From Lysobacterales bacterium (GTDB taxonomy: Bacteria > Pseudomonadota > Gammaproteobacteria > Xanthomonadales > SZUA-5): a stretch of 45,622 nt of DNA. The stretch spans positions 1 through 45,622 of the forward strand of contig JALHMG010000043.1 in NCBI GenBank assembly GCA_022844135.1. The letters are read 5' to 3'. Position 1 is the first letter of the stretch. Every line of letters starts with the position of its first letter. Below, piece by piece: positions 1-45,622 of the stretch. A model generated the notes under the pieces. The model saw only the letters and a list, made by a program, of their open reading frames with translations, was not told where the DNA came from and did no database searches. The position numbers and the translations under genes are program-made.

Positions 1-21
1 ATTCCGGCGCAAAGGTCCGGC

Positions 22-84
22 CTGGCGGCGCAGCCGCCAGTCGTTCGAGAGGGCGCATCGCATGCGATGCAAGCTTGCCCTCTC
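22..84. repeat. Two adjacent inverted repeats
   Basis: The first hairpin has arms CTGGCGGC (22-29) and GCCGCCAG (33-40) around the loop GCA. The second is nested: GAGAGGGC (47-54) and GCCCTCTC (77-84) enclose the perfect 16-base palindrome GCATCGCATGCGATGC (55-70). No U-tract follows either one, so they are not clear intrinsic terminators. They resemble the compact hairpins seen between genes elsewhere in this window and may be REP-like debris next to the decayed gene that follows. Confidence 0.6.
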
Positions 85-335
85 TCACCCTTCGCGATCT
101 TCCGCGTTCCCTCATGAAACATGCGGGCTGGACCAGGCCGTACGGCCAAGCGCTTCCCGCATCGGCACTGGCCACCACGTTGGTCTACGGCGACGACCTG
201 ATCAGCCGGACGCAACTGGCGCTGGCCGGCAACACCGCGCAGCGTGAAGAATGGCAACTGGCAGAGCTTCGCCGCTCTGATCGATGCATACCCTGCTAGG
301 CTCTCGGAAGCGGGCGTACAGGGGCGCGCAGGGAA
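85..335. other. Non-coding or decayed stretch before the ATPase remnant
   Basis: I find no convincing intact gene here. Frame pieces at 114-299 and 244-447 read as protein-like fragments in two different frames (for example LVYGDDLISRTQ near 180-215, then NWQSFAALIDAYPARL near 253-300). This suggests a gene broken by frameshifts. I cannot assign the fragments to a family with confidence. Confidence 0.3.
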
Positions 336-1153
336 ATGCATTGCGAGGTGGAATCTGCGTTCGAGGCGCTGCGTGGTGGCGGCGGCAGCGACAACGGTCC
401 GCGCATCGTGCTGTTGGAGTCCTTGGACGATGTCCGGCGCTGGATGAATGTGGAAGAGGGTACGGCGCGCGCGACACTGAAGGGCTTCAAGCAAATCAGT
501 ATCGACGAGGCGCTGGAACTGCGCCGCGATGATCCGGAACTCGGTGCGGTGGTCGAGCGCGCCGCACGCCTCGGCCTACCCTTGCTCAAGTGCGCCTATC
601 CCGACACCGATGCCGACGTCGCCGAAATGCTGCCTGCGCCGATTTCGCGGCGCCTCAACGCGCTGCCGCTGGCGAGCAGCGCGTTGAGGCTCGCGGTGCT
701 GCTGAACGATCCGGAGGGTGCGCGTCCCATCGAGTTCGCCATCGCCCGCCGCGTTGTGCCGATCCTGGCGCGCCTGAATCTAGTTCCTGCTGAAGTCGAC
801 GCTGCTGGCTGTGCTGGCGCAACGACTGGGCCGGCGCAATTGCAAACACTGCAAGGTTCCCGAGCCCGTCGATAGCCATGTTCGGGAAACGCTTGGCGTC
901 GGCTGCGACGAGGTGTTCTATGTCGGCCACGGTTGTCCACGCTGCGAGGGGCGCGGAGTCAAAGGACGCATCGGTATCTATGAGCTGTTGCAGGTAACGC
1001 CCGAGATCGCGCGCCTGATCGTGCCCGGCGCAGATGCCAACGCTATCCATGCGTTGGCCATTCAACACGGCATGACGTCGATCACCAGCAATGCCGTGAC
1101 GTTGGCGCGTGCCGGCGTGATCTCGCGAGGCGTTCAGCGTGCGCGTCGATTAG
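336..1153 (+). pseudogene. Type II secretion / type IV pilus ATPase (GspE/PilB family), core deleted
   Basis: The 5' part (about 336-780) encodes a MshEN-type N-terminal domain, including ARLGLPLL and ALPLASSALRLAVLLNDPEG. The 3' part resumes in another frame at about 784 with FLLKSTLLAVLAQRL, typical of the region just before the zinc site. It then has the four-cysteine pattern CKHC...CPRC and RIGIYELL of GspE/PilB ATPases. The central ATPase domain, with Walker A, Asp box, Walker B and His box, is missing at the junction near 780-784; roughly 250 residues would be expected there. A further single-base shift near 1120 is needed to read the normal tail SREAFSVRVD, which ends at TAG 1151-1153. 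The product cannot be a working ATPase. The next gene lies on the opposite strand and touches this tail. Whether it was a secretion or a pilus ATPase cannot be told from these ends. Confidence 0.75.
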
Positions 1154-1935
1154 GGCGATGTCCCTGGGATCGTGAATTCGGCCTCGTCGACCGCTTCCAC
1201 GCCGACACTTTCGAACCACTCCGGCCCGAGTTCCGACCTGACCGATCCACTGCAGCGCAGGTCGGCGATGATTTCGCCGCGGCGTTCGACCACGACGCCG
1301 GATTGTTCGCGAGTTTCGCCGTTATCGCCCCAGCGGCCGATGCCGGTGTAGACCACATAGGCATGATCGCCGCGGCGAAAGCGCAGCCAGCTTGCGCCGC
1401 CGCCGGCATAGGATTCGACACGGCCTTCGGCCGACAGTACCGGATCGGCGGGATACTCGGGCCAGATCAGCTCAGGCGTTTGGCCCGGCCGGCCGAATCG
1501 GTATTGCAGCCAGCTGCCCGATCGCCCGCCCGCGGAGTGGCAGACGGCCACTTGCCTGGCGCCCACGGCGCATTGGAACGCGGTGGCTTCGCCCTGAGCG
1601 CAGCTCGGACTTGCGGGATCGAGCTGCATGCGATCGATCAAGTTCACGGTATCGCTGCGTCCGCAATCCATATCGCCCTGACAGTCGGCGGCGAGTACTT
1701 GCGCCTCCTTCCAGGCAAGGCGCACCGGCTTGCCGATCAGCGCCTCGCTTTCCTCGCAAAGGCTGAAATCCGCCAGCAACGAGTGCGCCTCGCCGTTCAC
1801 CTCCAACTCTGCGTAGCAGGCGATATCGCCCGGCTGCAGCGCACGCAGCACGCCCTGGAGCGGAACGAAGTCCTCGGCGAGACCAGGTGCTGGCAGCAAA
1901 ACCAGTAGCGACAGGGCGGAGCGCGTTGGGATCAT
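1150..1935 (-). CDS. Secreted conserved protein of unknown function
   Basis: A 261-residue protein that begins with a signal peptide (MIPTRSALSLLVLLPAPGLA, cleavage likely before EDF). It is therefore predicted to be periplasmic or secreted. The C-terminal half contains several cysteines and the stretches FQCAVGARQVAVCHS, GGGASWLRFRRGDHAYVVY and GIGRWGDNG, a pattern I know from uncharacterised secreted proteobacterial proteins. The ATG at 1935 is chosen because it gives a clean signal peptide; the reading frame extends upstream to 2121, but that extension is arginine-rich and has no export signal. It lies 151 bases downstream of the Ser/Thr kinase on the same strand. Its last codons overlap the end of the convergent ATPase remnant. 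No enzymatic motif is recognised. Confidence 0.75.
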   Translation of the reverse strand: MIPTRSALSLLVLLPAPGLAEDFVPLQGVLRALQPGDIACYAELEVNGEAHSLLADFSLCEESEALIGKPVRLAWKEAQVLAADCQGDMDCGRSDTVNLIDRMQLDPASPSCAQGEATAFQCAVGARQVAVCHSAGGRSGSWLQYRFGRPGQTPELIWPEYPADPVLSAEGRVESYAGGGASWLRFRRGDHAYVVYTGIGRWGDNGETREQSGVVVERRGEIIADLRCSGSVRSELGPEWFESVGVEAVDEAEFTIPGTSP

Positions 1936-2086
1936 CGGCAAACTCGCATCACGACGGAAGCATCGAGTCTCTGCCGGTTCGCCGCGGGCGGCAAGCCGTG
2001 CCTGCAGCGCCGATCGCCTGCCGAGAACCGGGTTCCGCGCCAGCATCTCGATATGGCCCGGACAGCCGCGCCAGATGTCCGCAAAG

Positions 2087-4795
2087 CTACTTCGCCGCGG
2101 CCCGAATCTGCCGCAACACATGCCGTTGCGGCGGGTTCAATTCCTCATACTTCGCGTCGAGGATGCCGCCGAGCGCGGACAGCAGCGCATCGGCCTCTGC
2201 GGCGCGACCGACTTTTCGATAGCAGCCAGCGAGGTAGTGCGCGGCCATCGATTGCGCACGGGTGCTGGAATTCTTCAACCTCTCGGGATCGCTGCGCTCG
2301 GTCTCCAGCATGGGGATGGCGCGCTCGCAGCGGCCGGCAGCGGCCAACGCGCGAGCCAGCAACGGCAGCGAGCCTTGCGACTCCGGATGCGTCGGGCCCA
2401 GGATCCGGTGGCGTTCCCGATGCGTGGTTTCAGCGAGCCGCAGCGCCTCCTCGACGTTGCCGAGAATCAGCTCGTAGTCCGCCAGGTTGTGGGTCGCCAC
2501 ATACGTGTCCGGATTATCTGGGCCCAAGGTGCGCAGACGTCGCGCCAGGCTGTCGCGGGTGATGTCGGCGGCACTCGCGATATCGTCGCTGAGGGCGTAA
2601 TAAGCGCCCAAATTCAGCATCGAGCGCAAGGTGTCCGGGTGGTCGGCGCCGAGCGCGCGAATGCGCGTGTCGAGTATCGTCCGGGACATGGCGACCGCCT
2701 CCGGCAGTCGTCCCAGATTCGCGAGCGGGATCACTTTCGCCGACATGGCATTCAGCGTCGATGGGTGTTCGTTACCCTGCAGGCGTTGCCTGAGCCTCAC
2801 GACTTCCTCGCTCAGCTCAAGCGCCTTGGCAGGCTCGCCGCGACGCGCATAGTTAACGGACAGTTGCTCGATCGCGCCGATACGAAGCAAATCATCTTCG
2901 CTGCGCGTCGTCGCCATGCGCGTCAACAGGTCCTGCCACACCGGAAAGGCGCCCTCGAAATCGCCATTGCGCGAGAGCAACTGCGCCAGCGCCTGCATGG
3001 CGAGAATCGTTTCATCGCTGCTGCGGCCGAACACGCGCTCGAACTCGGGCAGCAGCGCGCGCGCCGCAGCGATGCTGTGCGCGAGCTTGCCGGCGCCCAG
3101 GCCGTCGATTTCGGCGCCGAGCATCTGGCTGCGCAACATCACCTCGGCATCGCCGGCAGCGCGCGCAGCCGCAGTCAGCGCTTCGATCTCGGTCGGAAGC
3201 TCTTGCCATCGACCGAGCGGACGCCGCCAGACCAGGGACATCAATTCCAGACGCCGCACCTTGTGCGCATCGCCGCCGATCGCCTGCCAGCGCGCCTTGG
3301 CGTTGGCGAGGGTGTCGACCGCGCGTTGATAGGCGCCGAGCGCTGCGTAGGATTCGGCGATGCTTTGCAACAGCTCCACGGCAACAACGGGCTGATCGGC
3401 AAGGTCGCGCTCGATGGTGGCGACACCGCGCCCCAGCAACTCCTCGCCCAGCAACTGGCGCGCAGCTTCGGTGGGGTTGGCGAGGGCCAGATCGCTTTCG
3501 AACTGCGCTACATCCGCCGCCGGCGCCGCTTTCGCGTATTGCTCGCGCAAGGTGGATCGCAGACGGGCACCCAAGGTCGCCGCATCGGCCTTGGAAAGCA
3601 TCTCCTTCTGGAAGGCGACAACCCGCTCCAGCTCTTGCTGCCGGGCCGACGCCAGATCGCGGTCGCGCTGCGCCTGCAACATGCTGTTGGTGACCGCGCC
3701 GAGGCCCGATAGCAGCAAGATGAGCAGCAGGCCCGCCAGGGTCACCGGCGTGCGGTTGCGCCTGACGTAAAGGCGTGCCCGATGCCAGCGCGAGACACGA
3801 CGCGCGCGTACCGGGCGGTGGCTCAGGAAGGCGCGCAAGTCTTCGATCAGCTCGCCGACCGATTCATAGCGGCTGCTGCGCCGGAGCGCCATCGACCGCG
3901 CAACAATGGCCTCCAGATCGCCGCCAGCCAATCGCGCCTCGCGCCCGCGCCCGCGCGAGCGCAATTGCTCGGGCACCGGCCGCGGCGACAGGCGCAGGTA
4001 ATCGAGCCGCAACTGCAGCATGTCCTCGGAACTCAACTCGGCCAGCGTGAAGGGCTGTGCGCCGCACACCAGCTCATACAACATCACGCCCAGGCCGTAG
4101 ACATCGCTGCGCGCATCGACGTCCGAGCCGTGGCCATCGAGATCGAGTCCGACCTGCTCCGGGCTCATGTAACCGCGCGTTCCTGCCAGCACAGAACTGC
4201 GCTGCTTTTGCCCGCGCCCGGCCGTGGTGGCGAGCCCAAAATCGATGATCTTCGGCTGCGGCGTGCCGTCGACATCCACCACCAGCACGTTGCCTGGTTT
4301 CAAATCCAGATGCACGATGCCGCGCTGGTGAGCGTGTTGCACGCCGAGGCAAACGCGTACGAACAGCTCGATGCGTGCCTGCAGCGGCAACTGCAGCCGT
4401 TCGCAGCAGCGATCGATGGGTTCGCCCGGCACGTACTCCATGGCGAGATAGGGAAAGCCGTCGGCCGTAGCGCCCGCCTCGAACACTTGTGCGATGGCCG
4501 GATGGCTCATCCGCGCCAGCGCCTGGCGTTCGATCTCAAAGCGCGCCAATGCTTTGGGTTCGGTCAACCGCTGCTGCATGAACTTCAGCGCGACCTGACG
4601 TTGCACAGGGTGCAACTGCTCGGCCAGGAACACCTGTCCCATCCCACCTTTGCCCAGCAGCCTGACCAACTCGAACGCGCCGAGACGCTGCCCCACCTGC
4701 AAATCGAAAGTCTCGCCAGTGGCGCCGGAAGACGTCAGCGGCACCTGATGCAGTGCCGGGGCAGGGGTGATGTGGGTGTCGTTGGCTTGAGTCAT
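2087..4795 (-). CDS. Transmembrane serine/threonine protein kinase with C-terminal repeats
   Basis: A 902-residue Hanks-type (PknB-like) kinase. The domain has the glycine loop GKGGMG (about 48-53), the lysine in VALKF (71), the catalytic loop HLDLKPGN (162-169), DFG (185-187) and SPEQ (211-214) in the activation segment. The usual HRD arginine is leucine, so this is a non-RD kinase. One transmembrane segment follows at about 350-370 (LAGLLLILLLSGLGAV). The remaining 530 residues are helical with repeated patterns such as LxxLGxxHPDTLxxxxNLxxxY, which are TPR/Sel-like and usually act in protein binding. The predicted topology is a cytoplasmic kinase with the repeat region across the membrane. 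The ATG at 4795 is preferred over a GTG/ATG 21 bases upstream because MTQAND starts the family-like region. Neighbours on the same strand are a small membrane protein upstream and a secreted protein downstream. Confidence 0.93.
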   Translation of the reverse strand: MTQANDTHITPAPALHQVPLTSSGATGETFDLQVGQRLGAFELVRLLGKGGMGQVFLAEQLHPVQRQVALKFMQQRLTEPKALARFEIERQALARMSHPAIAQVFEAGATADGFPYLAMEYVPGEPIDRCCERLQLPLQARIELFVRVCLGVQHAHQRGIVHLDLKPGNVLVVDVDGTPQPKIIDFGLATTAGRGQKQRSSVLAGTRGYMSPEQVGLDLDGHGSDVDARSDVYGLGVMLYELVCGAQPFTLAELSSEDMLQLRLDYLRLSPRPVPEQLRSRGRGREARLAGGDLEAIVARSMALRRSSRYESVGELIEDLRAFLSHRPVRARRVSRWHRARLYVRRNRTPVTLAGLLLILLLSGLGAVTNSMLQAQRDRDLASARQQELERVVAFQKEMLSKADAATLGARLRSTLREQYAKAAPAADVAQFESDLALANPTEAARQLLGEELLGRGVATIERDLADQPVVAVELLQSIAESYAALGAYQRAVDTLANAKARWQAIGGDAHKVRRLELMSLVWRRPLGRWQELPTEIEALTAAARAAGDAEVMLRSQMLGAEIDGLGAGKLAHSIAAARALLPEFERVFGRSSDETILAMQALAQLLSRNGDFEGAFPVWQDLLTRMATTRSEDDLLRIGAIEQLSVNYARRGEPAKALELSEEVVRLRQRLQGNEHPSTLNAMSAKVIPLANLGRLPEAVAMSRTILDTRIRALGADHPDTLRSMLNLGAYYALSDDIASAADITRDSLARRLRTLGPDNPDTYVATHNLADYELILGNVEEALRLAETTHRERHRILGPTHPESQGSLPLLARALAAAGRCERAIPMLETERSDPERLKNSSTRAQSMAAHYLAGCYRKVGRAAEADALLSALGGILDAKYEELNPPQRHVLRQIRAAAK

Positions 4796-4910
4796 GGCGA
4801 TCGCTCGTCGCCACAATGCCGACGCGATGCGGCAAACGCAATTGGTCCGCGCATTGGATGCGTCGCCCGCTGCCGAGGCAGAACCGCGTTGTCGGTGGCG
4901 AATCGAATTC

Positions 4911-5324
4911 TCACGGCGAGTGCGTCAATCGCATCTGGTTGGATCGCTGTGTCTGCCACCACGGAAAGATAGCGAACGCGATCTGACCGGCCAGTCCCAG
5001 CCAATGCTCCGGTTTCGCATATGCACTGAGATGCCCGGCCAGCGTTCGATCCAGCAGCAGAAGCGAGATCGCGGCCTCGGCGAGCATCAATAGCGCGAAG
5101 GCGAACGCACCCATCGCGACAGCGCGCGCAGGAGTCTGCGGCCAGTGCCTCAGGATGCGCGAGCAGGCGAACCAGGAAATGCCCAGGATGATGGGCAATT
5201 CGATCAGCACCGCAATGAGCGGCCCGACCGCCGGCAAAAGCAGCAAGGTACGCAGCACGCCCAGCGCAAAGCCGGCGGCAAAAACGGCCGCGAAATACAG
5301 GGCGCCTGCGAGCATTGAGTTCAT
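4911..5324 (-). CDS. Small integral membrane protein
   Basis: A 137-residue hydrophobic protein with about four predicted transmembrane segments: LAGALYFAAVFAAGFALGV, LIAVLIELPIILGISWFA, AFALLMLAEAAISLLLL and a weaker one around LGLAGQIAFAIFPWW. It begins MNSMLAGALYF at 5324; the upstream in-frame extension to 5366 is histidine/arginine-rich and unlikely to be translated. Similar short proteins with a LRTLLLLPAVGP segment are annotated as conserved hypothetical membrane proteins in Proteobacteria. It sits between the M50-ClpS gene (65 bases upstream) and the kinase (115 bases downstream) on the same strand. No catalytic motif is visible. Confidence 0.75.
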   Translation of the reverse strand: MNSMLAGALYFAAVFAAGFALGVLRTLLLLPAVGPLIAVLIELPIILGISWFACSRILRHWPQTPARAVAMGAFAFALLMLAEAAISLLLLDRTLAGHLSAYAKPEHWLGLAGQIAFAIFPWWQTQRSNQMRLTHSP

Positions 5325-5389
5325 GGCGGCATCTGGCGTGCGACGATGGTGGCGATGATCGCGCAAACAGGCGCGAACCTGCCTGGTGA

Positions 5390-6253
5390 TCAGACATCTG
5401 CCAGTTCAACCGTCACGGCACGGCAAATCAACGGATAGCCTCTCGCTCGCGCAGCTTCCTCAATGCTTCTTGCCGCAGACTCGGCGTGGGCCTTCGTAGG
5501 CATAGGCATCATCAGGCCACCGCTCGTGTGGATCATCAGCACCATGCGGGTCGCGTCGGCCATGGGCAGCTGTAACTGCTCGATAAGCTGGGTGACTACA
5601 AACTCCATCGGCGTTGCAGGGTCGTCCAAGAACTCGATCCCGCTGAATCCCGGTGGCAGAGCCGGCCGCCGATACGGGGCAGTGGCACCCGGCGCGCCTG
5701 GCATCGAAAGGGGCAACTTACGCAGTGCTCGCCAAACCAAGCGCAAGAGTACATACCCATCGGACGCGACACTCGTGTGCCGCGGATCGATCGGCCACAG
5801 GTTCAGAACGATCAAGATAGCGTTGCCGTATATGAAGGTAGCAGCAATGTAGTTCAACCAAGGTTTATTGGCTTGATCGATTGTCGGCAGCGCCAAAAGC
5901 GTAACCACGAGAAGCAAACACTGCGCGATCAGCCCTGCCGCCGTCGTGACGATCGCCGCTGCGTACGTTGTTGGCAAATCGAATTCGCACTGGCCACCCG
6001 ATCCGTCGAGATTGATGGCGCGCACATGTAATCCGAAGCTTACCGCCGCCAGCGCATGCCCGGCTTCATGCAAACAGATCAAAAACAGATAGGCGCACCA
6101 GAACACGGCGGCGACCTCGATGTCGAATCTCGACCAGACGAAGAACAACGCCGCGCCGAACAAAATCGCCCAGTGAACGCGTATCGGTACCGAGCCAACC
6201 TGGAGCAGTTGAACTGCGCCTGGATACGGCGTTGGAGGTGGAAGATTCAACAT
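5390..6253 (-). CDS. M50-family membrane metalloprotease fused to a ClpS-like adaptor domain
   Basis: A 287-residue protein joining two families. Residues 1-185 are a polytopic site-2-protease-like (M50) domain. It has the zinc motif HEAGH (62-66) in a membrane segment and the second conserved site NLWPI...DG (151-155, 165-166), which normally supplies the third metal ligand. Residues about 205-285 match ClpS: LDDPATPMEFVV (209-220), ATRMVLMIH with the substrate-contact histidine at 242, and a C-terminal AESAARSIEEAARARGYPL. ClpS proteins bind N-terminal destabilising residues and deliver them to ClpAP. Here the E. coli Asn-Asp-Asp-Tyr-Thr-Pro-Met-Glu-Phe segment reads Asp-Asp-Pro-Ala-Thr-Pro-Met-Glu-Phe, so the adjacent Asp, Thr and Met survive but the Asn is Asp. 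Both halves keep their key residues. The function of the fusion is inferred: membrane-tethered recognition of N-degrons. No Shine-Dalgarno sequence is obvious before ATG 6253. Confidence 0.85.
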   Translation of the reverse strand: MLNLPPPTPYPGAVQLLQVGSVPIRVHWAILFGAALFFVWSRFDIEVAAVFWCAYLFLICLHEAGHALAAVSFGLHVRAINLDGSGGQCEFDLPTTYAAAIVTTAAGLIAQCLLLVVTLLALPTIDQANKPWLNYIAATFIYGNAILIVLNLWPIDPRHTSVASDGYVLLRLVWRALRKLPLSMPGAPGATAPYRRPALPPGFSGIEFLDDPATPMEFVVTQLIEQLQLPMADATRMVLMIHTSGGLMMPMPTKAHAESAARSIEEAARARGYPLICRAVTVELADV

Positions 6254-6307
6254 CGTACGGCATGAGCGACGAGCGGAGCTGCGGGTAGCATGCCGAAGCC
6301 CTTCCGC

Positions 6308-6781
6308 TCAATCGAGCAGTACGAGGCCGCTATTGCGCTTCTCGGGCGCCAAGAATTGCCGCGGCTGTACGTGCGGCTCGCCAACGAGCGTTTGGGTAAA
6401 GTCTGGTGCCGCAAACTCCAGCAAGCCCTGCGGCCAGCTGATCGGGATTTTCCACCGCCAGGAACGATGGCCGTTCGGCCGAACCAACTCCGCGCGCTCA
6501 ATGCCCGTCATCATGAATGGGGACATCCCAGCGGTGGGCGTTGCGTAGTCGAGTTGGAGCTTCAATTCAGAAGCGCCGTGAAAACGAAGTACGGCCTGAC
6601 AAACGGTGAAAAGAAAGCCCGTTCCGGATGGCTGCCACCCGAGGACGAAATCGATATCCATCACCAGATCCGCACAGCCTTCGTCCTCGTTGAAGTGAAC
6701 CAGACGAAACCCATGGACATGCGCGTCATGCCAGCACAGCGCGTCAAAATCTTCGGTGCCCCAGCGCCTTCCGTTGATCAT
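6308..6781 (-). CDS. Conserved hypothetical protein
   Basis: A 157-residue protein starting MINGRRWGTEDFDALCWHDAH. It has ordered aromatic and acidic blocks such as HGFRLVHFNEDEG, LVMDIDFVLGW, GMSPFMMTGIERAEL and WRWKIPISWPQG. I recognise this pattern from short uncharacterised bacterial proteins but know no function. The frame remains open to a GTG at 6862, but that codon lies inside a terminator-like hairpin of the preceding gene, so the ATG at 6781 is preferred. It is first in a minus-strand series with the M50-ClpS gene 54 bases downstream. No signal peptide or membrane segment is seen, so it is probably cytoplasmic. Confidence 0.7.
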   Translation of the reverse strand: MINGRRWGTEDFDALCWHDAHVHGFRLVHFNEDEGCADLVMDIDFVLGWQPSGTGFLFTVCQAVLRFHGASELKLQLDYATPTAGMSPFMMTGIERAELVRPNGHRSWRWKIPISWPQGLLEFAAPDFTQTLVGEPHVQPRQFLAPEKRNSGLVLLD

Positions 6782-6840
6782 TGGCCACCAAGAACGACAG
6801 TGTGCGGCATGCGCGAAGATTGAGCAGACCTCGCGCAGAA

Positions 6841-6865
6841 GGGGTGGTTGTTTGCCAACCACCCC
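6841..6865 (-). terminator. Hairpin after the acyl-CoA reductase gene
   Basis: Perfect 10-base arms GGGGTGGTTG (6841-6850) and CAACCACCCC (6856-6865) surround a five-base loop. It lies 14 bases past the reductase stop codon. On the minus strand only a short TTCT follows the stem, so it is a weak or imperfect intrinsic terminator. Confidence 0.6.
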
Positions 6866-6878
6866 TGATCGGGAGCCG

Positions 6879-8870
6879 CTACCAATGAATCCCGCGCATC
6901 ATCGAAGCAAACGCGACCTGCTCGCTCGACGGCGGTGCTTCCTGTCCTGGCTTCACGCCCTTCGCTGCCGCGGAATCCGGGAATAGCTGGAACGCGGTGT
7001 TGAGCACCACCTGATACACCTTGGGTGCCAGCAAGTGCAGGATTTCGGCAAAGATGCCGACGCGCGTGGCGATGCGTTGCGGGCGCTCGATGACCGCGCG
7101 CACCACCAGATCGGCGGCGTCTTCCGGCGTCAGCGTGGGCACGTTGTCGTACATCTTCGTCGGCCCGATCATCGGCGTGCGCACCAGCGGCATGTTGATG
7201 ATGGTGAAGTGGATGTTGCGATCGGAGAACTCGCTCGCCGCGCAGCGGCTGAACGCATCCAGCGCGGCCTTGCTCGCCACGTATGCGGAAAAGCGCGGTG
7301 CGTTCGACAGCACGCCGATGGAGCTGATGTTGATGATGTGGCCTTTCTTGCGCTCGCTCATGCCCGGCAGGAAGCCCATGATCAGGCGCAGCGAGCCGAA
7401 ATAGTTGAGCTGCATGGTGCGCTCGAAATCGTGGAATCGATCGTAGGAGAGCGCGATCGAACGACGGATGGAGCGGCCGGCGTTATTGACCAGAATGTCG
7501 ACGTGACCATGCTCGGCGAGCACTTTGGCGACCAGCGCGTCGGCCGACGCGAGATCTGCGAGATCCGCTTGATACACGAACACTTCGGCGCCAGGCGTTG
7601 CCGCTTCGATCTCGGCCTTGGCTTTCTCCAGGTCCTCCACGCCGCGCGCGCATATCAGCGTCTTGGCGCCGGCGGCCGCCATCTTGTGCGCGCTCGCCAG
7701 ACCAATGCCGCTCGAACCACCGGTGATCAGCACCACCTTGCCCTTGACCTTGCTCGACAGCGTGCGGTCGATGAAGAGCTCGGGATCGAGGTGACGCTCC
7801 CAGTAATCCCACAACCGCCACGCGTAGCCCGCTAAGTCCGGCACCTTGATCCCGGTGCCGCGCAACACCCGTTCGGTTTCGCGGCAATCGAAGCGCGTCG
7901 GGTAGTTGAAGAATTTCATCATGTCGGGCGGAATGTTCAACGACTTGAACAAGTGCTGCGTGATGCGTCGAACCGGCGGCAGCGCGCCGACCATGTTGCG
8001 GATGGAGCTCGGGATGACCTGGAAGATGCGCGCGTCGATGCGCATCGTCATCTCCGGCGCGTGGCCGGCGTTCGCGAACAGGTTCAGCACCTCGCCGACG
8101 CGCCGCGGCGCCGGATCGGTCAGATGGAAGCACTGCCCGTCGAGACCCTTTTCGTGGGCAATGTGATCCATCGCGTCGCAGATGAAATCCACCGGCACGA
8201 TGTTGATGCGCCCGCCTTCGAAACCCAATACCGGCATCCATGGCGGCAGAGTTTCGCGCAGCTTCTTGAGCAGCGTGAAGAAATAGTACGGACCATCGAT
8301 CTTGTCGATCTCGCCGGTCTTCGAATGTCCGACGACGATCGCCGGGCGATAAACGCGCCAGGGCCGTTTGCATTCTTTGCGCACGATGCCTTCGGAATCG
8401 TGTTTGGTGCGGAAGTACGGGTGATCCAGGCCCTCGGCTTCATCGAACATGTCCTCGCGGAACACGCCGCCGTACAGGCCCGCAGCGGCAATCGAGCTGA
8501 CATGATGGAAGCAGCCCACGCGCAACAAATCGCCCAGTTGCACCGCATTACGCGTGCCATCGATGTTGGCCGCTTGCTGCGATTCGGCGCTGGCGGCCAG
8601 GTCGTAGATCGCCGCGAGGTGGAAGAAGTGTTTGATCTTGCCCTTGAGCGCCGCTTGCGCCTCGGCGGTCAAACCGAGCAGCGGTTTGGTCAGGTCGCCG
8701 GTGACAGCCTGCAAACGATCGCCGGCTTCCGGGTAGCGATCTTTCAGCGCCTCGAACTTTTCTTTCGATCCGCGCCGCACGAGTACGTAGATCGTGCCCT
8801 TGCGCTTCAGCAAATTGCCGATCAGGAAGCGGCCAATAAATCCTGTGGCACCGGTGATGAAATAACTCAT
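6879..8870 (-). CDS. Two-domain fatty acyl-CoA reductase (SDR family)
   Basis: A 663-residue protein with two Rossmann domains, the architecture and length of Marinobacter-type fatty acyl-CoA reductases that convert acyl-CoA to fatty alcohol for wax esters. The N-terminal extended-SDR domain starts TGATGFIG (6-13) and includes a male-sterility-type reductase region (YFRTKHDSEGIV, VDFICDAMDHIA). The C-terminal classical SDR domain starts at about 377 with VLITGGSSGIG, then has NNAG, the catalytic serine region INISSIG and YVASK. A GGGAG ribosome site precedes ATG 8870. An acyl-CoA-binding protein is transcribed divergently, followed by a TetR regulator, supporting a role in acyl-CoA metabolism. 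No wax ester synthase is present in the window. Other long-chain acyl reductase activities cannot be excluded. Confidence 0.88.
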   Translation of the reverse strand: MSYFITGATGFIGRFLIGNLLKRKGTIYVLVRRGSKEKFEALKDRYPEAGDRLQAVTGDLTKPLLGLTAEAQAALKGKIKHFFHLAAIYDLAASAESQQAANIDGTRNAVQLGDLLRVGCFHHVSSIAAAGLYGGVFREDMFDEAEGLDHPYFRTKHDSEGIVRKECKRPWRVYRPAIVVGHSKTGEIDKIDGPYYFFTLLKKLRETLPPWMPVLGFEGGRINIVPVDFICDAMDHIAHEKGLDGQCFHLTDPAPRRVGEVLNLFANAGHAPEMTMRIDARIFQVIPSSIRNMVGALPPVRRITQHLFKSLNIPPDMMKFFNYPTRFDCRETERVLRGTGIKVPDLAGYAWRLWDYWERHLDPELFIDRTLSSKVKGKVVLITGGSSGIGLASAHKMAAAGAKTLICARGVEDLEKAKAEIEAATPGAEVFVYQADLADLASADALVAKVLAEHGHVDILVNNAGRSIRRSIALSYDRFHDFERTMQLNYFGSLRLIMGFLPGMSERKKGHIINISSIGVLSNAPRFSAYVASKAALDAFSRCAASEFSDRNIHFTIINMPLVRTPMIGPTKMYDNVPTLTPEDAADLVVRAVIERPQRIATRVGIFAEILHLLAPKVYQVVLNTAFQLFPDSAAAKGVKPGQEAPPSSEQVAFASMMRGIHW

Positions 8871-9247
8871 TGCGCTTTAGCTCCCCGACGTTGGCGACAA
8901 ACGAACGGCAAAGATAACGCGCGATGGTGTTTCGTGCCAAAGTTTCCTGTGGAAACTTTAAGCCGGGCCAGAAGCAGCCCAGGCCCGTGGATCGAGCATG
9001 CGCTTTTCGCTGCGCGTCGAGGTGCGGCTTCGCAGAGGATTTCGCAGCCGCGCGATTCATCGCGCCCGGCGCGTGCGCCCTGGCGCTGGATCGGCCGCCC
9101 TGAACACGCCGCCAGCCATCCCCGAATCGAGTCAAAAGGTTGCAGGTGCGTCGCAAGCATGCGATGGACCGTTCGTACGTCTTGCGCTAATTCGCTCGGC
9201 GCTGAATAGTCCACGTTCCTTAAGCGATCGACAGCACGGAGGAGCAC
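8871..9247. other. Divergent regulatory region between reductase and acyl-CoA-binding protein
   Basis: This 377-base spacer separates two divergent genes and should hold both promoters. The only clear element is the palindrome at 8939-8959. A GGAGG ribosome site lies just before the acyl-CoA-binding protein start. I see no additional gene. Confidence 0.6.
8939..8959. promoter_or_regulatory. Perfect 21-base palindrome, candidate TetR-type operator
   Basis: Half-sites AAAGTTTCC (8939-8947) and GGAAACTTT (8951-8959) are exact inverse copies around the spacer TGT. The element lies about 70 bases upstream of the reductase start. It is A+T-rich in a G+C-rich spacer and has the size of TetR-family operators. 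A TetR-family gene lies 0.75 kb away. Binding by that regulator is inference. Confidence 0.45.
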
Positions 9248-9511
9248 ATGTCCGATCTCAAAGCCCAATTCGATGCCGCGACTGAGGCTGCGAAGCAGTT
9301 GCCGGAACGGCCGGACAACGACACGATGCTCAAGCTTTACAGTCATTTCAAGCAGGCCACTGAAGGCGATGTCTCGGGCCCGAAGCCGGGCTTCTTCGAT
9401 TTTGTCGGCACCGCCAAGTACGAGGCGTGGGAGAAGTTGAAAGGGCTGACCAGCGATGAGGCGATGAAGAAGTACATCGATCTGGTCAAACGATTGGGCG
9501 GTAAGTTCTGA
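9248..9511 (+). CDS. Acyl-CoA-binding protein (ACBP)
   Basis: An 87-residue protein of the usual ACBP length and four-helix pattern: LKAQFDAATEAAKQLP, then the hallmark LKLYSHFKQATEGD, KYEAWEKLKG, and the C-terminal AMKKYIDLVKRL. ACBPs bind medium and long-chain acyl-CoA esters with high affinity in the cytoplasm and buffer or deliver them. They are common in eukaryotes and patchy in bacteria. A GGAGG site precedes ATG 9248. Divergence from the acyl-CoA reductase suggests it supplies or protects that enzyme's substrate. Confidence 0.95.
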   Translation: MSDLKAQFDAATEAAKQLPERPDNDTMLKLYSHFKQATEGDVSGPKPGFFDFVGTAKYEAWEKLKGLTSDEAMKKYIDLVKRLGGKF

Positions 9512-9714
9512 GAGATCGATCGAAGGCAATGTGCCTGCTTCGTTTGAGAAGTCGGCACCGAGCCCCGGTGAGCGTGATCGTTGTCCGCTTCGTAGCGACG
9601 GCACCTCACCTCAACCCTCTCCCGCCCAGGCGAGAGAGTGCGTTCATCCGGCTTTGAAATGACGAGCACTCGCCGCGAGCCAGCAAACGCCGTCGAACAT
9701 GGGAGCGGTACACC

Positions 9715-10371
9715 GTGAGCCAGGAAAGTGCGCCACTAAAAACGCGCGATCGGATCCTCGCCAAGAGCCTGGGTATGTTCAATGCGCAAGGCGAGCCGAA
9801 CGTCACGACCAACCATATTGCCGACGAGCTGGAGATCAGCCCCGGTAACTTGTATTACCACTTCCGCAATAAAGACGACATCATCGAGCAGCTCTTTGCG
9901 CGCTTCGAGGAGCGCATCGGCGAAGCCTTGCTCGTGCCCGACGCGCGCACGCCCAATCTCGAAGACATCTGGCTGCAGATGCATCTGGTGTTCGAGTGCA
10001 TCTGGGACTATCGCTTCATCTATCGCGATCTTGTCGATCTGCTGACGCGCAGTCGCAAGCTGAAGATGCATTTTTCGCGCATTCTGAAACGCGCGCACGA
10101 GAGCATCTCCACGGTGTGCACGGAGCTGGTCAAGTCTGGGGCGATGCTCGCGAGCCAGCGCGAGATTGAGGCGATCGCGCAGAACATTGTGGTGCTAACG
10201 ACATTCTGGCTGAACTTTCAGCAGATCAAGCCGGTCACCGGTACCAAACAGGATGTCGATATCGGTCGCGGGATTTATCAGGTCATGGTGTTGCTGGCGC
10301 CGTATTTGAAAGCCGCCGAGCGCGCGCACCTGAACAAGCTCGCCGATCAATATCTGAACCCGCAAATGTAA
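9715..10371 (+). CDS. TetR-family transcriptional regulator
   Basis: A 218-residue protein with an N-terminal TetR helix-turn-helix: RDRILAKSLGMFNAQG, then TTNHIADELEISPGNLYYHF and NKDDIIEQLF (about 11-60). The C-terminal domain (from about 70) is helical and hydrophobic, as in ligand-binding TetR domains, and matches the broad group whose members respond to acyl-CoA or fatty acids. The start is GTG at 9715 with GGGAG nine bases upstream. It lies just downstream of the ACBP gene and ends in a strong bidirectional hairpin. Control of the reductase/ACBP divergon is a reasonable inference but is not shown. Confidence 0.9.
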   Translation: MSQESAPLKTRDRILAKSLGMFNAQGEPNVTTNHIADELEISPGNLYYHFRNKDDIIEQLFARFEERIGEALLVPDARTPNLEDIWLQMHLVFECIWDYRFIYRDLVDLLTRSRKLKMHFSRILKRAHESISTVCTELVKSGAMLASQREIEAIAQNIVVLTTFWLNFQQIKPVTGTKQDVDIGRGIYQVMVLLAPYLKAAERAHLNKLADQYLNPQM

Positions 10372-10398
10372 ACGGCGGCGCTTTCGCGCCGCCGTTTA
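10369..10398. terminator. Strong hairpin at the tetR stop codon
   Basis: A perfect 13-base stem with arms TAAACGGCGGCGC (10369-10381) and GCGCCGCCGTTTA (10386-10398) and a TTTC loop. It includes the tetR stop codon. The stem ends in TTTA on both strands, so it may act bidirectionally between tetR and the convergent phasin gene, although a long U-tract is absent. Confidence 0.7.
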
Positions 10399-10429
10399 CG
10401 GTTCCTGGTTGTCGGTTCCCGGTTCTTGG
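10399..10429. repeat. Degenerate heptamer array (GGTTNNN)
   Basis: Four to five consecutive 7-base units of the form GGTTnnn directly follow the tetR hairpin. Related arrays occur at 14608, 15868, 25059, 31339 and 45325. It contains no gene. Confidence 0.6.
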
Positions 10430-10502
10430 ATTCGTTCGTGGACGCAAAGCTGTCGACTTGGTTCCACGTGCGCCGACGACCGTTATCCGGAAACGCGCAA
10501 CA

Positions 10503-10916
10503 TCACGCCGCTTTGCGTGCGGTTTGCAGCGCCTTGACCTGACGGCTCAGATCGCTGACGCGGCGCGACAATTGCGCGACATCGTTCTTGCTCGGAATGC
10601 CAAGACGCGCGAGCACTTTCGACACCTGCGTTTGCGCAACGGTCTCGACCTGCGCAAGGTTCTGCTGCGCCGTGTCTTGCACCTTCTCGACGACGCCCAG
10701 GACCTGCTGGCGCACTTCGTTGACGGTGCCTTCCACGAGCTTGAGCGTGCGCTGACCGAACTGCTGGCTGTCGTCGATCAAGCCGCCGACCAGCTTCTGC
10801 GCTTCCTTGCCACCCAGCGACACAGCGCCGATCGAGGCCAGCAGCACATCGCGCGCCGGGTTCGGGTTGGTGGCCGCGGCGGTGCGCACGGACTTCTTCG
10901 CTACTTTCTTCGCCAT
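10503..10916 (-). CDS. Phasin family protein (polyhydroxyalkanoate granule-associated)
   Basis: A 137-residue protein starting MAKKVAKKSVRTAAATNPNP, a lysine/alanine-rich lead-in typical of PhaI/PhaF-type phasins. A long amphipathic helix follows (VLLASIGAVSLGGKEAQKLV, then many Gln, Glu and Val residues). The C-terminal coiled coil is VAQLSRRVSDLSRQVKAL. Phasins coat polyhydroxyalkanoate granules and can bind DNA through basic ends. ATG 10916 has GGAG ten bases upstream. The open frame continues to 12320 only as the antisense of the HD-GYP gene and is not coding. No PHA synthase gene is visible, so binding to other lipid inclusions is also possible. Confidence 0.85.
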   Translation of the reverse strand: MAKKVAKKSVRTAAATNPNPARDVLLASIGAVSLGGKEAQKLVGGLIDDSQQFGQRTLKLVEGTVNEVRQQVLGVVEKVQDTAQQNLAQVETVAQTQVSKVLARLGIPSKNDVAQLSRRVSDLSRQVKALQTARKAA

Positions 10917-11240
10917 GGTGATTCTCCAGTTAGGCTTTGGGGACACATCGCAGCAGACGCCGCGTTGACGAGAAAGGTATGGTCGGGTGGATAGAACAAA
11001 CACACTATGCGCCAGCGTATGTTTTGCGCAGGTTGGGCTGCGTGGCGAAGTTGCCGAACATTTTTGGGCTGCGTGGCGCGAATACGGGCCTTCGGCGTAT
11101 CCGAGCTGAAACTGGAGAACTGGGTTGCATGACCCGGCCAGCGTTCTTGTTGCCGGCGTCTGGAACGAGAATTTGCAAAACACATCACAATCGCCGCCGC
11201 GCGATGGCATCCTTAGCAACCGCCAGTTGCTCTCAGCCGG
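10917..11240. other. Divergent intergenic region, phasin and HD-GYP
   Basis: This 324-base spacer holds the upstream regions of two divergent genes. I see no gene, strong hairpin or convincing consensus promoter in it. Confidence 0.5.
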
Positions 11241-12464
11241 ATGGAAATCGAGGAACGAAAGGTTGAAGTCCTGTCGCTGCAGCTCGGCATGTTCGTCAGC
11301 CGGCTGGATCGACCGTGGACGGATACGCCGTTTCCGCTGCAGGGTTTTCGCCTCCAGGCGCTGAGCGAGATCGAGCAGCTGCGGCGCTATTGCCAGTTCG
11401 TCTACATCGATCTGGTCAAGAGCACCAAACGCGAACGCACCGTGCTGGAGAAGCTGGGTTATGGCACGGTCGGCAGCAGAAGCGTGCCGCGGATCGTGAA
11501 CTACCTCAACGAAACCCTCACCGAGGACGAGCTGCCCAAGGCCAGGGTTGCATGGGAGAACGCGCGCCAGTTGGCGAGCCGTTTCATCGACGATGTGCGC
11601 ACTGGCAAGCGCCTGTCGGCAGACGAACTGGGCGCGGCAATGGAGCCTATCGTCGCCAGCGTCATCCGCAGCGCCGATGCCTTCTTCTGGCTCGATACCT
11701 TGCGTCGCCGCGAGGAATACGCGTACACGCACTCGGTGAACTGCTGCGCATTGGCGACAACCTTCGGGCGGCACCTGGGCTTTCCGCGCGAAGTGCTGAT
11801 CGATCTTGCCAGCGGCGGCATGTTGATGGACATCGGCAAGGCGGCGCTGCCGGAGACCTTGTTCAACCACGTCGGCCTGTTGTCTGCGGCGCAGATGACG
11901 CAGGTGCGCACGCATATCGAACTCGGACTGAAAATGCTCGACGAGTCCGGTATCCATAACACCGAAGTGAGCTTGATGATCCTGCACCATCACGAGCGCC
12001 ACGACGGATCGGGTTATCCCATCGGCTTGAGCGGCACCAAGATTCCGCTGCTCGGGCGCATGCTGGGCCTCGTCGACACCTACGATGCGCTGTCGAGCGA
12101 ACGCGTCCACCAGAAAGCGCTGGCGCGTCACGACGTCTTGCAGACGCTGTATCGCGAGCGCGACCGCTTGTTCCAGGGCGAGTTGATCGAGCAGTTTTCC
12201 CAGTGCCTGGGGGTTTATCCCACGGGCTCGCTGGTTGAGCTGTCGTCGGGCGAAGTGGCGGTGGTGATGGCGCAGAATCCGGCGCGGCGCCTGTACCCGC
12301 GAGTGACCATCTTGACCCATCCCGACAAATCGATTGATGCGGCGTTTCGCCAGGTCGACTTATGGCCGCTGGCGAATGCGCCCGATGTGCACGACCGCGT
12401 GCACATCGTTCGTGCGATTCCCGAAGGCGCCTACGGCATCGATACGGCAACCCTTTTCCTATGA
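11241..12464 (+). CDS. HD-GYP domain protein with N-terminal DUF3391
   Basis: A 407-residue protein with an N-terminal DUF3391 segment (VEVLSLQLGMFVSRLDRPW) and a C-terminal HD-GYP domain. HD-GYP proteins hydrolyse cyclic-di-GMP with a two- or three-metal centre. Visible motifs are THSVNCCALA (H164), GGMLMDIGK (192-200) and HHHERHDGSGYP (249-260). The canonical LHDIGK histidine is methionine (M196) while the aspartate remains, so one metal ligand is altered and activity is uncertain. The GYP signature is intact. The stop codon overlaps the start of an EAL-domain gene in ATGA, so the two are almost certainly co-translated. Confidence 0.92.
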   Translation: MEIEERKVEVLSLQLGMFVSRLDRPWTDTPFPLQGFRLQALSEIEQLRRYCQFVYIDLVKSTKRERTVLEKLGYGTVGSRSVPRIVNYLNETLTEDELPKARVAWENARQLASRFIDDVRTGKRLSADELGAAMEPIVASVIRSADAFFWLDTLRRREEYAYTHSVNCCALATTFGRHLGFPREVLIDLASGGMLMDIGKAALPETLFNHVGLLSAAQMTQVRTHIELGLKMLDESGIHNTEVSLMILHHHERHDGSGYPIGLSGTKIPLLGRMLGLVDTYDALSSERVHQKALARHDVLQTLYRERDRLFQGELIEQFSQCLGVYPTGSLVELSSGEVAVVMAQNPARRLYPRVTILTHPDKSIDAAFRQVDLWPLANAPDVHDRVHIVRAIPEGAYGIDTATLFL

Positions 12465-13684
12465 GAGCGCAGAGCTATCAGGCGGCGCTCGCCATCGCCA
12501 ACGAGCTGTGCGCCGGAGGCAGCCCGTTCTGCTTGCTGCACGTGCATATGCGCCGCAACCGCCAGTTATCGGTGCTGCTCGGTTTTGCTGCAGTCGAGCA
12601 ATTGTTGGAAGGTATCGAGGCGCGCATCGGCAAGACCTTGCGGCCCAACGATCGCGTGTTGCGCACTGGCGATAGCGATTTCCTGATCGTACTGCCCGGA
12701 CTGCTGAACACTGCGCACGGCGAACTGGCGGCGCAGCGGATTACCCGAGAATTCGAGCAGCCGGTCGCCGTGGGTGGCCGCTTGATCACGCCGCTACTGA
12801 CGATCGGCTTGTGCGCGTTTCCAGACCACGGACTCAATGCGGATGTGTTGTTGCGCGGTGCGGCGGCGGCCGTCGATCAGGCGTTGCAGGCCGGGCGCCG
12901 CATCGCGATTGCCGCGCCCTTCAGCGACGATGTGTTGTTGATCGACGAGTTGCGCGATGCTCTGGCGAATAACGAGCTGGCGGTCGCTTTTCAGCCCTTG
13001 GTGAGCTTGCGTGAGCGCGGTGTGGTGGCGGTGGAAGCGCTGGCGCGCTGGCGCTCGCCGCAGCGCGGCGTGATCGCGCCGCAGCGCTTTGTGGAGTTGG
13101 CCGAACAGGCGGGTCTGGCGCCCGAACTGACGCGGTGGAGCATCAATGCGAGTCTGCGCGAGTTTGCCCAACTTCGGGAACTGGCGCCGAGCCTGCGCTG
13201 CTCGATCAATCTCTCGCCCAAGGTATTCACGCTGTCGGGGCTCGTCGAGCAGGTGTCGGCCGCACTCGCCATCTGGGGCGTTCCGGCAAAGGCGCTGGTG
13301 CTTGAGGTCACCGAAACGGCGGTGATGGAAGATCCGGAATACAGCGCAATAGCATTGAACCGGTTGAGCGACGCCGGCATCCGTATTGCGATCGACGATT
13401 TTGGACAGGGCTACTCATCGTTCACGTATTTGAAGCATTTTCCAGCGACCGAGCTGAAAATCGATCAGTTGTTCGTCACACCGATGATGCGCGATCCGCG
13501 CGCTGCGCAACTGGTCCGCGCGATGGTCGATCTGGCGCACCATCTGGACATGGTCGCCGTCGCCGAGGGCGTCGAGGATGCGCTGGTCTTGGAAGCGCTG
13601 GTGGCCATGGGATGCGATATCGCACAGGGTTACCACCTGGGGCGCCCGGTCGACCGGGCGACGTTGGCGGCGGTATTGCGTTAG
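12461..13684 (+). CDS. EAL-domain cyclic-di-GMP phosphodiesterase with degenerate GGDEF-like domain
   Basis: A 407-residue protein. Residues 1-140 look like a reduced GGDEF domain with TGDSDF (69-74) in place of GGDEF, so diguanylate cyclase activity is unlikely. Residues 165-407 form an EAL domain with VEALARW (191-197), the Asn of NLSPK (250), LEVTE (281-285), IDDFGQGYSS (311-320), LKIDQLF (332-338) and AEGVED (368-373), so the main metal and substrate residues of active enzymes are present. It starts ATG at 12461, overlapping the HD-GYP stop by four bases; the frame extends upstream to 12362, but the coupled start is preferred. No membrane segment is present. Together the pair would lower cyclic-di-GMP, the second messenger for biofilm and motility. 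Confidence 0.92.
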   Translation: MRAQSYQAALAIANELCAGGSPFCLLHVHMRRNRQLSVLLGFAAVEQLLEGIEARIGKTLRPNDRVLRTGDSDFLIVLPGLLNTAHGELAAQRITREFEQPVAVGGRLITPLLTIGLCAFPDHGLNADVLLRGAAAAVDQALQAGRRIAIAAPFSDDVLLIDELRDALANNELAVAFQPLVSLRERGVVAVEALARWRSPQRGVIAPQRFVELAEQAGLAPELTRWSINASLREFAQLRELAPSLRCSINLSPKVFTLSGLVEQVSAALAIWGVPAKALVLEVTETAVMEDPEYSAIALNRLSDAGIRIAIDDFGQGYSSFTYLKHFPATELKIDQLFVTPMMRDPRAAQLVRAMVDLAHHLDMVAVAEGVEDALVLEALVAMGCDIAQGYHLGRPVDRATLAAVLR

Positions 13685-13801
13685 CGAGAGCTGCGACGTT
13701 ACCAGGCGCGGTGTGGACGCGCTCGCGGGCGTCGCGGTTTTGACGTTTGGCCCTCGAACGTCTAACGTCGCGTCTGTCGAAGCCAACCCTGAGCTGCAAC
13801 G

Positions 13802-14605
13802 ATGCGCTTTCTCCAGCTCGAACTGCGCCAACCGCCAGCCGCTGGCACCGGACAGCTGCTTGCCGCGACATGTCTGGTGCTGATGCTGTTTTTCTGGTTC
13901 ATCGCCACCCTGGGCGCGGCCGAGGAGCGCTTCATCTCCCCGGCCATCTTGCCGAGCCCCATGGAGGTGATTCAGGCGGTGCCGAATCTTCTGTTCGAGC
14001 GCAATCTAGGGCAGAGCATTCTGGCGACGATGCTGCGCGTGATGGCGGGCTTCAGTCTGGCGTTGGTGATCGGAATCCCGCTCGGCGTGCTGGCCGGCTC
14101 GCTGCGGGTCATCGAATCGTTCCTGCGTCCGATTGTGATCCCGATGAGCAACGTACCGGTCGCGGCGCTGATTCCTCTGACGATCCTGTGGTTCGGCATC
14201 GGCGAGACGCAGAAGGTGATGTTTATCTTTGTTGCCGCAGTGCCATTCGTGTTCGCAACGGCCGCCGCCTCGATCCTGGCGGTGCCGGATCGATACGTCG
14301 ATACCGCGCGCACACTGGGTGCGAGCGATCAGCAAATCGTTCTGAAAGTGTTGCTGCCGGGTGCGCTGCCTGAAATGTATCGCGGGCTGCGTGGGCTGTT
14401 TGGACTGGCGTTCGGATACATCATGCTGGCAGAGCTGATCAATGCGCCGCACGGTTTGGGCGCGATGCTCAATGTCAGTCAACGTCGCGGACTGACTGAG
14501 CACATTTTCTTGATTCTCGCGCTGATCGGGCTGATCGCGTGGGCCATCGATCACGGCCTCGGGTGGCTGGAGCGCAAGCTGTTTCCGCATCAGGCCAAGG
14601 CTTGA
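13802..14605 (+). CDS. ABC transporter permease (SsuC/TauC/NrtB type)
   Basis: A 267-residue inner-membrane protein of the BPD_transp_1 family with about six transmembrane helices. The cytoplasmic EAA loop, which docks on the ATPase, reads DTARTLGASDQQIVLKVLLP followed by GALPEMYRGLR (about 166-197). Relatives carry sulfonate, taurine, nitrate or thiamine-precursor type substrates. No ATPase or substrate-binding gene is next to it; the neighbours are the EAL gene (117 bases upstream) and a convergent hydrolase. It is therefore an orphan whose partners must be encoded elsewhere, or it is a leftover of a lost operon. The substrate cannot be inferred. Confidence 0.88.
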   Translation: MRFLQLELRQPPAAGTGQLLAATCLVLMLFFWFIATLGAAEERFISPAILPSPMEVIQAVPNLLFERNLGQSILATMLRVMAGFSLALVIGIPLGVLAGSLRVIESFLRPIVIPMSNVPVAALIPLTILWFGIGETQKVMFIFVAAVPFVFATAAASILAVPDRYVDTARTLGASDQQIVLKVLLPGALPEMYRGLRGLFGLAFGYIMLAELINAPHGLGAMLNVSQRRGLTEHIFLILALIGLIAWAIDHGLGWLERKLFPHQAKA

Positions 14606-14607
14606 TG

Positions 14608-14640
14608 TCTGGTTCTTGGTTATCGGTTATCGGTTGCGGG
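14608..14640. repeat. Degenerate heptamer array (GGTTATC-like)
   Basis: Four consecutive units, GGTTCTT, GGTTATC twice and GGTTGCG, lie just after the permease stop codon in the convergent gap. The seven-base period is clear. Confidence 0.65.
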
Positions 14641-14661
14641 CGGATACCCGGCTAACCTTGA

Positions 14662-15264
14662 CTAAAGCATCGCCAGCAAACGGTCCCGCAGTTCGACCAG
14701 TCGGCCATGGAAAAAGTGTCCGGCGCCGGGGAAGGTGAGCAGCTCCACGGGCGGATCGAAATTCGCGAAAAAGGCGAAGACATCGCTGGCGGCGACGACT
14801 TCGTCGGCGTCGCCCTGGGCGACGATCCAGCGTGCATTCGGGCGCGTTGGAAAGTTCAGACCGAATCGCGCCACCGGTGGCGCCACACTGATCAGGCATT
14901 GCGCGCCCAGCGCATCGGATTGCGCGGCACTGACAAAGGCGCCGAAAGAGAATCCAGCCAGCCACAGCGGCAAGCCGGGATGCCGTTCTCGCAAAAAGGC
15001 AACGGCGGCCGCCAGATCTTTCTGCTCGCCTCGACCTTCATCGAAGCTCCCGTCGGAGGCGCCAACGCCGCGAAAATTGAAGCGCAGCGTCGCGCAGTGC
15101 GCTTCGCCGAGCGCGCGCTCCAGCATCGTCACCACTTTGTTGCCCATCGTCCCGCCATGCAGAGGGTGCGGGTGACAAATCACAGCGATCCGTTGCGGCG
15201 ATGCGGCGCCGCCCAGCGCGCCTTCGAGCGCGCCGACGGGACCTGGGATGACAACAGACGTCAT
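14662..15264 (-). CDS. Alpha/beta hydrolase
   Basis: A 200-residue cytoplasmic hydrolase with the family hallmark ICHPHPLHGGTMGNKVV near the N-terminus, the RFNFRGVGASDG strand-turn and the nucleophile elbow GFSFG (about 105). A possible acid residue lies in GDADEVV and the catalytic histidine in GAGHFFHG. This pattern matches the small proteobacterial alpha/beta hydrolases related to dienelactone hydrolases. The substrate is unknown. Its ATG overlaps the stop of the LysM gene by four bases, so the two form a translationally coupled operon. Confidence 0.88.
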   Translation of the reverse strand: MTSVVIPGPVGALEGALGGAASPQRIAVICHPHPLHGGTMGNKVVTMLERALGEAHCATLRFNFRGVGASDGSFDEGRGEQKDLAAAVAFLRERHPGLPLWLAGFSFGAFVSAAQSDALGAQCLISVAPPVARFGLNFPTRPNARWIVAQGDADEVVAASDVFAFFANFDPPVELLTFPGAGHFFHGRLVELRDRLLAML

Positions 15265-15830
15265 TTGTCGAGCGGCGGGATGCGCAGCGTCTGGCCGGGG
15301 TAGATTTTGTCGGGATCGGACAGCATCGGTTTATTGGCCTCGAAGATCACCATGTACTTGTTGGCATTGCCATAGACCTCTTTGGCGATCTTGGACAGCG
15401 TATCGCCTTTTTCGACCACATGCGTGCGGCTCTCGAAAGCGTCTTTCTCGGCGTCTTCTTTGGTTGGCAAGGCCTCGACTGGGATCGGCGCTTCGGCAAG
15501 CACCGGTGCCGTCGATGGCGCAGCGGCGACCGGCGCCGGTGCCGGTTTGTCGAACGTCGGCGGCGAGCCAACTACCAGACGGTCTTCGACTTTCTCGACG
15601 CCCTCGACATTGCCAACCGCCAGAATGACCTTCTCTTTGGTGGCTTTATCCTTCACCCAGCCGGCGGCGACCAGCACTTCGCCCTCCAGCCAATAATGGA
15701 TGTGATCCACCGGCAGCCCCACCTTACGCACATGGTCTTTCACCAAAGCGCCCAGATTCGGCACTTCCGAGGGCTTCTTGCCGCCGAATAACTTCGCACC
15801 AGCGGTTGCTACAAAGCTGAAGAGTCCCAT
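15261..15830 (-). CDS. LysM and BON domain protein
   Basis: A 189-residue protein. Residues 1-90 include the BON-like segment (PVDHIHYWLEGEVLVAAGWV, VILAVGNVEGVEKVEDRL). A linker rich in Pro and Ala follows (about 95-130). The C-terminal LysM module is THVVEKGDTLSKIAKEVYGN...YPGQTLRIP (about 138-186). This matches the YgaU/LysM-BON family, in which LysM binds peptidoglycan; E. coli YgaU binds potassium. No clear signal peptide is seen, only a short hydrophobic start MGLFSFVATAGAKLFGG. The ATG at 15830 has GGAG eight bases upstream and is preferred over an in-frame ATG at 15860. Confidence 0.87.
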   Translation of the reverse strand: MGLFSFVATAGAKLFGGKKPSEVPNLGALVKDHVRKVGLPVDHIHYWLEGEVLVAAGWVKDKATKEKVILAVGNVEGVEKVEDRLVVGSPPTFDKPAPAPVAAAPSTAPVLAEAPIPVEALPTKEDAEKDAFESRTHVVEKGDTLSKIAKEVYGNANKYMVIFEANKPMLSDPDKIYPGQTLRIPPLDK

Positions 15831-15867
15831 GTTGCGCTCCGGGTTGGTTTTGGGATGCACGACTATG

Positions 15868-15899
15868 CCATTGTTGGTTGACGCTTGTTGGTTGGTCTG
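15868..15899. repeat. Degenerate heptamer array (TTGTTGG-like)
   Basis: Units TTGTTGG, TTGACGC, TTGTTGG and TTGGTCT run in 7-base phase in the divergent spacer between lysM and hemH, within the likely promoter area of both genes. Confidence 0.55.
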
Positions 15900-15970
15900 C
15901 CCAGCGATTCGCGCGATGGTTTGGCGCTTTCACCACGCCAAGTGCGCGGCGCTTGTGGCATAACGCGTGG

Positions 15971-17050
15971 ATGAACTATCTAGGCATCGACGAAAAAACG
16001 GGTCACGCAGCGCCGCCGAGGCGAACGCTGCTGCTGGTCAATCTGGGCACGCCAAGCGCGCCGACGACGGCGGCAGTGCGCGCCTATCTCGCCGAATTCC
16101 TCAGCGATCCGCGCGTGATCGAGGCGCCGCGCTGGCTGTGGTGGCTGATCTTGCACGGCGTGATCTTGCGCATCCGCCCGCAGCGTTCGGCACGCGCGTA
16201 CCAGCAGATCTGGACTGAGCAAGGTTCGCCGCTGCTGTTGCATTCGCAGGCGCTGCGCGCTGCGGTGGCCGAGCGCCTGCCGGATTGGCGCGTCGAGCTG
16301 GCGATGAGCTATGGCGCGCCGAATCTTCGCGATGTTCTCGATCGACTCCGGCAACAGGGGACGCGCGAATTGGCAGTGTTGCCGCTCTATCCGCAGTATT
16401 CGGGCAGCACGACAGCCTCGGTGTTCGACGCGGTCGCAAAACTCCTGTCGCGTTGGCGGATGGTGCCACGCTTGGCGTTCATTCCGCACTACCATGACCA
16501 CAGCGGCTATCTGGACGCGCTGGCGGAAAGCGTGCGCATGCACTGGCAGGCGCACGGTCGTGGCGACAAACTGGTGCTGAGTTTTCATGGCGTGCCGCGG
16601 CGCTATTTGCGTAACGGCGATCCGTACTTTTGCCAATGCCATGCCACCGCAAGGCGGCTACGCGAGCGCTTGCAGTTGTCCGAGAACGAGGTCGTGACGA
16701 CATTTCAGTCGCGCGTGGGCCGCGAAGTCTGGTTGCAGCCCTACACCGACAAAACGCTGCTCGATCTGGCGCGTGCCGGCGTCAAAACACTGGATGTGAT
16801 CTGTCCTGGGTTTGCTGTCGATTGTCTTGAAACGCTGGAAGAGATCGCCGAGCAGAATGCGCACGCGTTCATCGCCGCCGGCGGCCAGACGCTACGCTAC
16901 ATTCCCGCGCTCAACGCCAGCGCCGCACACGCCGATGCGTTGGCGGATGTGGTCCGCAAATCGTCGGGAATGCCGCTCGTCCCCAGCGATGCCGACGCGC
17001 CAGCATTGGCGGCGAAGTTGCGCGCCGCGCAACCCTGGATCGACGCATGA
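15971..17050 (+). CDS. hemH: Ferrochelatase
   Basis: A 359-residue ferrochelatase, which inserts ferrous iron into protoporphyrin IX at the end of haem synthesis. Landmarks are LLLVNLGTPSAPT (about 20-32), FLSDPRVIE, SAMSYG-like VELAMSYGAPN, LPLYPQYSGSTTASV, the active-site SFHGVPRRY with its conserved histidine, CQCHATARRL, and CPGFAVDCLETLEEI with the catalytic-region glutamates. ATG 15971 starts MNYLGIDEKTG; the frame extends upstream, but the extra residues are not family-like. Its stop overlaps the next gene's ATG by four bases. Confidence 0.97.
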   Translation: MNYLGIDEKTGHAAPPRRTLLLVNLGTPSAPTTAAVRAYLAEFLSDPRVIEAPRWLWWLILHGVILRIRPQRSARAYQQIWTEQGSPLLLHSQALRAAVAERLPDWRVELAMSYGAPNLRDVLDRLRQQGTRELAVLPLYPQYSGSTTASVFDAVAKLLSRWRMVPRLAFIPHYHDHSGYLDALAESVRMHWQAHGRGDKLVLSFHGVPRRYLRNGDPYFCQCHATARRLRERLQLSENEVVTTFQSRVGREVWLQPYTDKTLLDLARAGVKTLDVICPGFAVDCLETLEEIAEQNAHAFIAAGGQTLRYIPALNASAAHADALADVVRKSSGMPLVPSDADAPALAAKLRAAQPWIDA

Positions 17051-17877
17051 GCGAGAACTTCAAGCGCAGCGCCAGTGGTCAGCGCTGGGAAGGTTTGCGC
17101 TGGGGCAAGGAAGGCGACGCGCCGACCTTGCTGCTGCACGGCTGGCTCGATAACGCCGCGAGTTTCTCCGCCCTGGCGCCGTTGCTGCCGGGGTATCGGG
17201 TGGCCGCAGATCTGCCGGGCCATGGGCGCAGCTTTCATCGTCCGGCGGGAACCTGGTACCACTTCATCGATTATGTGTTCGATGTCGTGTCCTTGATCGA
17301 CGCGTTCGGCTGGAAGCGCCTGACACTGATCGGTCACTCGATGGGCGGCGCGATTGCGACACTGATCGCTGCCGCATACCCGGATCGCATCGACCGGCTG
17401 GTGCTGATCGAGGCGCTTGGACCTTTGTCGCGCGACAGCCAGGATCTGGCGGGCGATTTGCGCAAGGCGATGGATGCGCGGCGCCTGCTGGCGGGCAAAC
17501 GACTGACCGTGCACGCCAATATCGACTCGGCTGTGCGTGCGCGAATCGCTGCAGGCGATCTTGGCGAGCGCGCCGCGCGTACGCTGGTCGAACGTGCGCT
17601 CAAGCGGGTGCCAGATGGTTTTGTGTGGCGCTCCGATCCAAGGCAGACGCTCCCAACGCCCATTCGCGCCACCGAAGAGCAGTACTTGCAGTTGCTCGGC
17701 GCCATCCGTGCCCCAACGACGATCGTTCTGGCCGATCCCCAGACGCCTTACTTGAGCGGTCCGGCGGCCGACAAACGCATCGAAGCGCTGCGCCCGCAGC
17801 GTCTCGTGCGTTTGCCGGGCGGTCATCATTTGCATATGGACGATGCCGCGAGCGTGGCCACGGCGATCGGCCTTTAA
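17047..17877 (+). CDS. Alpha/beta hydrolase coupled to hemH
   Basis: A 276-residue hydrolase with LLLHGWLDNAASF (oxyanion region), DLPGHGRS, the nucleophile elbow GHSMGG (about 97-102) and the C-terminal catalytic histidine in GGHHLHMDD. This layout fits the serine-hydrolase-like (SERHL/MEST) group. It overlaps hemH in ATGA, so it should be co-translated, a pairing I have seen in Lysobacterales. No biochemical link to haem synthesis is evident. The gene ends only six bases from the convergent NlpC/P60 gene. Confidence 0.9.
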   Translation: MSENFKRSASGQRWEGLRWGKEGDAPTLLLHGWLDNAASFSALAPLLPGYRVAADLPGHGRSFHRPAGTWYHFIDYVFDVVSLIDAFGWKRLTLIGHSMGGAIATLIAAAYPDRIDRLVLIEALGPLSRDSQDLAGDLRKAMDARRLLAGKRLTVHANIDSAVRARIAAGDLGERAARTLVERALKRVPDGFVWRSDPRQTLPTPIRATEEQYLQLLGAIRAPTTIVLADPQTPYLSGPAADKRIEALRPQRLVRLPGGHHLHMDDAASVATAIGL

Positions 17878-17883
17878 CTGCCA

Positions 17884-18360
17884 TCATTCGACGCGTCGCG
17901 CGGCCAGATAACGGCTCGCCCAATAACGATCATCGAGCCTGTCCAGGCGCACTCGTCCGCCGTGGTTCGGCGCGTGGACAAAACGCCCCTCGCCGACGTA
18001 AATGCCGACGTGCGATACGCCGTTGCCGCCGGTGTCGAAAAACACCAGATCGCCCGTCTGCAGCGCTTTCCTCGACACCTTGTCGCCAGCGTATGCCAAT
18101 TGCTCGCGGGTCGATCGCGGCAGGCCGATCCCGCGCGCGTCGCGATACACGAACTGCACGAATCCCGAGCAATCGAAACCCTGTTGCGGACTGGCGCCGG
18201 CACGGACGTAAGGCGTGCCGACCAGGCCGATTGCGCGGAACGCGACGTCCTGGGCGGTCCAACCAGCCGGCAGCTGGCGCGAGGATATGGGCCTCGGCGC
18301 CGATGCGCAGGCACACAGCGCGAGCGCAAGGAGCGCCACTACGAGCTTCCTTAGCGACAT
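17884..18360 (-). CDS. NlpC/P60 family lipoprotein (peptidoglycan endopeptidase)
   Basis: A 158-residue protein with an N-terminal lipoprotein signal (LVVALLALALCAC, lipidated Cys about 18). The NlpC/P60 domain carries the catalytic cysteine in FDCSGFVQ (about 64), GDLVFF, and the histidine in VSHVGIYVG (about 117). A third polar residue is expected in FVHAPNHGG. Such enzymes cleave cell-wall peptide stems (D-glutamyl to diamino-acid bond) in the periplasm. Its start lies within the last ten bases of the large lipoprotein gene upstream, so the two are probably one operon. Confidence 0.93.
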   Translation of the reverse strand: MSLRKLVVALLALALCACASAPRPISSRQLPAGWTAQDVAFRAIGLVGTPYVRAGASPQQGFDCSGFVQFVYRDARGIGLPRSTREQLAYAGDKVSRKALQTGDLVFFDTGGNGVSHVGIYVGEGRFVHAPNHGGRVRLDRLDDRYWASRYLAARRVE

Positions 18361-21300
18361 GTTGTTCCCAGCAGTTCCGTGAGGCGCACCAGATCGAGCT
18401 GGCCAGTGCCGTAACCGGCCTGGGTGCTTTGCCACTGGATGCGCGCATTGCCATCAGCCAGTGCAATCACCTCCAGCGTGCCCCAAGGTTCGCGAACGAC
18501 GCTGGCCGGATTAAATGGCGCAAATTCGGCGCCGCGAAAACTCGTCATCGTCAGCTGCGCCCGGTCGCCCTGAATGGGCCCGGTTCCGAGCAGCCAGCGC
18601 TGGCGACCGTCGAGGTAGGCAAACCAGACGGCGATCAGTTGCGGCGATGGACCATCGAGCACTTGCCACTGCAATCCGTGGCCATCCTGCGCTGGCTGAT
18701 ACCAACTGCCGCTGCGGCATTGCGCGAATCCGGGAGCGCCCGCGCCGACACGCGTCAGCCGCGTCAGCGGCATGTTGCCACTGGAGAAACCCGCACGCGC
18801 GGTGGTCCATTCGGCGCGACCGCGGTTGGCATCGTCGAAGCGCAGGATCAGCTCGCCCCACGGCTCTGAGATCACAGAACTGGCCACATGGTTTGGCGGA
18901 AAGCCGCCACCGCGTGTGATCGTCATCGGCACCCGGACTTCATTGCCGTTAGCGGTGGCGGTGCCCACCAGCCACGCCGGTTCGCCGCCAGCGTAGGTGT
19001 ACCAGGTCACGAGCACGCCGGTCACGCCGTCGAGCTTGGTGGCTTCGATCAGCAAGCCCTGGCCATCGCGGGCAGGATCGTAGAACGTGCCCGACAGGTC
19101 GGCGCCAATGCGATAGCTCGCTACCGCATCGAAATCCACCAGCGGCGCCCGCCACACGCCGCGGCCATAAGTGAAGGCGTAAAGCTGTGGGCCGCCGGCA
19201 GCGTTCGGTGCGATCGCCAGGCGTTCCACGATCACGTTGGCGAAGCCGCCATTTTCGAGCGCCCACGACAAGCCGCCGTCGAGCGTAACGAAGACGCCGA
19301 TATCGGTGCCGATGTACAAGCGCTCGCGGTTCTGCGGATCGATGACGAGGTGGTGCACTGGCACATCGGGCAGGCGCCCGGCGCCTTGCCCGTCGATGGC
19401 GCTCCAGGTCGCGCCGGCGTCCGTCGATCGCCAGACGTGCTCGCCGCCGAACGTCGAATAGGTCGCGTACGCCACTTGCGCATCGACTGGATCGAAGATC
19501 AGCGATGACACCCAACCCTCGCGCGGCGAGCTGCGCGCAAATGCCGTGCTGCCGGTGCTGGTCGCCGCAATGGACGAGCGGAAAATGGCGCGCTGATTGC
19601 CAAGGAGCACGCGGTTGTTGTCCACCGGCGACACCGCCACGGCGGAGATGCGATCGAAAAACCCGACGCCCAGCGGCGCGCTGGCGGCGCTCCAGTTGCG
19701 CCCCTGATTGTTGCTCCGCCAAAGGCGCGTGCCGCCCGCGTACAAGCGATCCGGTGCGCGCGCATCGAGCACGAAGGGCATGATGAAAATCGACTGATCG
19801 TTGATGCCGCTTACGGCTTCGGTGAACGAGTAGCCGCCGTCCACGGATCGATGGATGTTGACGTTCTGATAGGAGACATACAGCGTGCGATCGTTGCGCG
19901 GATCGATCGCCACGCTGGCGCCATCGCCGCCGAAGATTTCGCGGAAGAACTCCGATGCCGGCTCCACGCCGAGCAGCGTGCCGTTGTCCTGTGCGCCGCC
20001 CAACCATTGGGTGCCCGTCGCGTTCACCGTGCCGGTGTAGAACTGTGCAGTCCCCAGGCCGCCTTCGAGGGTGATCCAGCGCACGCCTTGCCCGTTGGTC
20101 GGTGGTCCGCAGGCGGCGTTGGCATCGCGCCGCGTGGCATCGCTATCGTTGATCGTCTTCGCCACGCCGCCGTCGTTGACGAGATACAGCTCGCGAGTAC
20201 CTTGCGCATAGTTGGGGTGGAAGTAAATGCCATGCTGATCAGCGTGCACACCGAATGGGCTGCGCTGATCGAGCCACCACCACGACGCTTTCCCGAAACT
20301 CGCGCCGCCGTCGTCGGAGCGGTACAACTCCATGCCGCCTACCCAGACCACATCGGGGTCGAGTGGATTCACGGCAATCGCCTGGTTGTACCAGCCGGCG
20401 CTGTAGGCATAAAAGCCTCCGGTGCGGCAGCGCGGCGCGTCGAAGCCATCGGCGTAACTCAACAGGTAGGTCGACAGCGTATCGCTCGAATCGTTACGCA
20501 GGCGCGGCAACCAGGTGCGCCCACCGTCGCCGGAGCGATACAAGGCATGCAAGCCGTTGTCGTAATCGCCGCGACCGTCGCCGTTGCGGTCCGGTCCCGG
20601 GACGGTACTCGCCGCCAGGGCGTACAGAATGGCGGGATTGGAGGGTGCAACAGCGATGGACGTGCGTCCCATGCCCGGCTCGCTCAAAACCACGCTCCAC
20701 GATGGCGCGGATGCGGCGGCGTTTTCGCTACGAAACACGGTCGCCGGACAGGGGCCATCGCAGGCGGCGGGCAGGATCGTGCCGGGTAGCCAATAGCGAT
20801 CGTCGGTCGAGCGCGATGCGCAACTGGCGATCAGAATCTCATCCGGCAATAGCTCAAGATCGGTGCAACCTTCATAACGCGGATTGCCGCCGCCGTCCGT
20901 GGGTCGCAGGATCGCAACAAAACTCTGTCCGCCGTCGTTCGAGCGCCACACGCCCCTGTTGGTTGCTGCGTACAGGCGTTTGGGTTGAGTGGGCGAGACG
21001 ACGATATCGGCGACGTAGCGAAAGTCGTCGTTCGCGGTGCTCAGCAACTGCTGAAAATGCACGCCGTCGTCGACCGAGCGCAAAATACCCTGGCCCCACA
21101 TCGCAGCGTACGGCTGTGCGCTGTTGCGAAACAGCTCGCCGGTGCCGGCGTAAACGATGCGCGGATTGCCCGGCTCGAACGCCAGTGCGCCGATGTTGAC
21201 GTTGGCCGCATCGTCCGACAACGGTCGCCAGCGATCGCCGCCATCGACACTCTCCCACACGCCGCCGGAAACGCCGCCCGCCAACAGGCGCTGCGGATTG

Positions 21301-21623
21301 CGCGGATCGAACAGCAGCGAGCGCATGCGCCCGGCGACATTGCCTGGACCTAACCACTGCCAGCGAGGAGCGGTCTTCTCCGAGGCATCGATTGCGCGCC
21401 CCGCGACGGTGGAGAATCTGGGCAATTCCGATGCGGCGTGCTGCGCTTGCCGATACCACGCCGGGTCAAGCTCGCTGGCGCCTTGCGGCAAGCGCTTGTC
21501 GACGAAGTGCTGCGCGCGCTCAGCGGGTGCGTCGGGGCGCGCCCGCGGCAGCGCCTGATCTGCGATCTCAGCGCGATCGCTGCAGGCGGCGAGAACCAAT
21601 GCGATGGGGAGCCATGCGCGCAT
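18351..21623 (-). CDS. Large BNR/sortilin-type beta-propeller lipoprotein with duplicated C-terminal domain
   Basis: A 1090-residue lipoprotein (MRAWLPIALVLAAC, lipobox LAAC). From about residue 90 it has many sortilin/VPS10-like BNR motifs of the type SVDGGDRW, SNDGGQSF, SGDGGRTW, STDAGATW, the signature of Asp-box propellers. After about 820 two related modules of roughly 115 residues follow. Each begins G-S/T-W/F-Y-x-P-A-x-D-G-x-G, contains a central WYTY/WFAY...WLxGT and PWG, and ends LxRLT or LVRLT. They look like an internal duplication. CGG-AG ribosome site spacing supports ATG 21623 over the longer frame from 21680. The 5' end overlaps rluE by 56 bases. A surface or periplasmic location is expected; the function is unknown, but similar proteins are common in Lysobacterales. 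Confidence 0.85.
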   Translation of the reverse strand: MRAWLPIALVLAACSDRAEIADQALPRARPDAPAERAQHFVDKRLPQGASELDPAWYRQAQHAASELPRFSTVAGRAIDASEKTAPRWQWLGPGNVAGRMRSLLFDPRNPQRLLAGGVSGGVWESVDGGDRWRPLSDDAANVNIGALAFEPGNPRIVYAGTGELFRNSAQPYAAMWGQGILRSVDDGVHFQQLLSTANDDFRYVADIVVSPTQPKRLYAATNRGVWRSNDGGQSFVAILRPTDGGGNPRYEGCTDLELLPDEILIASCASRSTDDRYWLPGTILPAACDGPCPATVFRSENAAASAPSWSVVLSEPGMGRTSIAVAPSNPAILYALAASTVPGPDRNGDGRGDYDNGLHALYRSGDGGRTWLPRLRNDSSDTLSTYLLSYADGFDAPRCRTGGFYAYSAGWYNQAIAVNPLDPDVVWVGGMELYRSDDGGASFGKASWWWLDQRSPFGVHADQHGIYFHPNYAQGTRELYLVNDGGVAKTINDSDATRRDANAACGPPTNGQGVRWITLEGGLGTAQFYTGTVNATGTQWLGGAQDNGTLLGVEPASEFFREIFGGDGASVAIDPRNDRTLYVSYQNVNIHRSVDGGYSFTEAVSGINDQSIFIMPFVLDARAPDRLYAGGTRLWRSNNQGRNWSAASAPLGVGFFDRISAVAVSPVDNNRVLLGNQRAIFRSSIAATSTGSTAFARSSPREGWVSSLIFDPVDAQVAYATYSTFGGEHVWRSTDAGATWSAIDGQGAGRLPDVPVHHLVIDPQNRERLYIGTDIGVFVTLDGGLSWALENGGFANVIVERLAIAPNAAGGPQLYAFTYGRGVWRAPLVDFDAVASYRIGADLSGTFYDPARDGQGLLIEATKLDGVTGVLVTWYTYAGGEPAWLVGTATANGNEVRVPMTITRGGGFPPNHVASSVISEPWGELILRFDDANRGRAEWTTARAGFSSGNMPLTRLTRVGAGAPGFAQCRSGSWYQPAQDGHGLQWQVLDGPSPQLIAVWFAYLDGRQRWLLGTGPIQGDRAQLTMTSFRGAEFAPFNPASVVREPWGTLEVIALADGNARIQWQSTQAGYGTGQLDLVRLTELLGTTCR

Positions 21624-22233
21624 CGCGGCTACTCCGTGTCGGGTGCCCTCGAGAATTTGCTGCTCTTGCATGCTTTGCAAGTGAAAGAAGTTTCAGGATT
21701 TCCTCGTTGCCAAGCGCCCGCCATTGTCCGGACGCCAGCCCGTCGAGTTGTACCGAGCCGATTGCGGTACGCACCAGCCTCAGGGTCGGCAAGCCGACGG
21801 CCGCAGTCATACGCCGCACCTGTCGATTGCGGCCTTCATCGATGATCATTTCGATCCAGGCGGTGGGTATGGCAGCCCGGAAGCGTATCGGTGGATGGCG
21901 AGGCCAGAACCCAGGCTCTTCGAGACGGCGTGCGCTCAGTGCGCGTGCCGGTCCATCGTTGAGGAGAACCTCGGTCGTCAGCTTACCCAGGGACGCGTCG
22001 CTGGGCGTGCCCTCGACCTGGACCCAGTAGGTCTTTGGGATCAGCGATTTGCTCGTCAGTGCCCGGGCCAGCGGTGGCTCGTCGGTGAGCAGCAGTAAGC
22101 CTTCAGAGTCGCGATCCAGTCGCCCGGCAGGATAGATCCCAGGAAGCGGCAGGAAATCTGCCAGCGTCGCTCGGCCGCAAGAATCGGTGAATTGCGACAG
22201 CACATCGAACGGCTTGTTGAGCGCGATCAGCAT
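21568..22233 (-). CDS. rluE: 23S rRNA pseudouridine synthase, RluE type
   Basis: A 221-residue member of the RsuA/RluE family. The catalytic aspartate lies in YPAGRLDRDSEGLLLLT (about 35-51), and EGRNRQVRRMTAAVG (about 133-147) is the second hallmark. It lacks an N-terminal S4 domain, starting directly MLIALNKPFDVLSQF, as RluE does. RluE modifies U2457 of 23S rRNA. The ATG at 22233 matches the family start; a TTG at 22260 is possible but adds nothing conserved. The basic 35-residue tail overlaps the start of the following lipoprotein gene by 56 bases in another frame. Confidence 0.9.
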   Translation of the reverse strand: MLIALNKPFDVLSQFTDSCGRATLADFLPLPGIYPAGRLDRDSEGLLLLTDEPPLARALTSKSLIPKTYWVQVEGTPSDASLGKLTTEVLLNDGPARALSARRLEEPGFWPRHPPIRFRAAIPTAWIEMIIDEGRNRQVRRMTAAVGLPTLRLVRTAIGSVQLDGLASGQWRALGNEEILKLLSLAKHARAANSRGHPTRSSRDARMAPHRIGSRRLQRSR

Positions 22234-22335
22234 AACGAGGACAGGGAAGCGACCAGCCAATCAGTTCGAGGACATTGCGGACGTGCGCGTCGCTACAACC
22301 GATCGGCCCATTTCCCCGCCGCTCAACGGTCCGGA

Positions 22336-22659
22336 CTAATTGGCCAGCCCCGATCCAGACCAACGAACCTGGAAGTTCAGCACGCGCGCCGGCGAATCGC
22401 CAGACGCAGGCGCGATCGTGCAGATGAAGGTTTGCTTCTCTTCTGCACTGGTGCCGGGCTTCAGAATCATCTCGCCATTGAAGGTCAATGTGCCATCAGA
22501 CTCTGTGGTCTTGCTGTTGGAGAGCGCCTTCTCGTCGATCCGATACACCTGACCATCCAAGCGACGTTTCGCTTCATCGATACACAGACTGACGGCGCTG
22601 TCGCCGCCACCGCCGCAGCCGCTCAAAGCAACCGCCAATCCCCACCATTGCCAGCGCAT
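22336..22659 (-). CDS. Small lipoprotein
   Basis: A 107-residue protein starting MRWQWWGLAVALSGCGGGGD, a clear lipoprotein signal with lipidated Cys about 15 followed by glycines. The rest has two further cysteines (SLCIDEAKRRL and FICTI) that could form a disulphide, and a beta-rich region. I recognise no family. It is probably anchored in the outer membrane or periplasm. It lies about 100 bases upstream of rluE on the same strand. Confidence 0.7.
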   Translation of the reverse strand: MRWQWWGLAVALSGCGGGGDSAVSLCIDEAKRRLDGQVYRIDEKALSNSKTTESDGTLTFNGEMILKPGTSAEEKQTFICTIAPASGDSPARVLNFQVRWSGSGLAN

Positions 22660-22867
22660 TGATCCTCCCGGAATTCACAAACTCTTGCGCATTTGAGGGT
22701 TTGGCCACCAAACCTCAAGAGAGTTCTCCATCTGAATAGGGTGCGCCGAAAGTGCGTTTGATGCAACACCAAAGGTGCCAAATTCAAACAAGATTGCCCT
22801 TTGGGACAATATCGACAGTGGGCGTAGCGAAATAAGATTCAGCATGCTCAACACCGGGGAGGGTGCG

Positions 22868-23548
22868 ATGCGGCGATTCTTTGGGTTTTTGCTGGTGATG
22901 AACGCAGCCGCGAATGCGGCATGTGTCGATAACGTGGTGTTGGTGCATGGCAACACTGGCAGCCCAGGCGACTTCAACAACACGTACAACGAATTGCTGT
23001 TTCGCGGTTATAGCGCCAGCCAGATTTATCGGCCGAGCTGGGGCAGCAAGACCTGTGCAGCTTGCAACGATCACCACGGCAGCGAAGAGACGCCGGTCGC
23101 CACGGCACTGAGTCAAGCCAGGGCTGCGTCGTGTACCGGCAAGATTGATGTGATCGGTCATTCGATGGGCGCAACACTGGCCGCGCGGCAGATCAGCAAG
23201 CTCGGCATCGCGAGCTCCGTGCACACTTTTGTCGGCATCGCCGGCGCCTTTCGCGGTCTTTGGACCTGCGGCACCTATCCGTTCAACGTCCTGACCAGCA
23301 CCTGCGGAGCATGGGGCCTGTCGATCTCGAGCCCGTTCGTCAACAGCCTGCAGACGCAAGTGTTCGCGCAACGCGCGTACTCGATCAAATCGTGGAGCGA
23401 TCAGGTGGTTTGCGCAACCGGAATCTGTACTGTCGGCGGCGTACACAGCTCCACTGTCCCAGGCGAGATCGGGAGCAGCACCTTCGTGCTCGGGCACTTC
23501 GGATTGCTGAGCGGCACTCCGATCACTCAGGTCAATCTGATTCAGTAG
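22868..23548 (+). CDS. Secreted triacylglycerol lipase/esterase
   Basis: A 226-residue exported alpha/beta hydrolase. It starts MRRFFGFLLVMNAAANAA (signal peptide, cleavage near ACVDN), then VLVHGNTGSPGDF (oxyanion region) and the nucleophile elbow GHSMGA with S99. The catalytic histidine is probably in VLGHFGLL near the C-terminus. Cysteines in TCAACND and CGTYPFNVLTSTCG suggest disulphides, consistent with export. It resembles class 2 lipases. A GGAGG ribosome site lies just upstream of ATG 22868, which is preferred over the in-frame ATG at 22775. It ends six bases from the convergent glycerol kinase gene, a plausible partner that would use glycerol freed by lipolysis. Confidence 0.88.
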   Translation: MRRFFGFLLVMNAAANAACVDNVVLVHGNTGSPGDFNNTYNELLFRGYSASQIYRPSWGSKTCAACNDHHGSEETPVATALSQARAASCTGKIDVIGHSMGATLAARQISKLGIASSVHTFVGIAGAFRGLWTCGTYPFNVLTSTCGAWGLSISSPFVNSLQTQVFAQRAYSIKSWSDQVVCATGICTVGGVHSSTVPGEIGSSTFVLGHFGLLSGTPITQVNLIQ

Positions 23549-23554
23549 TCGCGA

Positions 23555-25024
23555 TTAAAGAGCGCGGCGAACCGCAGCAAGCCAGGCATCGCTGGCGGCA
23601 GCGCGCTGCTCGGCGGTCCATGTCGGCTGATAGTGATCGCGGCCTCGCCACAGTGCTGCCGTGGCTTCGGGCGTGGGCCACCAGCCGATGCCGATGCCGG
23701 CCAGAAGCGCTGCGCCCAGCGCCGTGCTCTCGGGCTCGGCGGCGCACGCAATCGGTATCCCAAGCGCGTCGGCCTGAAACTGGCATAAGAAACGATTGCC
23801 GGTCATGCCGCCATCAATGCGCAACGCATCGATGCTCGCGCCATCGGCGACCATCGCGCGCAACACGTCGGCGTTCTGCCAAGCCACGGCTTCGAGCGCA
23901 GCTCGAACGATATGGGCTCGACCGGTGCCGCGTGTCAGGCCAGTGATCAGTCCTCGCGCGGAACTGTTCCAATGCGGTGCGCCAAGACCGGTGAAGGCTG
24001 GAACTACATGCACGCCACCGTTGTCGTCAACCGCGTTCGCCATTGCTTCGCTCTCTGCGCTACTGGCAATCAGCCCAAGGCCATCGCGCAGCCACTGCAC
24101 CAGCGCGCCGGCCATGAACACCGAGCCCTCCAGCGCGTAACTGCGTACGCCGCCGATCTGCCAGGCCAATGTCGACAACAATCCGTGCCGCGAATGCAGC
24201 CGCTCGCCGGTGTGCAAAAGCATGAAGCAGCCAGTTCCGTAGGTGTTCTTGGCCATGCCAGGGCGCACGCAGCCCTGGCCGAACAGCGCCGCCTGCTGAT
24301 CACCGGCAATGCCGGCAATCGGAATCCGGGCGCCGAAAGCGACGTCGGTCTGCGCGACGACACCGGCGGAGTCGACAATGCGCGGCAGCGTGCTCGCTGG
24401 GATGCCGTAGAGATCGAGCAACGCCGAGTCCCAGGCGCCGCGATCAAGGTCCATCAACTGCGTGCGCGATGCGTTGCTGGCGTCGGTCAGGTGAGCTTGC
24501 CCTGAGGTCAGTCGGTGGATCAGCCAGGCGTCGATCGTGCCGAATGCCAGTTCGCTACGTTCGGCTAATGCTGCGATGCGCGGGTGGTTGTCGAGCAGCC
24601 AGCGCATCTTGCTGGCCGAAAAGTACGGATCGACCACGAGGCCCGTACGCGCCTGCAGCCAAGGCGCTTTGCCGCGTTCCTGAAGCGAGTTGCAAAACGA
24701 TGCGGAGCGCCGGCATTGCCAGACGATCGCCGGGGCAACCGCTTCGCCGCTGGTTTTGTCCCAGGCCACCAGCGTTTCGCGCTGATTGGTGATACCGATG
24801 GCGGCGATGCTGCGCAGGTCAACGCCGGCCGCGCTCAACACGCCATCGATGGCCGCGCGTTGCGTCTCCCAGATGGCGTTGGCATCGGCCTCTACCCAAC
24901 CTGGGTGAGGAAATTGGCAGGCGAAAGTCGCGCCGGACCGTGCGACCACACGGGCGTCGCGATCGACCAGCAATGCCCGCGAGCTGGACGTGCCTTGATC
25001 GAGGGCCAAAAGGTATTGGGTCAT
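23555..25024 (-). CDS. glpK: Glycerol kinase
   Basis: A 489-residue FGGY-family kinase that phosphorylates glycerol to sn-glycerol 3-phosphate. Landmarks are LALDQGTSSSRALLVD at the N-terminus, ITNQRET, PAIVWQCRR, YFSASKMRWLL, GDQQAALFGQ, NTYGTGCFML, PAFTGLGAPHWN, RIDGGMTGNRFL and ESTALGAALLAG. The length is close to E. coli GlpK. MTQYLLALDQG at 25024 is the family-like start; the upstream in-frame extension is not. No glpF or glpD lies adjacent in the window, but a phospholipase gene upstream and a secreted lipase convergent to it suggest a lipid-scavenging setting. Confidence 0.95.
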   Translation of the reverse strand: MTQYLLALDQGTSSSRALLVDRDARVVARSGATFACQFPHPGWVEADANAIWETQRAAIDGVLSAAGVDLRSIAAIGITNQRETLVAWDKTSGEAVAPAIVWQCRRSASFCNSLQERGKAPWLQARTGLVVDPYFSASKMRWLLDNHPRIAALAERSELAFGTIDAWLIHRLTSGQAHLTDASNASRTQLMDLDRGAWDSALLDLYGIPASTLPRIVDSAGVVAQTDVAFGARIPIAGIAGDQQAALFGQGCVRPGMAKNTYGTGCFMLLHTGERLHSRHGLLSTLAWQIGGVRSYALEGSVFMAGALVQWLRDGLGLIASSAESEAMANAVDDNGGVHVVPAFTGLGAPHWNSSARGLITGLTRGTGRAHIVRAALEAVAWQNADVLRAMVADGASIDALRIDGGMTGNRFLCQFQADALGIPIACAAEPESTALGAALLAGIGIGWWPTPEATAALWRGRDHYQPTWTAEQRAAASDAWLAAVRRAL

Positions 25025-25058
25025 CGTGGGGCCATCTGCCAGGAACGGCGGCGCTGGT

Positions 25059-25094
25059 GTCAATGGTCAATAGTGAATAGTCAATAGTCAATGG
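25059..25094. repeat. Heptamer array (TCAATAG)
   Basis: Five consecutive 7-base units of the type TCAATAG/TCAATGG lie about 35 bases upstream of the glycerol kinase start. The period is unbroken. It is a candidate site of repeat-number variation. Confidence 0.75.
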
Positions 25095-25282
25095 AAAAGC
25101 GCTTCGTTAAACCCAGGCGAGGTTTCGCCGCAGACCCACGAGCGGTGTTGGCTGCGCTCGCCCAAAACCAACGAATCTCCACAGCCCCATCGACTCCTGC
25201 GCAGTCGATCGCCCCCACTTTGACCCGAGGGGGCTGCAAAAGAAAAGCCGCCCTTTTAGAAGCGTCTGGCGTGGTCGACCGG
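25095..25282 (-). other. Structured spacer between phospholipase gene and glpK
   Basis: This spacer is rich in inverted repeats. ATCGACT (25189-25195) pairs with AGTCGAT (25203-25209). GCCCCC (25211-25216) pairs with GGGGGC (25229-25234). CAGCCCC (25182-25188) could instead pair with GGGGCTG (25230-25236), so the last two pairings exclude each other. Arms GTTGG and CCAAC lie near 25147 and 25168. On the minus strand a small AAAAG/CTTTT hairpin followed by TTTT near 25242-25258 may end the phospholipase transcript. No gene is supported here. Confidence 0.4.
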
Positions 25283-26899
25283 TTAATCGAACATGCCCTT
25301 GACCACCTCGGCGTTGCTCGGTTGCCCCGCCGCCGGCCGCCAATCGGCCGCGAGATTCCAGCACCAGAAGTGCGCCAATGCGCTCACGGCGATGGTATTC
25401 AACTTGAGCATGGTGAACGTGTTGTACAGCGGGAATTCCAGGAATCCGGCAACATCGATAGCGTCTTTGACCTCCCAGCTCAACTGATTCCAGAACGCCG
25501 GGACGAAATCGTTGTACATCCACAGAACATCGACGGTGGTGTTGCCGGCCACGCCGAACCATGAGTTCGCCAGAACGGGCAACGTTTGCCGCACCACGAT
25601 GGGCACGCCTGCCTGACGTTTGGCCCAGAGGGCCTGCTGCAGCGCGGCGAAACTGCTGGTCGGGAACACCTGGTTATGGCGGAACAAGCGCACCGAGCTG
25701 CTGCCCTCGTTCTGGCTGTAGGGCACGTAGCCGACGCCTTTGACGTACGGCTGCAGCCCGAACAGCGGCGGCAAGTCGCTGGAAACGATGATGTTGCTGC
25801 CATCGAAACCGAGCGCCTCATCGGTGTTGATGCCCACCAGGACTCGTCCCACGCCGCGCGCCAGCATGGCATTCAATCCCAGGTTCTCCAGACTCCCGCC
25901 ATCGGCGAAGCGATAGGTTTTTTCGGCAACGGTTTTGCGCGTGGCGATGGGGAAATAGCCATAGCGCGGCACCAGACCGTTGAGCGCTGGATGCTGCTCC
26001 TCGAGCTCCTGCGCGAAGGCGGCGCTGCTACTGCCGACAATGTCGGCCAGCGTGTAGCGGCGCTTGGCGGGTGCGACCGCCATTTCGTTGTTCCCCAGAT
26101 CTCTGACGTACGCGCCGGTCATCGCCATCGAATCCATCAACCCGCCGCCAATGATCGGCTGGGTGTCTGGAATCGGCTGGCGCACGCCGAGCATGAAATT
26201 GGCTTCGAACGGCGCCAGATCGGCGTTGGCGGAGTCGTCGGTGAACAGCGCGGTGTTGAAAATCATGAAAGGCCGCTTGCGACTGACCGTATAAAAATCC
26301 CCGCTCGTCAATGAGGGATTGCGCGCCAGCGTGCCGTTCGGGAGCTTCAGATAAGCGTCGGTCCAACTGAAAAAATGCTGATCAAAATGGTTCTGATCAG
26401 GGTCGGGCGACCAAAGCCCGAAAGGTCGCAGCACGCTGTGGCCGATCAAACCCTGCCACAAGTCGCTGTTCGGATAACTCCACTCATATTTGAGTTTGAG
26501 GATTTCGCCAAGATCGCTCAGTACACCCAGGCCCAAGGGCACGCTGCCGAGATTGTTCGGCGGCAGTTGATCGAGCGCGTAGGGCAGCGATCCAGTGACC
26601 GTGAGCTGGCTCGGATCGAGCACCGCCGTGCCGAGGAAATCGGCATCGCTGATCGATGCCGGAAGATAGGTGTACAAACTGTTGGCCCAGGTGCCGCCGG
26701 ACACCGACGAGATCGCAAAAATCTGGTCCATCAGGCCCAATGCATCGAGTGCCCGCAACTGACCCATGGCGCACGTCAGCGCGCGCGAGCCGCCGCCCGA
26801 CAAGCACAGGCCAATCGCAGACGGCGGCGCTTGAACGCCAGGCACCGCAGTTTGCACGGCCGGCAGCGGCAGGAATGAGGTGTTGAGATTGGCGGGCAT
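25283..26899 (-). CDS. cPLA2/patatin-like phospholipase
   Basis: A 538-residue protein with the layout of the cytosolic phospholipase A2 catalytic family. It has an oxyanion loop LSGGGSRAL (33-41), a nucleophile elbow SSVSGGTWANSLY with Ser about 67, and the catalytic aspartate in RFADGGSLENLGL (about 350). The Ser-Gly-Gly-Thr/Ser-Trp form is typical of cPLA2/lysophospholipase rather than ordinary bacterial patatins (GxSxG). No signal peptide is evident. The ATG at 26899 has AGAGGAG upstream, so the longer frame to 27037 is rejected. It would hydrolyse phospholipid acyl esters. Glycerol kinase lies downstream on the same strand, but the 258-base structured gap argues against a tight operon. 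Confidence 0.82.
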   Translation of the reverse strand: MPANLNTSFLPLPAVQTAVPGVQAPPSAIGLCLSGGGSRALTCAMGQLRALDALGLMDQIFAISSVSGGTWANSLYTYLPASISDADFLGTAVLDPSQLTVTGSLPYALDQLPPNNLGSVPLGLGVLSDLGEILKLKYEWSYPNSDLWQGLIGHSVLRPFGLWSPDPDQNHFDQHFFSWTDAYLKLPNGTLARNPSLTSGDFYTVSRKRPFMIFNTALFTDDSANADLAPFEANFMLGVRQPIPDTQPIIGGGLMDSMAMTGAYVRDLGNNEMAVAPAKRRYTLADIVGSSSAAFAQELEEQHPALNGLVPRYGYFPIATRKTVAEKTYRFADGGSLENLGLNAMLARGVGRVLVGINTDEALGFDGSNIIVSSDLPPLFGLQPYVKGVGYVPYSQNEGSSSVRLFRHNQVFPTSSFAALQQALWAKRQAGVPIVVRQTLPVLANSWFGVAGNTTVDVLWMYNDFVPAFWNQLSWEVKDAIDVAGFLEFPLYNTFTMLKLNTIAVSALAHFWCWNLAADWRPAAGQPSNAEVVKGMFD

Positions 26900-27144
26900 T
26901 AGGCACTCCTCTAACGCGTGGCTGAGAAACAGACCTCGTGTGCGTTGCGGGGCGCGCGAATGTCTGGCTTGGTACGGAATGCTGCGCGCAACTTTAACGT
27001 AGTGCAAATCGGTGTGCATGGGTTGGCGACACCGCAAAGTCAGGGGCTTGGCGGAAAAGCTTGCCGTTCAGGCGAAACTTGCGGGCAATCGGCCAAGCGC
27101 CTAGAATGCGTCCTAACGACAACTAACACTCAAGGAAGTCGTTA

Positions 27145-27738
27145 ATGTCAGCCCAGGCTTATGCCATTCGGTCGCTGGAACCAGCCTCGGTTGGCGATAA
27201 ATCCGATAGTGAATACGTGCGCGCTGCGCTCGAAAACTTCAAACTGCGCGGCTTTCGGCCAATCGGCAGATTGTCCTCCACGGCGCTATCTGGACCTGAG
27301 ATCGCGGCGCTGGATGCCGTTGGACTGAGCGCTACAGCGACTACGGCGGCAGATGCGGATCGTGCTCGGGAGCAGGCGTTGCACGCATTCTTCGATGCCT
27401 ATCGGGATTCGCTCACCACCGCCGATGTGGCCGAGCTGCTCGGCGTCAATACCTCGCGGATTCGCCAGCGCGTCAAGGAGCGAACGCTGTTGCCGATTGC
27501 GCATGAGCCGGAATTGCGCTTCCCAACTGCATGGTTCGAGGCAGGCAAAGAGGTGCCTGGTTTGCGCCAGGCGCTTGCCGCATTGCCTGCTGATATGCGC
27601 ACGCTTGAAGCCTTATCCTGGTGGCTCACTGACAATGACGAACTGGGCGTGTCGCCGCGAACGTATTTGCTGAAGAGCGGCGACACTCGGCGCGTGGTTG
27701 CGCTTGCCGCTGCCTTGGTCCGTGGCGAAGCTGCCTGA
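27145..27738 (+). CDS. Antitoxin of a RES-type toxin-antitoxin pair
   Basis: A 197-residue protein. A helix-turn-helix lies at about 92-112 (TTADVAELLGVNTSRIRQRV), followed by a wing-like LRFPTAWFE. The C-terminal part (about 150-195, LEALSWWLTDNDELG then SPRTYLLKSGDTRRVVALAA) resembles the toxin-binding domain of Xre/MbcA/ParS antitoxins, which ends in a short region covering the RES active site. It lies directly upstream of and overlaps the RES-domain gene, as expected for antitoxins of this class. It probably represses its own operon, inferred from the family. The start ATG 27145 has AAGGAAG nearby. Confidence 0.75.
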   Translation: MSAQAYAIRSLEPASVGDKSDSEYVRAALENFKLRGFRPIGRLSSTALSGPEIAALDAVGLSATATTAADADRAREQALHAFFDAYRDSLTTADVAELLGVNTSRIRQRVKERTLLPIAHEPELRFPTAWFEAGKEVPGLRQALAALPADMRTLEALSWWLTDNDELGVSPRTYLLKSGDTRRVVALAAALVRGEAA

Positions 27739-28357
27739 GCCCAATCTGGGCAAGCTTAAGGCGCTGACACCGGCAGTCGTGGAACTGCCGACAGGAACGC
27801 CCCTTGCGCGCATCTATTTCGCTGGAGGCATGCATCCAACTGCGTGGAATGCATTGCGCCACTTTGGCCCGCTGGCGCGTGCGCGTTTCGACCACCACGA
27901 TGTCGATGAAAGCGGCTTGCCATTCGAACAGCAGCGCGGCATTGCGTACCTGGCGCCTCTCGCCGTCACTTGCCTCGCAGAGGTGTTTCAGGCGACTCGC
28001 GCGATCGATCGCAGCGCAGGCGATCCTGCCTTGGCAGTTTTCGATTGCGCCAGAGCGTTGAAGCTTCTCGATCTGGCCGGTGTTTTCGCAACACGCATGG
28101 GTGCCTCGTTGGCTATCCATTCGGGCCCGAGGAACCGCACCCGCGCCTGGGCGCATGCGCTTTACGAGGCGTATCCGGATCTCGACGGAATTCGCTATCT
28201 ATCGTCGATGCGGCCGGGCACGTCGGCTGTTGCGCTGTTCGAACGCGGGTCCGACGCTTTTCCGCCGTTTCCGCGGTTCAATCGCTTACTGATCGATCCA
28301 ACGCTCACAAATCTGATCGACGCGTGTGCCCTGGAGATTGGGTACCTGCGCGTGTAA
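27722..28357 (+). CDS. RES-domain toxin (predicted NAD+-degrading)
   Basis: A 211-residue protein with the RES pattern: an arginine in LARARFDHH, a glutamate in LAEVFQATR and a serine in RYLSSM. Supporting family features are RIYFAGGMHPTAWN, GIAYLAP, RNRTRAWAHALYEAYPDLDG and SAVALFERG. RES toxins such as MbcT degrade NAD+ by phosphorolysis and halt growth. The GTG at 27722 (VAKLPEPNLGKLKALTPAVV) overlaps the antitoxin stop by 17 bases; a GTG/ATG-type start at 27698 is an alternative. Translational coupling to the antitoxin is likely. A cluster of hairpins follows the stop codon. Confidence 0.82.
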   Translation: MAKLPEPNLGKLKALTPAVVELPTGTPLARIYFAGGMHPTAWNALRHFGPLARARFDHHDVDESGLPFEQQRGIAYLAPLAVTCLAEVFQATRAIDRSAGDPALAVFDCARALKLLDLAGVFATRMGASLAIHSGPRNRTRAWAHALYEAYPDLDGIRYLSSMRPGTSAVALFERGSDAFPPFPRFNRLLIDPTLTNLIDACALEIGYLRV

Positions 28358-28384
28358 CGGTGCCGCAAGAACAATAGCACGATG

Positions 28385-28542
28385 TTGAGAAACGCACTTC
28401 CTGTGTGTTTCTCAAGTCGCGAGTCCGGCGCATGTCCGGACTCGCTCTCCATTGATCAAACACTTACGTGCTTGATCAATGTGCGAACCATCCATGGTTC
28501 GCGCTAGCAGGCTGTTTCTCAACAGCCTGATAGGCCGTGGCC
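28385..28542. repeat. Cluster of tandem hairpins between convergent genes
   Basis: Consecutive stem-loops: TTGAGAAACGCAC (28385-28397) with GTGTGTTTCTCAA (28403-28415); GCGAGTCCGG (28419-28428) with CCGGACTCGC (28436-28445); ATTGATCAAACAC (28451-28463) with GTGCTTGATCAAT (28468-28480); GCGAACCAT (28483-28491) with ATGGTTCGC (28494-28502); CAGGCTGTT (28508-28516) with AACAGCCTG (28521-28529); and GGCC (28533-28536) with GGCC (28539-28542). Spacing is only three to six bases. TGTTTCTCAA occurs in both the first and fifth hairpins, so alternative pairing is possible. None has a U-tract. Confidence 0.8.
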
Positions 28543-28543
28543 G

Positions 28544-28572
28544 AAAAAAAAAGGGCGCGATAAATCGCGCCC
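28544..28572 (-). terminator. Intrinsic terminator of the M16 peptidase gene
   Basis: Arms GGGCGCGAT (28553-28561) and ATCGCGCCC (28564-28572) are followed on the minus strand by nine U (A run at 28544-28552). This is a classic Rho-independent terminator 34 bases after the peptidase stop. Confidence 0.9.
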
Positions 28573-28606
28573 CTCGTTCCTTCTCGTATCTGCGCGAATG
28601 GCGACC

Positions 28607-31336
28607 CTAAGGAACCGGGTTCCCGTCCTCGTCGACCACGGTGACCGGGCCGAGATCCAGTGCGCGCACGCTGGCTTCGATCTTGCTCAGATCGCCCACC
28701 ACGACCCAGGTCAGCGCCTGCGGCTGGATGACTTCTTTGGCCGCCGCGCGCACCGTTTCGAGAGTCTGCGCTTCGATGCGCGCCTTGCTCTGGCGTACGT
28801 AGTCGTCTGGGCGGTTGTATTGAACGATCGAGCGCAGCGCGCCCTGGACTGCGCCGATAGTCTCAAAAGCGCCGGGCAAGGAGCGTACATCGCGCTCTTT
28901 GATCTTGCTCAGCTCGTCCTCAGTTGCCGGCTCATCGCCCAGATAACCGGCGATTTCGCTTTTGATCTCGACGATCGACTCGGCGGACTTGTCGGTTTGC
29001 ACCGGCGCGATCACGATCCACGGCCGCTGGCCCAGCGCGTTGGGCAGGCTGATGCCAGCGCCATAACTCCAGTGCTTCTCCTCGCGCAGGTTCATATTGA
29101 TGCGCGAGGTGAAGCCGCCGCCGAGGATCGAGTTCATCGTGCCGATATCGGTGAGATTCGGCGCCAGCGAATTCGGCGCCAGATGGCCGGCCATAATCAC
29201 CGTCTGCGGTGCATCGGGGCGGTCGAGCAGGAAAACGCGCTGACTGCCGGGCATGGGTACTGCGGGCAAAGACACCTCAGCCTTCGCGACGCTGGGCGCG
29301 CGCCAATCGCCGAAGTGCTTTTCGAGGAGCGGCAACAGCTCGTCCATACGGATATCGCCCGAGACCAGGATGCGCGCGTTATCCGGTCGAATCGCAGCAG
29401 CGTGATAGGCAAGCAGATCCTCGCGCTTGAGCGCCGCGATGCTGGCTTCGGTCCCTGAGCCGGTGAACGGCGCGGAGTACGGATGCGACTCGCCGTACAA
29501 CAAGCGCGGCATCAATCGGAAACCCAAGGAGTTCGGCTCGGATTTCTCCTGCTTGATGCCCGCCAGCCACTGCTGGCGAACGCGCTCGATTTCCTTGTCG
29601 GGGAAGGTCGGGCGGCGCACCAGATCGGCCAGAATGGCCAATGACGGGTCGATCTGCTCAGTCAGGCTGGAGACCCCCACGTTGCCAAAGTCGAGACCCG
29701 CGCCTGCTGAGAATTCCGCGCCCAGACCCTTCAGTGCGTTGGCGATGGCCAGCGAATCGCGCTTGCCGGCGCCTTCGTCCAGCATGCTGAACGTGAAGCT
29801 CGCGGTGCCCGTGGGTCGACCAACGTCGGCCGCCGTGCCGCCGTCGAACAGCAACTCCACGTTGACCAGCGGAACGCCGCCGCGCGCTGCCAACACCACC
29901 GGCACGCCGTTTTTCAAGCTGGCGCGGTCGATGGCCGGGAAATCCACCTCAGGGAAGCTGGCGACCACCGGCACACCTTTGCTGCGATCGACCGCGCTGG
30001 TTTCGCTGTTGCTGTATTTCGGCTGCGGATGCACCTCCAGCGTGTACTTGCCGCGGCTCAACCAGCGTTTCGCCGCACCGGCGACATCGCTCGCGCTGGC
30101 ATCCAGCTGGCGTTGCAACGACACCCGAAAGCACCCCGGATCGTCCTGATAAACCGCGCACTCGGCAAGCACGCCAGCCTTGCCGGCGAAGCCACCCACG
30201 CGCTGGATGCCGCGCACGAAGTTGCTGCGAAGTTCGGTCCGCGCGGCCGCCAGTTCTTCCGGCGTCGGGCCGCCATCGAGCAGTCGCTGCAATTCCTCAG
30301 CGATCGCGGTCTCGACCGTTGCCATGGGCACCCCAGCCTTGACGTCGGCCTGGATCACGAACAAGCCGGCAAGCTCGAAAATCATCGGGTACGCGACCAC
30401 GCTATCGGCGATACGGTCGTTCTGCACCAGGCGCTGGTACAGCCGCGATGTCTTGCCTTGCCCCAACACTTGCGCCGCGATCTCCAGGTAGTCAGCATCC
30501 GCCGTGCCGAGCTGCGCGACATTCCACGCCATGTGCACGCGCGACTGCGCGACCCGATCGAACATCACCTCGCGAGTGCCCTCGCTGCGTGGCGCCACCC
30601 AGGCCTCCATACGAGTCAGGGGCGGGCCCGCGTCGATGTGTCCGAAATGGCGTTGCACTTTTTCTTTGGCCTCGGCAAGCGTCACATCGCCCGCCAGCAC
30701 CAGCGTCGCATTCGCAGCGCCATAGTACTGTTTGAACCAATCCTTCACGTCATCGAGGGATGCGGCTTCAAGATCTTCCATCGAGCCGATCGTCGTCCAT
30801 CGATAGGGATGGCCTTCCGGGAAGCTGGCACGCTGCAGGGCTTCGAACACGCGGCCGTATGGTGAGTTTTCGCCCTGGCGCTTTTCGTTCTTCACCACGC
30901 CACGTTGCTCATCCAGACGCGCCTGGTCGATCACGCCGAGCAAATGGCCCATGCGATCGGATTCCATCCACAGCGCCATGTCGAGTGCAGTTTTCGGCAC
31001 GGTCTGGAAGTAGTTGGTGCGATCCAGCCACGTTGTGCCATTCATGTCGGTAGCGCCGACACGTTCGAACGGCTTGAAGTACTCGTCGTTGTAGTTCTCC
31101 GTGCCCTGGAACATCAAGTGCTCGAACAAATGCGCAAAGCCCGTGCGACCCGGCTTTTCGTCTTTCGATCCGACGTGGTACCAGATCGACACCGCCACCA
31201 CCGGCGCTTTCTTGTCTTCATGCACGACAACCGTCAGCCCGTTGTCGAGCTTGAACGTATCGAAGGGAATATCGAGTTCTGCGGCAGGTACGGCAGTCGC
31301 GAACATGAGTGCGGCGGCGAGGGCTATTCGAGTCAT
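28607..31336 (-). CDS. Periplasmic M16-family zinc peptidase (pitrilysin/PqqL-like)
   Basis: A 909-residue exported peptidase. It begins with a signal peptide (MTRIALAAALMFATAVPAAE). The first M16 domain carries the inverted zinc motif HLFEH (69-73) and a downstream glutamate in DEQRGVVKNEKRQ as third ligand. M16 core and C-terminal repeats follow, including a second, inactive-type domain from about 490 (PAIDRASLKNGVPVVLAARG, no HxxEH). The size and four-domain pattern fit single-chain M16 enzymes that degrade peptides in a closing chamber. The open frame runs on upstream to 31735 only over the urocanase gene and is not coding; the ATG at 31336 gives the signal peptide. It ends in a strong intrinsic terminator. 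Confidence 0.93.
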   Translation of the reverse strand: MTRIALAAALMFATAVPAAELDIPFDTFKLDNGLTVVVHEDKKAPVVAVSIWYHVGSKDEKPGRTGFAHLFEHLMFQGTENYNDEYFKPFERVGATDMNGTTWLDRTNYFQTVPKTALDMALWMESDRMGHLLGVIDQARLDEQRGVVKNEKRQGENSPYGRVFEALQRASFPEGHPYRWTTIGSMEDLEAASLDDVKDWFKQYYGAANATLVLAGDVTLAEAKEKVQRHFGHIDAGPPLTRMEAWVAPRSEGTREVMFDRVAQSRVHMAWNVAQLGTADADYLEIAAQVLGQGKTSRLYQRLVQNDRIADSVVAYPMIFELAGLFVIQADVKAGVPMATVETAIAEELQRLLDGGPTPEELAAARTELRSNFVRGIQRVGGFAGKAGVLAECAVYQDDPGCFRVSLQRQLDASASDVAGAAKRWLSRGKYTLEVHPQPKYSNSETSAVDRSKGVPVVASFPEVDFPAIDRASLKNGVPVVLAARGGVPLVNVELLFDGGTAADVGRPTGTASFTFSMLDEGAGKRDSLAIANALKGLGAEFSAGAGLDFGNVGVSSLTEQIDPSLAILADLVRRPTFPDKEIERVRQQWLAGIKQEKSEPNSLGFRLMPRLLYGESHPYSAPFTGSGTEASIAALKREDLLAYHAAAIRPDNARILVSGDIRMDELLPLLEKHFGDWRAPSVAKAEVSLPAVPMPGSQRVFLLDRPDAPQTVIMAGHLAPNSLAPNLTDIGTMNSILGGGFTSRINMNLREEKHWSYGAGISLPNALGQRPWIVIAPVQTDKSAESIVEIKSEIAGYLGDEPATEDELSKIKERDVRSLPGAFETIGAVQGALRSIVQYNRPDDYVRQSKARIEAQTLETVRAAAKEVIQPQALTWVVVGDLSKIEASVRALDLGPVTVVDEDGNPVP

Positions 31337-31338
31337 TG

Positions 31339-31369
31339 GGTTTCGGTTGGTTAGTGATTGGTGTGTGCC
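31339..31369. repeat. Degenerate G/T heptamer tract
   Basis: About four 7-base units of GTTGGTT/GTGATTG type lie directly upstream of the M16 start, between it and urocanase. The periodicity is weaker than in the other arrays. Confidence 0.4.
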
Positions 31370-31451
31370 GGAGCACGAGTACTTGAAACACGGGCGAGGT
31401 GAAGGGGGCGAGTGAAATCGACGCGGCGCCCCGATTGCCCGCGGGCGGGAT

Positions 31452-33122
31452 TCATTGCATCGGAACGACCAGTCCCTGCTCAGCCGCGCAGTCTCGCGCG
31501 ATCGCATAGCCGGCATCCAGATGCCGATAGACACCCATCGCCGGATCGTTCCACAGCACGCGTGCAAGACGCGTATCGGCTTCCATCGTGCCATCGCAGA
31601 CGATGACGATCCCCGAGTGCTGCGAGTAGCCCATGCCAACGCCACCGCCATGGTGCAACGACACCCAGGTCGCGCCGCCGGCCACCGCCCCCATCGCGTT
31701 GAGCAGCGGCCAGTCCGACACCGCGTCCGAGCCATCCAGCATCGCCTCGGTTTCGCGATTGGGGCTGGCCACGGAACCTGAGTCCAGATGATCGCGGCCG
31801 ATCACGATCGGCGCCTTCAGCTCGCCGCTGCGCACCATCGCGTTGAACGCCAGCCCCAAACGATGACGCTGGCCCAATCCCACCCAGCAGATGCGCGCCG
31901 GCAATCCCTGGAAGGCGATGCGCTGTGCGGCCATATCCAGCCAACGATGCAGATGCTTGTCGTCCGGAATGAGTTCCTTGACCTTGGCATCGGTACGCGC
32001 GATGTCTTCTGGGTCGCCGGATAGCGCCACCCAGCGGAATGGCCCGATGCCGCGACAAAACAGTGGACGCACATAGGCCGGCACGAAGCCCGGAAAGTCG
32101 AAGGCGCGATCGAGCCCTTCATCCTTGGCCATCTGCCGGATGTTGTTTCCGTAGTCGAACACCGGAACGCCGGCGTCCTTGAATGCCAGCATCGCCTCGA
32201 CGTGATCGCGCATGGATGCCTTCGCCGCCTTCGCGGTTCCGGTTGGATCAGAGACGCGCTGCTGGAACCAGCGCTCCACGCTCCAGCCGCGCGGCAGATA
32301 ACCGTTCACCGGATCGTGCGCCGACGTCTGATCCGTCACCGCATCCGGACGCACGCCGCGGCGCACCAGCTCAGGCAAGATTTCCGCCGCATTGCCAAGC
32401 AGCCCGATGCTCACCGCCCTGCCCTCGCGGCCGTAACGCTCGATGCGCGCCAGCGCATCGTCCAGATCCTGCGCCTGCTCGTCCAGGTAGCGCGTGCGCA
32501 GGCGCATATCGATGCGACTTTGTTGGCATTCGATGTTCAGCGACGACGCCCCCGCCATCGCCGCCGCCAGCGGCTGCGCGCCGCCCATGCCGCCCAATCC
32601 GGCAGTGAGAATCCATTTGCCGGTGAGATCGCCGCCGTAATGCTGCCGGCCCATCTCGACAAAGGTTTCGTACGTGCCCTGCACGATGCCCTGCGTGCCG
32701 ATGTAGATCCAGCTGCCCGCGGTCATCTGGCCGTACATCATCAAGCCTTTGCGATCGAGCTCGTGGAAGTGCTCCCACGTCGCCCACTTCGGCACCAGAT
32801 TGGAATTCGCGAGCAGCACACGCGGCGCGTCCTTGTGCGTGCGCAGTACGCCCACCGGTTTGCCCGATTGCACGATCAGCGTTTCCTCATCACTCAGCTC
32901 GCGCAAGCAACGCACGATCGCATCAAAGCTAGGCCAATCGCGCGCGGCGCGGCCGATGCCGCCGTAAACCACCAGCGACGTCGGGTCCTCGGCCACCTCC
33001 GGATCGAGGTTGTTCATCAACATCCGCAGCGCCGCCTCAGACAGCCAGCTCTTGCACGACAGCACGCCGCCGCGCGGCGCACGAATCACGCGGGTAGGGT
33101 CGCGTCGATCGGCAGTGTTCAT
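31452..33122 (-). CDS. hutU: Urocanate hydratase (urocanase)
   Basis: A 556-residue urocanase, the second enzyme of histidine degradation, which converts urocanate to imidazolonepropionate using tightly bound NAD+ as an electrophile. Landmarks include [65 protein letters not shown] (NAD+ loop), [10 protein letters not shown], the conserved cysteine in [12 protein letters not shown] and [20 protein letters not shown] 33122 is the family-like start; the frame extends to 33251 with no similarity. Unusually, no hutH, hutI, hutG or hutC lies next to it in this window, so the pathway is dispersed or incomplete here. Confidence 0.96.
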
Positions 33123-33633
33123 ACGGGGTTTCCAGCGGAGCGGGCCAAACAGTATAGAAGCGCTCCGCGTTCGTGAGGCGTGCCGTGGCTCACCGCTGAT
33201 TGCGGCGCTGCGGTGCCCGCCGACGCCCACACACGTCATGGGTCGCGCCATGTCGCGACGCCTTTAGCAGCAGTCTGCGGCGCCATCCAAAAAGCCGACA
33301 ATCGCTTCGCAGGACGACGCCATGGGGCGACGCTGTTCGCATCAGCGAGTAACTCGCAATTCCGTGCGGTGTATCAAAACGCGAGGAAAAAAGCGCAGTA
33401 GGCGCGCGACAAGTTAGCCCAGGGCGCAGCTCTGGGCCAAGCGCCGACAGCGTGGCGGAGCCCCGCGAGGGCGATACCAATTTGTTCTACGGCCAACGAG
33501 CAAACGCCGCGTTCTCCCAATCTCAAGACACAACTTCATTGCCACTAAGTCTCTGTATTTCTTTAAGAATACTGAGTTGTGCGTAATTATTCGACGACAT
33601 CGAAGGATTTCACGAACGTCACTTGAGATAAAA
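33123..33633. other. Divergent intergenic region with A+T-rich right part
   Basis: This 511-base spacer lies between hutU and the ATPase gene. The left part is G+C-rich with a short inverted repeat GCCCAG/CTGGGC near 33418-33438. The right part (about 33500-33633) is strikingly A+T-rich for this window and probably carries the ATPase promoter. I see no gene or tRNA. Confidence 0.5.
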
Positions 33634-34803
33634 ATGGATGTCTGGATCGATCGGCCCGAGCTCGCCCAATTGATCGCCGCACGCGTAGCCGAGCGGCCCG
33701 TTGTGGTGCTCACTGGAATCCGCCAAGTCGGCAAGAGCGCGCTTCTACGGCATTTGTTTCCAACGCACCGCTATTTGACGCTCGATCTGCCATCGCTGGC
33801 GGAAGCCGCCGAGCGCGATCCGGAGCAGTTGCTGCGCGAGCACCCCACGCCGCTGCTGATCGATGAGGTCCAGTACGCGCCGGCATTGTTCCGGCATCTA
33901 AAGCGCAGCGTCGATGCCGATCGAACGCCCGGGCGTTTCGTGCTCTCCGGCTCGCAAAAGTTTGTGCTCATGCGCGAGGTGTCCGAATCGCTGGCTGGTC
34001 GCGCTTCCGTGATCGAGATTGAGGGCCTGCGCGGCGTTGAAGCCCTGGCCGCGCAACCGCCATTCGACGAATGCGATCTGCTTTTGCGTCATGGATTTCC
34101 AGAGCTGATCGCCAATCCGCGTCTGGATGCAGCCGCATGGTTGCGCGACTACACGGTGACGTATCTGGAGCGCGATCTGCGGGCGATCTTGAACGTGAGC
34201 AGCCTTCGCGACTTCGAACGATTTCTGCGCCTGCTGGCGCTGCGCGGCGGCGGCTTGTTGAACCAAAGCGAATTGGCGCGAGATGTCGGCATCGCGGTGT
34301 CGACAGTCGGCCAATGGCTGAGCGCGCTGACCACCGCCGGTCTGGTGGTGCTCTTGGAGCCCTGGTTCAGCAATCGCGCCAAGCGTCTCGTGAAGTCGCC
34401 CAAGGTGTACTTCACCGAAGTGTCGCTGCAAACCTCGCTCTGCGGCATCGCCACGCGCGAGGAGTTGTTGCGCTCGCCGCTATTGAGCGCGCTTTGGGAG
34501 ACCTTTGTCTTCGGCGAGCTGCGGCGCGCGCAACAACAACAGCAAGGCAGCTCACGCATCTTCTTCTACCGCGACAATGCGCGCGAGGCTGATTTCCTCA
34601 TCGATCGCGGCGGACGCATCAGCCTCTTTGACGCGAAATGGAACGAACAACCCGACCGCGCCGCGGCCCGCGCCCTGGAAGGCGTCATCGATCGCATCGG
34701 CGCAGACGTCGTCGATCGTGCAGCGCTGTTGTGCCGAGCGGCGAATCGTTATCCGATCAGTGAACGCGTTGCGGCGCAGCCGTGGCAGCGGATTTCTCGT
34801 TGA
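33634..34803 (+). CDS. AAA-type ATPase with DUF4143 domain
   Basis: A 389-residue P-loop ATPase. Walker A is TGIRQVGKSALLRHL (about 27-41), Walker B is LLIDEVQYAP (about 73-82), and a sensor-like FVLSGSQKFVLMREV follows. The C-terminal DUF4143 region (about 200-389) includes a winged-helix-like QSELARDVGIAVSTVGQWL and a nuclease-like FYRDNAREADFLIDR near 311-325, as in this family. Such proteins are common in accessory regions; their biological role is unproven. ATG 33634 follows an A+T-rich leader. The gene sits beside an IS66 remnant and an RHS locus, so horizontal acquisition is plausible. Confidence 0.88.
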   Translation: MDVWIDRPELAQLIAARVAERPVVVLTGIRQVGKSALLRHLFPTHRYLTLDLPSLAEAAERDPEQLLREHPTPLLIDEVQYAPALFRHLKRSVDADRTPGRFVLSGSQKFVLMREVSESLAGRASVIEIEGLRGVEALAAQPPFDECDLLLRHGFPELIANPRLDAAAWLRDYTVTYLERDLRAILNVSSLRDFERFLRLLALRGGGLLNQSELARDVGIAVSTVGQWLSALTTAGLVVLLEPWFSNRAKRLVKSPKVYFTEVSLQTSLCGIATREELLRSPLLSALWETFVFGELRRAQQQQQGSSRIFFYRDNAREADFLIDRGGRISLFDAKWNEQPDRAAARALEGVIDRIGADVVDRAALLCRAANRYPISERVAAQPWQRISR

Positions 34804-34844
34804 GAGCCGAACAGCGATTCCCATGCGCAACACATGGTTGTCCT

Positions 34845-35032
34845 GAAACGGATGCCGAAACGGATGCCGCGGTTGCTATAAGTTTGATCGCCACCGCCAA
34901 GGCACAGGCCACGATCCGCTCGCGTATCTCGCCGATGTGCTGACGCGATTGCCGACGCTGGAGGCCAAGGACATCGACAGCTTGCTGCCGATGAACTGGC
35001 CTCAAACCAAAACGCCGCACCCACCTGCCTGA
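34845..35032 (+). pseudogene. IS66-family transposase remnant (C-terminus)
   Basis: In one frame 34863-34907 reads DAAVAISLIATAKAQ. After a missing G at about 34907, another frame reads GHDPLAYLADVLTRLPTL and ends IDSLLPMNWP...stop at 35030-35032. Together these match the C-terminal end of IS66 transposases (TnpC). It is preceded by a tandem 12-base duplication GAAACGGATGCC at 34845-34856 and 34857-34868. No inverted repeat or upstream transposase sequence remains, so only the tail survived. Confidence 0.8.
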
Positions 35033-35139
35033 AATCGCCGACTGCGTCTAGAGATGTGCGTCGTCGGACGGATACTCAAGATCTCTTAGCAGAGCGCCCC
35101 GTAGTGGTACTGAGTGGAACTATTGCGGGCAGTTGCAAC

Positions 35140-35835
35140 TCAAACGAGTCGACTGTTTACGAGTCGAAGAGTCACTTCATGTTCCGGTAAGCAGGGTAGT
35201 TCGCCATGAAGGCGCTCCCATGATTCCAAGAACACAACAGAGTCATTTAGTTCGATAAGGTCGGCCACTGTGCCACGCAAATTCAGCAGTTCTGAGAGAA
35301 CCTGACCAAATGGGTCACTGAAATCCTCGAACCGCCTTCGAACAGAAATCCAGGATAACAAGAGAAAAAAATCACAGTAACTGGGGTGTGATTTGACTTC
35401 ACTGTGAAGCCACTCCAAAAATGCCAAGTACTTTGAGCCAAATTGCAGCCCGTTTTCACCTGAGCATATGTCGCGACTCGCCAAGAAAAAATAATCGCCA
35501 CTAACTTCAACGCCCAAGGGGAGTCGTTTGTTGCAATAGACATAAATCGAACGGACGTACATCCTCTCTGGCGTCCCAAAGCGCGCGAAAAAATCGCGCC
35601 CCAGTTCATGGATTAAGAACGCGACTTGTGCGGCCTTATTATTAATCGGAAGGATTGCCGAGTGGATTATTTCAGAAAGTTCCTGAATAGAAGCCGGGTT
35701 CGGGAAATCTCCAGAAACACCACATAATCCGTCGCGCAATCGATCTTCGCAAAACATCGCTCTAAGGTCGCCAAAATATGAAATGCCAATTTCCGAACTG
35801 GATTTGAACACGCAGGCTCCTACATCGGTCTGCAT
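35140..35835 (-). CDS. Putative immunity protein for the RHS toxin
   Basis: A 231-residue protein of no recognised family, beginning MQTDVGACVFKSSSEIG (a second start, MLMQTD at 35841, is also possible). It has no signal peptide and is acidic overall. Aromatic motifs such as FLIHELGRDFFARFG, RSIYVYCNKRLPLGVEV and DFFLLLSWISVRRRFEDF are visible. It overlaps the 3' end of the RHS gene by about 16-22 bases and follows it on the same strand, the normal position for an immunity gene in a polymorphic-toxin locus. It is visibly richer in A+T than its neighbours, consistent with transfer. The immunity role is inferred from position only. Confidence 0.6.
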   Translation of the reverse strand: MQTDVGACVFKSSSEIGISYFGDLRAMFCEDRLRDGLCGVSGDFPNPASIQELSEIIHSAILPINNKAAQVAFLIHELGRDFFARFGTPERMYVRSIYVYCNKRLPLGVEVSGDYFFLASRDICSGENGLQFGSKYLAFLEWLHSEVKSHPSYCDFFLLLSWISVRRRFEDFSDPFGQVLSELLNLRGTVADLIELNDSVVFLESWERLHGELPCLPEHEVTLRLVNSRLV

Positions 35836-38800
35836 GAGCATTCATGCATTGTTTTTTTCGCACATCTAACCAACTTATTTGTCGCTTCCTCAAGTTGCCC
35901 CGGATGGTTCTTTGGTCCCGGCATGAGGACATCACAATTCATCTTGATGTAAGCGTGTCTGAGCGCAACACAGGTGCCCGCAGCTGACAGTTGAGCTATC
36001 AGCACCTTACATGTAGTCCCCGTGCATGGGACTTTGCATATCGTATTGTAGGCGGCATAAACGGCGACGCACCGGCAATATCTGTTACCTGCACACCTTA
36101 GCAACGCCACCGCTAATGCCGCTGTCACAGCCTTTGCGGGACTTTCACCGCTTGGGTCAAAGAATGTATTCGGGTTACCAGTTCCGTACGCGTAAGTCGT
36201 GGTGTCCGCCCACAGCCCAATCGGATCACTCTCAACGTACCTGCCCGTGCTCGGCTCATAGTTTCGGAAGTAGTTGTAGTGTAGCCCGCTGGCCTGATCG
36301 TGCAACTGCCCCGGAAAGCGCAAGCGGAACGATGTATGGACCGCATTCCCGTCCGGGTTTGTATCGTCGCCCTGCGCGCCGAACGTGTTGCTGCCGTTTG
36401 CGTCGAACTGGTTCAAGTTCCATCGCCACACGACCGTGCCAGATGGCTGCCCACCTTGTAGCTGCAGATTCGACAACGCGCGCGGCGTGTTCAAGTGGTC
36501 GCTATGGATTGCATGCGCGCTCAGAACGGACGCAGCGGTGCTGAAAACTCGAGCGACAGGGGTGTTATCTAGCCAGATGATTTCTTCGAACCGAGTTGGT
36601 TCGCCGGTAGTCTTGACGGCAACAGAACCTTGACCCCATTCGGGATAGACAATGCTCGCGATCTGTCCTGATGAATCGTAGACGAAGAACTCGTAGGGCG
36701 AGCCGGCAATCGTGCCGGTGACAATCTGCGTAGCCACCCGCTCGCCGCGGCCGTTGTAGTGCCAGCGACGATTGACCCCAGCGCCCTTATCCTCTGCGAC
36801 GAATTCGCGCAGACGATTGTCGACGCCATAAACTGCGCTCTCAGAGCCTAAATGTCCGGACAGTGTGTTGCCGTTCGCATCGTAGGCTCTAAGGCTCGCT
36901 CCTTCTGGACCGTCGATCTTCGTCAGGCGATGGCTGTTCGGGTCGTATGAGTATTCATCATTCGTAACGACTCCGGCACCGACCAAATGGCTCAACCGAT
37001 TGCCGGTAGGATCATACTGCCAGCTCTCTGATTCAAAAAGTGGTGCGCCCCTAGTTGCTTGGGACAATCGATCCAAGCCGTCGTAAGACATCGTCTGCGC
37101 TCCACCACCGCCAGTCAACGTGACGATGTTTCCCACATCGTTGGTTGTGAAGTCGTGGCTGATGGCTGCACTGCTCACTGCATCAGGCCAGTAGTTTTGA
37201 TCCCACGCCTTATTCAGTGTCTCGCCGTTGCCAAAGTTGAGTTGCTTCACCGGACCGTACGGCTCGTAGGCGACGCCCGAGAGCAGCGGCAAGCTGAAAC
37301 TGCCACGACTCACCGACACTGAGGTAATGCGGCCGTAAATGTCGAGCGCTTGACTGCGCGCGTAAGTGACAACCAGTCCGGAAGGGTAGGTCATGGTTGC
37401 GAGCCGATCAGCAACATCGTACGTATAGGTGGTCGTCAACACCGAGCCTGGCGTTGTTTGCACTTTTCGCTTCAGATTGCCACGGCGGTCGTAGCAAAAC
37501 TGCGTTTGTCCCGATGCGTCGGTCATTTTGGTTTGGTGGCCGACGGCGAACTGCTCATCGGAGGCGCATACGGTTTCAACAGTGTCATAAAAGTACGCCA
37601 CGTTCTTACTTGTGTCGCTTGGATAGATGACCGAGATCAGCCGATTTTGCGCGTCGTATGCGTAGTTGCTGACGACTAGCCGAGCGTCGGTTTGCGTCAG
37701 TCGATTGCCGGCGGCGTCGTAGGTGAAACTCGAGACGCCGGTGTCCGGGCTATCGAGCAACGTTTGATTGTTGAGACCATCGAAAACGTACTCGGTGTCG
37801 AGAGTCTTCGGATCGATCACTTTGCGCAAGTTGTCGCGCGCATCGTACTCGTAGCTCACCGTGGCGTTGATCGCGCCGGGTCCTTTGTCCTGAATTGATT
37901 GCATCAGGCGATTCAGCGGGTCGTAGTCGTTGTCACTTACCCTGCCCAGCGGATCGGTCGTCAGATCGAGATTGCTGTTCTGGTCGTAGGTGTAGGTAGT
38001 CTTTTTGACACTTACATCGTCGAGATTGCTGGCCGACGCGTACGGCGCGTTGATGGTGCTGCGCAGTTGGCCTCTCGCGTTGTATTGCCGCGCAAGCAGG
38101 CGCTTGACGTTGCCTGAGGTATCGCGTGTCTCTTCCTTGATGCGATTGCCTGCCGCGTCGAGCGTGTAAACGATCGCGTCGTGCCCGGTCACTGGCTGCG
38201 CGCCAACGCAGCGCGTGCCGCTCGACAGGACGGTGGGAACGATTGCCGTGATCCGATGTGCAGCGTCGCGGCAGTATTCTTGGCCTACGCCATCGGCCTG
38301 AATCGTGCGTTTCAGCTCGCCATAGATCTCGTACTCCATGCTGATCGTAGCGTCGCCAGCGGCGGACGGCGTACCATCGGTGTTGGCACGCACGATTCGC
38401 TGCAAGACGCGCCCTTCGCTGTCGAAGACGATGTCGGTAATCGTGCCATTCGCATCCACTGAGCGCGTGTTCCGACCGCGATTGTCGTAGCGCGGGAAGC
38501 TGGTGGTGTGTCCCAAGGCGCTGCTGACTGATGCCAGATCGCCTTCGCGATAACAAAGGCCGGAACTGCCGGCGCAGCCGCTGGTGACAGTGGTGGTGTG
38601 ATAGCTCCAGTTCGTGATGTCTGAAACGTCGGTTCTTGGCCCGTCGATGCTGCGCAACCAACCCAGGCTGGCCGTTGAGCACCCGGGAGTTCCCGCCGCG
38701 CAATAGCTGTACCGTGTCTGGCGCACGCCTGGATCAGCATTGTTGCTGTTGCCGCAAACATAGGACGTTGCGCCGCTGACGGATGCGTCGTACTCGCAGG

Positions 38801-41189
38801 TGGCAAGCTGTTTGCCATTGCTGTCGTATGTGTAACGACTAAGCTCGCGCAGCACCGGCCACGCATCGCTGGAACACGCGACCTTGCCTGCGCACACGCG
38901 GCGTTCGGTCATTTGCCCGGTGCCCGTATCCCAGCCCATGGTGATCGTTCGCGCAACCGCGGTGGCGGGAAAGCCGGGCGAATCGAGCAAGCCTTCTTCA
39001 ATCCTTACTAGAAACGCCCCTGAATAGAAGTATCGAGTGACAAATCCGCGGCGATCCTTCACTCGACATGGCCGCCAATCGCTTAGATTGCTGCAATTTG
39101 ATGGCTCCTGAGCGTTGTAAACGGTCGTGGTGGAAACGGTCTGAAGTCCCGCCGAACTTTCGCCCACGGCTGTTGGTACATGAAATGGATTCAGCTGCTC
39201 CGACAATCCAAGGGCTGGCAGTTGATACGTCCGCTTGTCGCCGAGCGCTTGGGTGACTTCAACCGAACTAGCGTCTGTATCGCTGTTGCCAACGTAGCTC
39301 AGTTGCACGCGACCCGCCTGCAATGTGTCGCCGCCGCGATAACTCTCGGTGACACGGCCAGTGGCGTCGTAGCGGTACGTAGCGAAGCGTTGGAACAGAT
39401 TGTCGGCGAGCGTTGTAGTGCCCAGCAGTATCCCGGTGAGGTGCGTGCGCAGGCTCTGATTGCCGGTGTTTCCAGGCTCGGTATCGCCATACACATAACG
39501 ACGAACGCGGTTGTCCGGGTAGCTCGCCTGCTTCAGACGCCAATGAACGTCAAAAACATCCGTCTCGCCCCAATACGCGTAGGTCACCAGCGGCTGAACC
39601 GTAGATCCTTCTTCGATGCCGATCTGGGTCAACCGCGGTTGGTATGTCAGATTCAAGTTGTAGCTGAACTTGAGTACGCGGCCACGCGCGTCGGTCACGC
39701 GTTCCAGCGCCCACCACGCCCAGTCGACTTTGCCGGGCGAAAGCAGGTAGGTAAATGTCAATCGCTGCGAGGGATCGGAGCGGTTGCCTTTCTCGATTAG
39801 GCGGCCACTGTCATCGTAGTTCTCGTAAGCGCCGTTGCCCAGCGTCAACTGGAACTTGACGGGTCCGCTCGTGAATTCGCGCAAGAATTGTCCGGCTTTG
39901 CGCGGATGGCGAAAAGTACCTGGCGATCCGGCCACTGGCTCAAACGGCTCGATCTCGCCGGCCGCGCTTTGCACAAACCGGTTGAATGTGGGGAGATTCC
40001 GGCTGAGATCGTTCGTGAGCACGCGCGACGACCAACTGTGATGCCAGTTCTCGTCGTAGAAGCTGTAGGCCTTGACCTTCCGGCCTGAGCGGTAGGTTCG
40101 AGTGAACGGATGCGAGCCGAATGTAAAGTCTGTTTCAAAGACGACTTTCTCGCCCGTATTGGGAATACAGGGATTTCCCTCACAACTGCCGCCTGGGCCG
40201 CTGGCACCGCCGTTTCTGACGATCACCGATGGACCACCTTTCAACTGGTGGCTGGTCTTTTCAGCCACGGTTCCTGTCGGGCTGAGTTCTCTGCAAGGCA
40301 GCTCGCGGTCAAGGGCAGGCGGCAGCACTTCTGGGTCCTCATCAGCGAAGTAAACGTTCCCGAGTCGAAACCCAATATTGCAGTAATAGAATTGGACGCG
40401 TGTGATTGGGAAGTCGCAGGTCAGAACTACTGGGCTGCCTCCCAACGAGCAGTACTCGTTTCTTGTTATTACGACATTATTCGGAGAGACGTTCTGTGGA
40501 ACGGTCTGAGTAAAATACGGGAAAACCCGTCGTAGGAAATACCCATCGTATTTCTGGACAACGAACCCGCCCCTGCGGCCACCGGGTCCCAGCGGTATAG
40601 GATCGTTGGTTTCCGGTCCCTGGCCTGTGCGCAGGTCGCTTAACGAACCGGCCGAACCGATCCTTTGGAATCCGCCGCCGCCGAAGTAATATCCAGAGCC
40701 CCAGCCTAGATACTGCATGTATCCCATTGGGACTGAGTCGGTAAGGCGAATTTCCTCGGACTCAATGCTTCCACAGAAGTTCGCAAACGACGGGCCGCTG
40801 CAGGTCGTCACGTTGGGCAGGTAGGGATAGGTTTTACTTCCATCATCTATTGCATAATAGGCATTGCTGCCGATGCTAGAATAAACACGCCCCCGCGGAT
40901 GGGTATTCATCTGCCCGCCACGCGTATAAATAAGCCGCTGGCGGCGCCCGCCTATCGCTGGGTTTGCAGGGCTTAAATCAGGATAGGCCAAAGTCATTGA
41001 TACCCAGTCTTGCCGACCGCTCTGACTTCGCAGCGCAAGTTCAAGCGGCTGCAGATTTCCATAGGTGGGAGTGCACGCCGGAACTGCCCCAGACGCGTTT
41101 GCCGTGCACGTCCAATTTCCGGTCAATGGCGCGGACAGCAAGCTCTGTGCGAACAAAACGAGAACTAATGAAAACGTAACACGACGCAT
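35820..41189 (-). CDS. Secreted RHS-repeat protein with cysteine-rich C-terminal tip (candidate polymorphic toxin)
   Basis: A 1789-residue protein with a Sec signal peptide (MRRVTFSLVLVLFAQSLLSA). An N-terminal region rich in Cys and aromatic residues runs to about 330. A DUF6531-type module follows (VFETDFTFGSHPFTRTYRSG, about 355-375). Many YD repeats come next, such as YDAAGNRLTQTDARL and YDALDRL-like YDGLDRLSQATRG. The RHS core end is LHYNYFRNYEPSTGRYVESD then PIGLWADTTTYAYGTGNPNT (about 1640-1680). After DPSG a unique tip of about 109 residues (coding 35823-36149) has 11 cysteines and RHAYIKMNCDVLMPGPKNHP. This is the variable effector position of RHS toxins. ATG 41189 has an AGG site at good spacing, so the GTG at 41195 is less likely. 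There is no PAAR domain, so export would be by Sec and a further step. Confidence 0.88.
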   Translation of the reverse strand: MRRVTFSLVLVLFAQSLLSAPLTGNWTCTANASGAVPACTPTYGNLQPLELALRSQSGRQDWVSMTLAYPDLSPANPAIGGRRQRLIYTRGGQMNTHPRGRVYSSIGSNAYYAIDDGSKTYPYLPNVTTCSGPSFANFCGSIESEEIRLTDSVPMGYMQYLGWGSGYYFGGGGFQRIGSAGSLSDLRTGQGPETNDPIPLGPGGRRGGFVVQKYDGYFLRRVFPYFTQTVPQNVSPNNVVITRNEYCSLGGSPVVLTCDFPITRVQFYYCNIGFRLGNVYFADEDPEVLPPALDRELPCRELSPTGTVAEKTSHQLKGGPSVIVRNGGASGPGGSCEGNPCIPNTGEKVVFETDFTFGSHPFTRTYRSGRKVKAYSFYDENWHHSWSSRVLTNDLSRNLPTFNRFVQSAAGEIEPFEPVAGSPGTFRHPRKAGQFLREFTSGPVKFQLTLGNGAYENYDDSGRLIEKGNRSDPSQRLTFTYLLSPGKVDWAWWALERVTDARGRVLKFSYNLNLTYQPRLTQIGIEEGSTVQPLVTYAYWGETDVFDVHWRLKQASYPDNRVRRYVYGDTEPGNTGNQSLRTHLTGILLGTTTLADNLFQRFATYRYDATGRVTESYRGGDTLQAGRVQLSYVGNSDTDASSVEVTQALGDKRTYQLPALGLSEQLNPFHVPTAVGESSAGLQTVSTTTVYNAQEPSNCSNLSDWRPCRVKDRRGFVTRYFYSGAFLVRIEEGLLDSPGFPATAVARTITMGWDTGTGQMTERRVCAGKVACSSDAWPVLRELSRYTYDSNGKQLATCEYDASVSGATSYVCGNSNNADPGVRQTRYSYCAAGTPGCSTASLGWLRSIDGPRTDVSDITNWSYHTTTVTSGCAGSSGLCYREGDLASVSSALGHTTSFPRYDNRGRNTRSVDANGTITDIVFDSEGRVLQRIVRANTDGTPSAAGDATISMEYEIYGELKRTIQADGVGQEYCRDAAHRITAIVPTVLSSGTRCVGAQPVTGHDAIVYTLDAAGNRIKEETRDTSGNVKRLLARQYNARGQLRSTINAPYASASNLDDVSVKKTTYTYDQNSNLDLTTDPLGRVSDNDYDPLNRLMQSIQDKGPGAINATVSYEYDARDNLRKVIDPKTLDTEYVFDGLNNQTLLDSPDTGVSSFTYDAAGNRLTQTDARLVVSNYAYDAQNRLISVIYPSDTSKNVAYFYDTVETVCASDEQFAVGHQTKMTDASGQTQFCYDRRGNLKRKVQTTPGSVLTTTYTYDVADRLATMTYPSGLVVTYARSQALDIYGRITSVSVSRGSFSLPLLSGVAYEPYGPVKQLNFGNGETLNKAWDQNYWPDAVSSAAISHDFTTNDVGNIVTLTGGGGAQTMSYDGLDRLSQATRGAPLFESESWQYDPTGNRLSHLVGAGVVTNDEYSYDPNSHRLTKIDGPEGASLRAYDANGNTLSGHLGSESAVYGVDNRLREFVAEDKGAGVNRRWHYNGRGERVATQIVTGTIAGSPYEFFVYDSSGQIASIVYPEWGQGSVAVKTTGEPTRFEEIIWLDNTPVARVFSTAASVLSAHAIHSDHLNTPRALSNLQLQGGQPSGTVVWRWNLNQFDANGSNTFGAQGDDTNPDGNAVHTSFRLRFPGQLHDQASGLHYNYFRNYEPSTGRYVESDPIGLWADTTTYAYGTGNPNTFFDPSGESPAKAVTAALAVALLRCAGNRYCRCVAVYAAYNTICKVPCTGTTCKVLIAQLSAAGTCVALRHAYIKMNCDVLMPGPKNHPGQLEEATNKLVRCAKKTMHECSCRPM

Positions 41190-41499
41190 ATGCACATGCC
41201 TAAGTCCGTTTCAATTACATCAAGCTTGCACGCGGCTATGACATAATCAAGACGATTTTTCGACGCGGTTGGCGCTGTTTAACGTCTGTGCGAGAAGCTG
41301 GTCACAATTCGGCGAGAACATGCCGCTCGTCTGTAACTGCGCAATTGTTGAGGGAAGTTTTGCGTGTTCGTACTGCCCGGGCGAACGAACAAGAAGCGAC
41401 GAATCCGTGCCTGCAACGGCGCTGATTTGTCTTCAGTCATGAACAGCTTATGAGAGTTTTGCCTAGAATCTGGGATGAAACTTAAAGTGGGGACGCACT
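41190..41499. other. Divergent promoter region, RHS and BNR genes
   Basis: This 310-base spacer separates divergent secreted-protein genes. A possible promoter for the rightward gene is TTGCCT near 41459 with a 17-base spacer to TTAAAG, but the match is weak. A GGGGA ribosome site lies just before ATG 41500. No gene or strong hairpin is seen. Confidence 0.4.
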
Positions 41500-43746
41500 A
41501 TGCGAGCGGTCTGGATATTGGGGTTGGCGCTCGTGGCGTCGCCTTTGGCGGGATACGCTCAAACCGGGGGGGCGTGGGAGGACTTAGGGCCAGCGCCAAC
41601 GACTGGCGGGCAAGTTGAAGGCATCACTAACGGCGAAGTTGTGGGCGCAGTCAATGCCTTGGCAGCGCATCCGACGAACGCCGATATCCTCTATGCAGCG
41701 GCCGTCAACGGCGGCATCTGGCGCACCAACAACGCGACGGCCGCGTCGCCGACATGGGTGAGGCAAACCGATACGCTCGCTTCGTTGTCTTTGACATCCA
41801 TTGAATTTGATCCAACCGATGCCAGTCGGCAAACCCTCGTGGCTGGCTCGGGACGTACCTCGAGCTTGATCGATTTTGGTGGCGCGCTGATCGGGATGCT
41901 CCGCACTACCAACGGTGGGACGACGTGGACCCCGCTCGCCGGATCTGGCGGCATACTGGCAAATCGGGAGATACGCGGCGTTGCGGCGCGCGGCGCCGTG
42001 TTGATGGCGGCAGTGGATGCAGCCGCCGGCGTCTATCGATCCACCGACACCGGCGTAAACTTTACTTTGCTATCGGGCGCGGGGGGTAGCGGATTGCCTG
42101 CCGGCCGAGCAACCGATCTGGCGGCCAATCCGGTCGACCATGCCGTGCTCTACGTTCCGCTGATCGACGGCTCGGCGCCCGGCTTGTATCGGTCGGCCGA
42201 TACCGGCGCAACGTGGACGCGCGTCTCGAGTGCGGCGATGGACACACAATTCAACGGGTCGACGCGCGTCCGACTTGCGGTTGGCAATAGCAATCAAACC
42301 TACGCGGCGGTGATCCGCGGCGGTCAGCTCTCCAACGTTTATCGATCTGCCAATGGCGTCAATAGCTGGGTCGATATGGGGGTGCCAACGACTGTTGAAT
42401 CGGGATCTGCCGTGGGTGTACACCCGGGTGGACAGGGTCTAAGGCACTTTTCGATGGCGGCTGACCCGACGGACGTCAATGTCGTGCATTTGGCCGGCGA
42501 CCGGCAGCCGAACCCGTTTCCTAATTCCATTGGTGCAGTCGACTTTTCGGGTCGCGCATTCCGCGGCCAGCTCGGCGGCTCGCCTGTATGGCGTGCATTA
42601 ACCCATAACGGCACCTCGAACAACTCGTCTCCGCATGCCGATTCACGTGACATGGCCTTTGATGCTAATGGCAACTTGCTTCAATCCGACGATGGCGGTG
42701 TGTATCGCCGCACGCAGCCGAACTTGACCAGTGGAGTTTGGCAATCGGTCAACGGCAGTCTGCAGACGACCGAGTATCACGGCTTTGCCTACGATAGCTT
42801 CAGCGACCGCGTTACCGGCGGTGCGCAAGATACCGGTACACCAGAAGAAGACGTTGTGGCGATCAAGCGTTTTCGCAGCGTTAGTACTGCAGACGGTGGT
42901 GATGTGGCCGTTGCCGACGTCGGTGCCACGACCGTCTCCACGCGCTACTCAAGTTCTCAAAACCTCTTAGGCTTCCGCCGCCGAACGGTCAATGCCAGCA
43001 ACGTATTGCAGAGCACAGCGTTTCCCGCAAGAACGCCCACCGACGGGGTTTCGTTGGCGGCCCAGTTCTACACGCCCATCGCAACCAACGAGGCCGATGC
43101 CGCGCGTCTGGTCTTTGGCGGCAACAATGGGGTTTTCGAATCGCTCGATCAGGGTAATACGATTACCCGTGTCAGTACCTCGCGCATCACGCAATTTGTC
43201 GGATCTCCGCTGGTGTACGGGATTCCGGGCAACGCGGGGTTGTTGTATTTCGGCGCATCGGCAGGCTTGAGTTTGCGCACATCCGTGGGCGGCGCGATCG
43301 TCGCGTTGACATCGCTGGCGTCCACCGTGATTGACGTCGCCATTGACCCCAGCGTCAATCCGGCCACCTCGCCAACCAGCGGGCGCTTGTTCGCGATGAC
43401 CGCCTCAACCGTGCATTACTCAACCGACACTGGCGCGACCTTCCCCAACGTCACCGGTAACTTGATCACCGGTTTCAATCCCGGCACTTTGCGCTCGATG
43501 GCGTTCGTTCCGGCGACTGATTCGGCGTTGGTCGTTGCCGCCGATCGCGGTGTATTCGTGTCGCGCGCCAGCACCGGTTACAGCACATGGCAGCGTCTTG
43601 GAACAGGTTTTCCGAACGTGCCGGTGTTCGAGCTCGACTACGACATCGCAGACAACGTACTGACGGCCGGATCACTCGGTCGCGGCGCTTGGAAGTTGAC
43701 ACGGCCGCTCGATCCCGATGGTCTCTTCGCTAACGGCTTTGAATAA
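41500..43746 (+). CDS. Secreted BNR/sortilin-type beta-propeller protein
   Basis: A 748-residue exported protein starting MRAVWILGLALVASPLAGYA (signal peptide). It contains Asp-box/BNR-like repeats such as RTTNGGTTWTPL, RSTDTGVNFTLL, RSADTGATWTRV and YSTDTGATFPNV, spread through a WD40/sortilin-type propeller. It ends ...DPDGLFANGFE, a short C-terminal tail I associate with many secreted Lysobacterales proteins, possibly a sorting or anchoring signal. The next gene begins 13 bases after the stop, suggesting an operon. It is the second such propeller protein in the window, related in type to the one at 18351. The function is unknown. Confidence 0.85.
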   Translation: MRAVWILGLALVASPLAGYAQTGGAWEDLGPAPTTGGQVEGITNGEVVGAVNALAAHPTNADILYAAAVNGGIWRTNNATAASPTWVRQTDTLASLSLTSIEFDPTDASRQTLVAGSGRTSSLIDFGGALIGMLRTTNGGTTWTPLAGSGGILANREIRGVAARGAVLMAAVDAAAGVYRSTDTGVNFTLLSGAGGSGLPAGRATDLAANPVDHAVLYVPLIDGSAPGLYRSADTGATWTRVSSAAMDTQFNGSTRVRLAVGNSNQTYAAVIRGGQLSNVYRSANGVNSWVDMGVPTTVESGSAVGVHPGGQGLRHFSMAADPTDVNVVHLAGDRQPNPFPNSIGAVDFSGRAFRGQLGGSPVWRALTHNGTSNNSSPHADSRDMAFDANGNLLQSDDGGVYRRTQPNLTSGVWQSVNGSLQTTEYHGFAYDSFSDRVTGGAQDTGTPEEDVVAIKRFRSVSTADGGDVAVADVGATTVSTRYSSSQNLLGFRRRTVNASNVLQSTAFPARTPTDGVSLAAQFYTPIATNEADAARLVFGGNNGVFESLDQGNTITRVSTSRITQFVGSPLVYGIPGNAGLLYFGASAGLSLRTSVGGAIVALTSLASTVIDVAIDPSVNPATSPTSGRLFAMTASTVHYSTDTGATFPNVTGNLITGFNPGTLRSMAFVPATDSALVVAADRGVFVSRASTGYSTWQRLGTGFPNVPVFELDYDIADNVLTAGSLGRGAWKLTRPLDPDGLFANGFE

Positions 43747-43759
43747 CAGGAGCGCCCCA

Positions 43760-44707
43760 ATGAATCGTGTGACGACTTGCATGGCCGCGCTTCTGGCGGC
43801 TGGATCGGCAATGGCAGCGCCCTTGTCACTGAGCCCAGGCGTGTTGATCGACAACGCCGAACAAATGGCGATTACCGTCGATCCCAATGGTTACACGCAT
43901 CGCCTTGATTTGGCCGACGGCGCGGTGCGCTGGAAGAGTTCCGAGAAGGTCTACCCTATAGCGCTTGCTGATGGCATTTTGCTGGGTGTTGGCGTTCCGG
44001 ATGAACCCGGCACCGCGAATCTGATCGTGATGCGCCCAACGACGGGCGAGATTGACGATCGGATTGCGATCGATCTGCCGGAAACCGTGTCGGCGAATGT
44101 GTTTCCCAGCCCAAATCGCCGCTTCGCGGCGAGCGTGCTCGATACCCCTGAAGGCGTACGGGTGTTCTGGCGCCACGAGTTCTCTGAACTGCGCGGCGCT
44201 GCGATCCTGGAAATCGACAGCGAAGGCAATGAGACGATCAACCCGGTCACCGTATTGAGCGGCGCATTCGATCTTGTCCGCGATGGCGGTCGTTATTACG
44301 CCCTGCCGGTTCGCGGCGCATTCGAGGAACCGTCGGCTCCGGTACTGGCGCTCTCCGATGGCGAGCGAATTGCGGGCGTCACTGGCGTTCAATATCGAGC
44401 GGCCGACAACACCCACGCGGTTGTCAGTTCTGCCGGAAACGACGATGTTTTTGGTCTTGTCTGGCAGTGGACGGTTTATGACTGGAACGGTCGAAGCAAG
44501 GGAGGCTATCGCTCGCCGTATTCGGTGCTGCCGTTCTTGGTCAGCGATAACAGTCTGATCGTGCGTGATCTGCCTCTCGAATACCTGGAACGCGGAGAGA
44601 TGGTCGCGCGCGGCACGCGGCTGGTGTCCATCGATTTATCGAGTGGCGCCGAACGCTGGAGTTTCGATGTGCTCGATCAGGAGTATCGCGGCCCGATGCC
44701 GCCGTGA
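43760..44707 (+). CDS. Exported PQQ-like beta-propeller protein
   Basis: A 315-residue protein with a signal peptide (MNRVTTCMAALLAAGSAMAA). Repeats of the type GAVRWKSSEKVYPIALADG, PTTGEIDDRIAIDLP and SSGAERWSFDVLDQE match blades of PQQ-like propellers. They have no visible enzyme site, so a binding or scaffold role is likely. AGGAG lies seven bases before ATG 43760, directly after the BNR gene, supporting one transcript for the two. The frame opens further upstream, but the signal peptide and ribosome site fix this start. A hairpin cluster follows the stop. Confidence 0.78.
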   Translation: MNRVTTCMAALLAAGSAMAAPLSLSPGVLIDNAEQMAITVDPNGYTHRLDLADGAVRWKSSEKVYPIALADGILLGVGVPDEPGTANLIVMRPTTGEIDDRIAIDLPETVSANVFPSPNRRFAASVLDTPEGVRVFWRHEFSELRGAAILEIDSEGNETINPVTVLSGAFDLVRDGGRYYALPVRGAFEEPSAPVLALSDGERIAGVTGVQYRAADNTHAVVSSAGNDDVFGLVWQWTVYDWNGRSKGGYRSPYSVLPFLVSDNSLIVRDLPLEYLERGEMVARGTRLVSIDLSSGAERWSFDVLDQEYRGPMPP

Positions 44708-44714
44708 TCGTCGC

Positions 44715-44823
44715 TGCGTCGCGCTATGGCGCGACGCATCAGGCAATACGGGTGCGCGGACCGCTCCTCCGCGCGCAGTTTAGGCGCTGCTGCTTTTTGG
44801 TGCGCGGACCCATGGTCCGCACA
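44715..44823. repeat. Second cluster of tandem hairpins
   Basis: Three stem-loops follow the PQQ-like gene: TGCGTCGCGC (44715-44724) with GCGCGACGCA (44729-44738); GCGCGGA (44754-44760) with TCCGCGC (44768-44774); and TGCGCGGACC (44801-44810) with GGTCCGCACA (44814-44823, one mismatch). The second and third share the direct repeat GGTGCGCGGACC at 44751-44762 and 44799-44810. As in the cluster at 28385, they lie between convergent genes. Confidence 0.7.
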
Positions 44824-44927
44824 TACAGTCTCGACGCTGCAGGGAGATGCGACCCGAGGCCCGTACCTAAAGCCAGGCGCACGCCCGACCCGGAGCATCC
44901 AGACCCGTTGCGGTCACATCACGCTCC

Positions 44928-44964
44928 CAAAGAAAAAGCCGGCGCTAAGCCGGCTTTTTCTTTG
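44928..44964. terminator. Bidirectional terminator between the propeller gene and rpsT
   Basis: A perfect 16-base stem, CAAAGAAAAAGCCGGC (44928-44943) and GCCGGCTTTTTCTTTG (44949-44964), with loop GCTAA. The T- and A-rich stem ends serve as U-tracts on both strands. It lies 19 bases after the rpsT stop. Confidence 0.9.
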
Positions 44965-44982
44965 CGCTTAAAACCAGCGACT

Positions 44983-45258
44983 TTACGCCGCCGGCTGGCT
45001 CAGCTTTCGAATCGCGAGCGTCAGGCGGCTCTTGTGGCGCGCGGCCTTGTTGCGGTGAATGTGCCCGTGCGCCGAGATACGGTCGATGATCGGCGTGGCG
45101 CCCTTCAGGGCTTCGGCCGCGGCCGCGGCGTCGCCGCCGTCGATGGCCTTGACCACCTTCTTGATCGCAGTACGCAGCATCGAACGGACACTGGCGTTAT
45201 GCGCGTTGCGCTTGTCGGCCTGACGTGCGCGCTTCTTTGCTGACTTGATATTGGCCAC
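44983..45258 (-). CDS. rpsT: 30S ribosomal protein S20
   Basis: A 91-residue S20 protein ([20 protein letters not shown], then [29 protein letters not shown]). S20 is a primary 16S rRNA-binding protein of the small subunit. The start codon is GTG (45258), preceded by GGAG at 8 bases. E. coli rpsT also uses a weak start (UUG), which contributes to its autogenous translational control, so similar regulation is possible here. A small leader hairpin, GCGGTC (45279-45284) with GACCGC (45291-45296), lies upstream of the start. It ends before a strong terminator. Confidence 0.97.
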
Positions 45259-45324
45259 CTGAAAACTCCAAGACTACTGCGGTCGAAAAGGACCGCGGAG
45301 CATAGCTGCGCAGGTGATTGCTGG

Positions 45325-45374
45325 TCAATTGATGGGCGGTGGGTTGTTCCTGATTGTTGGTTGTTGGTTTAGTT
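45325..45374. repeat. Degenerate G/T heptamer array upstream of rpsT
   Basis: Units like TTGTTGG repeat in 7-base phase (TTCCTGA, TTGTTGG twice) within the spacer upstream of rpsT. It matches the array type at 15868. Confidence 0.55.
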
Positions 45375-45510
45375 TGAGCGAGGCGCATGTTCAATGCCAT
45401 CAACCGGCGCCGCACTTTTTGCTGACTGAAACCGCGCGGAACGTCGCAGGGAGGGCCGAGTTCAAGCGTTGCAGCGGCTTTGTGATGCGCAGAGCCTCGC
45501 GGTCTCAACG

Positions 45511-45622
45511 ATAGGGGTCGGGACGGCCCGTGCCGCCCCGCCCTCCGAACCGTACGGGCGGTTCTCCCGCATACGGCTCTCCAGTGGGTGGTTTCCATAT
45601 CAGGATTGGCTCGCGCATCGAT
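45511..45622 (-). mobile_element. Group II intron, 3' end (domains V and VI); truncated by window edge
   Basis: On the minus strand domain V occupies 45579-45547. It begins GAGCCGTATGCGGGAG and ends CCGTACGGTTC, the highly conserved catalytic hairpin of bacterial group II introns. Domain VI follows (45546-45511), G+C-rich and ending CCGACCCCTAT, a typical 3' splice region with a likely bulged A. The sequence right of domain V would belong to domain IV, where the reverse-transcriptase ORF normally sits; its start is outside the window. The 3' exon lies at about 45510 and below. A short ORF covering this stretch is only the usual false translation of the intron RNA. Confidence 0.85.

Follow-up and report, generated by a model that had tools for sequence, protein, structure and literature searches.

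A small M50B membrane protease fused to a ClpS-fold domain in a single Lysobacterales genome

Introduction

What would a domain of the ClpS fold be doing at the end of a membrane protease? ClpS is the N-degron adaptor of ClpAP and recognizes the N-terminal residue of proteins destined for degradation. Known N-degron receptors pass their substrates to AAA+ proteases, to ubiquitin ligases, or to autophagy. The choice of substrates by site-2 proteases (S2Ps) is poorly understood, and a fusion of the two kinds of domain in a single chain makes that question testable. Here, we analyze such a fusion, encoded by a Lysobacterales bacterium (GenBank assembly GCA_022844135.1). The window referred to throughout is the whole stretch of DNA analyzed, positions 1 to 45,622 (45,622 nucleotides) of contig JALHMG010000043.1.

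Results

One reading frame encodes both domains

A sequence-only reading of the window had described one 287-residue protein combining an M50 metalloprotease with a ClpS-like domain. This was borne out by the open reading frame (Table 1) and by matches above the Pfam cut-offs for both halves, ClpS (PF02617) at residues 209-277 (E 2.5e-11, 43.6 bits against a cut-off of 23) and Peptidase_M50B at residues 34-134 (E 7.7e-8, 32.7 bits against a cut-off of 26). The motifs that it had named, HEAGH, NLWPI...DG (residues 151-166), TPMEF (residues 214-218), and the histidine at 242, stand at the positions it had given. Residues 196-278 align without gaps to residues 20-102 of E. coli ClpS (phmmer), so that the two prolines preceding the ClpS core are matched as well. 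The plus strand of 5390-6253 is interrupted by stops in the identical register. The GC content by codon position follows a like pattern in the protease and ClpS domains, and the Pro/Ala-rich segment at 181-205 deviates from it. The possibility that two neighbouring genes had been joined by a frameshift or sequencing error was considered and rejected; in the loci read, with flanks of roughly 1.5-5 kb, no relative of the protease has an adjoining ClpS gene, which makes an artefactual joining unlikely. The fusion of an M50B protease and a ClpS domain is genuine.

Table 1. Features of the fusion gene and its neighbours in the window
Feature	Position	Strand	Basis
M50B-ClpS fusion gene, 287 aa	5390..6253	minus	ATG to stop
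M50B site-2-type protease domain, residues 12-179	5717..6220	minus	Pfam, AlphaFold2 model, fold matches
HEAGH, residues 62-66, zinc/catalytic motif	6056..6070	minus	Sequence
NLWPIDPRHTSVASDG, residues 151-166, N-x-x-P ... DG motif	5756..5803	minus	Sequence, alignment
Pro/Ala/Arg-rich flexible linker, residues 180-199	5657..5716	minus	pLDDT <50 at 183-191
ClpS-fold domain, residues 200-283	5405..5656	minus	Pfam, fold matches
DDPATPM, residues 210-216 (NDDYTPM, 34-40, of E. coli ClpS)	5606..5626	minus	Gapless alignment
His242 (His66 of E. coli ClpS)	5528..5530	minus	Gapless alignment
Ser/Thr kinase with TPR repeats, 909 aa	2087..4816	minus	Pfam
Small membrane protein, 151 aa (137 from second likely start)	4911..5366	minus	No Pfam or NCBIfam family
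184-aa ORF	6308..6862	minus	No Pfam, NCBIfam, or PHROG family
Two-domain reductase (SDR gene), 663 aa, NAD_binding_4 and short-chain dehydrogenase	6879..8870	minus	Pfam

An AlphaFold2 model of the fusion, built from 31 sequences (the fusion, 11 M50B relatives, and 19 ClpS), had a mean pLDDT of 84.2 and a pTM of 0.64, with both domains well modelled. Since both ClpS and M50B sequences went into the input alignment, the two folds were not discovered independently by the model, but it is consistent with the profile matches obtained for both domains from the single sequence. The relative placing of the two domains is left aside in view of the pTM. Structure prediction of the C-terminal part, which the sequence-only reading had called ClpS-like, gave a complete ClpS fold (residues 200-283). 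In comparisons with Foldseek and VIA-align, this half matched Caulobacter ClpS (3dnj_A) with a TM-score of 0.92 by target length and an rmsd of 1.1, and E. coli ClpS (3o2b_C) with a Z of 13.9 and an rmsd of 1.2 over 81 aligned residues. An L7/L12-type origin of this half was rejected, as L7/L12 entries scored at Z about 7-8 against 13-14 for ClpS. The protease half matched MjS2P (3b4r_B; Z 15.4, rmsd 4.5, 158 aligned) and SpoIVFB (8vjl_A; Z 12.7, rmsd 3.6, 144 aligned).

The protease half belongs to a subfamily with variable tails

In the model, the protease domain comprises four membrane-type helices (29-40, 45-72, 97-124, and 132-152) followed by a helix at 165-179, and the HEAGH motif lies inside helix 45-72. 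The M50B core fold and the placement of HExxH in the second helix are shared with MjS2P (3b4r) and SpoIVFB (8vjl/8vjm), whereas the insertion before the DG motif and the four predicted membrane helices, in place of the six of the SpoIVFB/MjS2P core, set the fusion apart from both. Asn151, Pro154, and Asp165-Gly166 are present, with about six residues inserted in the alignment between Pro157 and Asp165-Gly166; if the DG segment is aligned without gaps, His159 falls where Asp165 would stand. Within the catalytic half, certainty is lowest for the loop at residues 159-163, which has a pLDDT below 50, and this insertion and poor modelling before the presumed third zinc ligand, Asp165, leave protease activity less than certain.

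The protease half has its closest relatives among M50B proteins of small size (about 180-240 residues where the start is clear) from Myxococcota (L053, L054, and L056), Steroidobacter agaridevorans (L055), and a Pseudomonadales MAG (L058), along with L057, and it belongs to a small M50B subfamily that occurs in Myxococcota and, in scattered fashion, in Proteobacteria. In a seven-member alignment of this subfamily, Pro23, His27, His62, Glu63, Gly65, His66, and Ala67 are invariant in the N-terminal part, as are Gly87, Cys89, Gly107, Gln111, Asn144, Asn151, and Pro154 further on. The relatives read (L053-L058, L112-L116, L140-L153, and L155-L158) have in common with the fusion the four helices, a GxC after HExxH, and Gln111, at a position where the usual residue is Asn. 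At the C-terminus, they carry either a charged tail or a linker and short helix, and none carries ClpS; an Arg/Lys-rich stretch follows the last helix or the DG motif, with a linker and, judged by eye, a short helix in addition in many. Under the positive-inside rule, positively charged flanks of membrane helices are cytosolic, and these tails thus suggest that the C-terminus is cytosolic. In the fusion, the ClpS domain stands in place of this charged tail.

Two gene arrangements were noted among the relatives, the partner ORF being recognized by eye in both. At L113 (G1060), the small M50B gene lies ~430 bases upstream of an ECF-sigma-like ORF on the same strand, possibly a regulated-proteolysis pair, and at L112 and L114, from two related genomes, it adjoins a convergent penicillin-binding protein 1C-like ORF.

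The ClpS pocket and ClpA contacts are partly kept

Compared with E. coli ClpS, the fusion keeps Asp35, Thr38, Met40, Val43, His66, and Leu99 (as Asp211, Thr214, Met216, Val219, His242, and Leu275, respectively), with Asn34 changed to Asp, Asp36 to Pro, Met62 to Val, Val65 to Ile, and Leu32 to Phe; Cys73-Gly74 is replaced by Met-Pro. One of the three ligands of the alpha-amino group (Asn34, Asp36, and His66, corresponding to Asp210, Pro212, and His242) is kept, the histidine, and so is one of the three ClpA contacts (Glu79, Glu82, and Lys84, corresponding to Ala255, Glu258, and Ala260), Glu82; the roles of the pocket residues and of these contacts are those given in an extract of PMC12493166. 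The N-terminal extension of ClpS, which according to an extract of PMC9663308 engages the ClpA pore, is here the linker to the membrane domain and is not free. Conservation was scored from E. coli residue 28 onward, against E. coli ClpS and 33 distinct ClpS domains from the fetched loci. By this measure, the fusion keeps 20 of the 37 columns conserved at 90% or more, 6 of 11 in the pocket and 14 of 26 elsewhere (Fisher p = 1), in a comparison from which divergent ClpS are left out and in which conservation at certain positions holds by construction, since the 33 were selected by a pattern fixing TPM[DE]F, Thr59, Met62, Val/Ile65, and His66. On these figures, the pocket is not preferentially conserved. 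Against the NCBIfam ClpS equivalogs, the fusion scored 39.8 bits at best and did not reach the cut-off of 112.

In the fusion, Asp-Asp-Pro stands for the Asn-Asp-Asp of E. coli ClpS, as it does in M. tuberculosis ClpS (Trp33, Asp34, Asp35, Pro36, and His66 in a table of PMC6274998), and M. smegmatis ClpS structures bear entry titles naming the bound dipeptides Phe-Ala and Trp-Ser (9ayo and 9b1p); this replacement therefore need not abolish N-degron binding. Mycobacterial ClpS (9ayn, 9ayo, and 9b1p) is, however, 17% identical to the ClpS domain of the fusion over the aligned fold and is free-standing, with ClpC1 as its partner. With the E. coli and Caulobacter proteins, the fusion has in common the fold, TPMEFV, the gatekeeper Met, and the equivalents of His66 and Leu99, but it differs in being tied to a membrane protease and in its changes at Asn34, Asp36, Met62, Glu79, and Lys84. 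Leptospira ClpS1 is also devoid of Lys84, and LinClpS isoforms inhibit the LinClpA ATPase (extract of PMC12493166), so that the loss of Lys84 counts as evidence but is not decisive. Recognition of N-terminal residues, as first proposed for this protein, is thus favoured by the retention of Asp211, Thr214, Met216, His242, and Leu275 and disfavoured by the loss of two of the three alpha-amino ligands and the lack of preference for the pocket.

The fusion was found in one genome

The search for the same fusion in other genomes that the sequence-only reading had proposed was run on overlapping sets and brought no second instance. Among the matches listed, no other M50-ClpS fusion was present in 200 relatives (E 1e-3), 369 genomes of the class (1e-8), 398 genomes of the phylum (1e-9), 96 genomes of one Myxococcota order (1e-8), or 5 genomes reached through loci; the sets of 200, 369, and 398 include the genome of the fusion itself. 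Plasmids and phages held no match to the fusion at 1e-5, nor did a single-protein scan of genome contigs, and a scan of genome contigs with a three-sequence M50 alignment returned at least 41 loci, with no ClpS in the 41 listed. The M50 part alone matched in at least 9 of the 369 class genomes, own genome included. An M50 profile (A3) run on 398 genomes of the order at 1e-6 matched in 35, of which 7 score as the small subfamily (the genome of the fusion and six others, including G022), and no ClpS was found in the 29 other loci from this search. These searches could overlook a fusion whose protease half has diverged strongly. G001, the one same-genus genome examined, has a ClpS match only and is without the fusion.

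In the Myxococcota order around L053, the M50 part matched in 29 of the 96 genomes, and the C-terminus was read in 15 of these (including G1135, the source of L053). The matches in the remaining 14, and those to second copies in G1179 and G1141, end by residue 179. One candidate, G1201, aligns to residues 12-271 of the query; it was rejected because its tail consists of a linker and a short helix and gave no ClpS match. Nine ordinary ClpS reading frames contain an HExxH string, and these were likewise set aside as N-terminal His/Glu runs rather than HExGH. Among the genomes examined, the fusion is found in one only.

The genome appears to encode an N-degron pathway, and the regions read show no conserved module

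The genome of the fusion also encodes an ordinary ClpS (on C30), which scores 114.2 bits against 46.5 for the fusion and to which the ClpS domain of the fusion is about 33-35% identical. By eye, a ClpA-like ORF lies 3' of this gene on the same strand (L109 7899-10178), and Aat is present at 224.9 bits; the fusion therefore adds to an apparently complete N-degron pathway.

The neighbouring kinase and small membrane protein had suggested a membrane stress module, but the relatives give no support for one. The SDR gene was matched in all nine relatives searched (98% identical in the same-genus genome) and has ACBP and TetR genes beside it in five of the six read, G001 being the exception. Near the SDR gene in these six, neither the fusion nor the 184-aa ORF nor the small membrane protein has a match; kinase matches occur there in four, and at 29-33% identity they look like paralogues. 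Relatives of the small membrane protein are present in 6 of 60 other genomes searched, and none of them adjoins a fusion relative in the four regions fetched. The L174 region has a kinase relative on the same strand about 4.4 kb past the small membrane protein relative, beyond a long ORF. With no such grouping in the six SDR regions or the four membrane-protein regions, a conserved stress operon is rejected, and because the neighbours stand apart from fusion relatives in the regions read, the fact that these genes sit side by side in the window says little in favour of a module. Eight neighbouring ORFs scanned with Pfam included no anti-sigma factor or other usual S2P substrate, and PADLOC, run on four proteins for a defence association, matched the kinase alone, to kinase models.

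Near the start of the contig, the first 105 codons of an ORF on the plus strand (811-1125 of the window) match the C-terminal end of PilB/GspE-type ATPases, with a type_IV_pilB score of 75.3 bits, far below the cut-off. The overlapping ORF at 336-875 has no NCBIfam match, and this is perhaps a truncated or frameshifted gene.

Discussion

The sequence-only reading knew of no described system of this kind, and none appeared in the titles and abstracts listed in our search of open-licence PMC papers. Within that literature, the fusion is an S2P with an accessory domain apparently undescribed for S2Ps; in one archaeon, S2P homologues carry CBS, PDZ, or no extra domain (extract of PMC9263693). The fusion itself comes from one genome, but it draws attention to a small M50B subfamily in which the tail is what varies. 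Among characterized S2Ps, SpoIVFB of Bacillus subtilis is an M50B protease with a C-terminal, cytosolic CBS domain, so that an accessory domain follows the core in both proteins, CBS there and ClpS here. RseP-type S2Ps also combine an intramembrane metalloprotease with a recognition (PDZ) domain, but their fold scores are lower (Z about 8-10), and their PDZ domains lie on the opposite side of the membrane from the location proposed here for ClpS.

The reading that we favour, tentatively, is that the ClpS domain serves as the cytosolic substrate-recognition or gating domain of its own site-2-type protease, a proposal for which we infer the topology, the catalytic activity, the binding of N-termini, and the kind of substrate. 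With a four-helix core, the C-terminus would come to lie on the cytosolic side, and the ClpS domain would then hang on its flexible linker of 20 residues next to the cytosolic opening of the active site, placed where SpoIVFB carries its CBS domain. S2P substrates usually have their N-terminus in the cytosol, and the domain could bind the exposed N-terminus of such a membrane protein, perhaps made bulky and hydrophobic by trimming or through the action of the Aat transferase, and keep the bound substrate in place for cleavage within the membrane. As cleavage of S2P substrates such as RsgI sets an N-terminal fragment free in the cytosol (extract of PMC12203970), the substrate N-terminus is where the ClpS domain could look. 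The loss of Glu79 and Lys84, together with the tied N-terminal extension, argues for a domain that works for its own protease and not for ClpA. Against this reading stand the single known sequence, a pocket that is not preferentially retained, the changes at Asn34, Asp36, and Met62, the insertion before Asp165, and the lack of a usual S2P substrate among the eight neighbouring ORFs scanned. More doubtful is the further step to N-degron-guided intramembrane proteolysis, in which the identity of the N-terminal residue would decide membrane cleavage without an AAA+ unfoldase. If true, it would bring the N-degron pathway together with regulated intramembrane proteolysis on a single polypeptide chain.

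The state of the pocket also suits a different role, less probable in our view than recognition or gating, in which the ClpS fold has ceased to read N-termini and serves in regulation or partner binding, for example by binding an internal peptide, or a segment of the protease itself as a plug, comparable to the CBS domains that regulate other M50B proteases. The changes at Asn34, Asp36, and Met62, a pocket that is not preferentially retained, Met-Pro in place of Cys73-Gly74, and the shortfall against the NCBIfam equivalog cut-off would all be accounted for in this way, but the gatekeeper Met, the His, the Leu99 equivalent, and TPMEFV are kept, and mycobacterial ClpS of the DDP type has been solved with dipeptides.

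Two further readings rank below these, and we regard both as improbable to the same degree. The domain could be a membrane dock that recruits ClpAP, passing fragments released by the protease straight to degradation. S2P products can indeed be finished by Clp proteases, ClpXP in the case of RsgI fragments (extract of PMC12203970), and the Glu82 equivalent and the ClpA-like ORF in the genome fit such a dock, which the sequence-only reading had also raised, but the idea is left weak by the change of the Glu79 and Lys84 contacts to Ala, of which the Lys84 loss alone is not decisive, and by an N-terminal extension that is tied to a membrane protein rather than free to engage the ClpA pore. Alternatively, the fusion may simply be lineage specific and possibly non-functional, a duplicated or acquired ClpS joined to a protease with a decaying active site, which would explain its presence in one genome, its absence from the same-genus G001, and the insertion next to Asp165. 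However, the frame is open, the codon-position GC pattern is alike in both domains, if not in the linker, and HEAGH, Asn151, Pro154, and Asp165-Gly166 are kept; at about 33-35% identity to the genome's own ClpS, the frame has probably been open for long, unless the domain was acquired already diverged. A recognition or gating role for the ClpS domain remains the reading that we place first.

ClpS-type domains occur in other unusual settings, including L12/ClpS-type insertions in vWA proteins of Bacteroidetes (extract of PMC7159879) and a ClpS gene that shares its operon with a ubiquitin-like system (extract of PMC1779556). In our searches, a Myxococcota protein of up to 297 aa (L154/L159; G1173:C115:39910-40788, minus strand) with an N-terminal hydrophobic stretch, seen by eye, combined a Clp N-domain (PF02861; 24.8 bits, cut-off 20.7) with a C-terminal ClpS domain (41.4 bits), so that an adaptor is fused to a copy of the domain on which it docks; the protein is perhaps tied to the membrane. 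A search of 92 genomes with this Clp_N-ClpS protein matched its residues 85-282 in two near-identical 267-aa proteins ending in a ClpS-type domain with NDPFTTME (L160, G1179:C688; L162, G1141:C17).
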